From Liolophura sinensis (lineage: Eukaryota; Mollusca; Polyplacophora; Chitonida; Chitonidae), in the NCBI RefSeq assembly GCF_032854445.1, contig NC_088302.1:19151338-19215337 (forward strand): a DNA stretch of 64,000 nucleotides, written 5' to 3'. Positions 1 to 64,000 of this stretch are shown here, piece after piece; position 1 is the first letter of the stretch, and every line of letters begins with the position of its first letter. A program made the translations under genes and the position numbers. The notes beneath the pieces are model-generated. The model was given only the letters and a program-made list of their open reading frames with translations. It was not told the origin of the DNA and ran no database searches.

Positions 1-317
1 TTGTACGAGAATGTGACTTTGTGATACCTTACCAGCATGCCGTTTTGGTTATAACTGAATCACTATAATCGATATTACAGATCTTTAAATGCCCTTGAAC
101 ATGACCCTTCAGGTACGGTAAATCTCCTAAAGATTCGCACATGGCTAAGTTACACATTTTGGAGAACTGTCTTGATCTTAGAGAGATTTTTTGGTAGATT
201 ATTTGGACGGTAGAATGATATCCTACTGGAGAAGTTTTGGCACTAAAACCAGCATGTTATTACATTTATTGACCTCAAGAATGAAATTTTCAGCCATTAA
301 CCCTGAAATATAGAAGA

Positions 318-520
318 CAACAGCATATGAGATAAAACCAGAGTAATATGTACAGCGTGTTAGTTCACAAATGGTTACACGTAATCGGTGAAATACGGCC
401 TCTTGTCAGTTTATCTCAGTTGGGTTTTTTTTCGAACCATTCATATAAATGCTTATATAGTTGCAACTCATACAGCCTCTAGCACAATGGCTAGATGCGT
501 ATCAGCCGTCAACACCAAAA
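318..520 (-). repeat. Dispersed repeat family, copy 1
   Basis: It contains, in reverse orientation, the block shared with five other places in the window: a run near 'ggcctctt', a stretch resembling 'atcacactgtcgtcgctgct', then an A/T-rich arm ending near 'gcctctagcacaatggct'. The following 570-690 segment also matches 11713-11830, so the element may be longer than the core. There is no coding capacity. It is probably a non-autonomous element; its class cannot be assigned from the sequence alone. Confidence 0.55.
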
Positions 521-1189
521 AAAAAAACTAAGAATTTATATAAAGTACGAAAGTAGTACGGAATCATACAAAAAGAAACAATCAACAATTTTCAATGATG
601 TTAGATGAATGGGGGTATAATGTAGACGACTGAGAGAAATCAGTATTCAAATCGTGTACTATGCTAACGTGGCGATCTACTTCACACTGGATGAGACGGT
701 GAATATACTGCCCCAAGCCCCGTGTTAGACGGAATCCCACTGCATGAAAGTGGTTCTCTAGGCGGGACAATAAAGATGTGATAATGCAAAATAAATGTGC
801 GGTACTTCGGAACTGTCTCACTGTGCTGTTATATGAAACTATCTGTCACACTATGCACGATTTTGTTTGCATCTAACAGGTTTGAAAGAGCCACCTTTCT
901 GACTCTAGCTTTGACAAAGTGGGAAGTGGAAGTAGGTCTGATCTGTGTCGCTGTGGTATGTGATCTTGCCAAATGTCGAAATATGCGTCTACTCTTATAG
1001 TTTCGTTTTAAATTTTTGAGTGTATTGTTTAACAGTTACATTGATAAACAAATTAAATTGCGGTTTACTAGCAAAAAGTTGTAATATGACATAAAGAAGG
1101 TCATTAGGGCAAGTATGTCTCGTGATTGGGAGGGATTATGGTAACAGTCAAAGAGACAACACACTGCGAAATACGCTTTACTAATGTCT

Positions 1190-1330
1190 AAAACTCTATA
1201 ACTGAGGAAAATTTGTAAGAGGCTGCATTTCACTAGTTACGGGTTGCCATTTGCCAGTTATCACACTGTTGTCGCTGCTATGGATTTTACTTTGCTGTAA
1301 GTCTGTATTATGTTATACAACGATTGACAA
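1190..1330 (+). repeat. Dispersed repeat family, copy 2
   Basis: Forward copy of the family core: 'gtaagaggctgcatttcac', then 'gttacgggttgcc', then 'atcacactgttgtcgctgct' and 'attttactttgctgtaagtc'. Compare 18780-18915 and 34985-35145, which keep the same order of blocks. Confidence 0.6.
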
Positions 1331-1423
1331 AAATGTAAAGTGCTCCACAGCCACATGTTGTACCACGTAAAGACTGGTAGATACCGCGCATTACCACTCG
1401 GTGGTACCGGATAAGCACGTAAC

Positions 1424-1575
1424 AACTGGTAACCACCATTTCGAATTGACCATAATTTGTAATCACATTTTTCTCGCTTTTACATGCTGAAAATTGGTAA
1501 TCACATTACTCTACGAAACGTGCCAGAAATTGGTAACTACAAAGATCTACGTGATGACTTAGTAATCACAACATG
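1424..1575 (+). repeat. Degenerate ~34-bp tandem repeat
   Basis: A motif like 'aattggtaatcacat' recurs at about 1424, 1454, 1492, 1527 and 1558, spaced 30-38 bases apart with substitutions and small indels. This is an old, decayed tandem array. No gene overlaps it. Confidence 0.5.
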
Positions 1576-3344
1576 CATGTTATCTAGTTTACAGCTGAGT
1601 TGTTCAAGTTATCAACAGTTATAAGTACATGTTTTTGTACACCCTTTCCACGTTTCTTTTGAAGATTTGAGTCTAAGCCGTGAACTATTTGCCAAGTTTT
1701 CAAGTCACATGGATTTGGGCATTTCTGTGAATCTTTTCGTGTGATTTGGTATAAGTAGGCTTCGTTGCTTCCGCCAAGGAGGTTATATGTCTGCCACAAA
1801 AAGACATAAATGCATATTTTTCTCTGACGTTGTATTAGTGCCCAGAAGAGAACTCAGTGTTCGGATTTACACTTGTGGCTGTGGCGGAAGTTGGGCTCTT
1901 AAGAGTGTGTTCCAGTTCTTTATGAATTTGCTCACTGGGAAGAGATTCTGATGCCCAATCTGCCTCGCCTTACCAACGATTTCTCGTGTTTAATCATAAG
2001 CCTTACCGCTGGTCTGGGGCCTATAACAGGGTGTGCAAATTATAGAGAAACCTTACACCTGGCGAGTAACACAACCGTTATTTATCTGGGGTACACCGAT
2101 TACCTTGGTTCCGTTGTAACCGGTTATTACCGGCTAGTAACACCGGATATAGAACATAATACAAACCTTTCTTGGCGTTTCCCAGGGTGTTCCACTTATT
2201 ACAATCTGATGCTGCTCTTTTTTGCGGGTTACTTTTGTAGGCGATATTTGTGAGGTAGTAAATCATGTTGCATTGATGACAGCACATAGTATTAAAGAGA
2301 AAAAAGCCCTTCTAGACAAGGAAGTTTGTATCTAGTTACATATCTTGTGACCTGTTTGGTTCTCAGAGTCAGCTTACAGTTATAATATACCTTTATGACT
2401 GTCTGTTAACTAGGCGAGATGTAGGCCTCACCCTCGCCCATTGTATGTCCTCCATGTTAATCTGACACATAATCTTTGTCTTATATAGTCTTGATTAATT
2501 GTAAAGAATACCGCGATTTCTTGGTTGGCGGCTCAGTAGCACTACCAGTAAAGCTAACAGTCGTATTGTCCTGAAATAAAACAAGAAAAAGTGAGAGATG
2601 ATAAACTAAACCACAAGTGAAAATATCTTTTCATTTACTTGCTTAACCCACAAGGATGTTGAAAACAAAATTTATGTAAAATGTATGTATCACATACAGG
2701 AAGCTATTTGTGGCTACTCGTTGGCAACATTAAATGTTACCTTTTGTTAACAACATTAATGCTATTATGGGATGTCAGATGCGATAAAATCTTACAAAAT
2801 AATTTATACTATATCTAGTTATATCTAAATGCGTCAACTTCAATGTATCGACCATACAAACCCAATCCCATTAGCCTACATAGACTCATTTTGATTCCCC
2901 TGACACTGAAGGGGTCTTTGAAATGGACGTCGTGCGAAAATTAAGTTATTGTTAAGTTACTTGTGCCATTAGAATCAAATGTTATTTGTGCATTTTTTGT
3001 AACGATTCAGCAAAGGCTAGAGAAGCACTTGGCATTACACCGTTAATGTACGTCCTACATAAGAACAATTGCATGCATTCAACGTCATGATTGAAATCTA
3101 AGTGGCGTTCCAACCCTCTTATTGATTTCATTCATGTTTGGTTTAGCTTTTTTTGACACAAGTTCTATAAAATATTCTCCACGAGTGTAATAAGGCGATT
3201 CTACGCTCACTTATAAATGCTGAAATCGATCCTGTTTCCTCTCTCCACTTTCACTGTTTAGTACTGATTTTACAAGGATTGATAAATTTGAAAGCTGTAA
3301 TATTTTTTACACTTTATTCATTTACTTTTATAAACCCAGGACTA

Positions 3345-3610
3345 TATATAACTATAATAACGCGACGACAGTGTAATCGTTAGCAAATGGTCACAAGTAA
3401 CCAGTGTCAAGTCCAGTTTACCTCAGTTAAGGTTTTAATCTAACTCTTAAACAGTAGCAAATTACTGAGTTAGTAGCAAATCACGCCCCTGAGCAACGTG
3501 GCTTAAAGCAGAATTAAGTAAAAACAATATAGTATGCGGTGATCTTAAGTTTATTAGACGTTACTGATTCAGAATTACTCAAAATGCTGTGGTGTCGTCA
3601 AATTTAACAT
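3345..3610 (-). repeat. Dispersed repeat family, copy 3
   Basis: Reverse-orientation copy: 'cgacgacagtgtaatcgtta', then 'agtttacctcagttaaggtt', and a distal part ('gagcaacgtggcttaaagca', 'tttattagacgttactg') that matches 20930-21030. The longer alignment with the 20750-21030 copy suggests an element of at least 260 bp. Confidence 0.6.
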
Positions 3611-4534
3611 ACAGTACCATTAAAAAAATGCAAAGGACCAAGTAAGGGAATCCTTAGTCCACCAGCTGGGTCCGGTTGTTCAACATTGGATTATGACTTA
3701 ATACAAGATTTAACTTTGAGCCAAGTCTTCAATTTTTATACACCTTTCAGATACATATATACAATATATTAAAAGTGCATTGACTGCTGATTTTGGCTAA
3801 AATTTAAAATATGACTTAAGATCGGTATTACCAAATACACTTTCGAATAACCGGGCCCGAATACCTCTTTTAGACTATATTGTAGGGTTAGTAACATTAA
3901 AATTCTATCGTGCTTTGGATTTTCTCACAACATAAGCATGGTACTTTTCAACGTCAAGTTAAGCGTTTACATTTAGATCTCTGCCAGGTGGAGTCTGGAT
4001 TTGTGTTTAGGGTTAACTTTCGATCCTGTTTCAGTTTAACCCACTGCTAGGTAAAGTAAGGATTTGGTTTCAGATTAAGCTGTATGCTTCATGCAATCTT
4101 TGACCACATCCTATTAAAATTTCAAACAAGATGTGTTTGTAGTGTTCAAACGGTTCATATGTTTAACTTCACCAGTCTGTTTTGCTACCACTAGATATAA
4201 CCACACGTGCTTATTCTTTAATGTTGTGTTTAATAAAGTTTTCGAATGGTTCTTGAGAATGCAACAAACTTCGACATTGCATTTCAGCTATTACATCTCC
4301 TTTCTCATTTACAAATAAATGCAAAAAATCGACTACGTAGCTCTTGCATATCGTGGATAACAGCACTTCTAGCAACCAGCATGTATTTTATAACCCCATC
4401 GGTCAGCCTTGATTATTACCACCTCACCACTATATATGTACTTATGCCCGTCTGGATATGTTGTTATGCAATCTAGTGTTATTTTTCACTGTAAATGCCA
4501 ATTGTTATCTTCTGTGCTGTGTTTCTATTGTATC

Positions 4535-4662
4535 AATGGAGACCTTTAGTTAGAAGTTACAAGCTCAACTTCTAACTTCAAACTAGAATAAATAAACTAA
4601 TACTGGTTTGAATTTACAAGTTACAAGTTTGTACTTGTGACTTCTAACGAAAGGTCTCTATT
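4535..4662. mobile_element. Foldback MITE-like element
   Basis: The two ends are near-perfect inverted repeats of about 28 bp. The left end begins 'aatggagacctttagttaga'; the right end read on the other strand begins 'aatagagacctttcgttaga'. The inner halves also fold back ('gttacaag'), giving an almost palindromic element of about 128 bp with no coding capacity. It ends only about 30 bases before the first recognised Nudix exon. This is a MITE by structure; no transposase source is visible. Confidence 0.65.
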
Positions 4663-4692
4663 ATGTCTTCTGACAAACTGTTGGTGGAGCAG

Positions 4693-4972
4693 CAAACAAA
4701 CAAACAAACTGCGGCTTTATCGAACTTCTGTCGACGTTTCCGCCGAAGCTAAGCCTAGGCCTGTCGACACACCATCACATTGTGGTCTTCATTCTTGCCA
4801 AGCTGTTGCCGTCTATTACGTCACAGAAGCTACAGAAGCAAATGGATCTGAATCCGGCGGAAGTAGGCGCAAGTGCGTGGCTGGATAGACAGATGGTCGA
4901 GGCCATAACTTCCGCCAGCGGAGAAAACCGGCCATATGGGAACGATCATAAAACTCTTCCTCAGAAAATAAA
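4693..4972 (+). CDS. NUDT17: NUDT17-like Nudix hydrolase, penultimate exon
   Basis: The frame encodes a segment typical of the C-terminal half of the NUDT17 Nudix domain: a 'FPPKLSLGL' block, then 'HHHIVVFIL' (the His-rich strand of the Nudix fold), then 'LNPAEVGASAWLD', which matches the conserved N-P-x-E-V-x-x-x-x-W-L element in the family as I recall it. The exon ends at a good donor (AAA|gtgagc) in phase 2. The left border is uncertain: the frame is closed by a stop at 4671 and the only usable AGs (4689, 4692) lack a pyrimidine tract, with a MITE just upstream. Nudix enzymes cleave nucleoside diphosphates linked to another moiety; the substrate of NUDT17 proteins is poorly defined. The Nudix box itself is not in this exon. 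Confidence 0.75.
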
Positions 4973-5318
4973 GTGAGCGACTTTCTCCACTAGAGAAAAA
5001 ATTACCTGTCTTGATTCAAGACATTTTTCCTCTGTTTATGCGTTTAATCTTCTGTATCACTTCGCGTTACTGCGTAAGCTTTTATATTCAGTACAGGTAA
5101 AGAGATATTTAGACATGATTAAGCTATCCGCTATGTCATACATTCCCCTTGTTGTGTTGATTTGTACCAATAAGGACAACCACTTTTATCCATGAGTAAC
5201 GAAACCTTTGCAACCGAAACCGTTTCCGCTGTATTATTTTTTGCTAATGTCCCTGGTGTTGAAAAATGCTATGTAGTCTTTAAGGCATTCGGCTCAGTTG
5301 TCGTGTTTGTTATTTCAG

Positions 5319-5466
5319 GGCTATACTGGTTACTGAAAACAAGGAACAAATATTGACTGATCTTCCTACAGCGCCATTATTAGAAACATCTTCAGATGCC
5401 GTGGACATAAAAAGGGTTTGCACTGGGACGAAATTTGTCTTAGAAGAATGGCTTAAAGTGACGTAG
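5319..5466 (+). CDS. NUDT17: NUDT17-like Nudix hydrolase, last coding exon
   Basis: It is preceded by a strong acceptor (tgtttgttatttcag). Entry phase 2 joins exactly to the phase-2 donor at 4972, forming a Lys codon. The exon ends with 'RVCTGTKFVLEEWL', which matches the C-terminal R-V-S-T-G-T-K-F-A-L-x-x-W-L block of NUDT17 proteins, and stops at TAG 5464-5466. The intron is 346 bases. The fit of phase, motif and order is strong evidence for a transcribed + strand gene. An overlapping minus-strand open frame at 5310-5501 is a shadow. The region between the two motif blocks is shorter and less conserved than I recall for vertebrate proteins. Confidence 0.8.
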
Positions 5467-5685
5467 GGTGGGCAACAGGAAAAAGGCACCCAGAAATGCA
5501 TTAACCAATGAGGAACCCAGTTACACAGCGGAAGTGCCAGCTAAAGCCCTCCCAGCAATGGCGACCGGCATGTTTCCGGTCGGAGACAGCCCTTAAATTG
5601 AAAACGGAAGTTGGCAGAGAGTGCACAGGGTGGGGATTATACATTCGATACAAAAATTTCCAGCGACTCATTGAGAAGGGTGAAC

Positions 5686-5691
5686 AATAAA
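5686..5691 (+). terminator. Poly(A) signal of the NUDT17-like gene
   Basis: AATAAA lies 220 bases after the stop codon at 5466, a sensible 3'UTR length. No competing canonical signal is seen between them. Confidence 0.5.
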
Positions 5692-6469
5692 TTACAGTTA
5701 ATTGTCCTGCATCATGTAACTGTATAGTCGGTGGCCGTTATACCGAGTAGATTGTTACAGTCGATGGGCTTTCTGCTAGGCAAAATGCGGGTAGACGTTG
5801 CCAATTTATGATTGTCTCATTGATTCTGAGGCGAAGACGATACGTCAGGTAAATTGACCGTGACAAAAAGCTGAGCATTTTGTCCAAGGAATCATTGTTC
5901 TTGGAGGCTCTTATATCCGCAACCATTCCACTGTTGAAGCAGTAAGCCTACATGAGAAACATCATTGTATGTACACGCTGCATACTATATAGTTGCTAAA
6001 CATACACACTCTACAGGGACAACAATGTAATTGTTCCATGTAATATCAGTTGTGATGTTTGTTTATTAACCGTGCTTGGTTAACGTGCTATAGAGCAGTA
6101 CAATATCAGAGAAACCTCTCACCAATGCGGTTGCTATTAGGTCAAAGACTGCTCGACTCGTTTCCTCTCCATTCAAACGTAGGAAGGTCTGCAGCAACTT
6201 GTGGATGATCGTCGGTTTGCCCAGCACCTTGCCCGATTTCTTCCCGGTAGAATGTATATATGAAAGGGAAAATACATGCAGTTATAAAAATGTAACGCTC
6301 AATACATTATACTATTACGCGTCTTACATTTATACAAATTCTTGCGGATTTGTTTTTTGTTTTTTTTTTCGCAGTGAAAACGGTTTTAGTTTGTTCGTTA
6401 ATTCTGATTGACGAACGAATATCATATGATATACTTCGTGAAACAGAGGATGGTCGCGACATTCCCCGG

Positions 6470-6549
6470 GGCTCTCCTCGGTTTACTCCCACCACAATAC
6501 TGGCCAACAGTCAAATAAATAAATAAATAAATAAATAAAAAAATAAATA
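6470..6549 (+). mobile_element. SINE tail fragment with (AAAT)n end
   Basis: It carries the part of the local SINE family that reads 'cggtttactcccaccacaat' followed by 'actggcc', then jumps to 'tcaaataaataaataaat' and a pure AAAT microsatellite (6512-6549). The tail at this end shows that the element's 3' end points right. Head and middle are missing. Confidence 0.6.
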
Positions 6550-7956
6550 TACTTCCTGTTTAATACTACATTTGTTAAGAATGTTCATATGACGGTTATA
6601 AAAAGCGATAATATCAATCCGTCTCATATTACTGGTGTAAACGATGTCTATACGGTCTGTATTATAATTCCTGTTTGCGGTGCATCATATAGCATGGTAA
6701 AATGTGCGACAGGCCATCCACTGCGTTCTGTACAAAACACATATACAATGACTGAACCCAGTTAATTTAGATGCCTTTTATCCGGAACCGCCCAAGGGAT
6801 TACTGAATCTAGACTTTAGAATAAAGAAAAGAATACGTCAAAATTTCTAAGCACTTTTGTTCGAAATTATTTAAACATGCAGTTGTGTGAAAATCGCTCA
6901 AAACGATTGTAAATTTCAACTTCGTACTTTCTTATTGCTACACGTTTATTGTGCGACACATTTATTGTGCCGAGAGTCTGTCACATCTAGCACTCAAGTG
7001 TTCCCACGAGACCGGCAGCGGAAAGCACTTCTGACTGTGAGGGGTTTGGTGTTGGGCTAAATTACTTTGTACAATACTTTGATTTGTGAATTGTTTTGAT
7101 TGGTTGAGATCTTGACTGACGTCTTCATGTTAACAAACGTGAGTATTGAACAGTAACTTAATTCTGCACGGGTTTGTTTGATAAGCTGTCAAGGTTTCAA
7201 CTCTTTTCGCCGTTTTGAAGTTGAAACGGACTAACCAGATTGCTCTAAATTATGCTTTAACCAACTATACCTGTCACGAAATGATAAAGGTAGTGATTTG
7301 AAAACGAGTCTGTGACGATATGCATGATAAAGGTATGACCCATAAGCCGTATACTTGCTATATTAGGCGTGAAGTTTACATAAACCCACCTTATGTTCTC
7401 TCATGAATGCTTATTTAAAGGCTCTGTGGTATATTCATTCTATTCACTAACAGTATTAATAGTGGACTAAAAAGAATTACTAAAAACTATGTGTACATAA
7501 AATGACTTACAGGTAGTAAATCTGTACGAACAGTCTATTTCTTTCCACCAGTCGCTTATATTCAGCTGTTTGTAATATCAGTCACACTCACAGCCAAACT
7601 TCAGCAGAAACAACTGAGTATAACTAAAAAAGGACTCCAGTAACTTTATCAGCATGCTTGTTTAGTTAAAACTTTTTAGGTCAACAAGCCAGATCTGAGT
7701 TTCAGCCTCACATGTTAAAGGTATATCGCCAACTGCACTATCTTAGTTTGCCAGGGCTCAAAAAAAAAAACAAAAAAAAAAACAAAACAAAACGAACAAA
7801 CTGAGAACAGAAAAGAATTCAAACTGTGGTTGGTACATTGCTCTACAGTTATGAATCAGTATACAAATTTTAAACTTCTTTTTTTTTAAATTTTAATTTT
7901 AACTGTCTGTGACTTTTTTTGACTTAAGTCTTATCACATTTGATAGATTTGTCCCA

Positions 7957-8172
7957 CGGGGCCGATTCACAACGACTTTTCTGACTTCAGTCAAAATTGA
8001 AAACCACCTCACATGATTTTGTGTTCGATACTGGAAAATTTAATACACATTTGTCCTCCGATCACATTTATCAGGTGGTCAAAATTTTAATTTATAGAGC
8101 CCCAAAACAAGCTCTAAAGTCACATTTCAAAATTCTGATTTAAGTCAGAAATGGCTTTGTAGAATCGGCCTC
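7957..8172. mobile_element. Foldback MITE-like element, ~215 bp
   Basis: Long terminal inverted repeats: the left end has 'ggggccgattcacaacgact' and then 'tctgacttcagtcaaaatt'; the right end on the opposite strand has 'gaggccgattctacaaagcc' and then 'tctgacttaaatcaga'. The centre is AT-rich and non-coding. A relative lies at 40586-40796. Confidence 0.6.
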
Positions 8173-8759
8173 TGGTTTGTAGCGGAATAAAATCGGTTCT
8201 ATCTGGAACAATTTGCAGTCATCTGTTTGTACATGCGCTCCGCTATATACATGTCCGGGGACAATTTATACACACATTTTATTTTAGACATATTTTAGCA
8301 ATCTATCTGTTTAGTCAGATGTTTACTGACAGAACAAAGGTTGTCTGGATGACTGAGAAATACGAAGAATGAACCAGGTCGCAGAACACCAAAACGCGGC
8401 GAATTGGGCCTGAATTGGGTGATCAAAAGTGGCATTTTCTCATTGGTTGCCAATTTTTCTGTTTAACCTCGGCAGACATTCCTAAAGCTTGGTAATGAGC
8501 AATGAAGCCCTTCATTAGCGCGTGCCTCCATGCAAACATCACTGATACTTCTGCTTTTAACCGACTTCACCGGTCTTTCTCGAAATACCTTATTCAAATC
8601 ACGACATGATTGTGTCGTCATTGCAACCCCTGATCGTCTGACCTTGTCGTATGTCTGTTTCAGTAGGAACTACGATTTCTCTTTCTCATCACACACAAGA
8701 AAACATAGCAGTCGTCGTTATTTGAGAATTTAGTTAGATTCAAAAGAAAAAAATGTTTA

Positions 8760-9660
8760 AAACGAGAAAGATTATTAGGACTGACTCCGTTGTTCTTAAC
8801 GTTGCCGCCAGGGGGCGCATAAACCTTGAGTCCGCTCGGAAAGTTTGGAGCGGTCGTCCGTGGAGACCAGACTTCCAAATAGGACTTAATTATCCGGGTT
8901 TAGATAATCAAATTGCTTCTTGAAAAACTGGAGAGTTTTCTTGAAAAGGAGCCAGTGTATAATGTCGGAGGTGTCCCATGGCGACCGGAAGCTGATTAAA
9001 GACAACCAATGTTTATGAATAAAGATGGCGACCGCACTCGAGACGCGCTCGCTCATGAATAGGTATTTTAAATTGAAGGTTTCTTGATAGTTGTTGGTCG
9101 AATATGCCTTGCTCTATATTACGTTACCAGCTTCGACATCTTCAAACACATTAATAATGTTTGAGGATATTGTCGAGAATACATTTAGCTCTCCCTTCGG
9201 GAGATTCTGCTGTGATGTTGGGCGTGTGTGGCATTCCAGAGCCATGTACGGGTGTGTGTGTGTGTATAGGTGTCTACTGATTGGGAGTTGCCGTGGGAGC
9301 ACGAGACCGGGCCAATCCGACAGTTAAAACCAATTACTTTATCACCCGTTCTCGCATAATTGGCTCTCATAAAAAGATACGTTTCAGTTTAATATTGGCG
9401 CTGAGTAACGCGTATCGCTTTTTAACTGGCTGTCGCAAGTCCGGGCTGACCTCGGCATTTAACAAGGCGTACGTCGTCGAAGCCTATAGGTACATCGGTA
9501 ACGGAAAAGCCTCCACAACGCCGTATAAATTCTCCCTTGTTTTCCAGAAGTGGTTTTCCATGTATGCCTTGTGTTTCGTCAACCACGGGGGGATTTGGTA
9601 CTTGGCGGCATCGCTCTGCGAAACTTCTCTCTCTCAGCCGCTCTCCACTCTTTGTCAGTT
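8760..9660. promoter_or_regulatory. GC-richer unique island, candidate regulatory DNA
   Basis: The block is richer in CpG and GC than its flanks. It contains an 'aagatggcgacc' motif at 9023 that resembles a YY1 site and a second 'atggcgaccgg' at about 8979, also seen at 5552. No splice-bounded exon fits. This could be a distal enhancer, an unannotated promoter or a non-coding exon. It is called on composition and motif only. Confidence 0.25.
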
Positions 9661-10040
9661 ATAGCGGTAAATAAATGAAGATTGCGATCGAAGTCTGTTA
9701 TACCTGCGCTCTGTAATCAGAAGGCATCGGCCTTTCACAGTGAACAAGAGGCGTTCTCGAGGCATATTCAGGTAGCTGCCTGATATGGATCGATGTGGTG
9801 AATATTTCATGCACTCCACCCTTAAACAGCACATCACAGGAACACATGACACACTCGCTTGACACGATATCGCCCGGTCGAGAATTTTATCTTGTATGGC
9901 ATCAGAGAGCAATCAAATTATTGTCCGAGTGAATTAATAAATATTATCTGCCGATGGTTGAGATCCCCATAGAATCCTCATTAACATGTACTGGGTGTTC
10001 ATTGCTCTACCCCGTGAGTCCTCCAAATAAATACGGAATG

Positions 10041-10320
10041 TTCTTTGTTTGATTTATGGAATTATTTGTGTTAATTTACTTTGACCCATGCCACTGGTCT
10101 TCCCAAACTAGTAGTTTTTTTTAATTAAGTATGATTACCTTTCGTGAAAAGGTAGTTCATTGGCGAGTCCTATAAATTAACTATAGGAAATCATTGTTTA
10201 TTTTCTGTTTGATTGGTAGAAATATTTCTGTTAAGGTATTTTGATCGTTTTCCCAAATCGCGAGTTTTTTTAATCAAGTAATATTATTTTGTGAGGTAGC
10301 AGTTAGTTCGTATCAAGGTT
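10041..10320 (+). repeat. Degenerate ~160-bp tandem duplication
   Basis: The segment from 10041 ('tttgtttgatttatggaa' ... 'cttcccaaactagtag' ... 'aattaagtatgattac') is echoed from 10201 ('tctgtttgattggtagaa' ... 'ttcccaaatcgcgag' ... 'aatcaagtaatattat') with the same spacing of about 160 bases. Divergence is substantial, so the duplication is old. Confidence 0.5.
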
Positions 10321-11699
10321 TATGTCAACTGTTATTTTGTAAAAAGTACTTTTTCTTTCACATGGCAGCTTTATATCCGAGGCCACTGTGGTCAGACAGT
10401 GCCAACTTTGAGAGTTATAGTGTCCGCTGGTAACATAATCGTGTAATGTGTCAAATGCACATATAAATGGCATATGTTTTCCCCCCAATACAAAGAGTTT
10501 GCTTTATTGTATTGTTAGCACACTGAGTTAATAACGGTTTAATGATTCAAACCATTATAACGGTTCAAAACCATTATAGAAGGGTCTTCATTAATGAATA
10601 CGAAATTATTACAGTGAATCTGATTGCGTCATCTCGTACACGTACCTTACTTGACTCACTGTAAGTGGTGCCAAACGTAATAATACACGCGATGGTAGGT
10701 GACCCCTGATATAAGCGTGAAGTTCCACATTTGTGTACCTCTTGTAAACCACAAAAGAGCTTTCGAAGTCTATAATTCTGTTTATTTTTTGATTTGTGTT
10801 TTACGACAGCTGCTAGCATTATGGCTAAAAGAAATCAGACTGAAGCACCGAGGAAACGACTATCCGCAGGTTGCTTCCACACCTTCCCACATACATGTAC
10901 GACTCGAGCCGAAGCCGGCACTCCAGAGTTACTGTGCTGCTTTATCACCCTACCACTCGGTCACGGAAGCCCATAATCGTAAATAGTCTTGCAGGTGAAT
11001 ATTTCCTAAAGACCATACCTGTAGGATATTCTGCAATGTAAGCTTATATACAAAATTATATCGACAGAAAAAGATTGAAGGCTGTAAAAATTTTCCTTCG
11101 TAAACTACTTTACCTTCTAAGAAGTAATGCCTTAAAACATTACTTCGGTCAGTTGATGGCGATGTGAGAGACACGGAAACTGCACGGAATTAACCCTCAG
11201 CTAATACACAAGTGTACCGACATTTCGTGGGCTAATGTCTCACATATTATGGACCTCTTTTTGGACTAACCCCTTATTCTGACGTTAACATTACTAATTA
11301 TAAAATCTTAGTCCTGTACCAAGATTGAACCTATGATATCTGCCTTTTAAGAGAGACGATCTTAGAAAAGTATCTCAGTATGATCTGACGAGTTTACTGC
11401 GTGCGTGACGGTTTATATCCAAGACTAGAAAATAACACCTGAAAAATATTGATTCTAAACCCATAATTCTTTGACTTTAACGAAAATATAGTTCATTTTC
11501 AGTACTTACTTATAAAGTTATTTAAACGTTTAGTTTGTCCAATGAAATACATGTGGATATTTAAAAGTGTAATGCAAGTATTTCGGTGAGAATAGTTTAT
11601 AGGTGAAAGAAACCGGACCTATTCCAGGTCAATAACCGGAAGGCCAATTCCCAAAACGACGTATAACACAAACCACCAAAGAGCAAAGAAAGTACCTAA

Positions 11700-11900
11700 A
11701 GTATGAAAATAGGGCGGAATCATGAAAAGAGATGCAGTGAACAGTTTTCAGTGATGTTGGAAAGACGCAAGGCATGTTCCAGGCGACTGAGTGAAATCAG
11801 TATTCAAATCTTCTACCATGCTAGAATACAAGTTGTCGATAACAAAATATGTATCTCAGTTGTGCTTTGATTGCGACCGTTCATATATCCAATGTGGCGA
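11700..11900 (-). repeat. Dispersed repeat family, partial copy
   Basis: 11713-11830 aligns with 570-690 ('gaaatcagtattcaaatc' is shared exactly), and the following 'atctcagttgtgctttga', 'gaccgttcatat' resembles the arm of copy 1. It lacks the best-conserved core. Confidence 0.4.
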
Positions 11901-12719
11901 CCTAAGTCAACGCAATGAACACAGCGTGTAAGAAACTACCGCTGTTCACTGCGAGATAACTAAAGAAAGTTCTAATGCAAGGCCGAGCTCAAACTAGTAA
12001 AAGCTGGAAGTGAACGGGCAGGCTTTTTTGTCAAAGGTCTGTCAGTCGTCTACAATGAGATGTAATACTACTTACAGTGCACGAACCGATCTGTACCGCT
12101 CTGTACATAACTGACCTTTGGATCTTGTGCCACGCAGGCCTCGAGATGGCTTAGCCTTACCACTGCTGCGCATAGCTGTAATAATCTTTAGTCATTCAAT
12201 CGTTTCAGGTTTCCACTGGAATCTTGCTGTGTATATTTTAGATAAAGTGAATTATATCAAGCATTAATGGAAACAAGTGTTGAAACAGAGTTTTTATTTT
12301 CCGACAACACGTAATTCCCTGCCCCTATGCCTTATCACCGAGTGACATCGGCGTTGTTCAGGAGTTCTCTACAAAAATTGCCAGCGGTGGCAGCCAGCGC
12401 AGAGATTGACGCATGTGCTGTGCGGAGAATGAACTGAGCCAGCTTGAACACTTTATATGGTATGTATTATCTTAATGTGGGCGTGTCTGTGGAATATACA
12501 AGAGTATAAACGGCCGCTTACTTTATGCTACCATAAGCATTATGGGGAGGATGATGTTACAGTTGTTGGGGATGGTATGTTGGTCATGGGTGCACTTTCG
12601 AAATGCGCATGCGTCGTCGCCTGAGACCGCAAATTGTACATGGTCTCTTACTTGTGTATACTCCAGATAAATGAACTATAGGTTGCTTTAGAGTTCAACA
12701 CATTCAAACTCAGGCTTCT

Positions 12720-13260
12720 CTCAAGTCAAGCCAATCCAGCGTGAAATTTTTGTGCCACAAGCCATGTCCATTTTCATTTTCAGCTTTTTGCCGTAAGGGG
12801 ATTTCGTGGCGGTTCTATTCAGAAGGGGGAGAATGCCGCACGGCTGAAACCTGGCGGCAGTTTAACTCGCATGACATGGCTTACAAAACAGAATCCCCAA
12901 GGGAATCAAGTTAAAGTCGCCAGCTAATGGATGGTTGCATTGATGTTTCCCTCTCTTAATTGATTTATAGATGCCGCATTTATATTTCTTACGCTTCTAA
13001 TCTCGATGTGCCCAAGTAAATGATCGTTAGGGCCATCAGTAGGGAATGGCAACTCGTTGTAAGGGAGACCCGGCGTTAACAACTGCCCTCAAACGAATTA
13101 CGTCCTACATCGGAGCTGATGAATCATCTGGATAAGGGAAAGCGGCCGAGGGGAGGGGATAGTAGTTTGGCAAAGCTGGGGACCAGGCCATAATAACCAT
13201 CAATCTACTTCTACTGATGCCTCCACCCAGCAATTCATCCCTCCCAATTTGTACCCCAAC
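12720..13260. promoter_or_regulatory. GC-richer unique island, candidate regulatory DNA
   Basis: Non-repetitive sequence with no plausible exon on either strand, distinct in composition from the AT-rich flanks ('ttttgccgtaaggggatttc', 'gaatgccgcacggctgaaac', and a purine-rich block 'ccgaggggaggggatagtag'). Such islands in a non-coding tract often mark conserved elements; that is inference. Confidence 0.2.
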
Positions 13261-16200
13261 CCCTGAAAATAAGTGATTTGATTAAAGAATACTGTTCCGC
13301 CAACAGCACCGACAATAAGGAAGTTTCTGGTAAAATGCAAGAGGATTACAATAAATCCAACGATAATTATCGTATATGGATTTTATGTATGTACATAAAC
13401 TATGGCGGCTTCGAAACCAAAAAAGAAGAAAACACATTCGTGATGTGACCGAAATAATACATAATAAAACCAGGACATGGAGTGATTCAGTCATTATTTG
13501 GGAAGATATGCCTATTGATGTTGATTCTACACGGTATGTTTTGAAGGCATGGGGGTGATGGTGAATTTCGACAAATAGTTGCCTAGTAAAATAAACATTA
13601 TGGAACGTTAATCCACAAATAGTTTATGGAAACTAAGCTATATTCTTTTAGGTTCAAAAAAGACCAAATAAAACTTAAAATATCCGTTGTCAATTGAATT
13701 AAGACCACTGAAAATTATATCAAAATGATTTCCTTCAGTCTTGTGGGATTTGTTTTCTTCAGAATTAAATCCATTTAAAGGTATATTTTTAAGGCTGGTT
13801 TTATGAAGCATGCTGACTATTGGTACAAGGTCTCGCGGATCACAGACAATTTTTCCAACATAAGAAGAGAACTTTTTGTTTGTGGAACTTAAAATATGAA
13901 AGAAAATCCATAAAACATTGTTTATAAGAATACATTAAAGAAATCACTCCATGTTAGATCATCGTCTATAACATATCATTAAAGAACTATCAGTACGGTC
14001 TTAATAACCCACCTTACAGTTCAAGGTTACAAATAGACATAGTTTTTAACGAATGATCTGTCGCCTGCGGCATGTATATCTTGTGTTACTATTTGTTGTA
14101 CCTGGTGAGACCAAGACAATTTTAAATTAACACAGAAAAGTAGAAAAACACCAAACAATTGATATATTCATATAGTGATTTTAACTCAGAAATGTACAGT
14201 ATGCATTTAAACGCCAACCTGCCATCTGTTAGCACAAAAGCATTATAAAATAGCGTTTTTCAGCATGAAGTAAAATTTCATCCTTAAAGACATGTACAAT
14301 TTTCAGTTGCTCAGTGTGAGACCAACTATATACGCATCAAATAACGGTATGTACAGTTTTGCTCGTATGTATAGAAGGGAAGCAAGCTAATACATGCATT
14401 TTGTTATTTGGGAATATGAATCGGGTTCTAATTTACGTCAAGGTTGTATGCATTTAACAACGTAGACATTTGTATTTTTTTATTTTTTACTTGATATAAT
14501 TTTCATGCAGCTTTTCACCATAAAAGAATTTCAGAGAAGATATATTTCAAAAAGCTTGGAAATATGATGTTTTTTTTAAATACTTTTTTTCAATATTTGA
14601 GATTTTTGGCAATTTGTTTTGCAGGCGTTTTTCAACATATGCGTTTTCTTCGAAATGTAATGAAGTGAATATTGTTTACAGACGAGGCCAGAGACAAAAT
14701 AAAACCAGATGGATATCTGCAGTTTACTTCCCAAACGACAAAAATGGATGTTAACTTCCTAACTGGCAGTTACAAGGAAAGCTGACTACAATTCCACTGC
14801 GTTAGTGATAAGAAGCTTTTAAAATTACACACCAGCTTTGTTTATAAAAATACCCAATCCCATGGTATCCCATAGACCATATGTGTAGTGAAGTGCACCT
14901 TTCTCCCCAAGTCTTATATTATTTTCAAAGTATGCTCCAATACTAAGTGATTGCAGAGGATATACTGAAGCTTTGGCAAAAATTCCATATTTACTAATCA
15001 AATCAAAGTTTCTGTATTTACCAAAAATAGCTTAAAATATTGTCTGCGGTAAATATCAAACTTGTACCTGTACTATCTATTCCGTTAAATGATTCTTAAA
15101 TTATAAAAAGTTAAAACGCAATGCTCTACATAAATTTTAAGAACTTCGTTACCCATTTGGAACCATAAGACTTGCAGAGGCGAGGCCGATATTTCGTGAA
15201 GGGTAACTGTTTAAAATAGTAGCCAAAATTTGATTATATTTGCGCTGATTGATTTTTTTTGCCAAAAATTCCGGTATAGCCTCTGTAAGTCCTTATTATT
15301 CCGCAATTCAAGATTGATGTAATACTTTGTCCTCAGGTGTTGTTTGAAATCTTTCGAAATTCAGGAATAATTCATCAATTTCTCATTGGTTAAGAAAATA
15401 TTATAATGAAAATGACATTTACGTCACCATGGCGATGTGTATGGTTCATAAAATGCATGATGTATTTACAAGAGACGTAAAGCGTCAAACCCTCACGAAA
15501 CACATAACATAAATCTCCAGCGGATCACTCGATGCGAAGTGATGTCTAACGACATTTATGACACTCGCACCATCTTAATTATGCTGTATCAGAGTAGACA
15601 AAAAAAAACGTAAGCCACCACTCTTCCCAACTTTATCACGGGATCAGCATATCTCTAATCAGGTGAATATCTTCGCTTTACCCTTCCTTTCATTTCAATG
15701 AAATTGTGGGACATATGTCTAAGGTATACACCTTTCCTGACTTGCCTGATTTCCGAAAAAATCCAGTTATATAAAAATCAGGAGTCGACGTCCTTTATCG
15801 TCAGGACGTTAAAACTCGTATTGTTCTAATTCACTGAGTGGAGAAACTCTCACAGAGTCAGCCTTTTTTTGTCCGAAGACACTTTAGCCCCGCGCAGGTA
15901 ATTTGAAGTATTTAAATCCAGTTCAAGCTACATTTCACGGAAGGGACACTGGCGTAATTGTGCGCGAACATTTTCGAATGAGAAAATCATTGGAAAATAA
16001 GCACTCGTACCATTTGTGGGATTTGGCACAGTAATCAGTGAAAGTGTCCTCAATGATCTTAAGTTCAGAAATCTACCTGCACCAATGGGTGAAAGGGACA
16101 TTGAACATCGGCACTACCTGTTCAAGAGTTGCCTTCTTGCAATACTTTTACGAGGAATGTTCAAAAATGTTTCCCTTAAACTTCGCCACACGGAAACCCT

Positions 16201-16612
16201 AATTCCATGGAATCTGCCCACGGCAGGTCTGCAACGAAATCCACACACTAGGATTCGCGAGCCGAAGATTTGGCATAATCGACAATAAAGCTCGGTCAGC
16301 TCAGTTTGGCCACGAATATAATAATGTCAGTTGTTTGCCCCTCCTTGGCCCTCTGTCATTACCTGCTTATTCTTCGTTTTCATTACTACTTGAAATGTTT
16401 CAACTTCGTTCTCAGGCAAGGTAAACCAGGTGACCCAAAGGGCGATTACACATGCACGTAGCACTATATACTCTCGTTTACAAATATCCAGCCGTTAGAT
16501 TCCGTGAGATTCCCCGGATATGCAGATTGGTAATTCACGGCATTCACCGTGTGATTGCATCCAGGATGCTTGCGGTCAGGAAATGTCTTTTGATGGCGGA
16601 AAATTGAGTTTC

Positions 16613-16618
16613 TTTATT
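16613..16618 (-). terminator. Poly(A) signal of the DEG/ENaC gene
   Basis: AATAAA on the minus strand, 115 bases beyond the stop codon at 16733. A second one lies closer, at 16647-16652. Either would give a short 3'UTR. Confidence 0.5.
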
Positions 16619-16732
16619 ATTATCTTGGACAGTCGAATGTAACGACTTTATTTGTCATGTTTATCTCTATCACTGTGTCATCCAAAATACACAGCGGACT
16701 GGTAAGCGTATGTTATGATTCCATCTGTCTAC

Positions 16733-16836
16733 TCATAATGAAGGACAAAGCACATGGTTAAAGATGAAGTCCACCGTCTCGAATATCGTCAGGATACATA
16801 TCCCCGTGTACAGGGCCAGCGTTCCTCCAATGTCAC
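16733..16836 (-). CDS. DEG/ENaC channel, last exon: pore, TM2, C-tail
   Basis: Acceptor ttttcgctgcag. The exon completes a Cys codon from the previous exon and encodes 'DIGGTLALYTGICILTIFE', the family's D-(I/V)-G-G ... G-x-S ... (L/F)-E signature of the second transmembrane helix, then a short cytosolic tail and TGA at 16733-16735. The selectivity-filter position reads Gly-Ile-Cys instead of Gly-x-Ser. The tail is only about 12 residues after the helix, much shorter than in ASIC or ENaC, with no PY motif. Confidence 0.9.
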
Positions 16837-17487
16837 CTGCAGCGAAAATGAAACCTATTAATTCTCGGAATGTAATACAACACGGGAAAACGGCAATGAA
16901 GAAGGCATTCGTTGAACACAAATTAGAAGATGGGAAAATAAATATACTTTCAACACACAACTTTGCAATATTTGTATGTGTTTCATATATACGCGGTGTC
17001 TATTGGGTTATCCCAGAAAATTAGTGCATTTTGAATGAATGGATGAGTACGATTTAACACCACATTGGCAGTATTTCATCCACATGGTGACGAGAACATA
17101 TATGAAACAAGAAACGTATGTTTCAAAGATCGCACATATCGTCACAATTTTGATTCTGTAAAATCACCTCATCATTCAACAATTTCGATCATACAACACA
17201 AATGTGTGTACCTGTCACTCGTTTCGTGATTGATATTTATATGTAGCAGGAAGTTTAGACTATGTTATTTGATAAGAACAAGCAATATTTATTTGTTGTG
17301 CCACGTACATGCGCCTTTTCCGCGGCACTATGCCGCCATACTTCACTCTGTCAGCTTTTCTGATTGTGATCAAGGCATTGGTTTTTGTCCTTTTTTTCTC
17401 AGGTAAAACGCTGATGGCCCACAAACACGCAAGCCCCAAATGCAGGGCAGTAAGTTTAAAAGTACATAACTAAAATGCCTTCATGAT

Positions 17488-18690
17488 ATTGAATTCTAGG
17501 CCATTAAATAAAGTGATGACATCACAGCATTTTCAGGAATTATAGGCCATTATACCATGTGATGACATGGCAGCATTTTCAGGAATTATTGGGCCATTAT
17601 ATCATGTGATAACATCGCAGCATTTTCAGGAATTATAGGCCATTATACCATGTGATGACATCGCAGCATTTTCAGGAATTATAGGCCATTATACCATGTG
17701 ATGACATCGCAGCATTTTCAGGAATTATAGGCCATTATACCATGTGATGACATGGCAGTATTTTCAGGAATTATTGGCCATTATACCATGTGATGACATC
17801 GCAGCATTTTCAGGAATTATAGGCCATTATACTGACATGGCAGCATTTTCAGGAATTATTAGGCCATTATATCATGTGATAACATCGCAGCATTTTCAGG
17901 AATTATAGGCCATTATACCATGTGATGACATCGCAGCATTTTCAGGAATTATTGGCCATTATACCATGTGATGACATCGCAGCATTTTCAGGAATTATAG
18001 GCCATTATACCATGTGATGACATCGCAGCATTTTCAGGAATTATTGGCCATTATACCATGTGATGACATGGCAGCATTTTCAGGAATTATAGGCCATTAT
18101 ACCATGTGATGACATGGCAGTATTTTCAGGAATTATAGGCCATTATACCATGTGATGACATGGCAGCATTTTCAGGAATTATAGGCCATTATACCATGTG
18201 ATGACATGGCAGTATTTTCAGGAATTATAGGCCATTATACCATGTGATGACATCGCAGCATTTTCAGGAATTATAGGCCATTATACCATGTGATGACATC
18301 GCAGCATTTTCAGGAATTATAGGCCATTATACCATGTGATGACATGGCAGTATTTTCAGGAATTATTGGCCATTATACCATGTGATGACATCGCAGCATT
18401 TTCAGGAATTATAGGCCATTATACTGACATGGCAGCATTTTCAGGAATTATTAGGCCATTATATCATGTGATAACATCGCAGCATTTTCAGGAATTATAG
18501 GCCATTATACCATGTGATGACATCGCAGCATTTTTCAGGAATTATTGGCCATTATACCATGTGATGACATCGCAGCATTTTCAGGAATTATAGGCCATTA
18601 TACCATGTGATGACATCGCAGCATTTTCAGGAATTATTGGCCATTATACCATGTGATGACATGGCAGCATTTTCAGGAATTATAGGCCAT
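17488..18690 (+). repeat. 46-bp minisatellite with higher-order structure
   Basis: About 26 head-to-tail units of a 46-base monomer that includes 'aggccattataccatgtgat' and 'gacatcgcagcattttcagg'. The units differ mainly at a few diagnostic sites: 'catcgcag' or 'catggcag', 'gcatttt' or 'gtatttt', 'attatagg' or 'attattgg'. A rare short unit ('attatactgacatgg') followed by a variant unit ('atatcatgtgataacatcgc') occurs at 17831 and again at 18423, exactly 592 bases apart, and neighbouring variants follow the same order. So a block of about 13 monomers has been duplicated as a unit. The array lies wholly inside an intron of the channel gene. Confidence 0.95.
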
Positions 18691-18779
18691 TCACGTCTAA
18701 TAAATTTTTATTAATACTGTTGCATTCTTCTTACTTATTGTTGCTTAATCCGTGATGCTATAGAGGATGTATAATTTGC

Positions 18780-18915
18780 TGCTACTGAAGCATTTATATG
18801 AACAGTTAGAATAAAACTCTAAGGGCCGTATGTCACCGGTTACGTGTGACCGTTTGTTAATTATCACGCTGTCGTCGCTGCCCTGACTTTACTCTCCATA
18901 CTATTATAGTAGTCT
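18780..18915 (+). repeat. Dispersed repeat family, copy in channel intron
   Basis: Forward copy: 'atttatatgaacagttagaa', 'ggccgtatgtcaccggttac', 'atcacgctgtcgtcgctgcc', 'ctgactttactctccatact'. It has the same block order as 1190-1330 and 34985-35145, and it starts about 90 bases after the end of the minisatellite. Confidence 0.65.
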
Positions 18916-19304
18916 TATGTAGTCCACCTATTTAATATATTAAATTATTGGTTTTTGCTTGACACCGTTGCAGTTTATTTGCTTCCAGGCGAAATCAAAC
19001 AAAGTACCGGGAATATCATAATATCTTACCAAGTATCGAACTTATTGAACTATACAACGGAGGCCATATTATCAAGCGTCTTAAAGACATAGATCAAAAA
19101 TTCAAACACAGCTAAAGTTAAAATGTTTTGCTGCAGAACAATGTACCAACCGCAATCTTCAGTTGTTTCTAGCTCGGAGTTTGACCCGTTAAGCACTTAT
19201 GACTTAAGTTAAGTTAAGTTTTATGTTGCTTGATAAATATGGGCCCAAAACCACATTTCACAGATAACAAAGAAACAGCAAGGTAAATGAATAAATCAAC
19301 TTAC

Positions 19305-19396
19305 AAGTGAGATCAAAGAAACTATAAGATTGGTGTTGGGTGATTTTTGTCTCGCTCAGCTCTGTGAAATATACTTCAAGGTGAAGGTAGTTATTT
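19305..19396 (-). CDS. DEG/ENaC channel, pre-TM2 exon
   Basis: Acceptor 'gttattttcag', donor 'CACTT|gtaagt'. Entry phase 2 and exit phase 1 match the neighbours. It encodes 'NNYLHLEVYFTEL' and 'QHQSYSFFDL', corresponding to the family's L-x-V-(F/Y)-F-x-x-L ... Q-x-x-x-Y-x-x-x-x-L-L strand that leads from the palm into TM2. It is 92 bases long, a usual length for this part. Confidence 0.88.
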
Positions 19397-19615
19397 CTGA
19401 AAATAACAAAAATCACATTAAACTGAGACAAAAGCTGAAAACAAAGCAATCGAAAACTTGGCGACAGCAGTTTGTTATATAAGGTGTACTTTAACTTAAG
19501 TAAGTGAATCAAAATTCATGTCTTAATCTCTAAACAGGAGAAGTAAAAATAAAATGGATCGTTTACGACAGCTTAAGTGTGTTAGCTTCAAATAAGACGG
19601 CATAAATAATCTTAC

Positions 19616-19872
19616 ACATAGAAATTTTCGTCCAGTTTATTTCCCTTTAAATATTCTTTAAGATCATTTTGGTAGTCCGTAACGTTGGAGACGATTCCCT
19701 CCAGGCAATCCTTGATAGTTCCCGCCTCCCGTTGAAGATTAGGGAAGTCCAGCCATTCAAGGTCGAAGTCTACGTCCTTGGTACCGTTCTCCACCGGATA
19801 GATAACATTCCTGACCGATATGCCCGCCGCTAGGAGGCTGTCAAATCGGGACGTAAGATGGCGGAACGACGT
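19616..19872 (-). CDS. DEG/ENaC channel, C-terminal part of the helical insert
   Basis: Acceptor 'ctttgttttcag', donor 'TATGT|gtaaga', entry phase 0 and exit phase 2. It encodes about 85 residues rich in Asp, Glu, Leu and Asn, with N-glycosylation sequons 'ENGT' and 'SNVT'. It shows no similarity to the usual DEG/ENaC core and belongs to the large inserted region; it leads straight into the pre-TM2 exon. The reading frame is intact. Confidence 0.82.
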
Positions 19873-19941
19873 CTGAAAACAAAGAAATGCAACAGTGTAA
19901 GTTATAGTATAGATCTTTAGTATAATTGTGTTAATTTATTG

Positions 19942-20174
19942 TTTTATTTGATTGGTGCTTTGAGTAGTCTACTCAAGAATATTTCACCTATTTGACGACC
20001 TGCATTATGGTGGAGGGAAACCAGGCAGAGCCCGAGGGAAACCTACGGCCATCAACAGGTTGTGGTAAGACCTTCCCACTTACAACTGGAGAGGAAACCA
20101 GCATGAGCTGGCGAGAGGCTCTAGAGTGATTGCCCCGCGCTGGCACGTTATAACAACACGGCCAAGGAGTACTC
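19942..20174 (-). mobile_element. tRNA-derived SINE, nearly full length
   Basis: From the left: 'ttttatttgattggtgcttt' (tail side), 'ctcaagaatatttcaccta', 'gcattatggtggagggaaac', 'ccagcatgagctgg', 'gattgccccgcgctggcacg' and 'cacggccaaggagt' (tRNA-like head at the right). The head at the right means the element reads on the minus strand. It lies in an intron of the channel gene. The B-box segment present in the 62758-63012 copy is deleted here. Confidence 0.75.
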
Positions 20175-20749
20175 CCCCTCCCCATCCGTGCATTTATGTT
20201 AATTCACCTAAAGGTAGAATAAAGCAAGATTATAGGTGTAGGTCATTTCATGATTCACCCTAGTGATAAATTCATTTTTACCATTACATATTGGTCTATA
20301 ACGTTTACGTTATGCATAATTATTACCCGGCGGAACAAAAGAATAATACAAATTGAACTTTGTGTTTGAATTGCACCAAGGCCAAGGAACGCATGCATAG
20401 GGCTGGGAGTATGGGACGGGACGGAGAAGGAAGAAGTGGTTCATCTTATTAAATAAAGCAAGACCAAGTAGACCAGTAGAATGCACTGAGCTGGTTTAGA
20501 ACCTTCCTGTTGCAAACGAGTCTAATTGGAGTATGTAAAAACACCCATATTTTCTCATGTCACTTTTTTATACAGTTCGTTCGTTAGAGTAAATTGCAGA
20601 TTTAGAGAAGGTACAAACTAAAGAAGGTAGGTGTTTGAATGTAGAACAAACATAAATTGCCAGGTGGGAATAATTCTGACTTAAGTCCCTAAATACAAGT
20701 GAAAGCAGAAGCCATCCGATGTCAGTTGCTTCACAAAGGGGATGATGAA

Positions 20750-21030
20750 TATAATTAAGATATACAGCATAGGAAGATAAACCAGAGCAATGACGACAGT
20801 GTGATAGCTGACAAATGGTAACGCACGTAACCGGTGAAATACGGCCTCTTGCCAATTTCCCTCAGTTACAGTTTTATTCTAACTGTTCATGTAAATGCAT
20901 AAAAAAACAGCAAATTGCGCGCCCTCTAGCAGCATGGCTTAAACAGAATTAGGTAAAGCTGATGTTAATTGCAATTTATTAGACGTCACTGGTCTAGATT
21001 TACTCAATGTCATCGCATTTAACTTACATA
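20750..21030 (-). repeat. Dispersed repeat family, longest intronic copy
   Basis: Reverse copy with both parts: 'gacgacagtgtgatagctga', 'gaaatacggcctcttgccaa', then 'gccctctagcagcatggctt' and 'tttattagacgtcactgg'. It pairs with 3345-3610 over most of its length, so it helps define the element's extent. Confidence 0.65.
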
Positions 21031-21243
21031 AATTAACAACATAATAATCGCCTACTTACAATAACATAATAGTCCCCCGCGAGAAGTTTTGAGATTAAAC
21101 TGAATTGCCTTATAAAGACAAGATCCAGGCTGACAGAAGACACCAAATTACAATGCCATCTCAAATGAATAACTGATATTAATTAACAACTTCTGAAAAA
21201 TAAAGACACTCATATTAGCCTACCACGTGCGTCATGCACCTAC

Positions 21244-22413
21244 CCGCAGTTTTTCTAAAGACGAACGGATGGCATTGCTGTCAAATATGGAGGCCATGTC
21301 GGTTTTATCTATCTCTTCCTCTTTATACTGCTTGGCGATGGCAGATAGTTTCCCCTTCAAGGTTCGAGTGACGTCTGTAAGGTCTGATAACGTGGACTTT
21401 ATAGCCGATAAGTATCTGTCAATGTTCGAGATGTTAGCTGGGAAAGTCCGGCCAATGATGACCAAATTCGTAGCCAGTCCGATGATAGCCGACTGGTCTT
21501 TGCTATACTGATCCTTCAGCTTCTCTATATGTAGATCTAACAATGGCACCGTCAGGTATCCTATTTTTTGCAGCGTCTGTAGAAATTCGTTAATGGCGTC
21601 TTCCACAAGACCGTCCGAGCGACGGTTATTGGTGGTCTCTTCCCGGACTTTGTCGTACTCCTGTGTCAGGGACCGTAGCAAATCTTGCGTGCTGTTCAGG
21701 ATGGCCAGCGTTGTCTTGTTGTAGAACACCTGATGTTCACGGAACTGTTCGTATTTCTGACCCAGGTCCATCCCTTTGGGACCAGATCCTCCCGGAACTT
21801 CTCCCACACCACGTCTGATTGCTGCCAGCATGGAGTCATGGTAGTAGTATTCTTTATTTGGTTTGATCAAAGGCTCGATTTTCGTCAACAGTTTCCAGGC
21901 TGTTTCGTTTAGTTTCGATATCGGTTTAAGCTTGGCATTTCTGGGCTCCCAATGCCTCTTGGGAGACAGCTCTGAAAATATCCCTGAAATGACCGACGGT
22001 TGACAAGAAACCTATATGAGTAGACTCGTTGATACTTTTTAGATTTTCGCCTATCGTTTTGTTCAGAGATTCCAACGTGATCTTGAGCTTGGACAGACGA
22101 CTGCGATATTCTGCCTCATAACTTTCTATCATGTACGTACAGAGAAGTCGATTTTCAAAAAACTTTCTTCCAGTCCTTTGGAAATATTTTCCAGCATCCC
22201 TGAATCATACGCAAACATTGCTTTGTCCACTCTTTGTTGCTTATCTCTTGCCAATCTTAACCTCTTTGAAAGCTGTTTCTTTTTAGCGAACTGACGCACG
22301 ATTGCTCTCCCCTGCGTAGACAGATGTCGCTGCATGCGATAAAGTGGGCTGGTATTCAACATGGCGACAGTTGACTTGGCAGTCACACTGGCTGTCCGTC
22401 ACGTCCACGTGAC
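21244..22413 (-). CDS. DEG/ENaC channel, large exon with frameshifts
   Basis: Acceptor 'ttcttctctcacag', donor 'CTGCGG|gtaggt'. It opens in phase 1 with 'SQCDCQVNC' and 'YQPTLSHA', the family's C-x-C-x-x-x-C ... Y-x-x-x-x-S block, then runs into about 360 residues of helix-prone, charged sequence with many N-x-S/T sequons ('ENIS', 'LNKT', 'YNKT', 'LNST', 'ANIS'). The reading frame breaks three times: between about 22340 and 22285, near 22160-22131, and near 21950. Each break lies at or near a homopolymer (C4 at 22309-22312, A6 at 22157-22162, C3 at 21948-21950 on the plus strand), and one base at each would resolve it. The exon is net one base too long for its flanking phases. Either homopolymer miscalls or a damaged allele would explain this; all other exons are intact. 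Confidence 0.82.
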
Positions 22414-22831
22414 CTGTGAGAGAAGAACATGGAAAACATTGTCAGTACTATATAAAGATACTGTTAAGCAGTTGTTTGTCGACGGTAATTAAGTCATAAC
22501 CGAAATCGCCATAAACTTTACTGCTCTTTGTCACGTTGCTCAAGATTAGGCCATATACTTTATTCGATGAAAAAAGAAAAACATATGATGCAATAAATAA
22601 TTCTCTCCTTTATGTTCTATCACTTTTTCATTCACTTATCCATTTATGCATTTTATTCAAGCTTATTCAAGGTAACGCATGACGTATTTTCCTCATCCAG
22701 TATGTCTATACCCCCAATTAATACATGATGTTGTGACCTTATATACCCTAGGGAATTTTCACATGGACAATTCAACCAACAGCCCATTCATTGCCTTAAG
22801 GACATATATTATGAATGTTTGGGTCATATAC

Positions 22832-22888
22832 CTTTTAAATGTTGTACACATGTGAAATATTTCAGCACGCTGCATTCGCCAGCCGGAT
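22832..22888 (-). CDS. DEG/ENaC channel, 57-base cysteine exon
   Basis: Acceptor 'ctttttggtttcag', donor 'AAAAG|gtatat', phase 1 on both sides. It encodes 'PAGECSVLKYFTCV', the C-x-x-x-x-x-x-x-C pair that precedes the C-x-C block in the thumb domain. The exon is 19 codons long, so skipping it would keep the frame but remove two disulphide cysteines. Confidence 0.85.
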
Positions 22889-24604
22889 CTGAAACCAAAA
22901 AGTATATTGTGACAATGAAATTGTGTATTATAATATTGAGAACATCCATTAGATTTATATATTTCATTAACGTCTCATTAAAGAATATTCCATCTTCTGC
23001 CAAGGTCATGATTGAAGAAAGATAAGCCCCAAAACACAATACCTTGTGAGGTAGCGAACAAACTTCCTCATAAAAACCGGACAGATGGAAGCCGGATTCG
23101 AACCCACGAATTTATTGGTTAATTGACCAAATAATGATCAATGACAGCGAGGAGTACATGAATATACTATCATCGGGCAATAATTGGCTGTATATTTAGC
23201 TTCCATGTCGGTACATAGTTATACATTCCTTGTCCAAAGAAATGACAATGATAGATTTAACCTGTGTAACATCAGCCCGGATGAAGGGGGAAGGATGTGA
23301 TCGGCAATGCTAACTGAGTTTTAGAGAATTCAACAACATTGCAAATCCGCTGGAAATCTCCGTTAATGTTTCTCTAACAACAGCTGAAGCCAGTTTTGAA
23401 GCAAAATATAACGACTGGTTGTAATATAAAACCAGGTGGAAAAGAAACAATATGTGACGGTATAGCGGTATATGTAGGATTTGTATTTTCCAAACAAAAA
23501 ATCTTCAGGCAAGTGGATCTTTCTAATGTCATTAGAAGCCATCTGGAATTGTATTATGAAGAGCTCTTGTGGCTGAATGTGTTTACTTCACTTTTACACA
23601 TGTTGTCAAACATTTTAACCAATACACCCAACCAAAGAGGGGCCGACCAAACGTGTAACAATAGCATGATCATACCACAGTCTGAGACATACAACGTAGC
23701 TCGTCATTTTAACGGCATTTCATCCTGGGGTATCAAATTATCTATGGATTTTTTTTTCAAACATGACAAATGAACCCGTCCCCATATTCAAAGATGGAAG
23801 CTTAAAATCACAGCAAATATTTACGTGTGGCTTAACATGGGATTTTTCCCCACGGGTCGGACAATGGCGGGCCGATTGCGTTCCCGGGAGAATCCAACGC
23901 TGATTAGCATTATATTGTGTTCATCGGCAGATAAAAAATTGCCTGCAGATAATGAGTGGGAAATATGCTACCCGAACTCAGACACTTTGTGAAGTGGAAA
24001 TTATTGTGAAAAAGTATGCCAGAAATTAATTTCAGGCGAATACAGCAGCAATATTTGACGATAGATGATATATCGTGTCTGATAGAGGAGTGTTGCGATA
24101 GCTCTCGGTTTATTTTGTGTTAATTGGAGGTAACAATGCAAGTAACACTGCTATGATTACTACAATTAGTACAAGCGGGATCATGGAGGGACCGGTATTC
24201 GATATGATATCAAAGATCTATCAGGCTACACCCATGCATACGTATTCATGCAATATCAGCCATTAGATCCGCATCGGTGAACAGGATCTTATCAAACTAG
24301 CTCTCACTTTGTTTCAGCATATCATTGCATTTGTCCGTTGCGTGAGCTAAACGTGTCGAAGATGTGAATTGCTAATTTGTTTTGGAGATATTGCTTCCCA
24401 TTAACACAAAGGTTATTGATTTAAGATCGTAGTCTAACACACTGTAACCAACGGCCAAGCATGCACACAGTTAACATTTGCCTTCATTTTCTGAGAGAAA
24501 GGAAATTTAAATTGAATTCGTCAAATACAAACGCACATTTATGAGAAAGTTTCAAGCAGCCCCTGCTAACTAACTACTGAAGGTCTCATGTTGACTGTAT
24601 TCAG

Positions 24605-24757
24605 TCATTTATTCATTTATTTATTTATTTGATTGGTGTTTTGCGCCGTACTCAAGAATATTTCACTTAGACGGCGGCCAGCATTATGGTGGGAAGTTTA
24701 ATATTCTTGAGTAAGGCGTGAAACACCAGTCAAATAAATAAATACATAAATAAACAA
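24605..24757. mobile_element. Two SINE fragments in inverted orientation
   Basis: The left half reads 'tttatttgattggtgttttg', 'cgccgtactcaagaatattt', 'cggcggccagcattatggtg'. It is followed directly by the reverse complement of the tail end: 'aatattcttgagtaaggcgt', 'gaaacaccagtcaaataaat'. The two can pair into a hairpin with arms of about 40 bases. The pair lies in the intron after exon 24954-25065. Confidence 0.7.
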
Positions 24758-24953
24758 ATCCAAGTGGAGCATCTGGATAAACTACAATAGTCAGAGCTTT
24801 ATGGTCACGACCAGGAACACCTTTGATCACTTCGCCAGGAAGGGCATCATTAGTAATAACTAAAATATAATAATGTATTATAAAATATAAAACTATTAAC
24901 GGTACTGTAGGCCTACTTTGATGGTTTGCCCGGCCCTGTGATCTGGCACTCAC

Positions 24954-25065
24954 AATCCCTGCTGATCTTCCTCTGTTCACAGGCTCTGAGACACTTGTCA
25001 CGGGAGTACCTGTTGCCCCGGCCCCCCTCGTCACATCGCCCGTGGGGCAACGGGAGGTTCTCATG
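24954..25065 (-). CDS. DEG/ENaC channel, cysteine-rich thumb exon
   Basis: Acceptor 'cttcttcctgtgcag', phase 0 entry. It encodes 'HENLPLPHGRCDE' and 'NRYSRDKCLRACEQRKIS', which match the family's N-L-P-x-P-x-G-x-C and Y-S-x-x-x-C-x-x-x-C block. The end is ambiguous. The canonical donor 'GATT|gtgagt' ends the exon at 24954 and is phase-correct, but it removes the expected C-x-C ('DCECQI') that follows. A phase-correct GC donor ('CCGG|gcaaac', exon end 24930) would keep it and join as '..GPDPAGEC..'. I list the canonical end. Confidence 0.85.
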
Positions 25066-26261
25066 CTGCACAGGAAGAAAACACAAGTATTAGCAATATT
25101 AAAGCTTAATAATATTGATGTTGATGATGTGTATTGATGGTAACTGCGAAATTTTAAAAAAATTGGAATTCATGTGTAATATTTGGCTGTCAGAAGAGTG
25201 TTCCTTTGGGTTAAGTCTGCTGACATGTTGACGATAGTGCACTGAATTTACTTTCAGTAATGTAACTTAACCCAAAGATCTGTCATACTATCTTCAATCG
25301 GACTACCGTTCATAAATCTCGGAAAAATGCCTGGATAGTTCATATGGAATGTTTACTCCACAAAAATTTTATCTGCTCCAGTTGGAATATAAGCTGATCT
25401 ATGTGTGGATATATATAAACTGAAATAATCGATCGATAGCATTGTATATAAATTATAAACAAACATTCCATTTTCGTTGTCTTTGACAAATTTTCAGAAA
25501 AATTCTTGAAAATATCCTTAAATAAAAGATACAATAACAAGACAGGAGGTAATTTCGCGATCATAATTGTAAGAAACAACGCTATAATGAAGTCAATCCA
25601 GCTTGGTCCCGAGTCGCCATTGCGTGCGAAAAGGCACCCCAGGACACGAAGGAAAACCAACACTTGTAGAAAAGTAGAAAACTAGACTAGAATTAAGAAT
25701 TCAGACATTCTGTTTAACAGCATTCGTGATAAATTATAAAGAGGCCACAGAAAAGAGGCCGTAAAAAACGTCGGGATATCGGTTTTAATAGTTTTATCTG
25801 TTGAATGAAATCGAGCCCAGTGAGCTTGTAATCATTTCTATGTTCACAACAAGCCGACAAGCTTACGCACACGGGCATTTTGTTGGTAATAAACTCCAAC
25901 CATTGTTATCTGGACAGATCAACGTTAAAAGGGTTATCGATTAGGGAGAAATCGATTTGTATCTATGAGGGCATCTTAAACACTCCTGGCCGAGGTCTAT
26001 TCCACTTGTGCGCCGATGTTGTCATAATGCTTCATGTTCGATCAGGAAGCCTTAAAGAGTTAAGAGGCCGGTTCTATAAGGGGTGTTGATATAGTGCAAC
26101 GTCACCATTGCCAAGTCGATCAACGCTTGTCTCTCGGCTTGTTCAGATGCTTTATTCTGGCAGGTTTTCAACGAGGAGAAACCGCCATCGAGAAGACGTG
26201 CTGAATGTTTTATAGCATCCTATCGACGAACTCTATTCAGGCTTTTCATGAGGCTACCCAC

Positions 26262-26443
26262 CACTATTTTCTTAAGGCCCACAGAGGTGTGCGTTCCCAC
26301 CGCAGCATTGATCCCCTGCTCGTTCAGCCAAGGCGTTGTCACATTGTCGTGTATGGTGAATTTTATTCCTACAGCAGACTTGGAATCGGTCATGTATTCG
26401 TACTGCTCAGCGTTCAGGATGAGAAATAACCCGGACATGGGAC
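26262..26443 (-). CDS. DEG/ENaC channel, palm/beta-ball exon
   Basis: Acceptor 'gttttacttccag', donor 'ATAGTG|gtgggt', phases 1 and 0. It encodes 'GPMSGLFLILNAEQYEYM', then 'GIKFTIHD' and 'AVGTHTSVGLKKIV', the clearest family signatures in the gene: G-L-x-L-x-L-N-x-x-Q-x-(E/D)-Y, then G-x-x-x-x-(I/L)-H, then P/A-G-x-x-x-x-V-x-(L/I). Length and order are normal. A + strand open frame over the same bases is a shadow. Confidence 0.93.
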
Positions 26444-27141
26444 CTGGAAGTAAAACAAACACACATTAAAGAAGGCATGAAACGCTCGAGTATTTTTTCC
26501 AAATACAAAGTATCTGAGTGGCTTAACACATAAAATTACAAAACAGCTTATCAGCTTGGTGGGTCAAAATGGCTTTAAACTAATGACAGTTTTCTTCACG
26601 CCCCAGCGGTCTGTTCAGAAATTAAGCAGTCTGTTGTAATGACATCAACATTGATAGCTGCCAAAACAACTTTTCAGCGAGGTGGGATGGGCTGGGGGAG
26701 AGAATCCGAATTGGGGAACCAAGGATGATCTCGCGTTCCAAGTATGACGCCATTTCCGACTACTTAGGAAAAATGTGCATGAAATACAGCCGTTATTAAG
26801 AAATCTAAAATATGCCTCAAAAATACATTTTTCCTTTCTCATTTTCTGGCATTTTTTTCTTCATGTTCCTTAAAACCATACTATTCTTTTCATAGAACGT
26901 ATATTTTCATGTAATATTTAATGAAAGAATTTAATGCCTCATTAAACGGATTAAAAGTTATACTTCTGAAATCATCACAAGGGAATGCATATTAATACGG
27001 ATTCAATTTTCGACAGTGAAATAACTACCTTGAAACCAGTGAAAATACTGTCTCGAGCGAGACTCGAACTCGTGACTCGTCCCTCGAGTCTAATTAGGGG
27101 CAGTATTATCGCTAATCTAGATGTAGCTGTTCTAGTGTCGG

Positions 27142-27215
27142 AAATTTATTTATTTATTTATTTATTTATATATATTTCTGGTGTTTTAAGACGGACTCAA
27201 GAATATTGTGTTGGA
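27142..27215 (-). mobile_element. SINE tail fragment
   Basis: A TTTA microsatellite runs into 'ttctggtgttttaagacgga' and 'ctcaagaatatt', the tail-proximal piece of the local SINE. The core and head are absent. A second, more diverged piece follows at 27330-27400 ('atgccgtactcaacaatatt', 'tcacttatataacggcggtc'). Confidence 0.55.
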
Positions 27216-29150
27216 AAATCAATCCATATTAAATATTAATAATAGCTTATAACATGCATGAATAATTGATCGAAACAACTTTCGTTTCATGGGTGGAATA
27301 CCAAAATATTTGTGTCATCCATTTATTGAAATGTTGTTTTATGCCGTACTCAACAATATTTCACTTATATAACGGCGGTCAGATTTATGGATTGATATGA
27401 GTGACATGTACCCCATGTGAGCCACTGCATGTCCGGCGACACCTGGCAAACTTCCTGACTTAAACTCATAGTCCTCAATGATCAGAGGCTGTTTGGAATC
27501 AACGAAAGCAACGCCTTAGCCACTTTGCTTTAACCTGAAAATTTGTACCTCGTACTGGTAAGTAAAATATATAAAAGTTCAACGTTAACAGCAATATATA
27601 ATTGTAAACAATGTGACCAAGGCTGGAATTTGGGCTTATGGCGCAGTTGTAAAGAAAGTGAATGAGACTGAACGGTGAGCTTAAGAATAAAAGAAACACT
27701 AATAGTGCATATAGGCTGCAGAAGTTCGAATTCCAGCCAAAGAGTATCCGAACACAAAAGTACTAGCACTTATCGCGATACTCTCTGCTTGAGGGAAAAG
27801 AAGCCATGCAAGCAACGAGTCCCTGTAGGCCTTCGCGGCTCAGCCAAAGTGTGACTATGAACCATGATAGACCAGTAGAAAGGGGTCACTGCCAAATCGC
27901 TGAATGGTCCAAACATAGTAATTACCCAAATGGGTGGGCCTGTGACCTTTGCCCGTCGATGAATATGTCAAGAACGAAAGGACTGTAAACCAGCGTGAAC
28001 TGCGTGAACTGCCCTATGTTATGAAGTGTAAGGTGTCCAGTTACGCAAAATTTGCCTCTCTTTTCCATTACCACCTATAAGATGTATGCTAACGCCTTTT
28101 TCTGGGTTTATTCTGTGAGTTTATAATAAGCTATGCACGTTGGAGCCCTACATTGGGCCATGCATTGCCGGCTAGTTTTCTTCCCTGGATTGTGGAGAGT
28201 CTGGCCATTGTCGTACAGATACGGCACATCTTTTGGCCAGGCCAACGCTTTTGGTGTGTAAATATTTTAAGAACTTCCAATCTCACCTCTAAACATGACA
28301 CAAACCTGCAGTATACTGTCATAAATACACTCTTATACTGAGGTACATAAACTTCCCGTTTTCCACAAAGCGTGACACCTGGCATAAGTGACAGCAAACA
28401 TCATCATTTTTCCTTGACCGAATCATCCTTAGTCGTGACCGTGGTTTCCATTTTGCGAATTACATGGCACATGGCTGTTATCCAAGAATGTTTCAGACAA
28501 AGTCCTATAAATATATATAGGAAACAATGTTTCCTTTGTTGAAAATGGTTTGATTAGCAAGGAGTAGTCTAAAAATAAAACAACACCTTAATTCTACCAC
28601 CGCATTTCACATACAAATCAAAGCAACTGGGGTCAGTTTCGAACCCTGTCTAAATTTGTTGAGTAATGAAAAAATTATTAAAGACAAAATACCTTTTCAA
28701 TTATGGATAGTTGCATAAGGAAAATACAAAAGGTAAAACGAACAGATCGTATTTTTAAAAAAATTATGAACAACCCCTAGTACTCAAATAAATTGTTTAA
28801 AATTATCATGATAATTTTGGTATATGTGTGGTTTACATGGAGATGTAGTCCTAGTACTGTCAAAAATTATCCGCTACTGTTGCATTGTGGAAAATTATGA
28901 TAATTTGTTTGAGGTCTAATGTTACTGTGAAAAAATTAACTCTTAAGTTAATTTTTACCGAAAATGTAACAAAAACAGCATATTATATGCATCAGGCATT
29001 ATGGGTTATTGACATACATGCATCATCTTAAGTTAAGGTCTGATCGTACGCCACTATTCCATACAATTTGAAATTTTGAGGTTAACGCATAAATGAGATA
29101 AAGCTTGCGAAAACATACAACTTCCTAGAAGATGAACTCTGAGGGGTCAC

Positions 29151-29276
29151 CGACATTCGCGTTGCATTTGAAAATTTCTTCTCCGGGGTCCCTTTGAACC
29201 ACAGTAGATAGGATTAATGTCACGATCAAAGAGCGCAGGCCCAAAACCTGTATGGCCTGGACTACTGCGTCGTCAT
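29151..29276 (-). CDS. Possible cassette exon of the DEG/ENaC gene
   Basis: There is a good acceptor ('gcaatatttttccag') and a weaker donor ('GTCG|gtgacc'). The exon would be 126 bases, phase 1 on both sides, so it could be included between exons 33035-33150 and 26262-26443 without changing the frame. It encodes 'VVQRDPGEEIFKCNANV' preceded by a Leu/Ile-rich stretch. Past the donor, the open frame continues as 'GDPSEF'. 'FKC ... DPSEF' loosely recalls the 'C ... GPENF' block two exons earlier, so it may instead be a decayed duplicate of that exon. Relatives do not need extra sequence here. Confidence 0.3.
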
Positions 29277-29439
29277 CTGGAAAAATATTGCAATCATGCC
29301 TGAAGTACATGTTAAACACTGGGCATGTACTTGAATTAAACCTTCTTCAAAAAACTTAGTAACAAGAAGTTGATTTAAAAAATGAGAAAACCAAGAAAGC
29401 AAATAGTTTGCGTTTTAATAAAGGATGCCTATTGTTGTA

Positions 29440-30300
29440 ATTTTTTTGCGTTGCGCGCGCGCGACGTTTATCAAATTTCCCGTTGATCTTCATGGGACTT
29501 TGGGAGAGGCAGTCGCCGAGGAGATGAGAATTATCTCAATGCCTCACTTGGCGTGGTATTCCGTCTGAGGAGTCTTTTGTCGGCACTGCCTGGAGCGGAA
29601 GATGGTCTTTACCTTGTTTACTGAATATTCAGTTGGCGTGGTCAGAGCGGGTCAGGCCAGTGAAGTAGTTATACGAATTTAAGCGCAATGTGAACAGGTT
29701 ATCGGGCCCATGGAAAATGACGAAACCATAGAATAGATCCGGCGAGGCCCCTATAGCTACAAGCACCCCCAGTTTTCCCTTTTTCCATAAGAGGCCACTT
29801 CCTTGCCGGGATGGAATCCATTTAGAGTAAGCATTTAATTCGATTAAACGCCTTAGACGAGGGATAGTTCCTGACAAGAGAATCGCCGAATTCGGCGGAA
29901 TATTGTGTCAAACTTCTTTTCTCATGCTTTAAATCAGCTTTTCGCTAATTTGTTCTCTTTGGAAGGCGCAGTGCTTCTGGCAAATAATGGAATGAGGCGC
30001 TGACATTGGTTACATCAAGTTTGGATTAAGCTTGACGGTGCTGAAAATTCATCGTCTAATAAAATTTGCCTGGCATTGAAGTGCGAACGGTGGCGAGTTT
30101 GTCCCGCGGGCTATACCCAACGCCTACCAGCTTCATCACAATAGCCTGTGGAAGGCTGTCTTCTGCTCTGCTAACCCGTCTCTCTCTAATCGGTTTACCT
30201 ATATCTGCTGTCGGACAAATAACTGGCTTGTTACGATCCCCTCGGCCTGGCCCAATAGCCAACGTTAAATTGTGCAACACGGCTGATTAAATTCGTGTGG
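29440..30300. promoter_or_regulatory. GC-richer unique intronic island
   Basis: It starts with a (GC)n run ('gcgcgcgcgcgacg') and continues as unique, GC-richer sequence. Open frames exist on both strands (for example 29629-29877 minus and 30066-30290 plus) but show no domain, no signal peptide and no fitting splice sites. It is a candidate enhancer or non-coding transcript. Confidence 0.25.
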
Positions 30301-30908
30301 TATTTAGGTACAAGCCACTTTTGGCTAAGCCGTTGTACACATGGATAAACCCAAAGCTGCCCTGCTATAATTTTGGGCAGATATTGGATATGAGCCGAGA
30401 GGGAAATCTTCAGGAACATTTCAGGAAATACGCTATTTATATGATATATATTTATGTATCATATAAGCTTGTGCACAATACAAAATATGACATGTTGGCT
30501 GCTGGCTGAAGAAAATAAATCTACAAAGACCGATGACGTTTATAAATATCTGAGTCAGTACTGAATCAAGTATTTAAGGCTTTCAATTAAATTTTATGGC
30601 TAATCTATAACAGTTTGAAATTAATTTTGGCACTGTTAATTACTCATTACTCATGAAGTTTTAAATACTGACTGAAGTCATAAACGGCTTTGTGTAATGG
30701 GTGACTGATTAACATTTCTAGCACGGAGTACCAAATAGAACATTTTGTATTTATTCCTGGAACACTGTTTTATACGAATACATATGACTAACAGTTGGAA
30801 TGTTTTCACTGTTGTAGAATTTCTTTCATCGTATAATGCCAAGGTTATTGGATTTTTTCATATAAACTTCACCATAGTAACGTGTTAAGAAAGTAAAATT
30901 CGATGTTG

Positions 30909-31040
30909 TCAATGACATTATCCTGTAGAAATTTAGTGAAGATATTTCTATGAAATCCACACGAGGCTCAAGCAGCTGTTATCAATGACATTATCCTGTA
31001 CAAAATTTGTATGATATTCAAATCCACCCAAGGCTTAAAA
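30909..31040 (+). repeat. Two-copy ~73-bp tandem duplication
   Basis: 'caatgacattatcctgta' occurs at 30910 and 30984, followed in both copies by 'aaattt', 'gat.tt', 'aaatccac.c.aggct'. Two units at an offset of about 73 bases. Confidence 0.65.
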
Positions 31041-33034
31041 AGTTTGGCTTACAGTTTAATCTACCCGAAACCAGGACTTAACTCGGCCGTTCTGCTGCCA
31101 AAAGACTTAACAGACATTTGCAATGACTCAGCATTAGCCTATCGGATTGAAACGTCTAATTAAGCCTCCCCCACCCTCATGAAACCCATAGTTGTTATTT
31201 GGCTCAGACTATACGGATGGGTAGTTTTATATGAAGGGCCTCGGGTAATGAGGAATTATCCATGGACAAGACCCTGTTCGGGAACGCAATGAATCAATAT
31301 AGAGGCCAGTGTTTAAAAACAACGATTAAAACAACTAAGCAATTTTTTTTCTTGAAAAGGGCCAATTGGGTGAAGATGGAGTTGGACAGTGAACGATACC
31401 GTTGACGAATGGGTTGGTTTCATGAGGGCTGGGCGGTCAAACAGAGGCTGCAACTGGGCTAAAACCGGCATTCAACGCTAGTTAGCGTCGCCGGTGAAAA
31501 AAAGGCGAAACTAATTAGAAAAGACATGTAACTTTTTCTCAGGAGAATGACAGACAATGGGTAATGTATCTTCTTTATAGTACTATAATTCAACTACTGA
31601 GTATCATACCAGTAAGCCATCAATGATTACAGTACATCAGATTTATTTCCTTTTTCCCGTTTTTAAATTCTAGAATTATTTCTAAATGCAGATTCCAACG
31701 ATATACGGTCGTTGCATAATTATCACATTGCTTAACAGATAAGGACAAAGAGAGGCTCGGTCTCCAAGAGATGCGAGTAGAAAGACTTCACTAAGCAGGT
31801 AATCATGAAGATGAGTACAGCGATAAATAACCAATGAAGATTCTGTAGAAAGTGGATACCGTTTGGCGCAGTAACACATTACTTCCGCTAAGTGGACTCC
31901 AAACATCTCCATTATCCGCTAAAAGACACACGTCGCCGCCTTCTGACCAATCAGACATCTGTTTACACCCAAGGGTCACGTAAGCACAAGGAAGCCCATA
32001 CTAAAGTACGAGTCATATCGCAGTCAGTAATGTACAAAGCACCAGTCAGTACATCGTGGCAGACCAACATGGCGCACCGCAGCAAATCATTTGTGGGTCC
32101 TACCCATTTTCCAGTGCCGGTTCCGCACTTTTGTTAACACATGGATTCACAACAAAGGAACACCAGTCAGGACTCTAACATATGCAGTTAGAGGTTATTT
32201 GCCTTTAAGTTGTTCTGTAAGGTGGAAACTTCAAATTCTGTCATGGGTTTTTCGCTCAAATTTTGAACAATACCAAGGACACTAGTTTGAATTATTTTGA
32301 AGAAAAACGTGGTACTGAAATATTTATATGACACCGGTTTTGACAGCAGTTGTAACGCCATGTACGTCTGTAGTATTCTCTCTGGAGTTGTTGCATGTCA
32401 CATACAATGTTTTATTAATTGCGATCAACTGAGACTGACCTGTTGGCCAGGAATTCATCAATGACAATAGGATGCATCAATCTGCCCTCAGTCCAATCTT
32501 TGGGCATTTAAAAACTTGACGAATGAAGTTCCACTGAAGATGGTCAGTAAATATAGTGCAGTTATCGTTTTAATTTTAATCAATAAAAAGCCGTGCAAAC
32601 GGTAAGACATAATAAAGTATAGCATGTTAAGACGGTCACGTAGCTGAATTTGCTTATATCATTCATTCTTTTTCTTAACATTACGCTTGTAGATATTCTG
32701 ATTTGTTGGCCTTTAAGCTATTTATTTGACTTAACACATATCTTACAATAAAACTAGAATAAACAGCTTTATTATTCGATGTGCATGCCGTTATCAGGGC
32801 AAAAAACGACCTATAAATATCGAAAAGATGTGAGTAAGTTTGTGTTCAATTGAAACTAATTTGAAGAACGATGTTGAACGTAACACGAAAGACTGCATTA
32901 TTGTGTCCTCGGAAAAGCCTACCCTCTAAGTGTTGACAAGGTTCCAACATCTGTGTCGCTGTCAATCTTTGTTAGCCTAGTATGCTAAATTTAAAACAAA
33001 ATTGTTTTATCATGACTTTTGCGATAATTCTTAC

Positions 33035-33150
33035 CTGCTCTGGTAATCCATCTTCTGTCCAGATTAGGCATAAATTTATAACACATGCCGTGATCCGTGA
33101 ACACCGCGGTGAAATTCTCAGGCCCACACGGCTCGTTATTCCAAACACAC
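33035..33150 (-). CDS. DEG/ENaC channel, finger-domain exon
   Basis: Acceptor 'ctttgcttattcgcag', donor 'GAGCAG|gtaaga', phases 2 and 1. It encodes 'CVWNNEPCGPENFTAVFT' and 'GMCYKF', the family's C-x-W-x-x-x-x-C-x-x-x-x-F ... G-x-C-(Y/F)-x-F block at the start of the extracellular domain. A + strand open frame of 121 codons overlapping it is a shadow. Confidence 0.93.
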
Positions 33151-33829
33151 CTGCGAATAAGCAAAGAACAGGAGGCGTCATTATCCAAAATAATATTGAA
33201 AAATATATTCCTTTGGGATTATTCGCGACCATTGGCACTGTTAAGGAAGAAGAGAATATCGCTAAGACAAAGCTGAACATTTGTGTTAAAAAAAAAAACA
33301 CATTTCTGATTTACACTTATATCAAAATATCAATCTCCATTATTTAGCCCTAAATGTCATTTCTTTAGGCTTTGCTGAAGTAAGAAGACATTTTTTCCGA
33401 ACTCAAACAGAGTGTTATTCAGAAAAAGAATGTACCAGTGTATTCGAGTTGATTAGGTTAAATTATGTTTTAATCAGCTTTTAAAATCATAATTTACAAC
33501 CAAAGCATATTTGAGTTCACTGTTGCCCATTTGACCTATTTCTCTTTCATTTCTGATCTTCCTATTTTAGAGTCAATAATGCAGACGTACGTTACACTTC
33601 ATTTCGTTTTTTTTATTTTTACATTAAATTATTTTTTGTTGTGATATATTTATTGATTTATTATTTTTTGTACTTTATTGTTTAGACTGATTTGGCTGGG
33701 CATTGATATGGTATTAAAACAGCATAATACTATTTCAAAAATAAGAAGGTAGAAGGATTAATGGAAGAAGGAGACAGAGGAAACTCGGAGGAAACCACAG
33801 TAACAGATATTGGAAAAAATGGACATTAC

Positions 33830-33988
33830 GTGTTGATGAGATCTAGTTTCTGGTGCGCCACCTCCTTGAGGAAGGCCGTAAAGCTTGTATTGGCCACATC
33901 CCTGCTCATCACAGTCACGTTCTCCCCTCTCCGATGGCCTAAGGCACTGGTTACATTATAAAAGCCGCTTAGAACTGTATCTGTTAAC
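33830..33988 (-). CDS. DEG/ENaC channel, proximal extracellular exon
   Basis: Acceptor 'cccgtgtttcag', donor 'CAACAC|gtaatg', phase 2 on both sides. It follows the TM1 exon and continues 'NKYR' with 'LTDTVLSGFYNVTSALGHRR', where relatives carry a variable stretch ending in G-H-x-x. It then reaches the Cys of the next exon through 'HQKLDLIN'. It carries the sequons 'NVT' (twice) and 'NTS'. Conservation is low, so the identity rests on phase and position. Confidence 0.82.
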
Positions 33989-34984
33989 CTGAAACACGGG
34001 AAAATAATCATGGTATTATTACAATTATAGTATTATGTGATAGCGGCAACTTGCTGATAACAATTATCAAGGTGATTATGCTCTATATGATTACAACAAC
34101 ACCAGAAATAATAGTAAAGCCGATAGTTAATCCGAACGTGTTAATGCAGTTGAAATTGACGAAAATAAAACATATTCAATTAATCCGCTAGACTAAAGCA
34201 ATTAATAGGTTGTTTATGGCCCCAGTGTTAGACATCCTTCATGTACGTTATTGATATGACCGGGAAAAGCGAGGTTTAATGTATAGTTTCTATCATGTTG
34301 CGCATGTTCCTTGTTGGTGTCTGACAAATATCTTAAAATAAATCGGTCACCTTTCCTTAAACTCAGTTGACACTAACACGTGTCAGTGACAGGGGTAAGG
34401 AACACATTTTGCTATTCTAAAATGCACCTTGAAGTCGAAAGGATGTGAAAAAAGTATGAGGTGGATGATGAGATTACTAAAGGGCAACTTCCGCGTTTGA
34501 ACTCCTACCCATTGCTAATACTATGTAGGTCGCTAAAAGTTTAGTATTTCGTGGGTTACATGTGTCAGTAGACTGTGCTTCAGGAAAGAACATAACTGAC
34601 GAACGCGTAATCTTCAAAATTGGCATGGCCATGAATAAGAAATGAAGTTGCAGACTGGCGAAAGAGCAGGTTGACACGGAGTCACATCTTGTTCACGGTG
34701 ATGTAATTCGACATAGCTGTGGCCTGTATTAGAGTGGCTTCATGAAGAATCTGAACGTCTTAGGGTCCGAACATGTCCACGACATTCGCTTAATATCCGT
34801 CAACATCTGCACATAATGTCCACCGACATTCGTGTAAAGCCACGCTATATTTGTATACGAATTTTCCACTTGGTAAACCTACATTGTTAAAATTTTTCAA
34901 TGTTTATTCACTAAAACTATCAGAATACAAATGTAAACAATACAATATAAGAAAGAAGTTACAGTGCTGGAGCGTGTAATTTGT

Positions 34985-35145
34985 TACTATATATGTATTT
35001 ACATGAAAAGTTAGAATAAAACACTAACTGAGGTAAAATTGACAAGAGGCCGTGTTTCATAGGATACGTGAGCATTTCCCAACTATCACACTGTGGTGGC
35101 TGCTCTGGTTTTTCTCTCTATGCTGTACGTCTTAATTATATTACT
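34985..35145 (+). repeat. Dispersed repeat family, copy in 16-kb intron
   Basis: Forward copy: 'tacatgaaaagttagaataa', 'actgaggtaaaattgacaag', 'aggccgtgtttcatagg', 'ctatcacactgtggtggctg', 'ctctggtttttctctctatg'. It has the same block order as the other forward copies. Confidence 0.65.
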
Positions 35146-36188
35146 AACATTATATGAATATAAGCATATGTGTTACAATGACTGTGAAGTGGGCATAAAG
35201 TCTGGGTGGTCATATTTTATCCCGTTTGAGTTAAATGCATATATGTATAATTAAAGTAAAAAACTAGATAGTCGAATAATGTTAACCTTAATTTGCCTAC
35301 CATAGACCTTTGCATATGTTCAAAGGGCATTCACTGATCAAACGTATGTTCTGAATGTGATATAAGTGACCAGTTATAACGTGAACGGTCAACGAGTAAA
35401 ATCAAAAGCTCTAATATCAAATTAATTTGTTCAAAAAAGATTTGTCTTCTTGTATACATGTATAAATCGTGGTTGCAGATCGGTTTATTCGATTCGTTAT
35501 TTTTTTTTTTACGGTGTTGTATATATTTAAAAAGGAGATTTGATAATCATAATTCAGTTATCTTGCAATAACACAATGCAAGTTCCATATATCTGGAAAT
35601 CCTAAAGAACAACGTGCCTAAAACAGCTACTTTGTTTTCTTTTACATTTTTCATTGACATCAGGCTAAACCACTCTGCTTAACCATGTAATGTACATGTA
35701 TTTTATTAAGTACAGTAGCCAGTCCGTCAAAGTTTGGACATTCATCACAGATAAGGAATTCGAAGAATCTCCAAACAACGTTATAATGAAACAATGATTC
35801 ATAGAAAAACACACATCATCTTACCAGATGGAATGTTTTGAATGTTGTAAAAAAAAAACTTGGGGAGTTGGACCATTTCAAACCGAGAGACAGGGAAAGT
35901 GCATTGCCGTCCGAACGAGGCTGTCCTTAATGGAGTTAGCATTGACCGAAAGGTTCTTAATTAATGAAGTTTCCTCCTTTAGCCCTTATATGGCTCTCCA
36001 TCGTAAAGATAACGGGCTGTGCGCGTTACGTCCTCCGAGAGAAGGTGAACCAAAATAGTGAGGACGGAATCCCAGAGAACGAGAGGCAAATTTGCCACGG
36101 CAGCGGCAAATTGGAAAAGATGTGAAAAAGCAACCGTGGCAGGTCGGGGGCTGGCCACCTGGGAGGGAAAGGGATCGATGGAGAGCAC

Positions 36189-36410
36189 TTAGCGGCAGCC
36201 AGACCCCAGAACACGCCGGATCCAGTTTACTTTGTCAGCCCTATTGATTTTTCTTGCCGGGACAGGAAGCTCGCTGTGGATGTTTGCCTCATTTACAGAG
36301 GTTAGCGTTAAAAGCCCGTGTGTAAAAGGCAAGAAAAGAGGAGAACGGGACGTTGAGCAGGAATAAAGAAACAAGAATGAGAAGACCGCGAAAACGGACC
36401 GGAGCTTCAT
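36189..36410 (-). CDS. Unrecognised 73-codon ORF with signal-peptide-like start
   Basis: An ATG frame opens with 'MKLRSVFAVFSFLFLYSC', which has the charged start and hydrophobic core of a secretory signal, followed by about 50 polar residues with two dibasic or tribasic spots ('ARKINR', 'WIRRV'), and stops at TAA. It lies inside a GC-richer island within an intron of the channel gene, same strand. I do not recognise the product. No amidation signal (Gly followed by basic residues) is present, so a neuropeptide precursor is only a guess. Chance cannot be excluded at this length. Confidence 0.2.
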   Translation of the reverse strand: MKLRSVFAVFSFLFLYSCSTSRSPLFLPFTHGLLTLTSVNEANIHSELPVPARKINRADKVNWIRRVLGSGCR

Positions 36411-36907
36411 CCAAGACAGGGATTTAACCGAATCGAGTTGTCCGGGCTCCGGAAACGGCTACGGTTTCAGAATACATATCGCTCAATTGTATCCAAACAG
36501 ACTGTGTATTGGCCAGGACTTGAGAACAGGAAAGCCTTATTCCTGACAGAAGACGTTTTCTTCCACCGAACAAAGGATCTCTTAGGCAAACTTCAATATT
36601 TTCTTGCAACGAAACTAAAGTTAGCATCATTTAAGAGCTTTTTTTGTCTTACTTCTTGTTCATAGATTGCGGCACGTATTGAATGTTCCTATTCCGCACT
36701 TGTGCACAATAACAATTAAAAAACATACAATACAAGGAACACTGGTCTCAGGTGTTTCTACTCGTTTCTATGATAACAACTTTACTGTGCAGTGATTTAA
36801 CAATAACTATTAAACCGAAATATAATGTTCATGTGGTCCAGTTCACGAAAACAGGAAGATGACTACATCTGCATGCCTCTATGTAGAATTTCACCGTGTG
36901 AAAAGAT

Positions 36908-37049
36908 CTATTTATATTAATTTGATAGGTGTTTTACGTCGTACTCAAGAATATTTCACTTATACCACGGCGGCCAGCATTATGGTGGTAGGAAACCTGT
37001 CAAAGCCCGGGGGAAACCCACGACCATGCTCAGGTTGCTGGCAGACCTG
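36908..37049 (-). mobile_element. SINE, head-truncated copy
   Basis: 'tgataggtgttttacgtcgt', 'actcaagaatatttcactta', 'cggcggccagcattatggtg', 'gggggaaacccacgaccatg', 'caggttgctggcagacct', then it stops before the tRNA-like head. The reading direction is minus because the tail lies on the left. Confidence 0.75.
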
Positions 37050-38868
37050 AAAAGGATCTACGCTCAAAGTGCTTCATATTATCTGCTCTGACGGTCTTAC
37101 TAAAAGGTCACGTGACTTTTTCCCAATGGTTTTATGTAACTTTTCTAACACTTGACTTCCGCATATTTTTTTATCAGATTTCTTTTTGTATACGCTTTTT
37201 ACAAGTACACCAATAATATTTCAGATAAAATCATGCGCACAGTGCACTTGTAGAGCTCCCCAGATACAGCATTGCATGCTCTTTCTGGAAAAGAACTTTT
37301 TTTCTTGGCTTTTTGCCAAGTTGCTAAACATTTATGTAAGATAAAAGATACATCTGGTTTGCTAGTTATACATGAAAAATGAATATCAAACGTTCACTCA
37401 TTGCAGGAAGTAAAATGCGTTTAAAAGCGTATGTGCCGACAAAGCCCTCCCTATAGGCTAGATTCTAAGGCAGGTCTCGGATCCTTAGTTAGCCAGTCCG
37501 TCTATTACCGGTGCCGAGCTAATAACTAGCTTTTAATTATTCATGACAATCACTAATGAAGTTTCCCGGGATCAAACCATTGGCTGAGTTTGCTAGTGGC
37601 TGGTGTCGCCTTCTTACTCCAGCCCCTCGATTATCACTGTGCCACAAACACTGCCCTAGCCGGTGCAAGGGGTCGAGTATTACAAGGCGTCTACAAGCGG
37701 GCGATAGCCAAGATGACAGATGATAACTACCTTAACCGCCCCCCCCCTCCCCTTCTCCTCCACGACTAATGTGTCGAATTGTGGCCAAGAGCCAAGTGGC
37801 TTCAAATTAACTGCTAATTAGATACGGAAAATGAAAACATGCAATATTCAATGCACTGGGATAATCAAAAACTTGTTCGTAACTCAGATTCAGATGGCTA
37901 TCCAAGAGAACACATAGAAAACAGCATTAACAACGGTTTCGTGAACGAAATTCCTTCTGTTTGGTTGAGACACATGTACGTTGGCTCGAAATATTATGTA
38001 GTGTTTTAGCGACAGGACAGCGTATTAACGCAAAAGTCTCAGGTTCGAAAACTGCGCCTGTCCTACTTTTGCAAGAAAGTATCTGATCAGTGTGCATTGC
38101 AAATGAGTTGCCCCACTGGCGCAACCGACCCACGTAAATTGGCTCAAAAGCTTGTGTAATGCCTGTGTACAGGATATGCGCGCCGGGCACAATGGTTAAT
38201 GCAAGCAAGGGCCGAAGGCTCCTTGTGTCGTGTCAAACCGAGTTACCGATTTAGTCGTTAATTGCACTTTGTCTCCACATGTAAGCACAGGGTGAGAGCA
38301 TCAATACTGTATCACAACTGTAACGGTATCACATAATAATCTTTGCCGCTAGTACTGATCAGCATTCACCGGAACTTTACCGTTACTATTCTAAATATTC
38401 ACAGACCACTTAGTCTGGTAATATTACAAGGCAGGAATTATATAGATTATGTACATATCATGATGACTGAACTAACGTTGGCTAAGAAAACTAGATTTTC
38501 AAGAAATACAATTTCAAGATGTAGAAAAGCTATTTGAAATAGGCATGCAGTGCTCTATAGTTTAGAATGTTTACTCTAGGCCTTACAGCCAAGACTAATG
38601 ACTACGTCATGCTAAATCTGCGTGTCTGTGTAACTAGACACTCTCAATTATATATGATCCGACGTCCATGGATAATAACTTCAACCACATGTCACTGGAT
38701 CTAGTCAGCTTAACATGTGATTGTAAAGGATCGTATTTTCTGAAATATATATGGACCGCCAATAAGTCTCTTGTCTTTGCCATGTTGATTTATACCAATA
38801 ATGCGACGATGATTCGAATCAACACTTTCTGGCAACAATAGAAGTTTTTTCCCTTGATTTCTGCTTCT

Positions 38869-39078
38869 GCATGGACAAAGTTGTTGGATGTGACCCCTGC
38901 ATGGGCATAGTTGTTGAAATATGACGCCTGCGTGGGAATACGCGCTGGTGATGAAACCGAGATGGGCACGGTTGTTGGATGTGACACCAGAGTGGGCATA
39001 TTTGTTAGATATGACACTGGAATGGGCATAGCTGTCGGGTGTGACAGTTGCATGTGCATAGCTGTTGAGATGTGACCG
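38869..39078 (-). repeat. 30-bp minisatellite, seven diverged units
   Basis: On the plus strand each unit is close to 'atgggcatagttgttggatg' plus 'tgac.cctgc'. There are about seven units at 30-31 bases with considerable divergence. As the period is a multiple of three, two minus-strand frames stay open (38710-39165 and 38790-39110), and one reads as 10-residue repeats such as 'SYAHATVTPD'. I take the open frames as a by-product of the repeat. Confidence 0.75.
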
Positions 39079-40585
39079 GCATGCTTGTCGGCATGTCTCT
39101 TCTGGTGCACAGGTCATCATCGCTGCTAACTGTATATTCATGGCACCTGGATAAAAAGGGGACATAATATATGCTTCCCAAGGATCCCCAAGTTAAGGCA
39201 TGTGTCTAATGTATCCTTCCTGGCTTCTACGAGCTGCTGTCAGATGTAATGATTTATCGTGGCCTATAGAATTCTCCCCATCTGCGCTGTCTTTGTTTCT
39301 GCTGACGGTCCTTTTAATTGAACGGCCAAAAGCTGTGAAAATATGTTTACAGTGTCACACCACTTAACGGGCTAACCCGCGAGACGGTGTCAGGATGAGG
39401 ATGGGTCACAACGCTCAGCAAGAGCCGCCAGGGTTATGAATGATATCACAAGGATTTATTATGATGGATAGGCAGTGGCAGGGGATATCCCGTAACCAGG
39501 TTTGGCCGGATAGACAAGGAGGATTGAAGCTTCACGCACGCATGACACAGCCCTCTACCTTTCCCCATCCGCCACCCCACAAAACCGTCAGATGCTGGGT
39601 GGTGAGATGTCGTCTTGGTAAGACTTCACCAAAGGTTGACTGCGTACGACATGGAGTCGGCTTTTTATTTACCGCGCCGTTAACCTGGGACCATAATCTG
39701 TTCGAGTCCATTACAGAAAGAGGATAGGGGCTAATCTCGCCTTAACGCGATTTCGCACTTTTCGATCTGGCTGGCCGTGTTGATCTGGAAAGCGTCAGAC
39801 GCCTGACGATGTCAGGGCAGGCAGCGCGTGGACAACCCTGACGGAATCCAGCAACCGTCGACTCACAGCTTAATCCAGTTAGCAGCGATCTTGTATGGTT
39901 TCGACGTGGTAATTGACAAACACGTTAGCCCCAGCTAGACCAGATGACCAGTCCTTCCGACTACTGTCATCGCACAATGGAATCAAAGCGCGACTTCGGA
40001 AGACACGGGTTAAAGAGCAGGATGGTTGACGTATCGAAAGGTGATGGAGAGAAACAACGCATAACTTAATTTTGCCGGGAAACCAACGGCTTGTAGGTTG
40101 AAAGGACTGAATAGGGCATTGCATCAAACTGTACTTTAAAAAGCAACTGATTTAAGCTGGAGTCTCTGGAGCGTATTTTCCTGACTGTCCATGTACTGTT
40201 CAACAACGGACAGTTTATTGCTTTTGACAACATGGACTACATTGTGGAGGTCAAACTAAAAAGGGCAGTACTTCACATAAACACATTTAGCTGGTACATC
40301 TTTTTCAATAGATTTTGTCAGGGGCCTTATTAGAGTTCGAGAATCGACCGAACATATGCAGCAATGGTAACGCGATTGCTTAATACGTACACGTGTAACG
40401 AAGCGTGCGGTTTGGAAACATTACAACAGTGAAGAGAGAATAACAAATGTTAATGGTCTTGCTTCTAATGTAACTGAAGCGGAACGATAAAAGCAATGAC
40501 TTTGATTACATTACGGCCTAATACGGAATGAACCACTTCATCAATATCGACAACGCCTACCTCTGAAGGCATGCAAGGCACTATA

Positions 40586-40796
40586 GGGCCCGATTTCACA
40601 AAGCCACTTCTGACTCAAGTCAAAATTTCAATTACGATTTTAGGACTTTAGGACTTTTTTTACCTTACAAAAATTAAAATTTTGCCCAGACCATGGCAAT
40701 AAAGAAAAATCTGTCAACATTTCAACTTCTAGTTCCAAAAATAAGCATTTTGACAAGATTTTAAATTTTGACTTAAGTGGGTGCAGTTTTACAGAC
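40586..40796. mobile_element. Foldback MITE-like element, diverged
   Basis: The left end 'gggcccgatttcacaaagcc', 'acttctgactcaagtcaaaa' resembles the termini of the 7957-8172 element. The right end, 'aaattttgacttaagtgggt', is an imperfect inverted copy. The centre is AT-rich. Confidence 0.5.
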
Positions 40797-43144
40797 AGAA
40801 CTACACATACAATGTTTACATTATTTCATATCCAAATACGTCAAATCATCTAGGCATTATCGCATAGTGTTACCAGACTGATTATTTAATGACTGCTTGT
40901 CAGTGAAAGAAATATTACGTCATATTGGGAATATGAAAACGATTGATGTTTTAGACTTGGTTCAAGACACAGCACACGCAATATATCTTTGTAGAGGGGC
41001 TGCTGAAATTGACTGGCATATGTACAGATGTTGAGTCGAACAGGAGATCCCACATTGCGGTGACCATTGTCAGTAACCTGTTATATATGTAAACGGGCTA
41101 GACTTGGGATTATAAGTCCCTTGAAATACGAGATAGTCTGGAGTCGAGCTATAAAGTAGCGGGAAGTAATGGGTAACATTAACTCTAATCTACAATCTAG
41201 CTCCGTTTCCTTGGTATCGATTGAAGCATGTCCCACCCCAGCCATAAAACCAATTGTCTCTCCTGATCTGGTCGGAAAACGTTTTCATTAGGGCTTAAAG
41301 TGCGATCGGGGAGATGTCCGAATTCCTAGAACTGATGGCCTGGAATAGGACTGGGTGGGGCAGAAAACGATGAAGTAGAGAGCTCGGCGCCAGCAGGGGA
41401 AGTTTACCTTTATACCGTACAGAAATACAACGAACCAGTGCGTATGCATGACGAGTTGAGTGCTATTAGAACTAACTACTTTTAGATCTTAAAGTCTATT
41501 TGCGTTTTCTTTTCTTTTTGAGCTCACTGAAATTTTACATAGATCTGGGTAACGTGCTTGAAGAAAAATCTAATCCTTAGTCCGGTAAAGCTGATATTGT
41601 CCGTGCCTTGTAGAAGAATCGCGAGGAAAGGGGCAGGGGGCGGAAGAGAGATGATAGTGCTGGAGAGACTACCATGTCATTATTGAACAGCTAACATGAC
41701 AAATGCACTATTGGCATCATCATGACTGTTGCATGCGTTGTATCTCTGCCATCAAATGAGCCGCGTGTGTCTTTTTCGAAACACAACACATTTCCCAGCA
41801 TGGAATTTAGAGGAACAGATCATATCTGACGGAAGTCCAAGAGCAGCCTAGCGGGAGGGCATCGTTTCTAAAAATGCGCTAAGCATGACACGAAGACATT
41901 TTTCGCATGAAGACGGCTTTCCTTAAGGAACCCCAGCCGGGTTGATTGTCTCGAAGTCCTACAGAAGGTCAGCACTTCTCGAGCTCACCGTACAGCCTTA
42001 ACGGGATATTTCTCCATCCATTAGACGTGATCACTCGGGGCAGAAGAGCTAAAAGCCAAGCATAAATTTGGTTTCGTTTTCCTCAATTAAGCCATGGGGA
42101 GATCAAACAGCCACGAGTATCTCTCCGTCTTTGAGACACCAGGCAAACCCTTAATAAACAGACAACATTTATATGCTGGTTTTATACTATCTTCCGGGAT
42201 GTTTTTTCCTGGGTGTTTTATTACCATCTCAAGCCTCTTTGTCCCCGAGCGTCTGTTTCTTGTAAAAGGCTTTTTCGAAACCTTGGATTAAGGAGCTTTA
42301 GCCTGCTAGCCAAAACCCACAAGACCTCTACATCTCATTTCATCTAAATCGCTACAGACACTGCCAGGAGAGACGGCAGTAGAACAATGGCTCTCTTACC
42401 TTGCCTTCTTAGACCTGTGACATTCCGAGAAACTATTGGATAATGTCTCCAAGTGGATGTATAACAGTCATCGATAAGGCGATTTCAAATTCAATAATCA
42501 AAACTGGCATTTGAAACATATCTAATAAGCCATACACACAGCAGGCATCCGATGAATACCGGGGCATGTATGATAGTATGCACACTGTAGTTATACAACT
42601 TTCAATCTACGTTACAGATTATTCATTCAGGAGTATTTTTTCCACGGATACGGATCTCCATTATGGACGTTTAGTGTCTTATTGGTAGACAAGAACATAA
42701 CAGGATTTTTTGGTGTCATAGTTTTGTCACATTGCGTTGTTATATTTGGTATCTACACTTAGATGGGGGGTATATGAAGTGTTTCATTTCCACATATTTA
42801 TTGTGTATACGGTAATTTGTAAGGTGTTAATTTATAAGGTGGTAATTCTTGTGAGCAATCAGTAATGCAATCAACCTGTCATTATAGGCTTACAGCTAGC
42901 GTCCGAATGTTTCTGTCGATTCTCCGATCTATATACAGACCTATACAGATTCAATCAGACTTTTTTTGTTTTGATGTTAGTGTGCATTAAGACAACATGA
43001 AAGCACACCTCGTCGGCACATGAAAGTCGCATGATTTAAGCCTTCTCTTTCTGGGAGACTGATACATTAACAAAACCTGATTTTTACTTTCAGAGAGTGG
43101 GACTTGGGCGTTGATTGTCTTACGTTAATGTGTGTGTTGTGTGG

Positions 43145-43224
43145 TTTGGGATTGTTTGGGTGGTTGGGAATGGGAGGAGAGGAAAGGGTGAGGAGCGGAA
43201 GTGTGGGGGGAGGGGGGGGGGGTT
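43145..43224 (+). repeat. G-rich purine tract with long G-runs
   Basis: Repeated G-triplets ('tttgggattgtttgggtggt', 'tgggaatgggagg') end in 'gtgggggg' and a run of G that is broken once. Several sets of four G-runs with short loops could form a G-quadruplex on this strand, which is the non-template strand... or the template strand for the minus-strand channel gene that spans it. Confidence 0.6.
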
Positions 43225-45001
43225 AATTAGTCAGATAAAACCGGGTGAGGAAGGAGCGGGTAAAGCGGGCTTTCGGCTCGCTAGGGTCCTGCATATTTAT
43301 TGGTGTCCGTGTGGAAATCCCCCGCCCGGGTAACAGCCCGTTTTAAAGCCCCTCCTGATGACAGCCCAGCTTTAAGATCCAGAGGGATTCCGCCCTAATC
43401 CTCTTCTTAAGGATCGAGGAAATAAAGGTCTGATTCAGTGACGTCATGAAGAGCCGTTCTTCTACACGAAGCACTCGATAAGCGATGGTATAGCCTGAAC
43501 CCTAATCAGCCGCTCTGTGGCTCAGTCCGTAAATCATTTGTCTGAGCATAGTGAATTACGGGTGCATGAAGTGGATAGCATGAAACCGAGTTGACGAATT
43601 GATTGATTGTGTGACTGAATGAGCGGTATACATATGGCAAATTCTAAGAAGAAAGGAGATGAATTTTTCCACTTTGTCACGTATCAAACTACATGTATCA
43701 ATCAAACAAGTAACGGACAACTTCAGTGTTTTTAATTGACTCTTTCAAGAGCTTGTATTTCTTTTTTTATCTGACAATTAAGAATATATTCATTGATACA
43801 CGTCGGTAGCTAAATGCTAATGTATCATTCTTATGGAGATGTTACATCAGCAGCAACATATGGTAGTAGTACGTGGGTCATGTCTTCTAACAATGGGTAT
43901 GATGGATAGTCATGCAAGGATCAGACAATGGCTTTACTAAGTAGGCCATGGACCATCATAAATAGGAAGCCCGGTTCCGGATTCTATATATGCTCATTCC
44001 AATTGCTATATAAACTCGACTCTTAAGTCTGCAAATTCTGTTATCAGTCCCCGGACGGCTTATCCAGAAGTTACGTGCCTGGTGTGGACAAACGCATTAC
44101 AGCCTCCCAAGCTCTTTCATTAATGTGACGTCACAGAGCTCGTGTTTGATCACGAGGCGTGTCGTCTCGGATCTGTTTCCCAGCAGACACCAGATAGAGA
44201 ACGAGCATTTTAGAGTATCGTGCAATGATAAATTTCCCCGTAAAAAGCTCTGCGCAGCCATATTCCCATTTGTTTCTTATGAATAATGTAGTCCAAAGTA
44301 CGCCTGAAAAGACAAACCGGTTTCCCAAGGGAATGTAAAGGAGTAGATGCAGCAGACACAAGAGTTTGATCTATCAGGTTGATATGAAAACCCCGGTCGC
44401 CAGACAGAGTGCACTACACGACTAAACCCTTAACATCAAATTTGCATCAAAAGCAAATTCCAGTGGACTTAATTAAGGTTTGTCGATGCTAATATCAGGG
44501 TATTTAAGGTAACAAACTTGTCATCAAGTCCAGCCATCTTACATCGTAAAATTAACTAGTACATTTAGCTAAACACTGGCCTAAAAGGTTAACTCTTGGA
44601 ATCAGTGTACATAAAATGTCGACATATGGTATTTGCCATTTTGAATTAATTGTTTACCCAGCCGTATGTCGATTGACACAAGATAGCAGATATGAATAAT
44701 TACCTCACAGACTGACTGACGAATTGATTGTTATATTGCGAGCGTAACTGGTCAGTTGGTTCTTTATGTTGATGAAGTTGTCCAGGGTTGGGATTTAAAT
44801 TTATTTACTTATTTGCTTATTCATTTATTTAGTACTTGTAATTTGATAATGGTCAACAAATGTTCACATTTACCATGGCGACCACTTTCAAGAGCGGAAT
44901 CAAACTCAAGTGCCCAACGTTTACAGTTCAAAGCAAAGACTCAGAGTTTGACAGTGAAACGACTTCACGAATGCCATTAACCGCTTGTTGTCAGCAAGCT
45001 C

Positions 45002-45130
45002 TTATTTATTTGATTGGTGTTTTACACCATACTCAAGAACATTTCATTTATACGACGGCAGCATTGGTGATAGGCTCCTGGGTCATTGCGCCGCGCTGGC
45101 ACGTTAACAACCTCGGCCAAGGAGGACCCA
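45002..45130 (-). mobile_element. SINE with internal deletion
   Basis: Tail 'ttatttatttgattggtgtt', then 'catactcaagaacatttcat', a jump from 'gacggcagcattggtgat' straight to 'ctcctgggtcattgcgccgc' and the head remnant 'aacaacctcggccaaggagg'. The central ~120 bases are missing. Confidence 0.7.
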
Positions 45131-45149
45131 AATTAATAAATTAACAAAT

Positions 45150-45228
45150 AATTAGCGATCGCATTTGTGAGCGGCTTCCGGGCCGGGCTGCGCTAGCACG
45201 TTAAAACTAGGCCACGGAGGGTTCCTGT
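45150..45228 (-). mobile_element. SINE tRNA-like head fragment
   Basis: 'gagcggcttccgggc', 'gctgcgctagcacgttaaaa', 'ctaggccacggagg' matches the head end of the SINE and directly follows the previous copy, so a second element or a broken duplicate sits here. Confidence 0.5.
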
Positions 45229-48200
45229 TGTTATTAGAGCCCAGAAACATGGTGTGTTTGGAAATCTAAACTTCCTCTATGATTGTACGGGGTTAGGATA
45301 GTACACGCAATTTACCGAGCTACGTTCCGCTCCCTCAGGTGATATATAGTGAACTGAGTGGAATTATCCATCTGCATGTTGGACTGAAATCAGAGTCGAC
45401 ACTGTGATATAATGAAATGAAACAATTTACAAATAGAAAGAACAGGACAGATACAGACAAAGTGATGACGTTTCCGGAAGTGGTTTTCTTGGCTTCTGAC
45501 AGGTCTGATCCTTTGTAAACTTTGTAACGTGACAGCCGATTGGTCGGTCAGGAAGCCCTGAGCGGAAGTGTTAGCGCCTGATTGCTTGACAATAACAGCG
45601 TGAGTGGTGTGAGAGGAGGGAGCAAAGCTGCATTGTCTATGGCATGTACATGAATTAAAAGAGAGGAATGCTTCATGATAATCAAAAACATGCAAATTGA
45701 ACATGAAAATCACATGATAGGAAAACACAAGGGAAATCAACATGACCCCGGAATTCTTGAGAATTCTTCCTAGACATCTTAGAAAAAAATTGCAGATTCG
45801 TGGAAATTCTAAAAACTATGCACACCTAATAGGGATAATATCAGAGACTAGATATACATCCTAGCGGGGCGAAAAGTTAAGATATCGCCAGGACACCTCC
45901 GACTTTGACAGGTTCAACCTTTACAACAATGCACTTAGAATAATGTTTATTAATCATTGTGTCGTCCAAGTCATCAATAAATTATTTTGCTATTGATTTG
46001 CCTTTGTTAAGGTACAAATGTTTCTCAGAAAAAAAATTAATTGACTCGTCAATTGTCATCTAGATTTGCTTAGTGCTAAAATTCACAGTATGTATTGACT
46101 TTATTGCACGCTTTCTTTTGAAATCAACAACCATGACGACGCAGTAATATTTTCTAAAAAAGACATGACAATCCACACCAACCAGCGACGATGAGGTGCG
46201 GGAAAATATACCCGTGTGTATCTAAATTAAGAAGTCGTGAGGATGGCGTGCTGTGCTCAGGAGTTAGCCTCCTATGCATATTTTTCTTCCAGGTCACACG
46301 CAATGCGTCCAAGGATAAAACTACCTTGGGTTATTTGAGTGTCCGAACGGGCCGAAGGCTAATGGGGTCTGGTTAGAGACAATGCCGTGGGTAATTATTT
46401 GATATTGCCCACGGGATCAAGGTGAGAAGATATGGAGACGCCACAGGGTTCGTGACCCTCGCGATTCCCCAAGAGAACTGTTTACCATCAGGATGGGGTA
46501 AACGCCAGTCGACTTTAGCCTGATGTTTGAAATACTGACAAAGAAGAACGGAATATTCATTGGCTGTTTCTCACTTTTCACAAGGAGCGGAATTTCCGGG
46601 GAATATGCTGCATATTTCGCGAGTTATACATCCTCTAACGTCATGCGAACTAATAACTCAAAATTAAGCCTGTATAAAACATAGTCGGTATATTAATCGG
46701 TGAGAAAATTGCCTGATACCCATCCTTGAGAATTAGCTTAATGAGATAATGGCTAGATGTGTTCTGTGATATGATGGACCAATGCTTTATGGCATACGAG
46801 GGGGAAGTCAGAGCATTAGATCAGCATGAAAAATACAAATGAATCCATCTTGTTATCTAAGACTGGGAAGTAAAACTCAGTCAGTGAAACATTTAGAGAT
46901 CTTACAATGGTTACGAGGTAAAAAAAAAACCAACTGCTACTAACACTCAGTTTCAGAAAGATTTTGTACATATCTCTGACGTGCCAAATTCCAACACCAA
47001 TTTTAGTGTGTCCCGAGTTGTATGAAATGTAAAGCAGTTTTATTGTAGAAATGGTTTTTTTTTTCTGAATACCCTTTTACGTCTATAGTGTCTATGATAT
47101 CATCATTCTTTCATGTATACTGTGCATCGTGTCTTTTAGCCCACTGACATAAACAAACAGAGTTTTTACATATTGATATATGAAAATCCAAAGTTATCTA
47201 AGAGAACAGAAGGTAAATGCACTTAAAGTAGTCGGGCTAGGGCTACAAGGTATGTGTTCTGAGAATAGCAAGCTTTTTGGAATTCCCTTCTTGAATTTAA
47301 GGCACGATGACGCCCTGAAGAAAGGTACATGTACATACGAAGGTAAATTATATAAAAATATATAATCGCACGAGATAATCTTTAAGATTCAACACAATTT
47401 GCGTCTTTTCGTTCCACTGCAAAAGATTGATAATTCCTTAACAATCCATGCACTGCAAAAAGTACAACATCCGAAGTAATGTTTGACAACTTTTGAGATT
47501 AAATTCAGGTTTGGCACGATTCTCGCCAATGCGCTGCTTGACATGCACATTTGGGAACATACATGGGACAATGCAACGTATCGAGTAGGTTGTATAAACT
47601 ATTCTGGGTGTCACAAAACCTGGATCAAACCATCTTAGTATGTGCAAAAAAAAGGGAAACGGACGTATACAATATTTCAGCATTCGGCAGACATCCGCAT
47701 GTGGCAGTAGACTTGTTTGTTACTTTGGTGACGTTGGTACTCAAGTTAGAGAATGACTACCTACTTCACTTTCCTCTCAGGAGACTTTGGCTGTTTATTC
47801 TGCTTGCGGCACGACAGCCGACACTCTCCAAAAGTCTTGTTCAGTACCATGATGGTGGAGAACGCCCACGTTTCCAGACGAACAGGTCACGCTTGTTTGT
47901 TAAAAACAGCTTACTTCCGGGAGAGATTCGTACTTCCGGTTAGCGCCATCTACTTTAGCCGCTGGCATTATATATAAAACGTAACAGTCTCTCGATTTCG
48001 ATAATGACCGCCTCAGACCTAAAGGTCATATTAAGTCGATTTATTATTATGGATGGTGATGAGATGAGAAGTGATAACTAATTGGTGATATTTTCACACC
48101 ATAAAGGCAAGAGTGAGATAAAACACGACTCAACGATCGGCCAAACATCGAAATCTCGTTAACGAGTATGATGTTACACGTCTGCAGATAGTGTAATGGC

Positions 48201-50088
48201 CATTTAGTTAACAAAATGTCTAGAGCCGTACGAGCCATCAGAGTTTCATAGGTTGTCCCGCTTCCAGTGTATTTTAATTATTCTGTTAATTTATAGGTTT
48301 TCCTGCACACTTGTGCGTATATAACACTATTTAATTTAACTCACTTATTTTTCTCTATGATGTTTAGTTAAAAGCCTGAAAAATCCCACACGAAATATAA
48401 CACACGAAACAGAATTATTGTTTGTGTGATGTTTCCTGTGAGTTTCCGCTGAAAATTTCTCGACGTATATTTCATGTCCACCCGGCACCTCAAACCTAAG
48501 TGTTTATCCACTTGCACTTCGCTATGCATCAGTCGTGTAAATTTTTACTTGATTTGACGTTTCATTTACTTTCATTTGACGTTGCTATGTGAAGACGGGA
48601 ATGTGTTTCACTCATCCTTAACATGCAAACCTTTTCTGCCAACTCCGTATCAGGTACACTAATAGCCTCGAGCAGCGCCGCCTGGCGACAGATAGGATGG
48701 CTTACCCGCAGTTCTAATCCATTACAGTCTATTGAAGAAGATATGGCCTTCGGGACCTATCCGCTTGCAACACTGCATTCCGAAGATCAAACAAAGCAGA
48801 GAAATCAAGCAGACATTGTCTGTGATCCATAAGCCGGAGTTGAAGTCCGGGAAAGGTGGACGTATTGCTGTATTTTATGCATATCCATCCATAACGCCAA
48901 GTGTAAATCTGCCTACCCAATCGGGTGAAGGGGAAGGCGGAGGATGGTCGAGTTTTCTGTCACAGCTTTTCGGAGACCACTGGGTGGTTTAAGACTCATT
49001 GTCCTTGACTAAACAAAGCACAATTTCGCTTTAAAAGCTTCTTTTTTTCTGGTCATAAACTCCAGCATTGTTGCCAGTCAAATAATGGTACCATCGACAA
49101 GACATCATTGAACACCAACGCAGACAGGATCATATAAGTGTATACAAAAATGCATACAAAGGCCTATTAATTACATTGTTTAGGTGAACTATTTTTTGTT
49201 TTGTCTCCAGTTCATTTTGATTCGTAAGTATATATCCCCTGAATAGGTTACTCGTTGATTATGGCGAAATTGTCATTCTTGGAACACAAGCCTTCGTTCA
49301 GTTGTTCTGAACATCTGCCTGAGTATTAACTACCGGTGAACGTCGACAACAGAGTGTGCCAGATAACACCGAGCTCACGTATTATGTACTTTATCCTTGT
49401 AAAGCCAAACTAGACGGTCACAATAGCACCCTAAATACAACAAGTACATCCGTACAACTTTTCCCGACTCTAAAACTGTTGGTTTTATCTCATCGTCCGA
49501 AGATGTTCGACATTCACGCTGGTTTGGTGTTTCACCCTGAGTGTGCTTTGGACTTCACTTGACACCAGTGCAGGTGTGAGTTGGCTGCCAAGAACTGGTT
49601 TTGAATTGCGCTAACCGGTCGTGGATCAAAATAAATCACCTGACAACGACTGATCCGCGGCAGTGGACCGCTGGTAAACGTAACATACGCCAGGGCGACG
49701 ACAGTCGCTAGCTCACGGCCCATATTGATTACCCTTTTAATTATACAAATCAGAGCGACCAGACGTTTCTTGGCGCTGGGAGAAAACCTGCTTCTATGAT
49801 ACAGCCCTAAAAAAAGCCATATGTGGGCAGGGAACCTCTTCATCAGGTGATGGTAAGGTGGCAGCTGCTGCTTGTACTCACAACCCACTCCTCAGTAAAA
49901 GAAAATTTATATATTTACTGTTGAAATGTGCATGGAATTCACAAGTGAGCCCGTTGTCAACATTTTTTATGGGACCGTGCGTTTGTTTTTATAAAATATG
50001 CTGGTAATCTGAGGCGGGATTAAAACTTACGGATGCATAGGGGTGCGGACGGGTGTTAATTTAAGGGGTGGGTAGGTGTTTTTCTTAC

Positions 50089-50256
50089 CTGTATTTATTT
50101 TCATTGCATATGGTGACAGCAGGAAAAGTAAGAGCATCCATATACTCCACATCTATGTTAACGTTGCTAGGATACCGCGTGTAAATCAGTACTCGGTCTC
50201 TAATCTGATAGCCCGTGGCGGCTAGTGCGCATGCGAATAGAAACAGCCACACGCAT
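50089..50256 (-). CDS. DEG/ENaC channel, TM1 exon
   Basis: Acceptor 'cattcttttatttgcag', donor 'TACAG|gtaaga', phase 2 on both sides. It encodes a hydrophobic helix ('CVWLFLFACALAATGY', TM1), then 'YPSNVNIDV' and the hallmark 'FPAVTICNENKYR', which matches the family consensus F-P-A-V-T-I-C-N-x-N-x-(F/Y)-R. It is certain to be a DEG/ENaC exon. Confidence 0.95.
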
Positions 50257-51550
50257 CTGCAAATAAAAGAATGAAAACAACACAATCAGATCAATTAATT
50301 CCGTTATCACATGCGGTTGAGCTTTCTCTACAAAAAAGATTGCTCAGCATACGACTCAAAGCAAAGTATATTAACTGTTCACAAACCGCTACGCTTTAAA
50401 TGAAATTTAAAGATGTGCAATAGGTTTCCCCATCATTTCTGTTGTGAGAAGAAAAAAATCAACGGACTAAAAAGTGTAGAAATACCCAGAGAATGGAAAA
50501 TCAGAAGTCACATTACTGGGATAAAGATCTTACTGGAATGTAATTAACTATTCATTAAAGCTGTATTGTTTGGAGAAGAAAAAACGGAGACATTAGGAAT
50601 AAATAATGTCAAGTAATAGGTGCTGTATATTGAACCTGTAAAGGTCTGTCATGTTGGAACTCCGTCCTAAAATTAGAGCAGCCACGCCCTCCAACCTCTA
50701 TAATATACTATTAAGTGATTATATTGCAGTTTGTGTTGACATCTCCCGAGAACACGATATCGTGAATATGTAAGGGATACTTTTTGACTGTTCACAACGT
50801 GTTGTGATAATCCCCAAAACACACCAATAACCAGCAGGTTTTTTGTACGGTATGTACGTGAATAAGGTTGGGAAACATTTCGTAATTTACATTTTTGTTA
50901 ATCAGTCTCATTTCACCTGAATGATTAGATCTCAGTGTTATACATAATTCATTCAGTGTTATTTAATACTCCATATTAAGCATTGACAGCTTTGGTTGAC
51001 ACACTGCGGTCATTTTTATGGCTGGAAGAGGTCGAAGTATCCAAGACAACTCAAGAACAGTAGACCTTGTGTATTAGTTTTGAGGCTGATGTTCGTTTAA
51101 AATGTTTCCATTGTCATCATTTGGAGATTAGCGTCTTATAAATTTGGCTCTGCATCAAATGCCCTGACCCAACTCGGTGCTACACGTGTTTTGGTTAGTG
51201 TAAGGCGAGGTGTTGTTGAGCATTTTAGATGGAAACGGCTTGAAGCTGGCGTAATGCACAGGACCAGTAGTCTCACAAATGAACGATTGGGCCTCTGTCA
51301 TGGACGCAGCATTGGAACTGGGAACATTCCTAAGTTGATGCTATCCTTGGATGGAACGCGTGTCACGGTACGAGGCTGTATTAGAACAATATAAACGTGT
51401 TGGGTGTACTTAAAGCGCTTTGGAGTCACTAAACCTCGATATCACAACCGACACGTCTTTCTAGTCCAAACTACACCTGGATACGATTTTTGGGGGTTTT
51501 TGCTCAGGAATATTTCACTTGTGCTGTACATAGCAGTGATCTTAGAGTTG

Positions 51551-51575
51551 AAGGTGGGGGGGGGGGGAGGGGGGT
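51551..51575 (+). repeat. Poly-G run
   Basis: 'aaggtggggg' leads into more than ten G, one A and six further G. It is a likely site of length variation and a possible quadruplex. Confidence 0.7.
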
Positions 51576-54500
51576 CTGAGCTACGAAAAAACACCGCACC
51601 TCACTGGCTATAATGGACAGACTTCCTGACGCAACGCCACAACCGTCAGTGCAAAGAAAGAGGAGAAGTTTCTTTCTGCATGGAAGAACTTGTCAAGAAG
51701 AAGTAGACTATTTAACTATAGGTCACGTGTATATTTAGACGTCATTATTAATTGAAGCTAATTTAATTAATGAATATTTAAGTATTCGTTATACTGCTTT
51801 AAAGTATTAATGATAAGACATCAATGAAAAATAACACGAACTACACGCCCAGTACCTTTGTGCCACAGTTGAAAACAATATCTTGATATAACAGATTCAG
51901 ATGGACAATACATAAGCAGCGAGTTGACATGTACGCATGTACCACACGGCGCGGTGGTCACATGAACCAGCTCTGTTGAAGCTCCACGTATATGTTGCTT
52001 GATGCCCAACTCAAGAACATTTCATTTACATAGGAGCGTTCAAGGATTTTAAGTGGAGTTATCTTGTTTCTATTCGCCTAAGATGCTGACAAGTTTGCCA
52101 GTCAGATAACTGATATGACTAGTTACTGATATAAGTAACTAGTTTAACATATACACACAGAATCACACACGACGAGCAAAACGATGCATGTTTGGCTTTT
52201 AGAAATCCACCCCTGAAAACATGTCCCGTTTGCTCTTTGCTCATTGCACAAATTGCAAAAGTTTCAATTTGGTTGCACTGGCAAGTCACGTTACTCCTCC
52301 TAATTTTCCTCAGATCATCGGGGTAAAAATAATTTCGAGTTACTTGTGTTCCTTTCTGTGTGTTTGTTATCCTGCCTTGATCATGTAACCCTGGTTTTTT
52401 TGAAGGACAATAATGCGGAATCAGGGATGAATTCCATCTGTTTCGCTAGATGGAAGCACTGTTCAAACACGCATTGCATGCTTCTCGTTTGGATGCACTA
52501 TGCAGGCACGCACCATTTCCTTATACAAACAGATATTTAATTATCCTAACCAGGAAACTTGACACACTTTTCACCCGACGTGATGCCCGTCCTCTCCGGC
52601 AGAAATTAATCCCTCTGGATACGTACCATAAAGCTACACTGGATCACAATACGAGCTGGACAAACACTTTACACAAATTTTTTGTCCAGTTATTTCCGTT
52701 TGGTGATTCACTTCGCTTTAGCCCAGAATAAACACAGCGAATCAACTGGGAGTTTTCATTTCAACGACATCTCTTTCCTCTTCATTTTTTTTATTTCTCA
52801 AGCAATAAGATTAACTGTCAAAACAACTAACGAATGTACTGCATAATTATTAATTAGTGTCCCTGTGTAATACCAATAAGCCATCACGAAGACTATTAAA
52901 CCATAAGATTAAGGATATTACAACATCTAATTTATTACTAGACAAGATTGATCGGCTTCGCTTCGCATGAGCTTTTACATCATTAGCTTCTTAAATTCTA
53001 CACCATAAAAAATACACGTATCCACTATATGACATTTTGTTTGTTTGTTTATTTTATTATTGTTTTTTTGCATGTTTGTCTGGACAGCTCGGATCCATGT
53101 TAATCTAATGCGATGGCTTAATTACCTTCCGAATGTGTCTGACTGGATGATCAGCACTCTGTGCTGGGACACCTATTGAAATCGTTCGGACTTTAATTTT
53201 TCTTTCGTTCATTAAAAGTTTTTAGAAAGCTTTAAGAGCTGTAAAAAGAAAAGTTTTTATTGGATTTTGTTGAAATTTGGTGACTTCAGGAACAAGGTTA
53301 CGAGGCAAAGTTTGATAATTTTCATGTATTCTGGTGTATTTGGCAACGCTGATTCGGACTCTGCTTTCAGATTTTCGGATCTTCGTAACTTTTTGAGATA
53401 TAATCAAAACTTTTTTCAGTCACGTAATTTCAATGGCCAACACGAAAACTAAGAAAGCTACAGATCTGACACTTTCATTAAATTGTAGCCCAAGACATGT
53501 AGTTTCTGGCGCATGCCAAAGGATTTGAGCTACGATCTATAGTTTTCTCGCTAGAAATATTTAAATGACCTCACCCTACTTAAGAAATAGAAATGTAAGC
53601 CCGTGCATTTAACATAAACTTTGGAGATAACTGTGTATTAGCGTACATGTGCTGCAGGTAACCTGCCCCATAGATCATCCATCTGTCACTCAAACTGAGA
53701 AATGAACAACTATCCCTCCTATTCACAGCTATCAACGCACAATTTTCAATGTTTGCGTGCAAAGCCAGCCCCATTCGCAATGCATCATGGGTAATTCTCA
53801 ACAATCCCGACGATGTTTTCCCATACCCTCGTGCTATCAGGAATATAAGTTCAAAGACATGGCTAAATATACGAATAATGTCGCCCGCTCTCAAAAGTGA
53901 ACTTGGCCCAGGCAAACCATATGGACACTAGGGTGGGGTGATTGCACACCATGTGTCGAGCAACCTGAAAGGTACATACTTAACTAGGTGTGATGATCAC
54001 CAAGGCATAACTCGATCAAGACGCTGTGGTTGATTAATTTTCATCTTTTGGCATGCTTTTCCTCCATGTTGCCTGTGTTTGTAAATACTGTTACATTTTG
54101 TAAATGCAGGTTGAACGTGCTGATTTTTTCCAATGTCTATGTACTTTGGCAGTCGATTAAAGCTATTCGTCGTTATATGTGTTAGAATCTGTTTGTAAAC
54201 AAGTGTTTTCCAAAGCTTAATTTTTCCGATCAGAGCAAATTACTTCAGTGCATTACTTTCATAGTGTTTTCTTATTTGACACTGAACTGGGCCTTAATGT
54301 TTGGTCACCGGTCTCGCTGTTAGGAACGTAACAGCTTTAATTAATAAGTAATATCTAAATTTTAATCTCAGCGTAAACAAGTATTTACATTTATACATTT
54401 AAACTACATTTATACATAAAAAAATGCACAAATAAAGCATTCATATATAGAGAGAACATGGATACTAATAGTGTTTTAAAGACAAAATGTTATACACCAT

Positions 54501-54711
54501 TTACTATGGAAACCGGATGAACCCAGTATCGTATCATCGCTTCGTGCCATCATTCCATCGCTTCGCATCATCGTGCCATCGCCTGGCGATGAAACAATAG
54601 TATGATGGTACTTATCGGGCTCCCAGGACAAACTGCACTTTGTGTATTCTACGTTTAAATTGTTACCCCTGCCTTAAAATAATGTAATAAACAAAATGCC
54701 ATTATAATGTT

Positions 54712-54955
54712 TCACTTGATATATTCATTTATTTCTTTGAAGTTATCACTATTTATACACAGCGGCATTGTTTTGACGTGATATTTCATCGGCCCTGTTC
54801 TGTATTGGCACACGTCTAGGAAGTTTTTGTATGAACTGCTATTTGAGTACTTGATTTTCATGCCATAACATCCAGAATTTGTTAAACAGATTTCATACAG
54901 CTCATCGCTGTGAAATGTTCCAGTTAAATCGAACGGACAAATCCTTGTCACGTGA
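54712..54955 (-). CDS. Candidate cysteine-rich terminal exon, product unknown
   Basis: There is a good acceptor ('cccacagacttctgttttag') with entry phase 2 and a stop at 54712-54714. The 80 residues look coding: cysteines at a regular spacing ('RICPFDL', 'EICLTNSGCYG', 'DVCQYR', 'MPLCINS'), a sequon ('SNSS'), and no low-complexity bias. It does not match a family I know. The phase equals that of the TM1 exon, so exon 57449-57521 could splice to it, which would give a short truncated product; or it may end a separate minus-strand gene nested in this intron. Confidence 0.4.
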
Positions 54956-55702
54956 CTAAAACAGAAGTCTGTGGGAAACTGCCAAGCATTTTTCTGATTG
55001 TCTAGCTTGTTTTTTCCTCAAACGCCCTAAAGCATATTCAACTCATGTAGGTAATATCTGCCATCGTAACATGTATTCTGAATGAAGCTGTGAAATTATA
55101 CTGCATTTGGAAGGGTAAGGAACCAAATTGTTTAAGGTAACAAGGGAAATAAGACACTGTTGCGAAGAAGTTAACCCATGCAGGCGACGGAGTGACAAGG
55201 GAATTCTGTCAGGATCATGATCCCTGCTTGTATCGCGGGTTCTTCAACATCAATATACTATAGTTCGGTGCGATGTATTTCACCTAGGGCGCTCTGACAG
55301 CGGTATAAAGCTTCGCATTGATTGGTAGGTGATTTCAGAATGTAAGACGAACGGTGTTCGTATTCCATTTGTGAAATAATGGTGTATATTTTTGCTTTCA
55401 CACATGTTTCCAATAGGTTTAATGTCGCCCTCAGCAATATTTCGATTATATCACTGCGATGTTTCCTTCTAACAGGCCAGTCCCTATTGCGACATGTTTA
55501 TTGTGCTACCTCACTGGAACACAGCGCCAAAGATACCAGGCATGCTGTTCCACGACCAGGCTTAAATCTGGGTCTACCAATTACAAGATGGTTTTAGTAT
55601 GAGTTGGGGCGATAAACTCAAATAAACTCAAAATGTCAACAGGATCACTCAGACCTAGATCAGAAGTAATTTAAGACATCACAAAGTTATAACTTATATC
55701 AA

Positions 55703-55769
55703 GACCGTAGGAGCGGACTAATTCGGTTGATTTATAGACCATAGGGGCGGACTACTTCGGTTGATTTAA
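55703..55769 (+). repeat. Two-copy 34-bp tandem duplication
   Basis: 'gaccgtaggagcggactaat' at 55703 and 'gaccataggggcggactact' at 55737 are each followed by 'tcggttgattta'. Recent, with few differences. Confidence 0.75.
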
Positions 55770-57448
55770 TTTAGGTGCTGTAAATGTTTGGTACTAAGAC
55801 ACGTATAATACCCGATTTTGCTTATGTTTATTCAAATTGATAAATTTGATCACATCAGTGATTGGTCATATGCAATTGATTGCCAAGGCTTGTGAATGGA
55901 TAATTTGAAATAAAAGAAGGATGCTTAGATTCTAGATGACTGAAATAATTTCTATCAATCGCAAATCCCCCACTCCAACTACTGGTTACCATGGCAATGT
56001 GAAGGCCTCACATTTCCGGGAGTAGATTCGTTTCAAGACAATGTCGTATTTCAAGGGGCCTTTTTCTGCCTATGTTTGTATGTAAAAAAAGGAATTATTT
56101 TCTGGCAACATATATTTCTTCTCAGTCAACTTATGGTGAGCCAAATGAATGTCTGAGAGCCTTCCTGTCCCGTTTTCACAATATAAAGAATAACAAGATT
56201 TTAACCGGTATCACGTTAGCGGCAAAGGCGTAAATCAACCGTAAATCGCGGTTGTATCTAAATTCTGCCTGGGAATTAACATCGAATTGTCAGTTTTCTC
56301 GGCATAAATGAAGTGTCGCTATTAAGATGATGCATTGGTCATGTAGCCCAGTGTTAATGCTGAATTCATGACAAAGATTTCTGGTTTGCGAAGGATGAGC
56401 AAATTTGGAAAAAGGGAGATAACCATCTGACAATTTCTATACCGGGTCAACCGTCAGCTCGATAGGATTAACTCATTTTAGATAGACATCGGACACAATG
56501 TTTGACAATCCTGTTTTTTGTTGAACCTGGCAATGTGCTGGAAATCTAAAGAGTTGTCCAAATTTGTCAAGATGCCAAGACATCGTAAAATACAAAGCGA
56601 ATTTAGTCATCAATAGAAAAAGATATTACAAAAAATAACATTACAAAAATTTCGTATTTTTGTCATTTCTTTATGATGCAAATCCAGAGTGTCTCTTCTG
56701 TAAGCACTAGTTGAGTAATGTAATCAAATACAATTTGCATGGGATAAATAGCTTGAGAGATAAGAAGCTGAAGCTGTGCCAAGGGTTTCATTCAGTTAAG
56801 CATTGCCTGTCTGTTTTTTTGTTTTTTTGTTGGTTTTTTTTTTGGGCAAAATGAGGAATCCTTAGTTGCCAAAGTTGTTTTAGGTCGCTCCAGTTATGTA
56901 ATTTTCTTTTTTTCTTAAGCGACAAAACCTCTGCATCGTAATTTTAATTTCCAAGAATGACTTTCTACAAGTAGAAGATGCCTACTTTTTAAACTGAGAT
57001 CAGTTTATTTTCCAAACAGAAGTCAATATGAAAAGCCATCATTTCTTTGGGACTGAAAGCTGCTCTGTTATACCTTTGAAAAGAAAAGGTATAAACTTTT
57101 GCATTTTGTGTTTGGAGCGAAAATTATCTGCTGTGTCATTACAGTCATTTAATGGGATCCACTTAAAAAAAAACAAGGTTTAACATGGATCATATGACAC
57201 TTTGGCACCAGATGGCGTCCTGATATCAATCATTTAGCCACCTTGTTTTCTAGGCAGATTTATGATACTGGAGAAGGCTCAAAGACATTTCTTACAGACC
57301 TTGCCAGGAGCAATAAATGAATTGTCTTTATAATTCACAAGTAACATATTGTTTTAAAGCCATTTTCCATAAAAGTGAAACATTATATTTCATGTCAGAC
57401 AAAAGTTTTCATTTATAAGCTAACTCTTTTGTTATTACAATTTTTTAC

Positions 57449-57521
57449 GCAGTTCCATCACGTTTGGGCGATACTGGCAAGCCATGGCTGCTAACATAAG
57501 CGGAGGTTGATATTACTGACT
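57449..57521 (-). CDS. DEG/ENaC channel, His-Gly motif exon
   Basis: Strong acceptor ('gctcacattctgtttag'), donor 'ACTGC|gtaaaa', entry phase 1 and exit phase 2, the latter matching the TM1 exon. It encodes 'STSAYVSSHGLPVSPK', which fits the cytosolic N-terminal motif T-S-x-H-G-(I/L)-P of DEG/ENaC channels that controls open probability. The usual spacing from this motif to TM1 is kept. The open frame continues upstream of the acceptor to 57663 but has no ATG, so a further 5' exon must supply the start. Confidence 0.7.
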
Positions 57522-57884
57522 CTAAACAGAATGTGAGCAAATCTTTGTCTAGACCAAATTTCACGTCAGCGACGACTTTACCACCTAGACGGGCAATAAT
57601 CCCAGTAAATCGACAACTTTTATTCCTCCAACCTTTTGTAGGCAATAATACGCTGTCAAGTTACGTGTTATGTCTCCCTTCAGACTGCCATTTATCGGGA
57701 CGTTATTAAGGGATATCTTTGTTGCGTCGCGCTTCTTTTCTCACAGTCCGAATGTTACTAGCTGTGAACCATTGTAAGTAGCGACCGGTAAAAATAAAAG
57801 ACATTTCATCTATTGGTTTTGTTCTGAGTGCTACAATGAATGTTTGAGACTTTATATCACGCAGAAACCCGTGGTTATGAACCT

Positions 57885-57981
57885 GTAATATGATAATGTA
57901 ATAGACGCAGACAATGCGTTTGTAATATGATAATGTACTAGACGCCGACAATAGGCTTGTAATACGGTAACCTAATAGAAG
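57885..57981 (+). repeat. 37-bp tandem repeat, about 2.6 units
   Basis: 'gtaatatgataatgta.tag' recurs at 57885, 57922 and 57959, with 'acgc.gacaat' in the second half of the first two units. The third unit is diverged and incomplete. Confidence 0.75.
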
Positions 57982-60055
57982 ATCACACATTCGAAGAATG
58001 TCTGCATAAAAGAGCGGACGGCAAGAACTCCTCAAAGCGAGAAAATTTCAGTTACGGATTCCCACGTGGGAGGAAAGTATTGGGCTTTTTAAAACCTCCA
58101 CTCGTGTAGGACATGAAAATTGAACAAATGAAACAGCGTCTTTGATGAACAGGGTCAGAAGTGTCCTCATGATTCATACAGCAGGCCAACACCTTCTAGA
58201 TGGCGTACAGCGCGCATCGGAGTCCCTTAGCGGACACATCAGACTTTACTCGCCAGTTGTTACATCAAGTGCTCCCTGTTCCACCGAACTCATCAATCGG
58301 ATGGGCACGAAGGGCACGAGGCTATATCCTGTCTAGATCCACTCTCGTTAAAGAAACCAAGACGCTACAGAACCAGGTTATGCTGTCATCCTCAACAATT
58401 TCCGGAGCTTATCGAAAGGGGCTTTTGGCAAAGTGTGCTGGTATCGGGTAACGCTTTACACAAAAGCCTCAGCCGGAACCCTCTTTACATAACGAACCGC
58501 GGAGGTAGAAACACTAGTACTGCTTATACTCGAAGTCTCATTTTTGATTGGGGCAATTTTAAATCTAAATGAAAAACATTGATGACGTTACTCTATATCA
58601 TTCAAGCACTAGTTTTGCAGGAGATTTTCTTTACTTAATCTGGACTTGAACAAACGCATTTACTTAAGTAGTGTTTGTCTTGTCAGTATTCATTTCCATT
58701 TGAAAGCAGTAGTTCATTACCATGTCACATTGTTTATCATTACGTAAAATCTTTTTGGTTAAACGTAATATGTTTAAAGACTTATTCATTTTTTCATCAC
58801 AGAGAATCATTCTCTATGTTTATATCCCTTGGGTATAAAACTATGGAAATATTTTACAATGTTCTATATATATCGTTTATCCAACGGCCCTTTCATTGGC
58901 ATAATCCATTTCTGTTCAGTTAATATACTTAATCTTTTCCATGTGGCCTATTATCATGAATTTAACGTAAACCCAAAGAAAAGTGAATAAGTTTACAATT
59001 GACAAACGCAGAAAGAACTGTTGCAACTTTGCTTCTGTAATTTGCTTGCGCAAATATTATCTGAAATTTCGTTCAATCTCTGAAAACGAACAAAGCAGAT
59101 TATCCAATAGTCTTTGGCGTGTCAGGTTTGTTGTCTTGTCTCAAACAAATCTCTGGCTCAAGCCAAGCACCGTAACGGATAAGGAGAATTAAAACCCACC
59201 GAAAGAAAATTGGCAATGCCCAACTCGCTACATCATCAGGCAAGTCTCCCGAAGTCATGTCGGCCTTAAGGAGCTCTGAAAACTTCAATATTAAGAACTG
59301 TATTGTTTTATAATCATCCTAACGCATCAAAAATAATCCTAAATGTATATCAGACATCAGTGCTTTTTTCAAGCAAAACATATAGGCACAAAATCCCATA
59401 TTCATTCTGTTTAAAGCAGTTGTTGGACAATGCAACTCTCTCTAACATGCTTTTCCTCTCACCAGCTAATACACTTATCCCATCAACTATGCATTGAGGA
59501 TGTTGTTTGCCACTTCGCTCGGTAGAAAGAGAAAGGCGTCATTATTTCCTTATTTTGCTTAATAGGCTTACCATTTTATTTACATATACACCCATCTTCT
59601 CAAATTAACAGATATAATGTATAACATCTTATTCCAAATGAGCAATATCATTTGTGTCATTCATCGATAAGATTGGTCAAATATTGTGTGAGCTGGAAGC
59701 TGAAGCACACTTGGGCTGAGATAGATCATTCACTTCGTCCTATCTTTATAGTCCATGAACTTGTAAAATCAATATGGCCCGCGACGATGCATTTCTTTAT
59801 TTTACTAAACTATATACCGACTTCAAATAATAACTTAAATGCACAGCGTCATCAAAGAATTAGGCCACTAGCGTAATCTTTGAGGAGCTCTCTTCTATCC
59901 CGCTCTTTGTTTCACTTTTTGTGTGTGAAAGCAATGCTAGTAGTTTGGCTAATGGATCTATTGTAATAGAGTAGTTTCGAGTTCGAACTCTTTTGTAAAA
60001 TGTGTTGTTGTGAAACCTGATAGGCAACCTTTGTTGGCAATAATTCACCAATTAC

Positions 60056-60092
60056 CTATCTCATTGGAGCAGTATCTCAAGACAGTGTTCAT
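60056..60092 (-). CDS. Weak candidate for the first channel exon
   Basis: An ATG at 60090-60092 opens 12 codons ('MNTVLRYCSNEI') ending in phase 1 at 'GATAG|gtaatt', the phase required by exon 57449-57521. Joined, it would give '..YCSNEIESVISTSAY..', and related channels often have a Cys in this place ('FC' before 'xxT-S-x-H-G'). The start context is poor and such a short exon can arise by chance; the true start could be elsewhere, including beyond the window. Confidence 0.2.
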
Positions 60093-60639
60093 ATATCGTC
60101 GCGTGATACAGCATACATCTGAATATAAGTTCCCTGTCTATTCAGTGAACATTCAGCGCGCATTCTGTACTTGTAATGGCAGTACAAATATACAACATAA
60201 TGTAATCTCAATACAACATCTTGCTGGTTTGCTTCCTTGGCGAGACAAGATGCCTGATCATTCAGAAGCTGAATGTCCTCAATGCCTTAGGGAGTGGACC
60301 AGCGTGAGCGCCAATATCATTATCATGGAAAATACCGACTAAAAACTTTCAACAAACAGACAAACCATTCGTCTTCGCTTCGGATCCGATTTAACTTTCG
60401 AGTCATGTTTAACTGTCATAGTGCAATTCTGTCCCTTCTTTGAGCGATCTTCCCCAAGTGAATTGCCAAGTCCAAAACGATTAAACACAAGGAGATATGA
60501 AGTGTAACTCGATTCCTCGGCCGTCCTTGGTTAGGGTGGATTGTCTTCCGGCTGTTTACCAAGAACTTATCATGTAGGCCTAGATGCTTAAATCCAGACA
60601 CAACACCTCAGATGAAGAAAAAAAACCTCGAGGGCAAAC

Positions 60640-61740
60640 GTAGGCGCATGTATATCTGATGGGCAGATTGATTGGGATCAGTCGAGATCACAGCGAATTT
60701 ACATGGGGTATTTTGTATCGATGTGTTTTCATGTGTCCCGTGCAAAAGAAAGTTATTATCGCCAACAGCCGTAGAAGAAGAGATAATTTGCTGTCATTCA
60801 ATTAGAACGATTTCATAAAATTGTTTAATAGAGAAAATACGATTTGATCTGTGTAAAGCTGTGGTCTTGTATGGAGCGTGCTTGTTCCGCCAGCCGACAA
60901 GGAAGCTGGGGGTCCCGCGGGAGAATACCGAGTTTACCCATCCGATGATGGATGCGCAGGTTCACTCAAGAAAGACGTTGCAGTTTGCTTCAAATCGATT
61001 TTTTCTAAGTCATTAAGTCCGTGAAATTTTCGGGTGATTTCCCAGCGGGTTTAAACTTGACACGATGGGAGCATCGCTGGCCATCGGTATTCATCGCTAT
61101 CGATTGTTGACGCCTGTTCTCTTTGTAAGACATGCTTTCATTGGTCGGTATTTTCAGTGCTGAAAGACAATGACATTGATTGGGTGATAGGCTGAGGCAG
61201 CGCCAGACCTACTTGCAGTGGCGCAAATGAAAGCCGTTCGAAAAGGTGAAAGTGAGACGTTAAAGAAGGTTATAATGTCATATATTCAGGGAGAGGGGAA
61301 ATATTACACCAGCCTACGATGTAATCGCTTCGTGTTGGCTCTGCAATTCTTGGGTCGATTGGCTGAACGCTGGATTGCTCGCCTCTCCGGCTGCCGCGGG
61401 CCGAGTGAAGCCCTGCCGATGAGATATAAGATGGCACGCTCGCCCTCTGTCAAATCAAGCCGACCGAATCCGACAAGAAATATTTCCGAAAGTCCTGTCC
61501 GACGGTCATCCGGCCAATCGCTCAACAAAGTGGCTGTTTGTGGGAATAGTTCCAGCCGTCCATCATCCGTCAGAGCAAGGCTACATCTCTACTGCAAACG
61601 TCCGACACGCTGCCTGCAAACCCGTTTTATAGGCGTAGACAGTAAGAAAGGCTCGTGAAGAGTTCAAGACAGGTTCAACGCCCAGCTGACATACACAGTC
61701 CTAGAAAGTGACGGGTCACTACGCTGCCTCATCAACGTAA
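60640..61740. promoter_or_regulatory. GC-richer island upstream of the channel gene
   Basis: CpG-containing unique sequence, including 'gggtcccgcgggagaatacc' and the + strand frame 61218-61658, which has no domain and is overlapped by another open frame on the minus strand. It is a candidate promoter or enhancer on composition alone. Confidence 0.25.
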
Positions 61741-62757
61741 TGAAAGAAAATGGGTGAAAATCACATGAACTTGAACCCCCAACGGCATTCAAACTGTCTA
61801 GTGCTTTGATCCGAGGGCTACAGACGGGTTGACGAGATAATGACGAGTAAAGAATAAGTAGATCATATTTTCGTTACGAGTAATTACACCATGAGAAGGA
61901 CGGGGCCTATTTTCTTGTAATAGTTTCCCACACTCATTCCCACCTTTCATTAATGTCTACTTCATCGCTATACCGCTTCCCTTCTCGCGTCAAATATTGC
62001 TTATTGTCTTGTTGTTAAACAGCAAAATGTACGCCGAAAGCTATTGCGTAATCCTTGTAATATTCGGAGGAAAATTGCCGTCCTTACCTGCATCATTAAG
62101 GAATAGTAAAATATTGTCTGATTGTACAGTGGGAGCACTCCTCTTTACCCAACATGATCTTAAGCTATCAGATAAGATTGACGAGGACCAGATTAATCAG
62201 ACATGAGCGTAAAGATGATTTTATTTGCAATGATTGGCTGAACGAACTGCCTGATCACAGGAAACGAATTTGACAATAACGTTGACCTCTGACCTCACGC
62301 AATCCCTCCGCGTCAGACAGCCTGCTATGAACAGTTTAGCTATCCAAACATTACTGGCCCTTTGTGTTACTGTGCCCGATAGCGTACACGTTCGGCTTGG
62401 ACGAACCAGACCGAATTGTCTAATCAAGCGACTAACAGGAATACGGTTGGCATGGAAACTTGTATCACGTTTTAGTTTAGGAGTTTTTCCAGGATGTCTT
62501 TGGGCTAAATCATCCCCACTCATGCCTGAAGAATGACTTCGTAAATATTTGCTAACCGCTTCATTAACTCTGATTTAGTTATGTTGCTTTGTAATGGGAT
62601 TGGATATTTAAGGAGATGTCATGATGTAACTGAACGTCAGCATTCTGCGTGAAGAAGCTTTAACTGCAGTCCATGGAATCTCACACGACACATTGCAATA
62701 AGACATGAACTTGAGCAGAAACCTCACTTCTTGGTCTATCTCACGTAATATTTAATT

Positions 62758-63012
62758 ATTTGATTGGTGTTTTACGCTGCACTCAAGAATATTTCACTTA
62801 TATGACGGCGGCCAGCATTATGGTGGGAGTAAAGCGGGCAAAATCCGGTGGAAACCCACGACAATCCGCAGTCTGCTGGAAGACCTTCCCACGTACGACC
62901 GGAGAGGAAGCCAGCATAAGCTGGACTTGAACTCACAGCGACCGCATTGCTGAGAGGCTTCTGGGTCATAACGACGCGCTAGCGCGCTAAGCAACTGAGC
63001 CACAGAGGCGCC
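62758..63012 (-). mobile_element. Full-length tRNA-derived SINE
   Basis: Read on the minus strand it starts with a tRNA-like head: A-box-like 'tggctcagttgcttagcgcg' (about 62984-63003) and B-box-like 'gtgagttcaagtccag' (about 62921-62936). A conserved core follows ('ccaccataatgctggccgcc') and then the tail at 'caatcaaataattaaat'. The length is about 255 bp. It is the best copy in the window and serves as the reference for the other fragments. Confidence 0.85.
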
Positions 63013-63479
63013 CTCGCGATATGTTTGGAATAAGACAAGAACTTTGAAAAAAATAGTTCGCTTCTTGGTCTGTAAAGAAAATTTGTGAGCTTAATTGTTT
63101 CACACTTAATGAGTATAGCTTGCAATTCAAAAATTGTGTTACACGTGATATCTTCGAAAAAAAATGCACGTCCACAGTTCAAATATCGATAAAGAGAAAA
63201 TGAACGGAAGCTTCAGTACAAGAATGTCATGCTTTGGCAGCTATAATTTTGAAGTGAGTATATATGTCAAACTAACAGCTAATAAGCATGGTAATTAGAC
63301 TTTATAGGAGCGTGTGGGACCAAAATAGATTTCTCTCCATCATTTAGCCTAGCACGAAAATGGCCAAGTATCCAGATAACTGGTTTATCGGTTGATTTAC
63401 TCAGTGAATGATTGAGTTCGTTATCAGTTAGTTAATTAAGCTAATTATATACAATCAACTGATGGTTCGATTGAAAGAC

Positions 63480-63513
63480 TGATGGATGGATTGATTGATT
63501 GATTGATTGATAA
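63480..63513 (+). repeat. GATT/GATG microsatellite
   Basis: 'gatggatggattgattgatt' continued by further GATT units; a simple tetranucleotide array. Confidence 0.8.
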
Positions 63514-63663
63514 TATCAAGACCTCATACCAGAACATTTCTCGTCTAACAAATCAGACAAAGACAACAGACCCTGCATGACCTATACTAGCTGGACATTT
63601 CATCAGACACCTGTAATTTTACCAGCGTCTGTTAGATGCTGAGACCTTCTTCGAGCAAAGAAA

Positions 63664-63974
63664 TGCCCGAAGGTACCCAGACTGAGCCTATAGACGTGTA
63701 TAAACACTATCTTGATCGTGTTGAATCGAAATTCAAAGCGATACGTGGGATGAATTCAATACCGTTTGGCAGAAGAGAAATTAGTTCTTGCTACGATTTA
63801 AAGGTTGGTGGATGGTTTAGGGTGGATGTAAAGCCGAGGTATATACACACTGACATGACAACCACTATCAGTTTTCTAGACTTGTCGCTGCGGGCAGTCG
63901 GGTCGTTTGATGTTATCTTAATAGGTGATGACAAGATGCCACCGGAAGCAGGCGTCGACACTCTTGCGTCTTGA
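63664..63974 (+). CDS. Coding-like ORF at the right edge, unrecognised
   Basis: The frame 63664-63974 (103 codons; an upstream in-frame ATG at 63636 would make 112) has an adequate start context ('aaagaaATGccc'), balanced residue use and segments such as 'DVYKHYLDRVESKFKAI' and 'LKVGGWFRVDVKPRYI' that look like real protein. It ends in TGA. I do not recognise a domain. It could be a single-exon gene, the last exon of a + strand gene, or a fragment of a transposon protein. Confidence 0.35.
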
Positions 63975-64000
63975 AGGAGAAATCGACGCGTGCTTCCGGC

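Follow-up and report, generated by a model that had tools for sequence, protein, structure and literature searches.

Members of the DEG/ENaC family carry a G-x-S motif as the filter in TM2; in ASIC the strands beta11 and beta12 are neighbours, and the GRIP domain of ENaC lies in the finger. This domain, ENaC's own added part, is named in passages of PMC6197857, where the collar is composed of the knuckle and the neighbouring finger. In the peptide-gated channel FaNaC, helix alpha6 forms part of the lining of the FMRFamide pocket (according to parts of PMC11026163 and PMC11993918), and the alpha6 residue F453 lines this site in the Aplysia channel (PMC11993918, in the same part). Passages of PMC11026163 further describe alpha6 of FaNaC1 as relatively static during gating, the finger-knuckle corner as a site where DEG/ENaCs receive several kinds of stimulus, and a GIS motif in TM2.

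Here we present the analysis of a DEG/ENaC gene located on a 64,000-nucleotide stretch of chiton DNA (C8:19151338-19215337, hereafter the window) and of its relatives in the genome of this one chiton (609,464,459 bases in 632 contigs). These relatives have much in common with the solved channels: their palm, thumb, beta12 and TM2 elements are shared with ASIC and ENaC (PDB 2qts, 9mkz, 6bqn), and their palm-thumb and beta12-TM2 parts are similar to those of FaNaC (PDB 7yvb, 8on7). The difference lies in the stretch between beta11 and beta12, which comprises ~80 residues in 7yvb as against ~445-477 in the chiton channels, whereas in ASIC5 (9mkz) only ~26 residues separate the matched segments (351 to 378, the 351 end coming from a sub-threshold alignment). 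The ENaC addition is the GRIP domain and does not lie in the knuckle, where the chiton insert is placed (see below), and FaNaC is known to be gated by peptides, whereas the chiton insert channels are known here from sequence alone. A literature search returned no title or abstract opening describing such an insert, nor is one mentioned in the portions of PMC9822975 and PMC9234716 that were covered.

Results

Channel exons of the window gene

The window gene is a DEG/ENaC channel encoded on the minus strand by otherwise ordinary channel exons (Table 1), in agreement with an earlier note on this DNA. The Pfam ASC profile (PF00858) produced three matches above the cut-off in the window, all on the minus strand, covering parts of TM1 (50025-50267), finger (33036-33287) and palm (26250-26453). 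The window translation also contains the Cys-rich block of the thumb and palm (CLRACEQ...CECQ and CDCQVNC) and a TM2 segment (DIGGTLALY...TIFETVDF), the exon of which gave no match to the ASC profile. The boundaries of exons A and B are exactly those that the note had proposed, and canonical splice sites were read at both ends of exons A, B and C as well as at the acceptor of exon D, the donor of the thumb exon (GTAGGC) being inferred from the sequence. With the exception of exon A, all exons found for this gene are open. Neither its start nor any exon lying between the TM1 and finger exons was found, including in a search for finger exons shared with the paralogous locus L002, and an Rfam scan of the window returned no matches.

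Two of the introns contain repeats. A tandem array of ~26 copies of a 46-base unit (92% matches; window 17491-18691) is located in the intron that separates exon C from exon D, and part of the A-B intron (window ~20741-21041) matches a dispersed repeat. The latter takes most of the 55 other matches listed for the best 40 of 7,248 candidates, and its longer genomic matches are ~74-84% identical.

Table 1. Exons of the DEG/ENaC gene in the window (positions are those of the window).
Feature	Position	Strand	Basis
TM1 exon, open frame (YQIRDRVLIY...FPAVTICNENKYR)	50088..50285	-	ASC profile 19-100; translation
Finger exon, open frame (CVWNNEPCGPENFTAVFTDHGMCYKF)	32994..33218	-	ASC profile 128-195; 44% identity over 43 aa with paralogue L002
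Palm exon (GLFLILNAEQYEY...GTHTSVGLKK)	26250..26443 (3' end approximate)	-	ASC profile 197-267; acceptor at 26443
Thumb exon (LPLPHGRC...CLRACEQRKISRDCECQ)	24917..25065	-	Translation; matches to L002 and L003; acceptor read
Exon A, with the CDCQVNC block, strand beta11 (YQPTLSHA) and the greater part of the insert	21244..22413	-	AG before 22413, GT after 21244
Exon B: final ~85 residues of the insert	19616..19872	-	Canonical splice sites; homologue in all paralogues except L005
Exon C: pre-TM2 strand beta12 (NNYLHLEVYFTELSETKITQHQSYSFFDLTC; NNYLHLEVYF)	19305..19396	-	Splice sites
Exon D: TM2 and C-terminus (DIGGTLALYTGICILTIFETVDF...), filter G-I-C	16733..16836	-	Translation; acceptor and stop

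Paralogues with a two-exon insert (group I)

A genome search with the last open piece of the window exon A identified eight more loci, all of them on C8, and searches with two intact members of this set (group I) recovered these nine loci, with no further ones among the scored candidates. In all eight paralogues exon A is located between the same channel exons; it is open without interruption over 389-430 aa in seven of them and is divided by an extra intron into two open exons in the remaining one (L004; G000:C8:19273900-19283800). This extra intron contains a dispersed repeat. Exon B likewise sits between the same channel exons in all paralogues but L005, where it was not found. Exons C and D could be read in five paralogues (L001, L002, L003, L006 and L007; the L001 stretch stops within exon D), and at each of the nine group-I loci, the window included, a TM1-part ASC match is present nearby on the same strand. 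Counted from a YAAES-like motif after beta11, the insert comprises 445-461 residues in the six paralogues that allowed exons A and B to be joined, with a mean pairwise identity of 26% (15 pairs). The corresponding values for the channel part, with the window included, are 59% for exon C plus TM2a (15 pairs) and 47% for the TM1 exon (36 pairs).

Status of the window copy

According to the earlier note, exon A of the window would contribute ~360 continuous residues. In fact, three frame switches are needed for such a reading, as the pieces of this exon are found in the successive open frames 22441-22286 (which holds the CDCQVNC block), 22398-22132, 22204-21929 and 22011-21235. Read without interruption, the exon runs into a stop soon after the CDCQVNC block and before TM2, and no single reading frame connects TM1 with TM2. 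The window also lacks the G-x-S filter: its TM2 has G-I-C, as opposed to G-A-S or G-I-S in all eight relatives with TM2 read (L001, L002, L003, L006 and L007 of group I, and L009, L011 and L013 of group II described below). Because every piece of the window exon A matches the corresponding part of the paralogues, this exon appears to have been coding once, and to have been either frame-switched three times later or mis-assembled.

The lack of a single open frame in the window exon A could be taken to mean that the insert is separate from the channel, being made of exons of another gene or of intronic sequence. However, the paralogues show the same two exons in identical order, flanked by the same channel exons and in compatible phases, and the searches, for which a piece of the window, two inserts of group I and one of group II served as queries, matched, among the candidates scored, DEG/ENaC loci and one relic only. 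An independent gene or an intronic open reading frame was rejected because of this recurrence, and we regard a separation of the insert from the channel as extremely improbable. A mis-assembled but intact gene is a less likely reading than a pseudogene, and a rather doubtful one. It would be compatible with the modest HiFi coverage of the assembly (14x, as given in a part of PMC11068029), with the canonical splice sites of exons A-D and the openness of the last 259 codons of the exon A frame, as well as with frame changes seen in the intronless channel L020. On the other hand, the 12 other insert copies of the same assembly (eight in group I, four in group II) have no stop within the matched frame, so that the three indels, all in a single copy, would be unevenly distributed. 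Moreover, the TM2 filter of the window is changed too, and the decay of another insert into a relic with stops indicates that such genes do die in this genome. Overall, the sequence evidence suggests that the window copy is probably a pseudogene. Given the three frame switches in exon A, the window gene was classified as a broken copy and the paralogues as DEG/ENaC members. Of the proposal that had been made from the window itself, one part is upheld, namely a large, helix-prone and sequon-rich insert that is extracellular and joined to exons of the channel; a functional protein product of the window copy is not supported.

Group II inserts and insert-free relatives

Beyond group I, we examined six multi-exon DEG/ENaC loci and one stretch upstream of the L004 gene. 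A single-exon insert at the same site was identified at four loci (L009, L011, L013 and L014; two on C9, one each on C11 and C5), which constitute group II. It comprises 476, 472 and 477 residues in L009, L011 and L013, respectively; in L014, 301 residues are contained in the fetched stretch, the full match extending over ~473 residues without a stop. A TM1-part ASC match is located nearby on the same strand at each of these loci, and TM2 exons were read downstream at three of the four. A decayed, relic form of the group-II insert with several stops (G000:C9:10416096-10416517) lies ~18 kb from the intact L013, and an open frame that resembles reverse transcriptase by eye (L014:5623-6123, on C11) is found ~3 kb upstream of the insert exon at this group-II locus.

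After removal of the channel part, the hhalign comparison of group I with group II gave a score of 34.4, as against a mean of 17.6 (sd 2.9, maximum 26.2) for 200 heptad-block shuffles, a maximum of 26.0 for 200 column shuffles and 24.3 for a reversed profile. With a score above those of the shuffles, the inserts of the two groups are likely to be distantly homologous, although the probability given by hhalign itself is only ~15%. The genome thus holds 13 loci with a homologous insert (window included) and one locus with a different insert, and the insert of the window is not a single case. Among 76 ASC matches, 41 start at profile position 40 or lower; 14 of these fall by position at the loci described and the remaining 27 were checked for inserts in part, the ASC counts being lower bounds.

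The different insert, of 246 residues at the same site, belongs to the DEG/ENaC gene at L012 (L012:3274-4011). No homology of this insert to groups I and II was detected by hhalign (E 0.27 and 0.39, respectively), and TM2 of this gene was not found in the stretch fetched; it is perhaps a second, independent knuckle insert. At L010, none of the five frames of at least 110 aa was insert-like by eye.

Seven control loci were fetched, and the insertion site was read across in three of them. In the insert-free L024 and L025 the insert is replaced by ~18 and ~15 residues, respectively, and the CxC...C exon joins the same beta12 exon in the same phase 2, as read from GT/AG signals. The site comprises ~60-65 residues, counted across a frame change, in L020 (G000:C7:59697000-59699300), an intronless, FaNaC-like channel whose open frames begin at sense positions 183, 1147 and 1434 and which is either a broken copy or affected by assembly errors. 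In a tree of TM1 (58 residues, sampled from this chiton only), groups I and II were split from six controls and group III with a support of only 0.729, L020 falling with the controls and group III; within group II, the member on C5 does not branch with the remaining three.

Location and properties of the insert

The FaNaC structure 7yvb is the best solved match both for the palm-thumb part of the L002 gene (E 5.6e-14) and for the beta12-TM2 part of the L006 gene (E 9.1e-7). The matched beta11 of 7yvb ends at chain position 445 and the beta12 match begins at 526; together with the position of F453, these ends indicate that the insert replaces alpha6, the knuckle, provided that chain and published numbering agree. 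The insert had been correctly placed by the earlier note between CDCQVNC...YQPTLSHA and the pre-TM2 strand NNYLHLEVYF, but its supposed projection from the palm/wrist is most likely wrong, since the matches locate it at the knuckle. Its extracellular location follows from the topology of the DEG/ENaC family. We hold the identity of this domain and its placement at the knuckle, on top of the channel, as highly probable when taken together.

In groups I and II the inserts contain 0-2 cysteines, 4-6% Pro+Gly and 26-32% charged residues. Additional transmembrane segments were rejected, the 19-residue hydropathy reaching 1.47 at most. The hydrophobicity of group I peaks at 100 degrees (a 3.6-residue period) at 3.19 times the mean, compared with a maximum of 1.94 in 300 shuffles; the corresponding peak of group II (2.14 times the mean) is below the top shuffle (2.22). 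All 10 inserts compared with shuffles contain more sequons than the shuffled mean (1.4-3.1 times; P<0.05 in six of them), and in the alignment of the joined group-I inserts one column bears a sequon in all six sequences and two further columns in five. Nine N-X-S/T sequons are present in the window pieces (1+2+4+2), where at least eight had been claimed. Overall, these statistics point to an amphipathic, nearly Cys-free and sequon-enriched insert of predicted helical structure.

Twelve inserts were scanned with Pfam, represented by exon A in seven group-I paralogues, by the last window piece and by the four inserts of group II, and every model stayed below its cut-off; TFCD_C came nearest, with 20.6 vs 22.4 bits in L008. 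Profile matches in the PDB were scattered over helical proteins (best E 5.2e-5), another search yielding a single match with an E of 0.16. A known domain was rejected as the identity of the insert on account of these results. Weak profile matches to helical bundles (TFCD_C, 4.4e-4; Laminin_II, 6.1e-4; Spectrin_Anc-1, 4.9e-4) accompany an amphipathic helical pattern that the insert shares with generic coiled coils and bundles such as viral spike HR1, keratin, fibrinogen, laminin and spectrin-like proteins. However, such matches scatter over unrelated proteins, and the period of the insert is 3.6, whereas that of classic coiled coils is 3.5. An AlphaFold2 model of the isolated 246-residue window piece was nearly all helix at a mean pLDDT of 44.3 (low confidence); because of this poor prediction, the case for a helical fold is a statistical one, built on the sequences. 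An internal duplication was considered and rejected, the comparison of the halves being suggestive in group I (24.7 vs a maximum of 23.0 in 60 shuffles) and showing none in group II (18.0 vs 20.2).

Discussion

The intact relatives of the window gene point to an all-helical, sequon-rich knuckle domain of ~440-480 residues, previously undescribed, which may define a molluscan subfamily of DEG/ENaC channels and would act as a receptor or a tether gated via the collar; we would put the chance of this proposal as a whole slightly short of even. The best overall explanation of the data, a two-exon domain of ~440 residues that replaces alpha6 and has a recognition role, was given a compromise grade that leaves it evenly poised.

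Given the adjacency of beta11 and beta12, the domain would exit and re-enter the channel at nearly the same place. Both of its ends reach the tops of neighbouring palm strands, which argues for a closed, hairpin-like helical bundle. In a trimer, three such domains would stand atop the ectodomain, each beside the finger of the neighbouring subunit, and would occupy the corner where FaNaCs bind FMRFamide. The domain may serve outside the cell as a recognition module whose partner is either soluble or bound to a surface; binding of this partner would shift the knuckle-finger interface and, through it, the thumb and the gate.

Among the roles considered, the one as a recognition module appears to be the most likely, ahead of a glycan tether and of an assembly part, although we favour it only tentatively. 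The preference is due to the fast divergence of the inserts, their clusters on C8, the broken copy and the relic, a combination that resembles families of recognition receptors more than it does a fixed structural element. Fast divergence is, however, equally displayed by loosely constrained helical spacers, and the periodicity of group II below the top shuffle, the reportedly static alpha6 of FaNaC1 (in the same passages of PMC11026163), the poor AlphaFold2 model and the low hhalign probability for the two groups also count against the overall explanation. The insert could alternatively form a glycosylated helical tower by which the channel is held to mucus, cuticle or matrix and through which shear or pull would reach the gate. 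Such a mechanical tether would account for the enrichment of sequons and for the three widely kept sequon positions, but it would hardly be expected of a shared anchor to diverge so strongly between paralogues, and Pfam recognised no matrix-binding domain in the inserts. In addition, ENaC is listed without direct evidence for the tether model in a passage of the review PMC9108448, according to which the response is not abolished by removal of the asparagines concerned; we consider a tether unlikely. A still less probable role is in assembly or spacing, where the insert would aid subunit recognition or folding in the secretory pathway and have no part in sensing. Several diverged paralogues on one chromosome could conceivably make heteromers; on the other hand, ~440 residues are very large for this purpose, and ~15 and 18 residues suffice in two relatives from this genome.

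An ordinary DEG/ENaC ectodomain is comparable in size to this ~440-residue insert. The insert is an unstudied extracellular part of these channels and, as judged from its predicted properties, a candidate sensor or anchor in the intact relatives. The intact paralogues make its role directly testable, a purpose for which the window copy, probably a pseudogene, is unsuited. If true, a subfamily in which the knuckle has turned into a domain would represent a natural experiment in adding new gating inputs to a DEG/ENaC channel.
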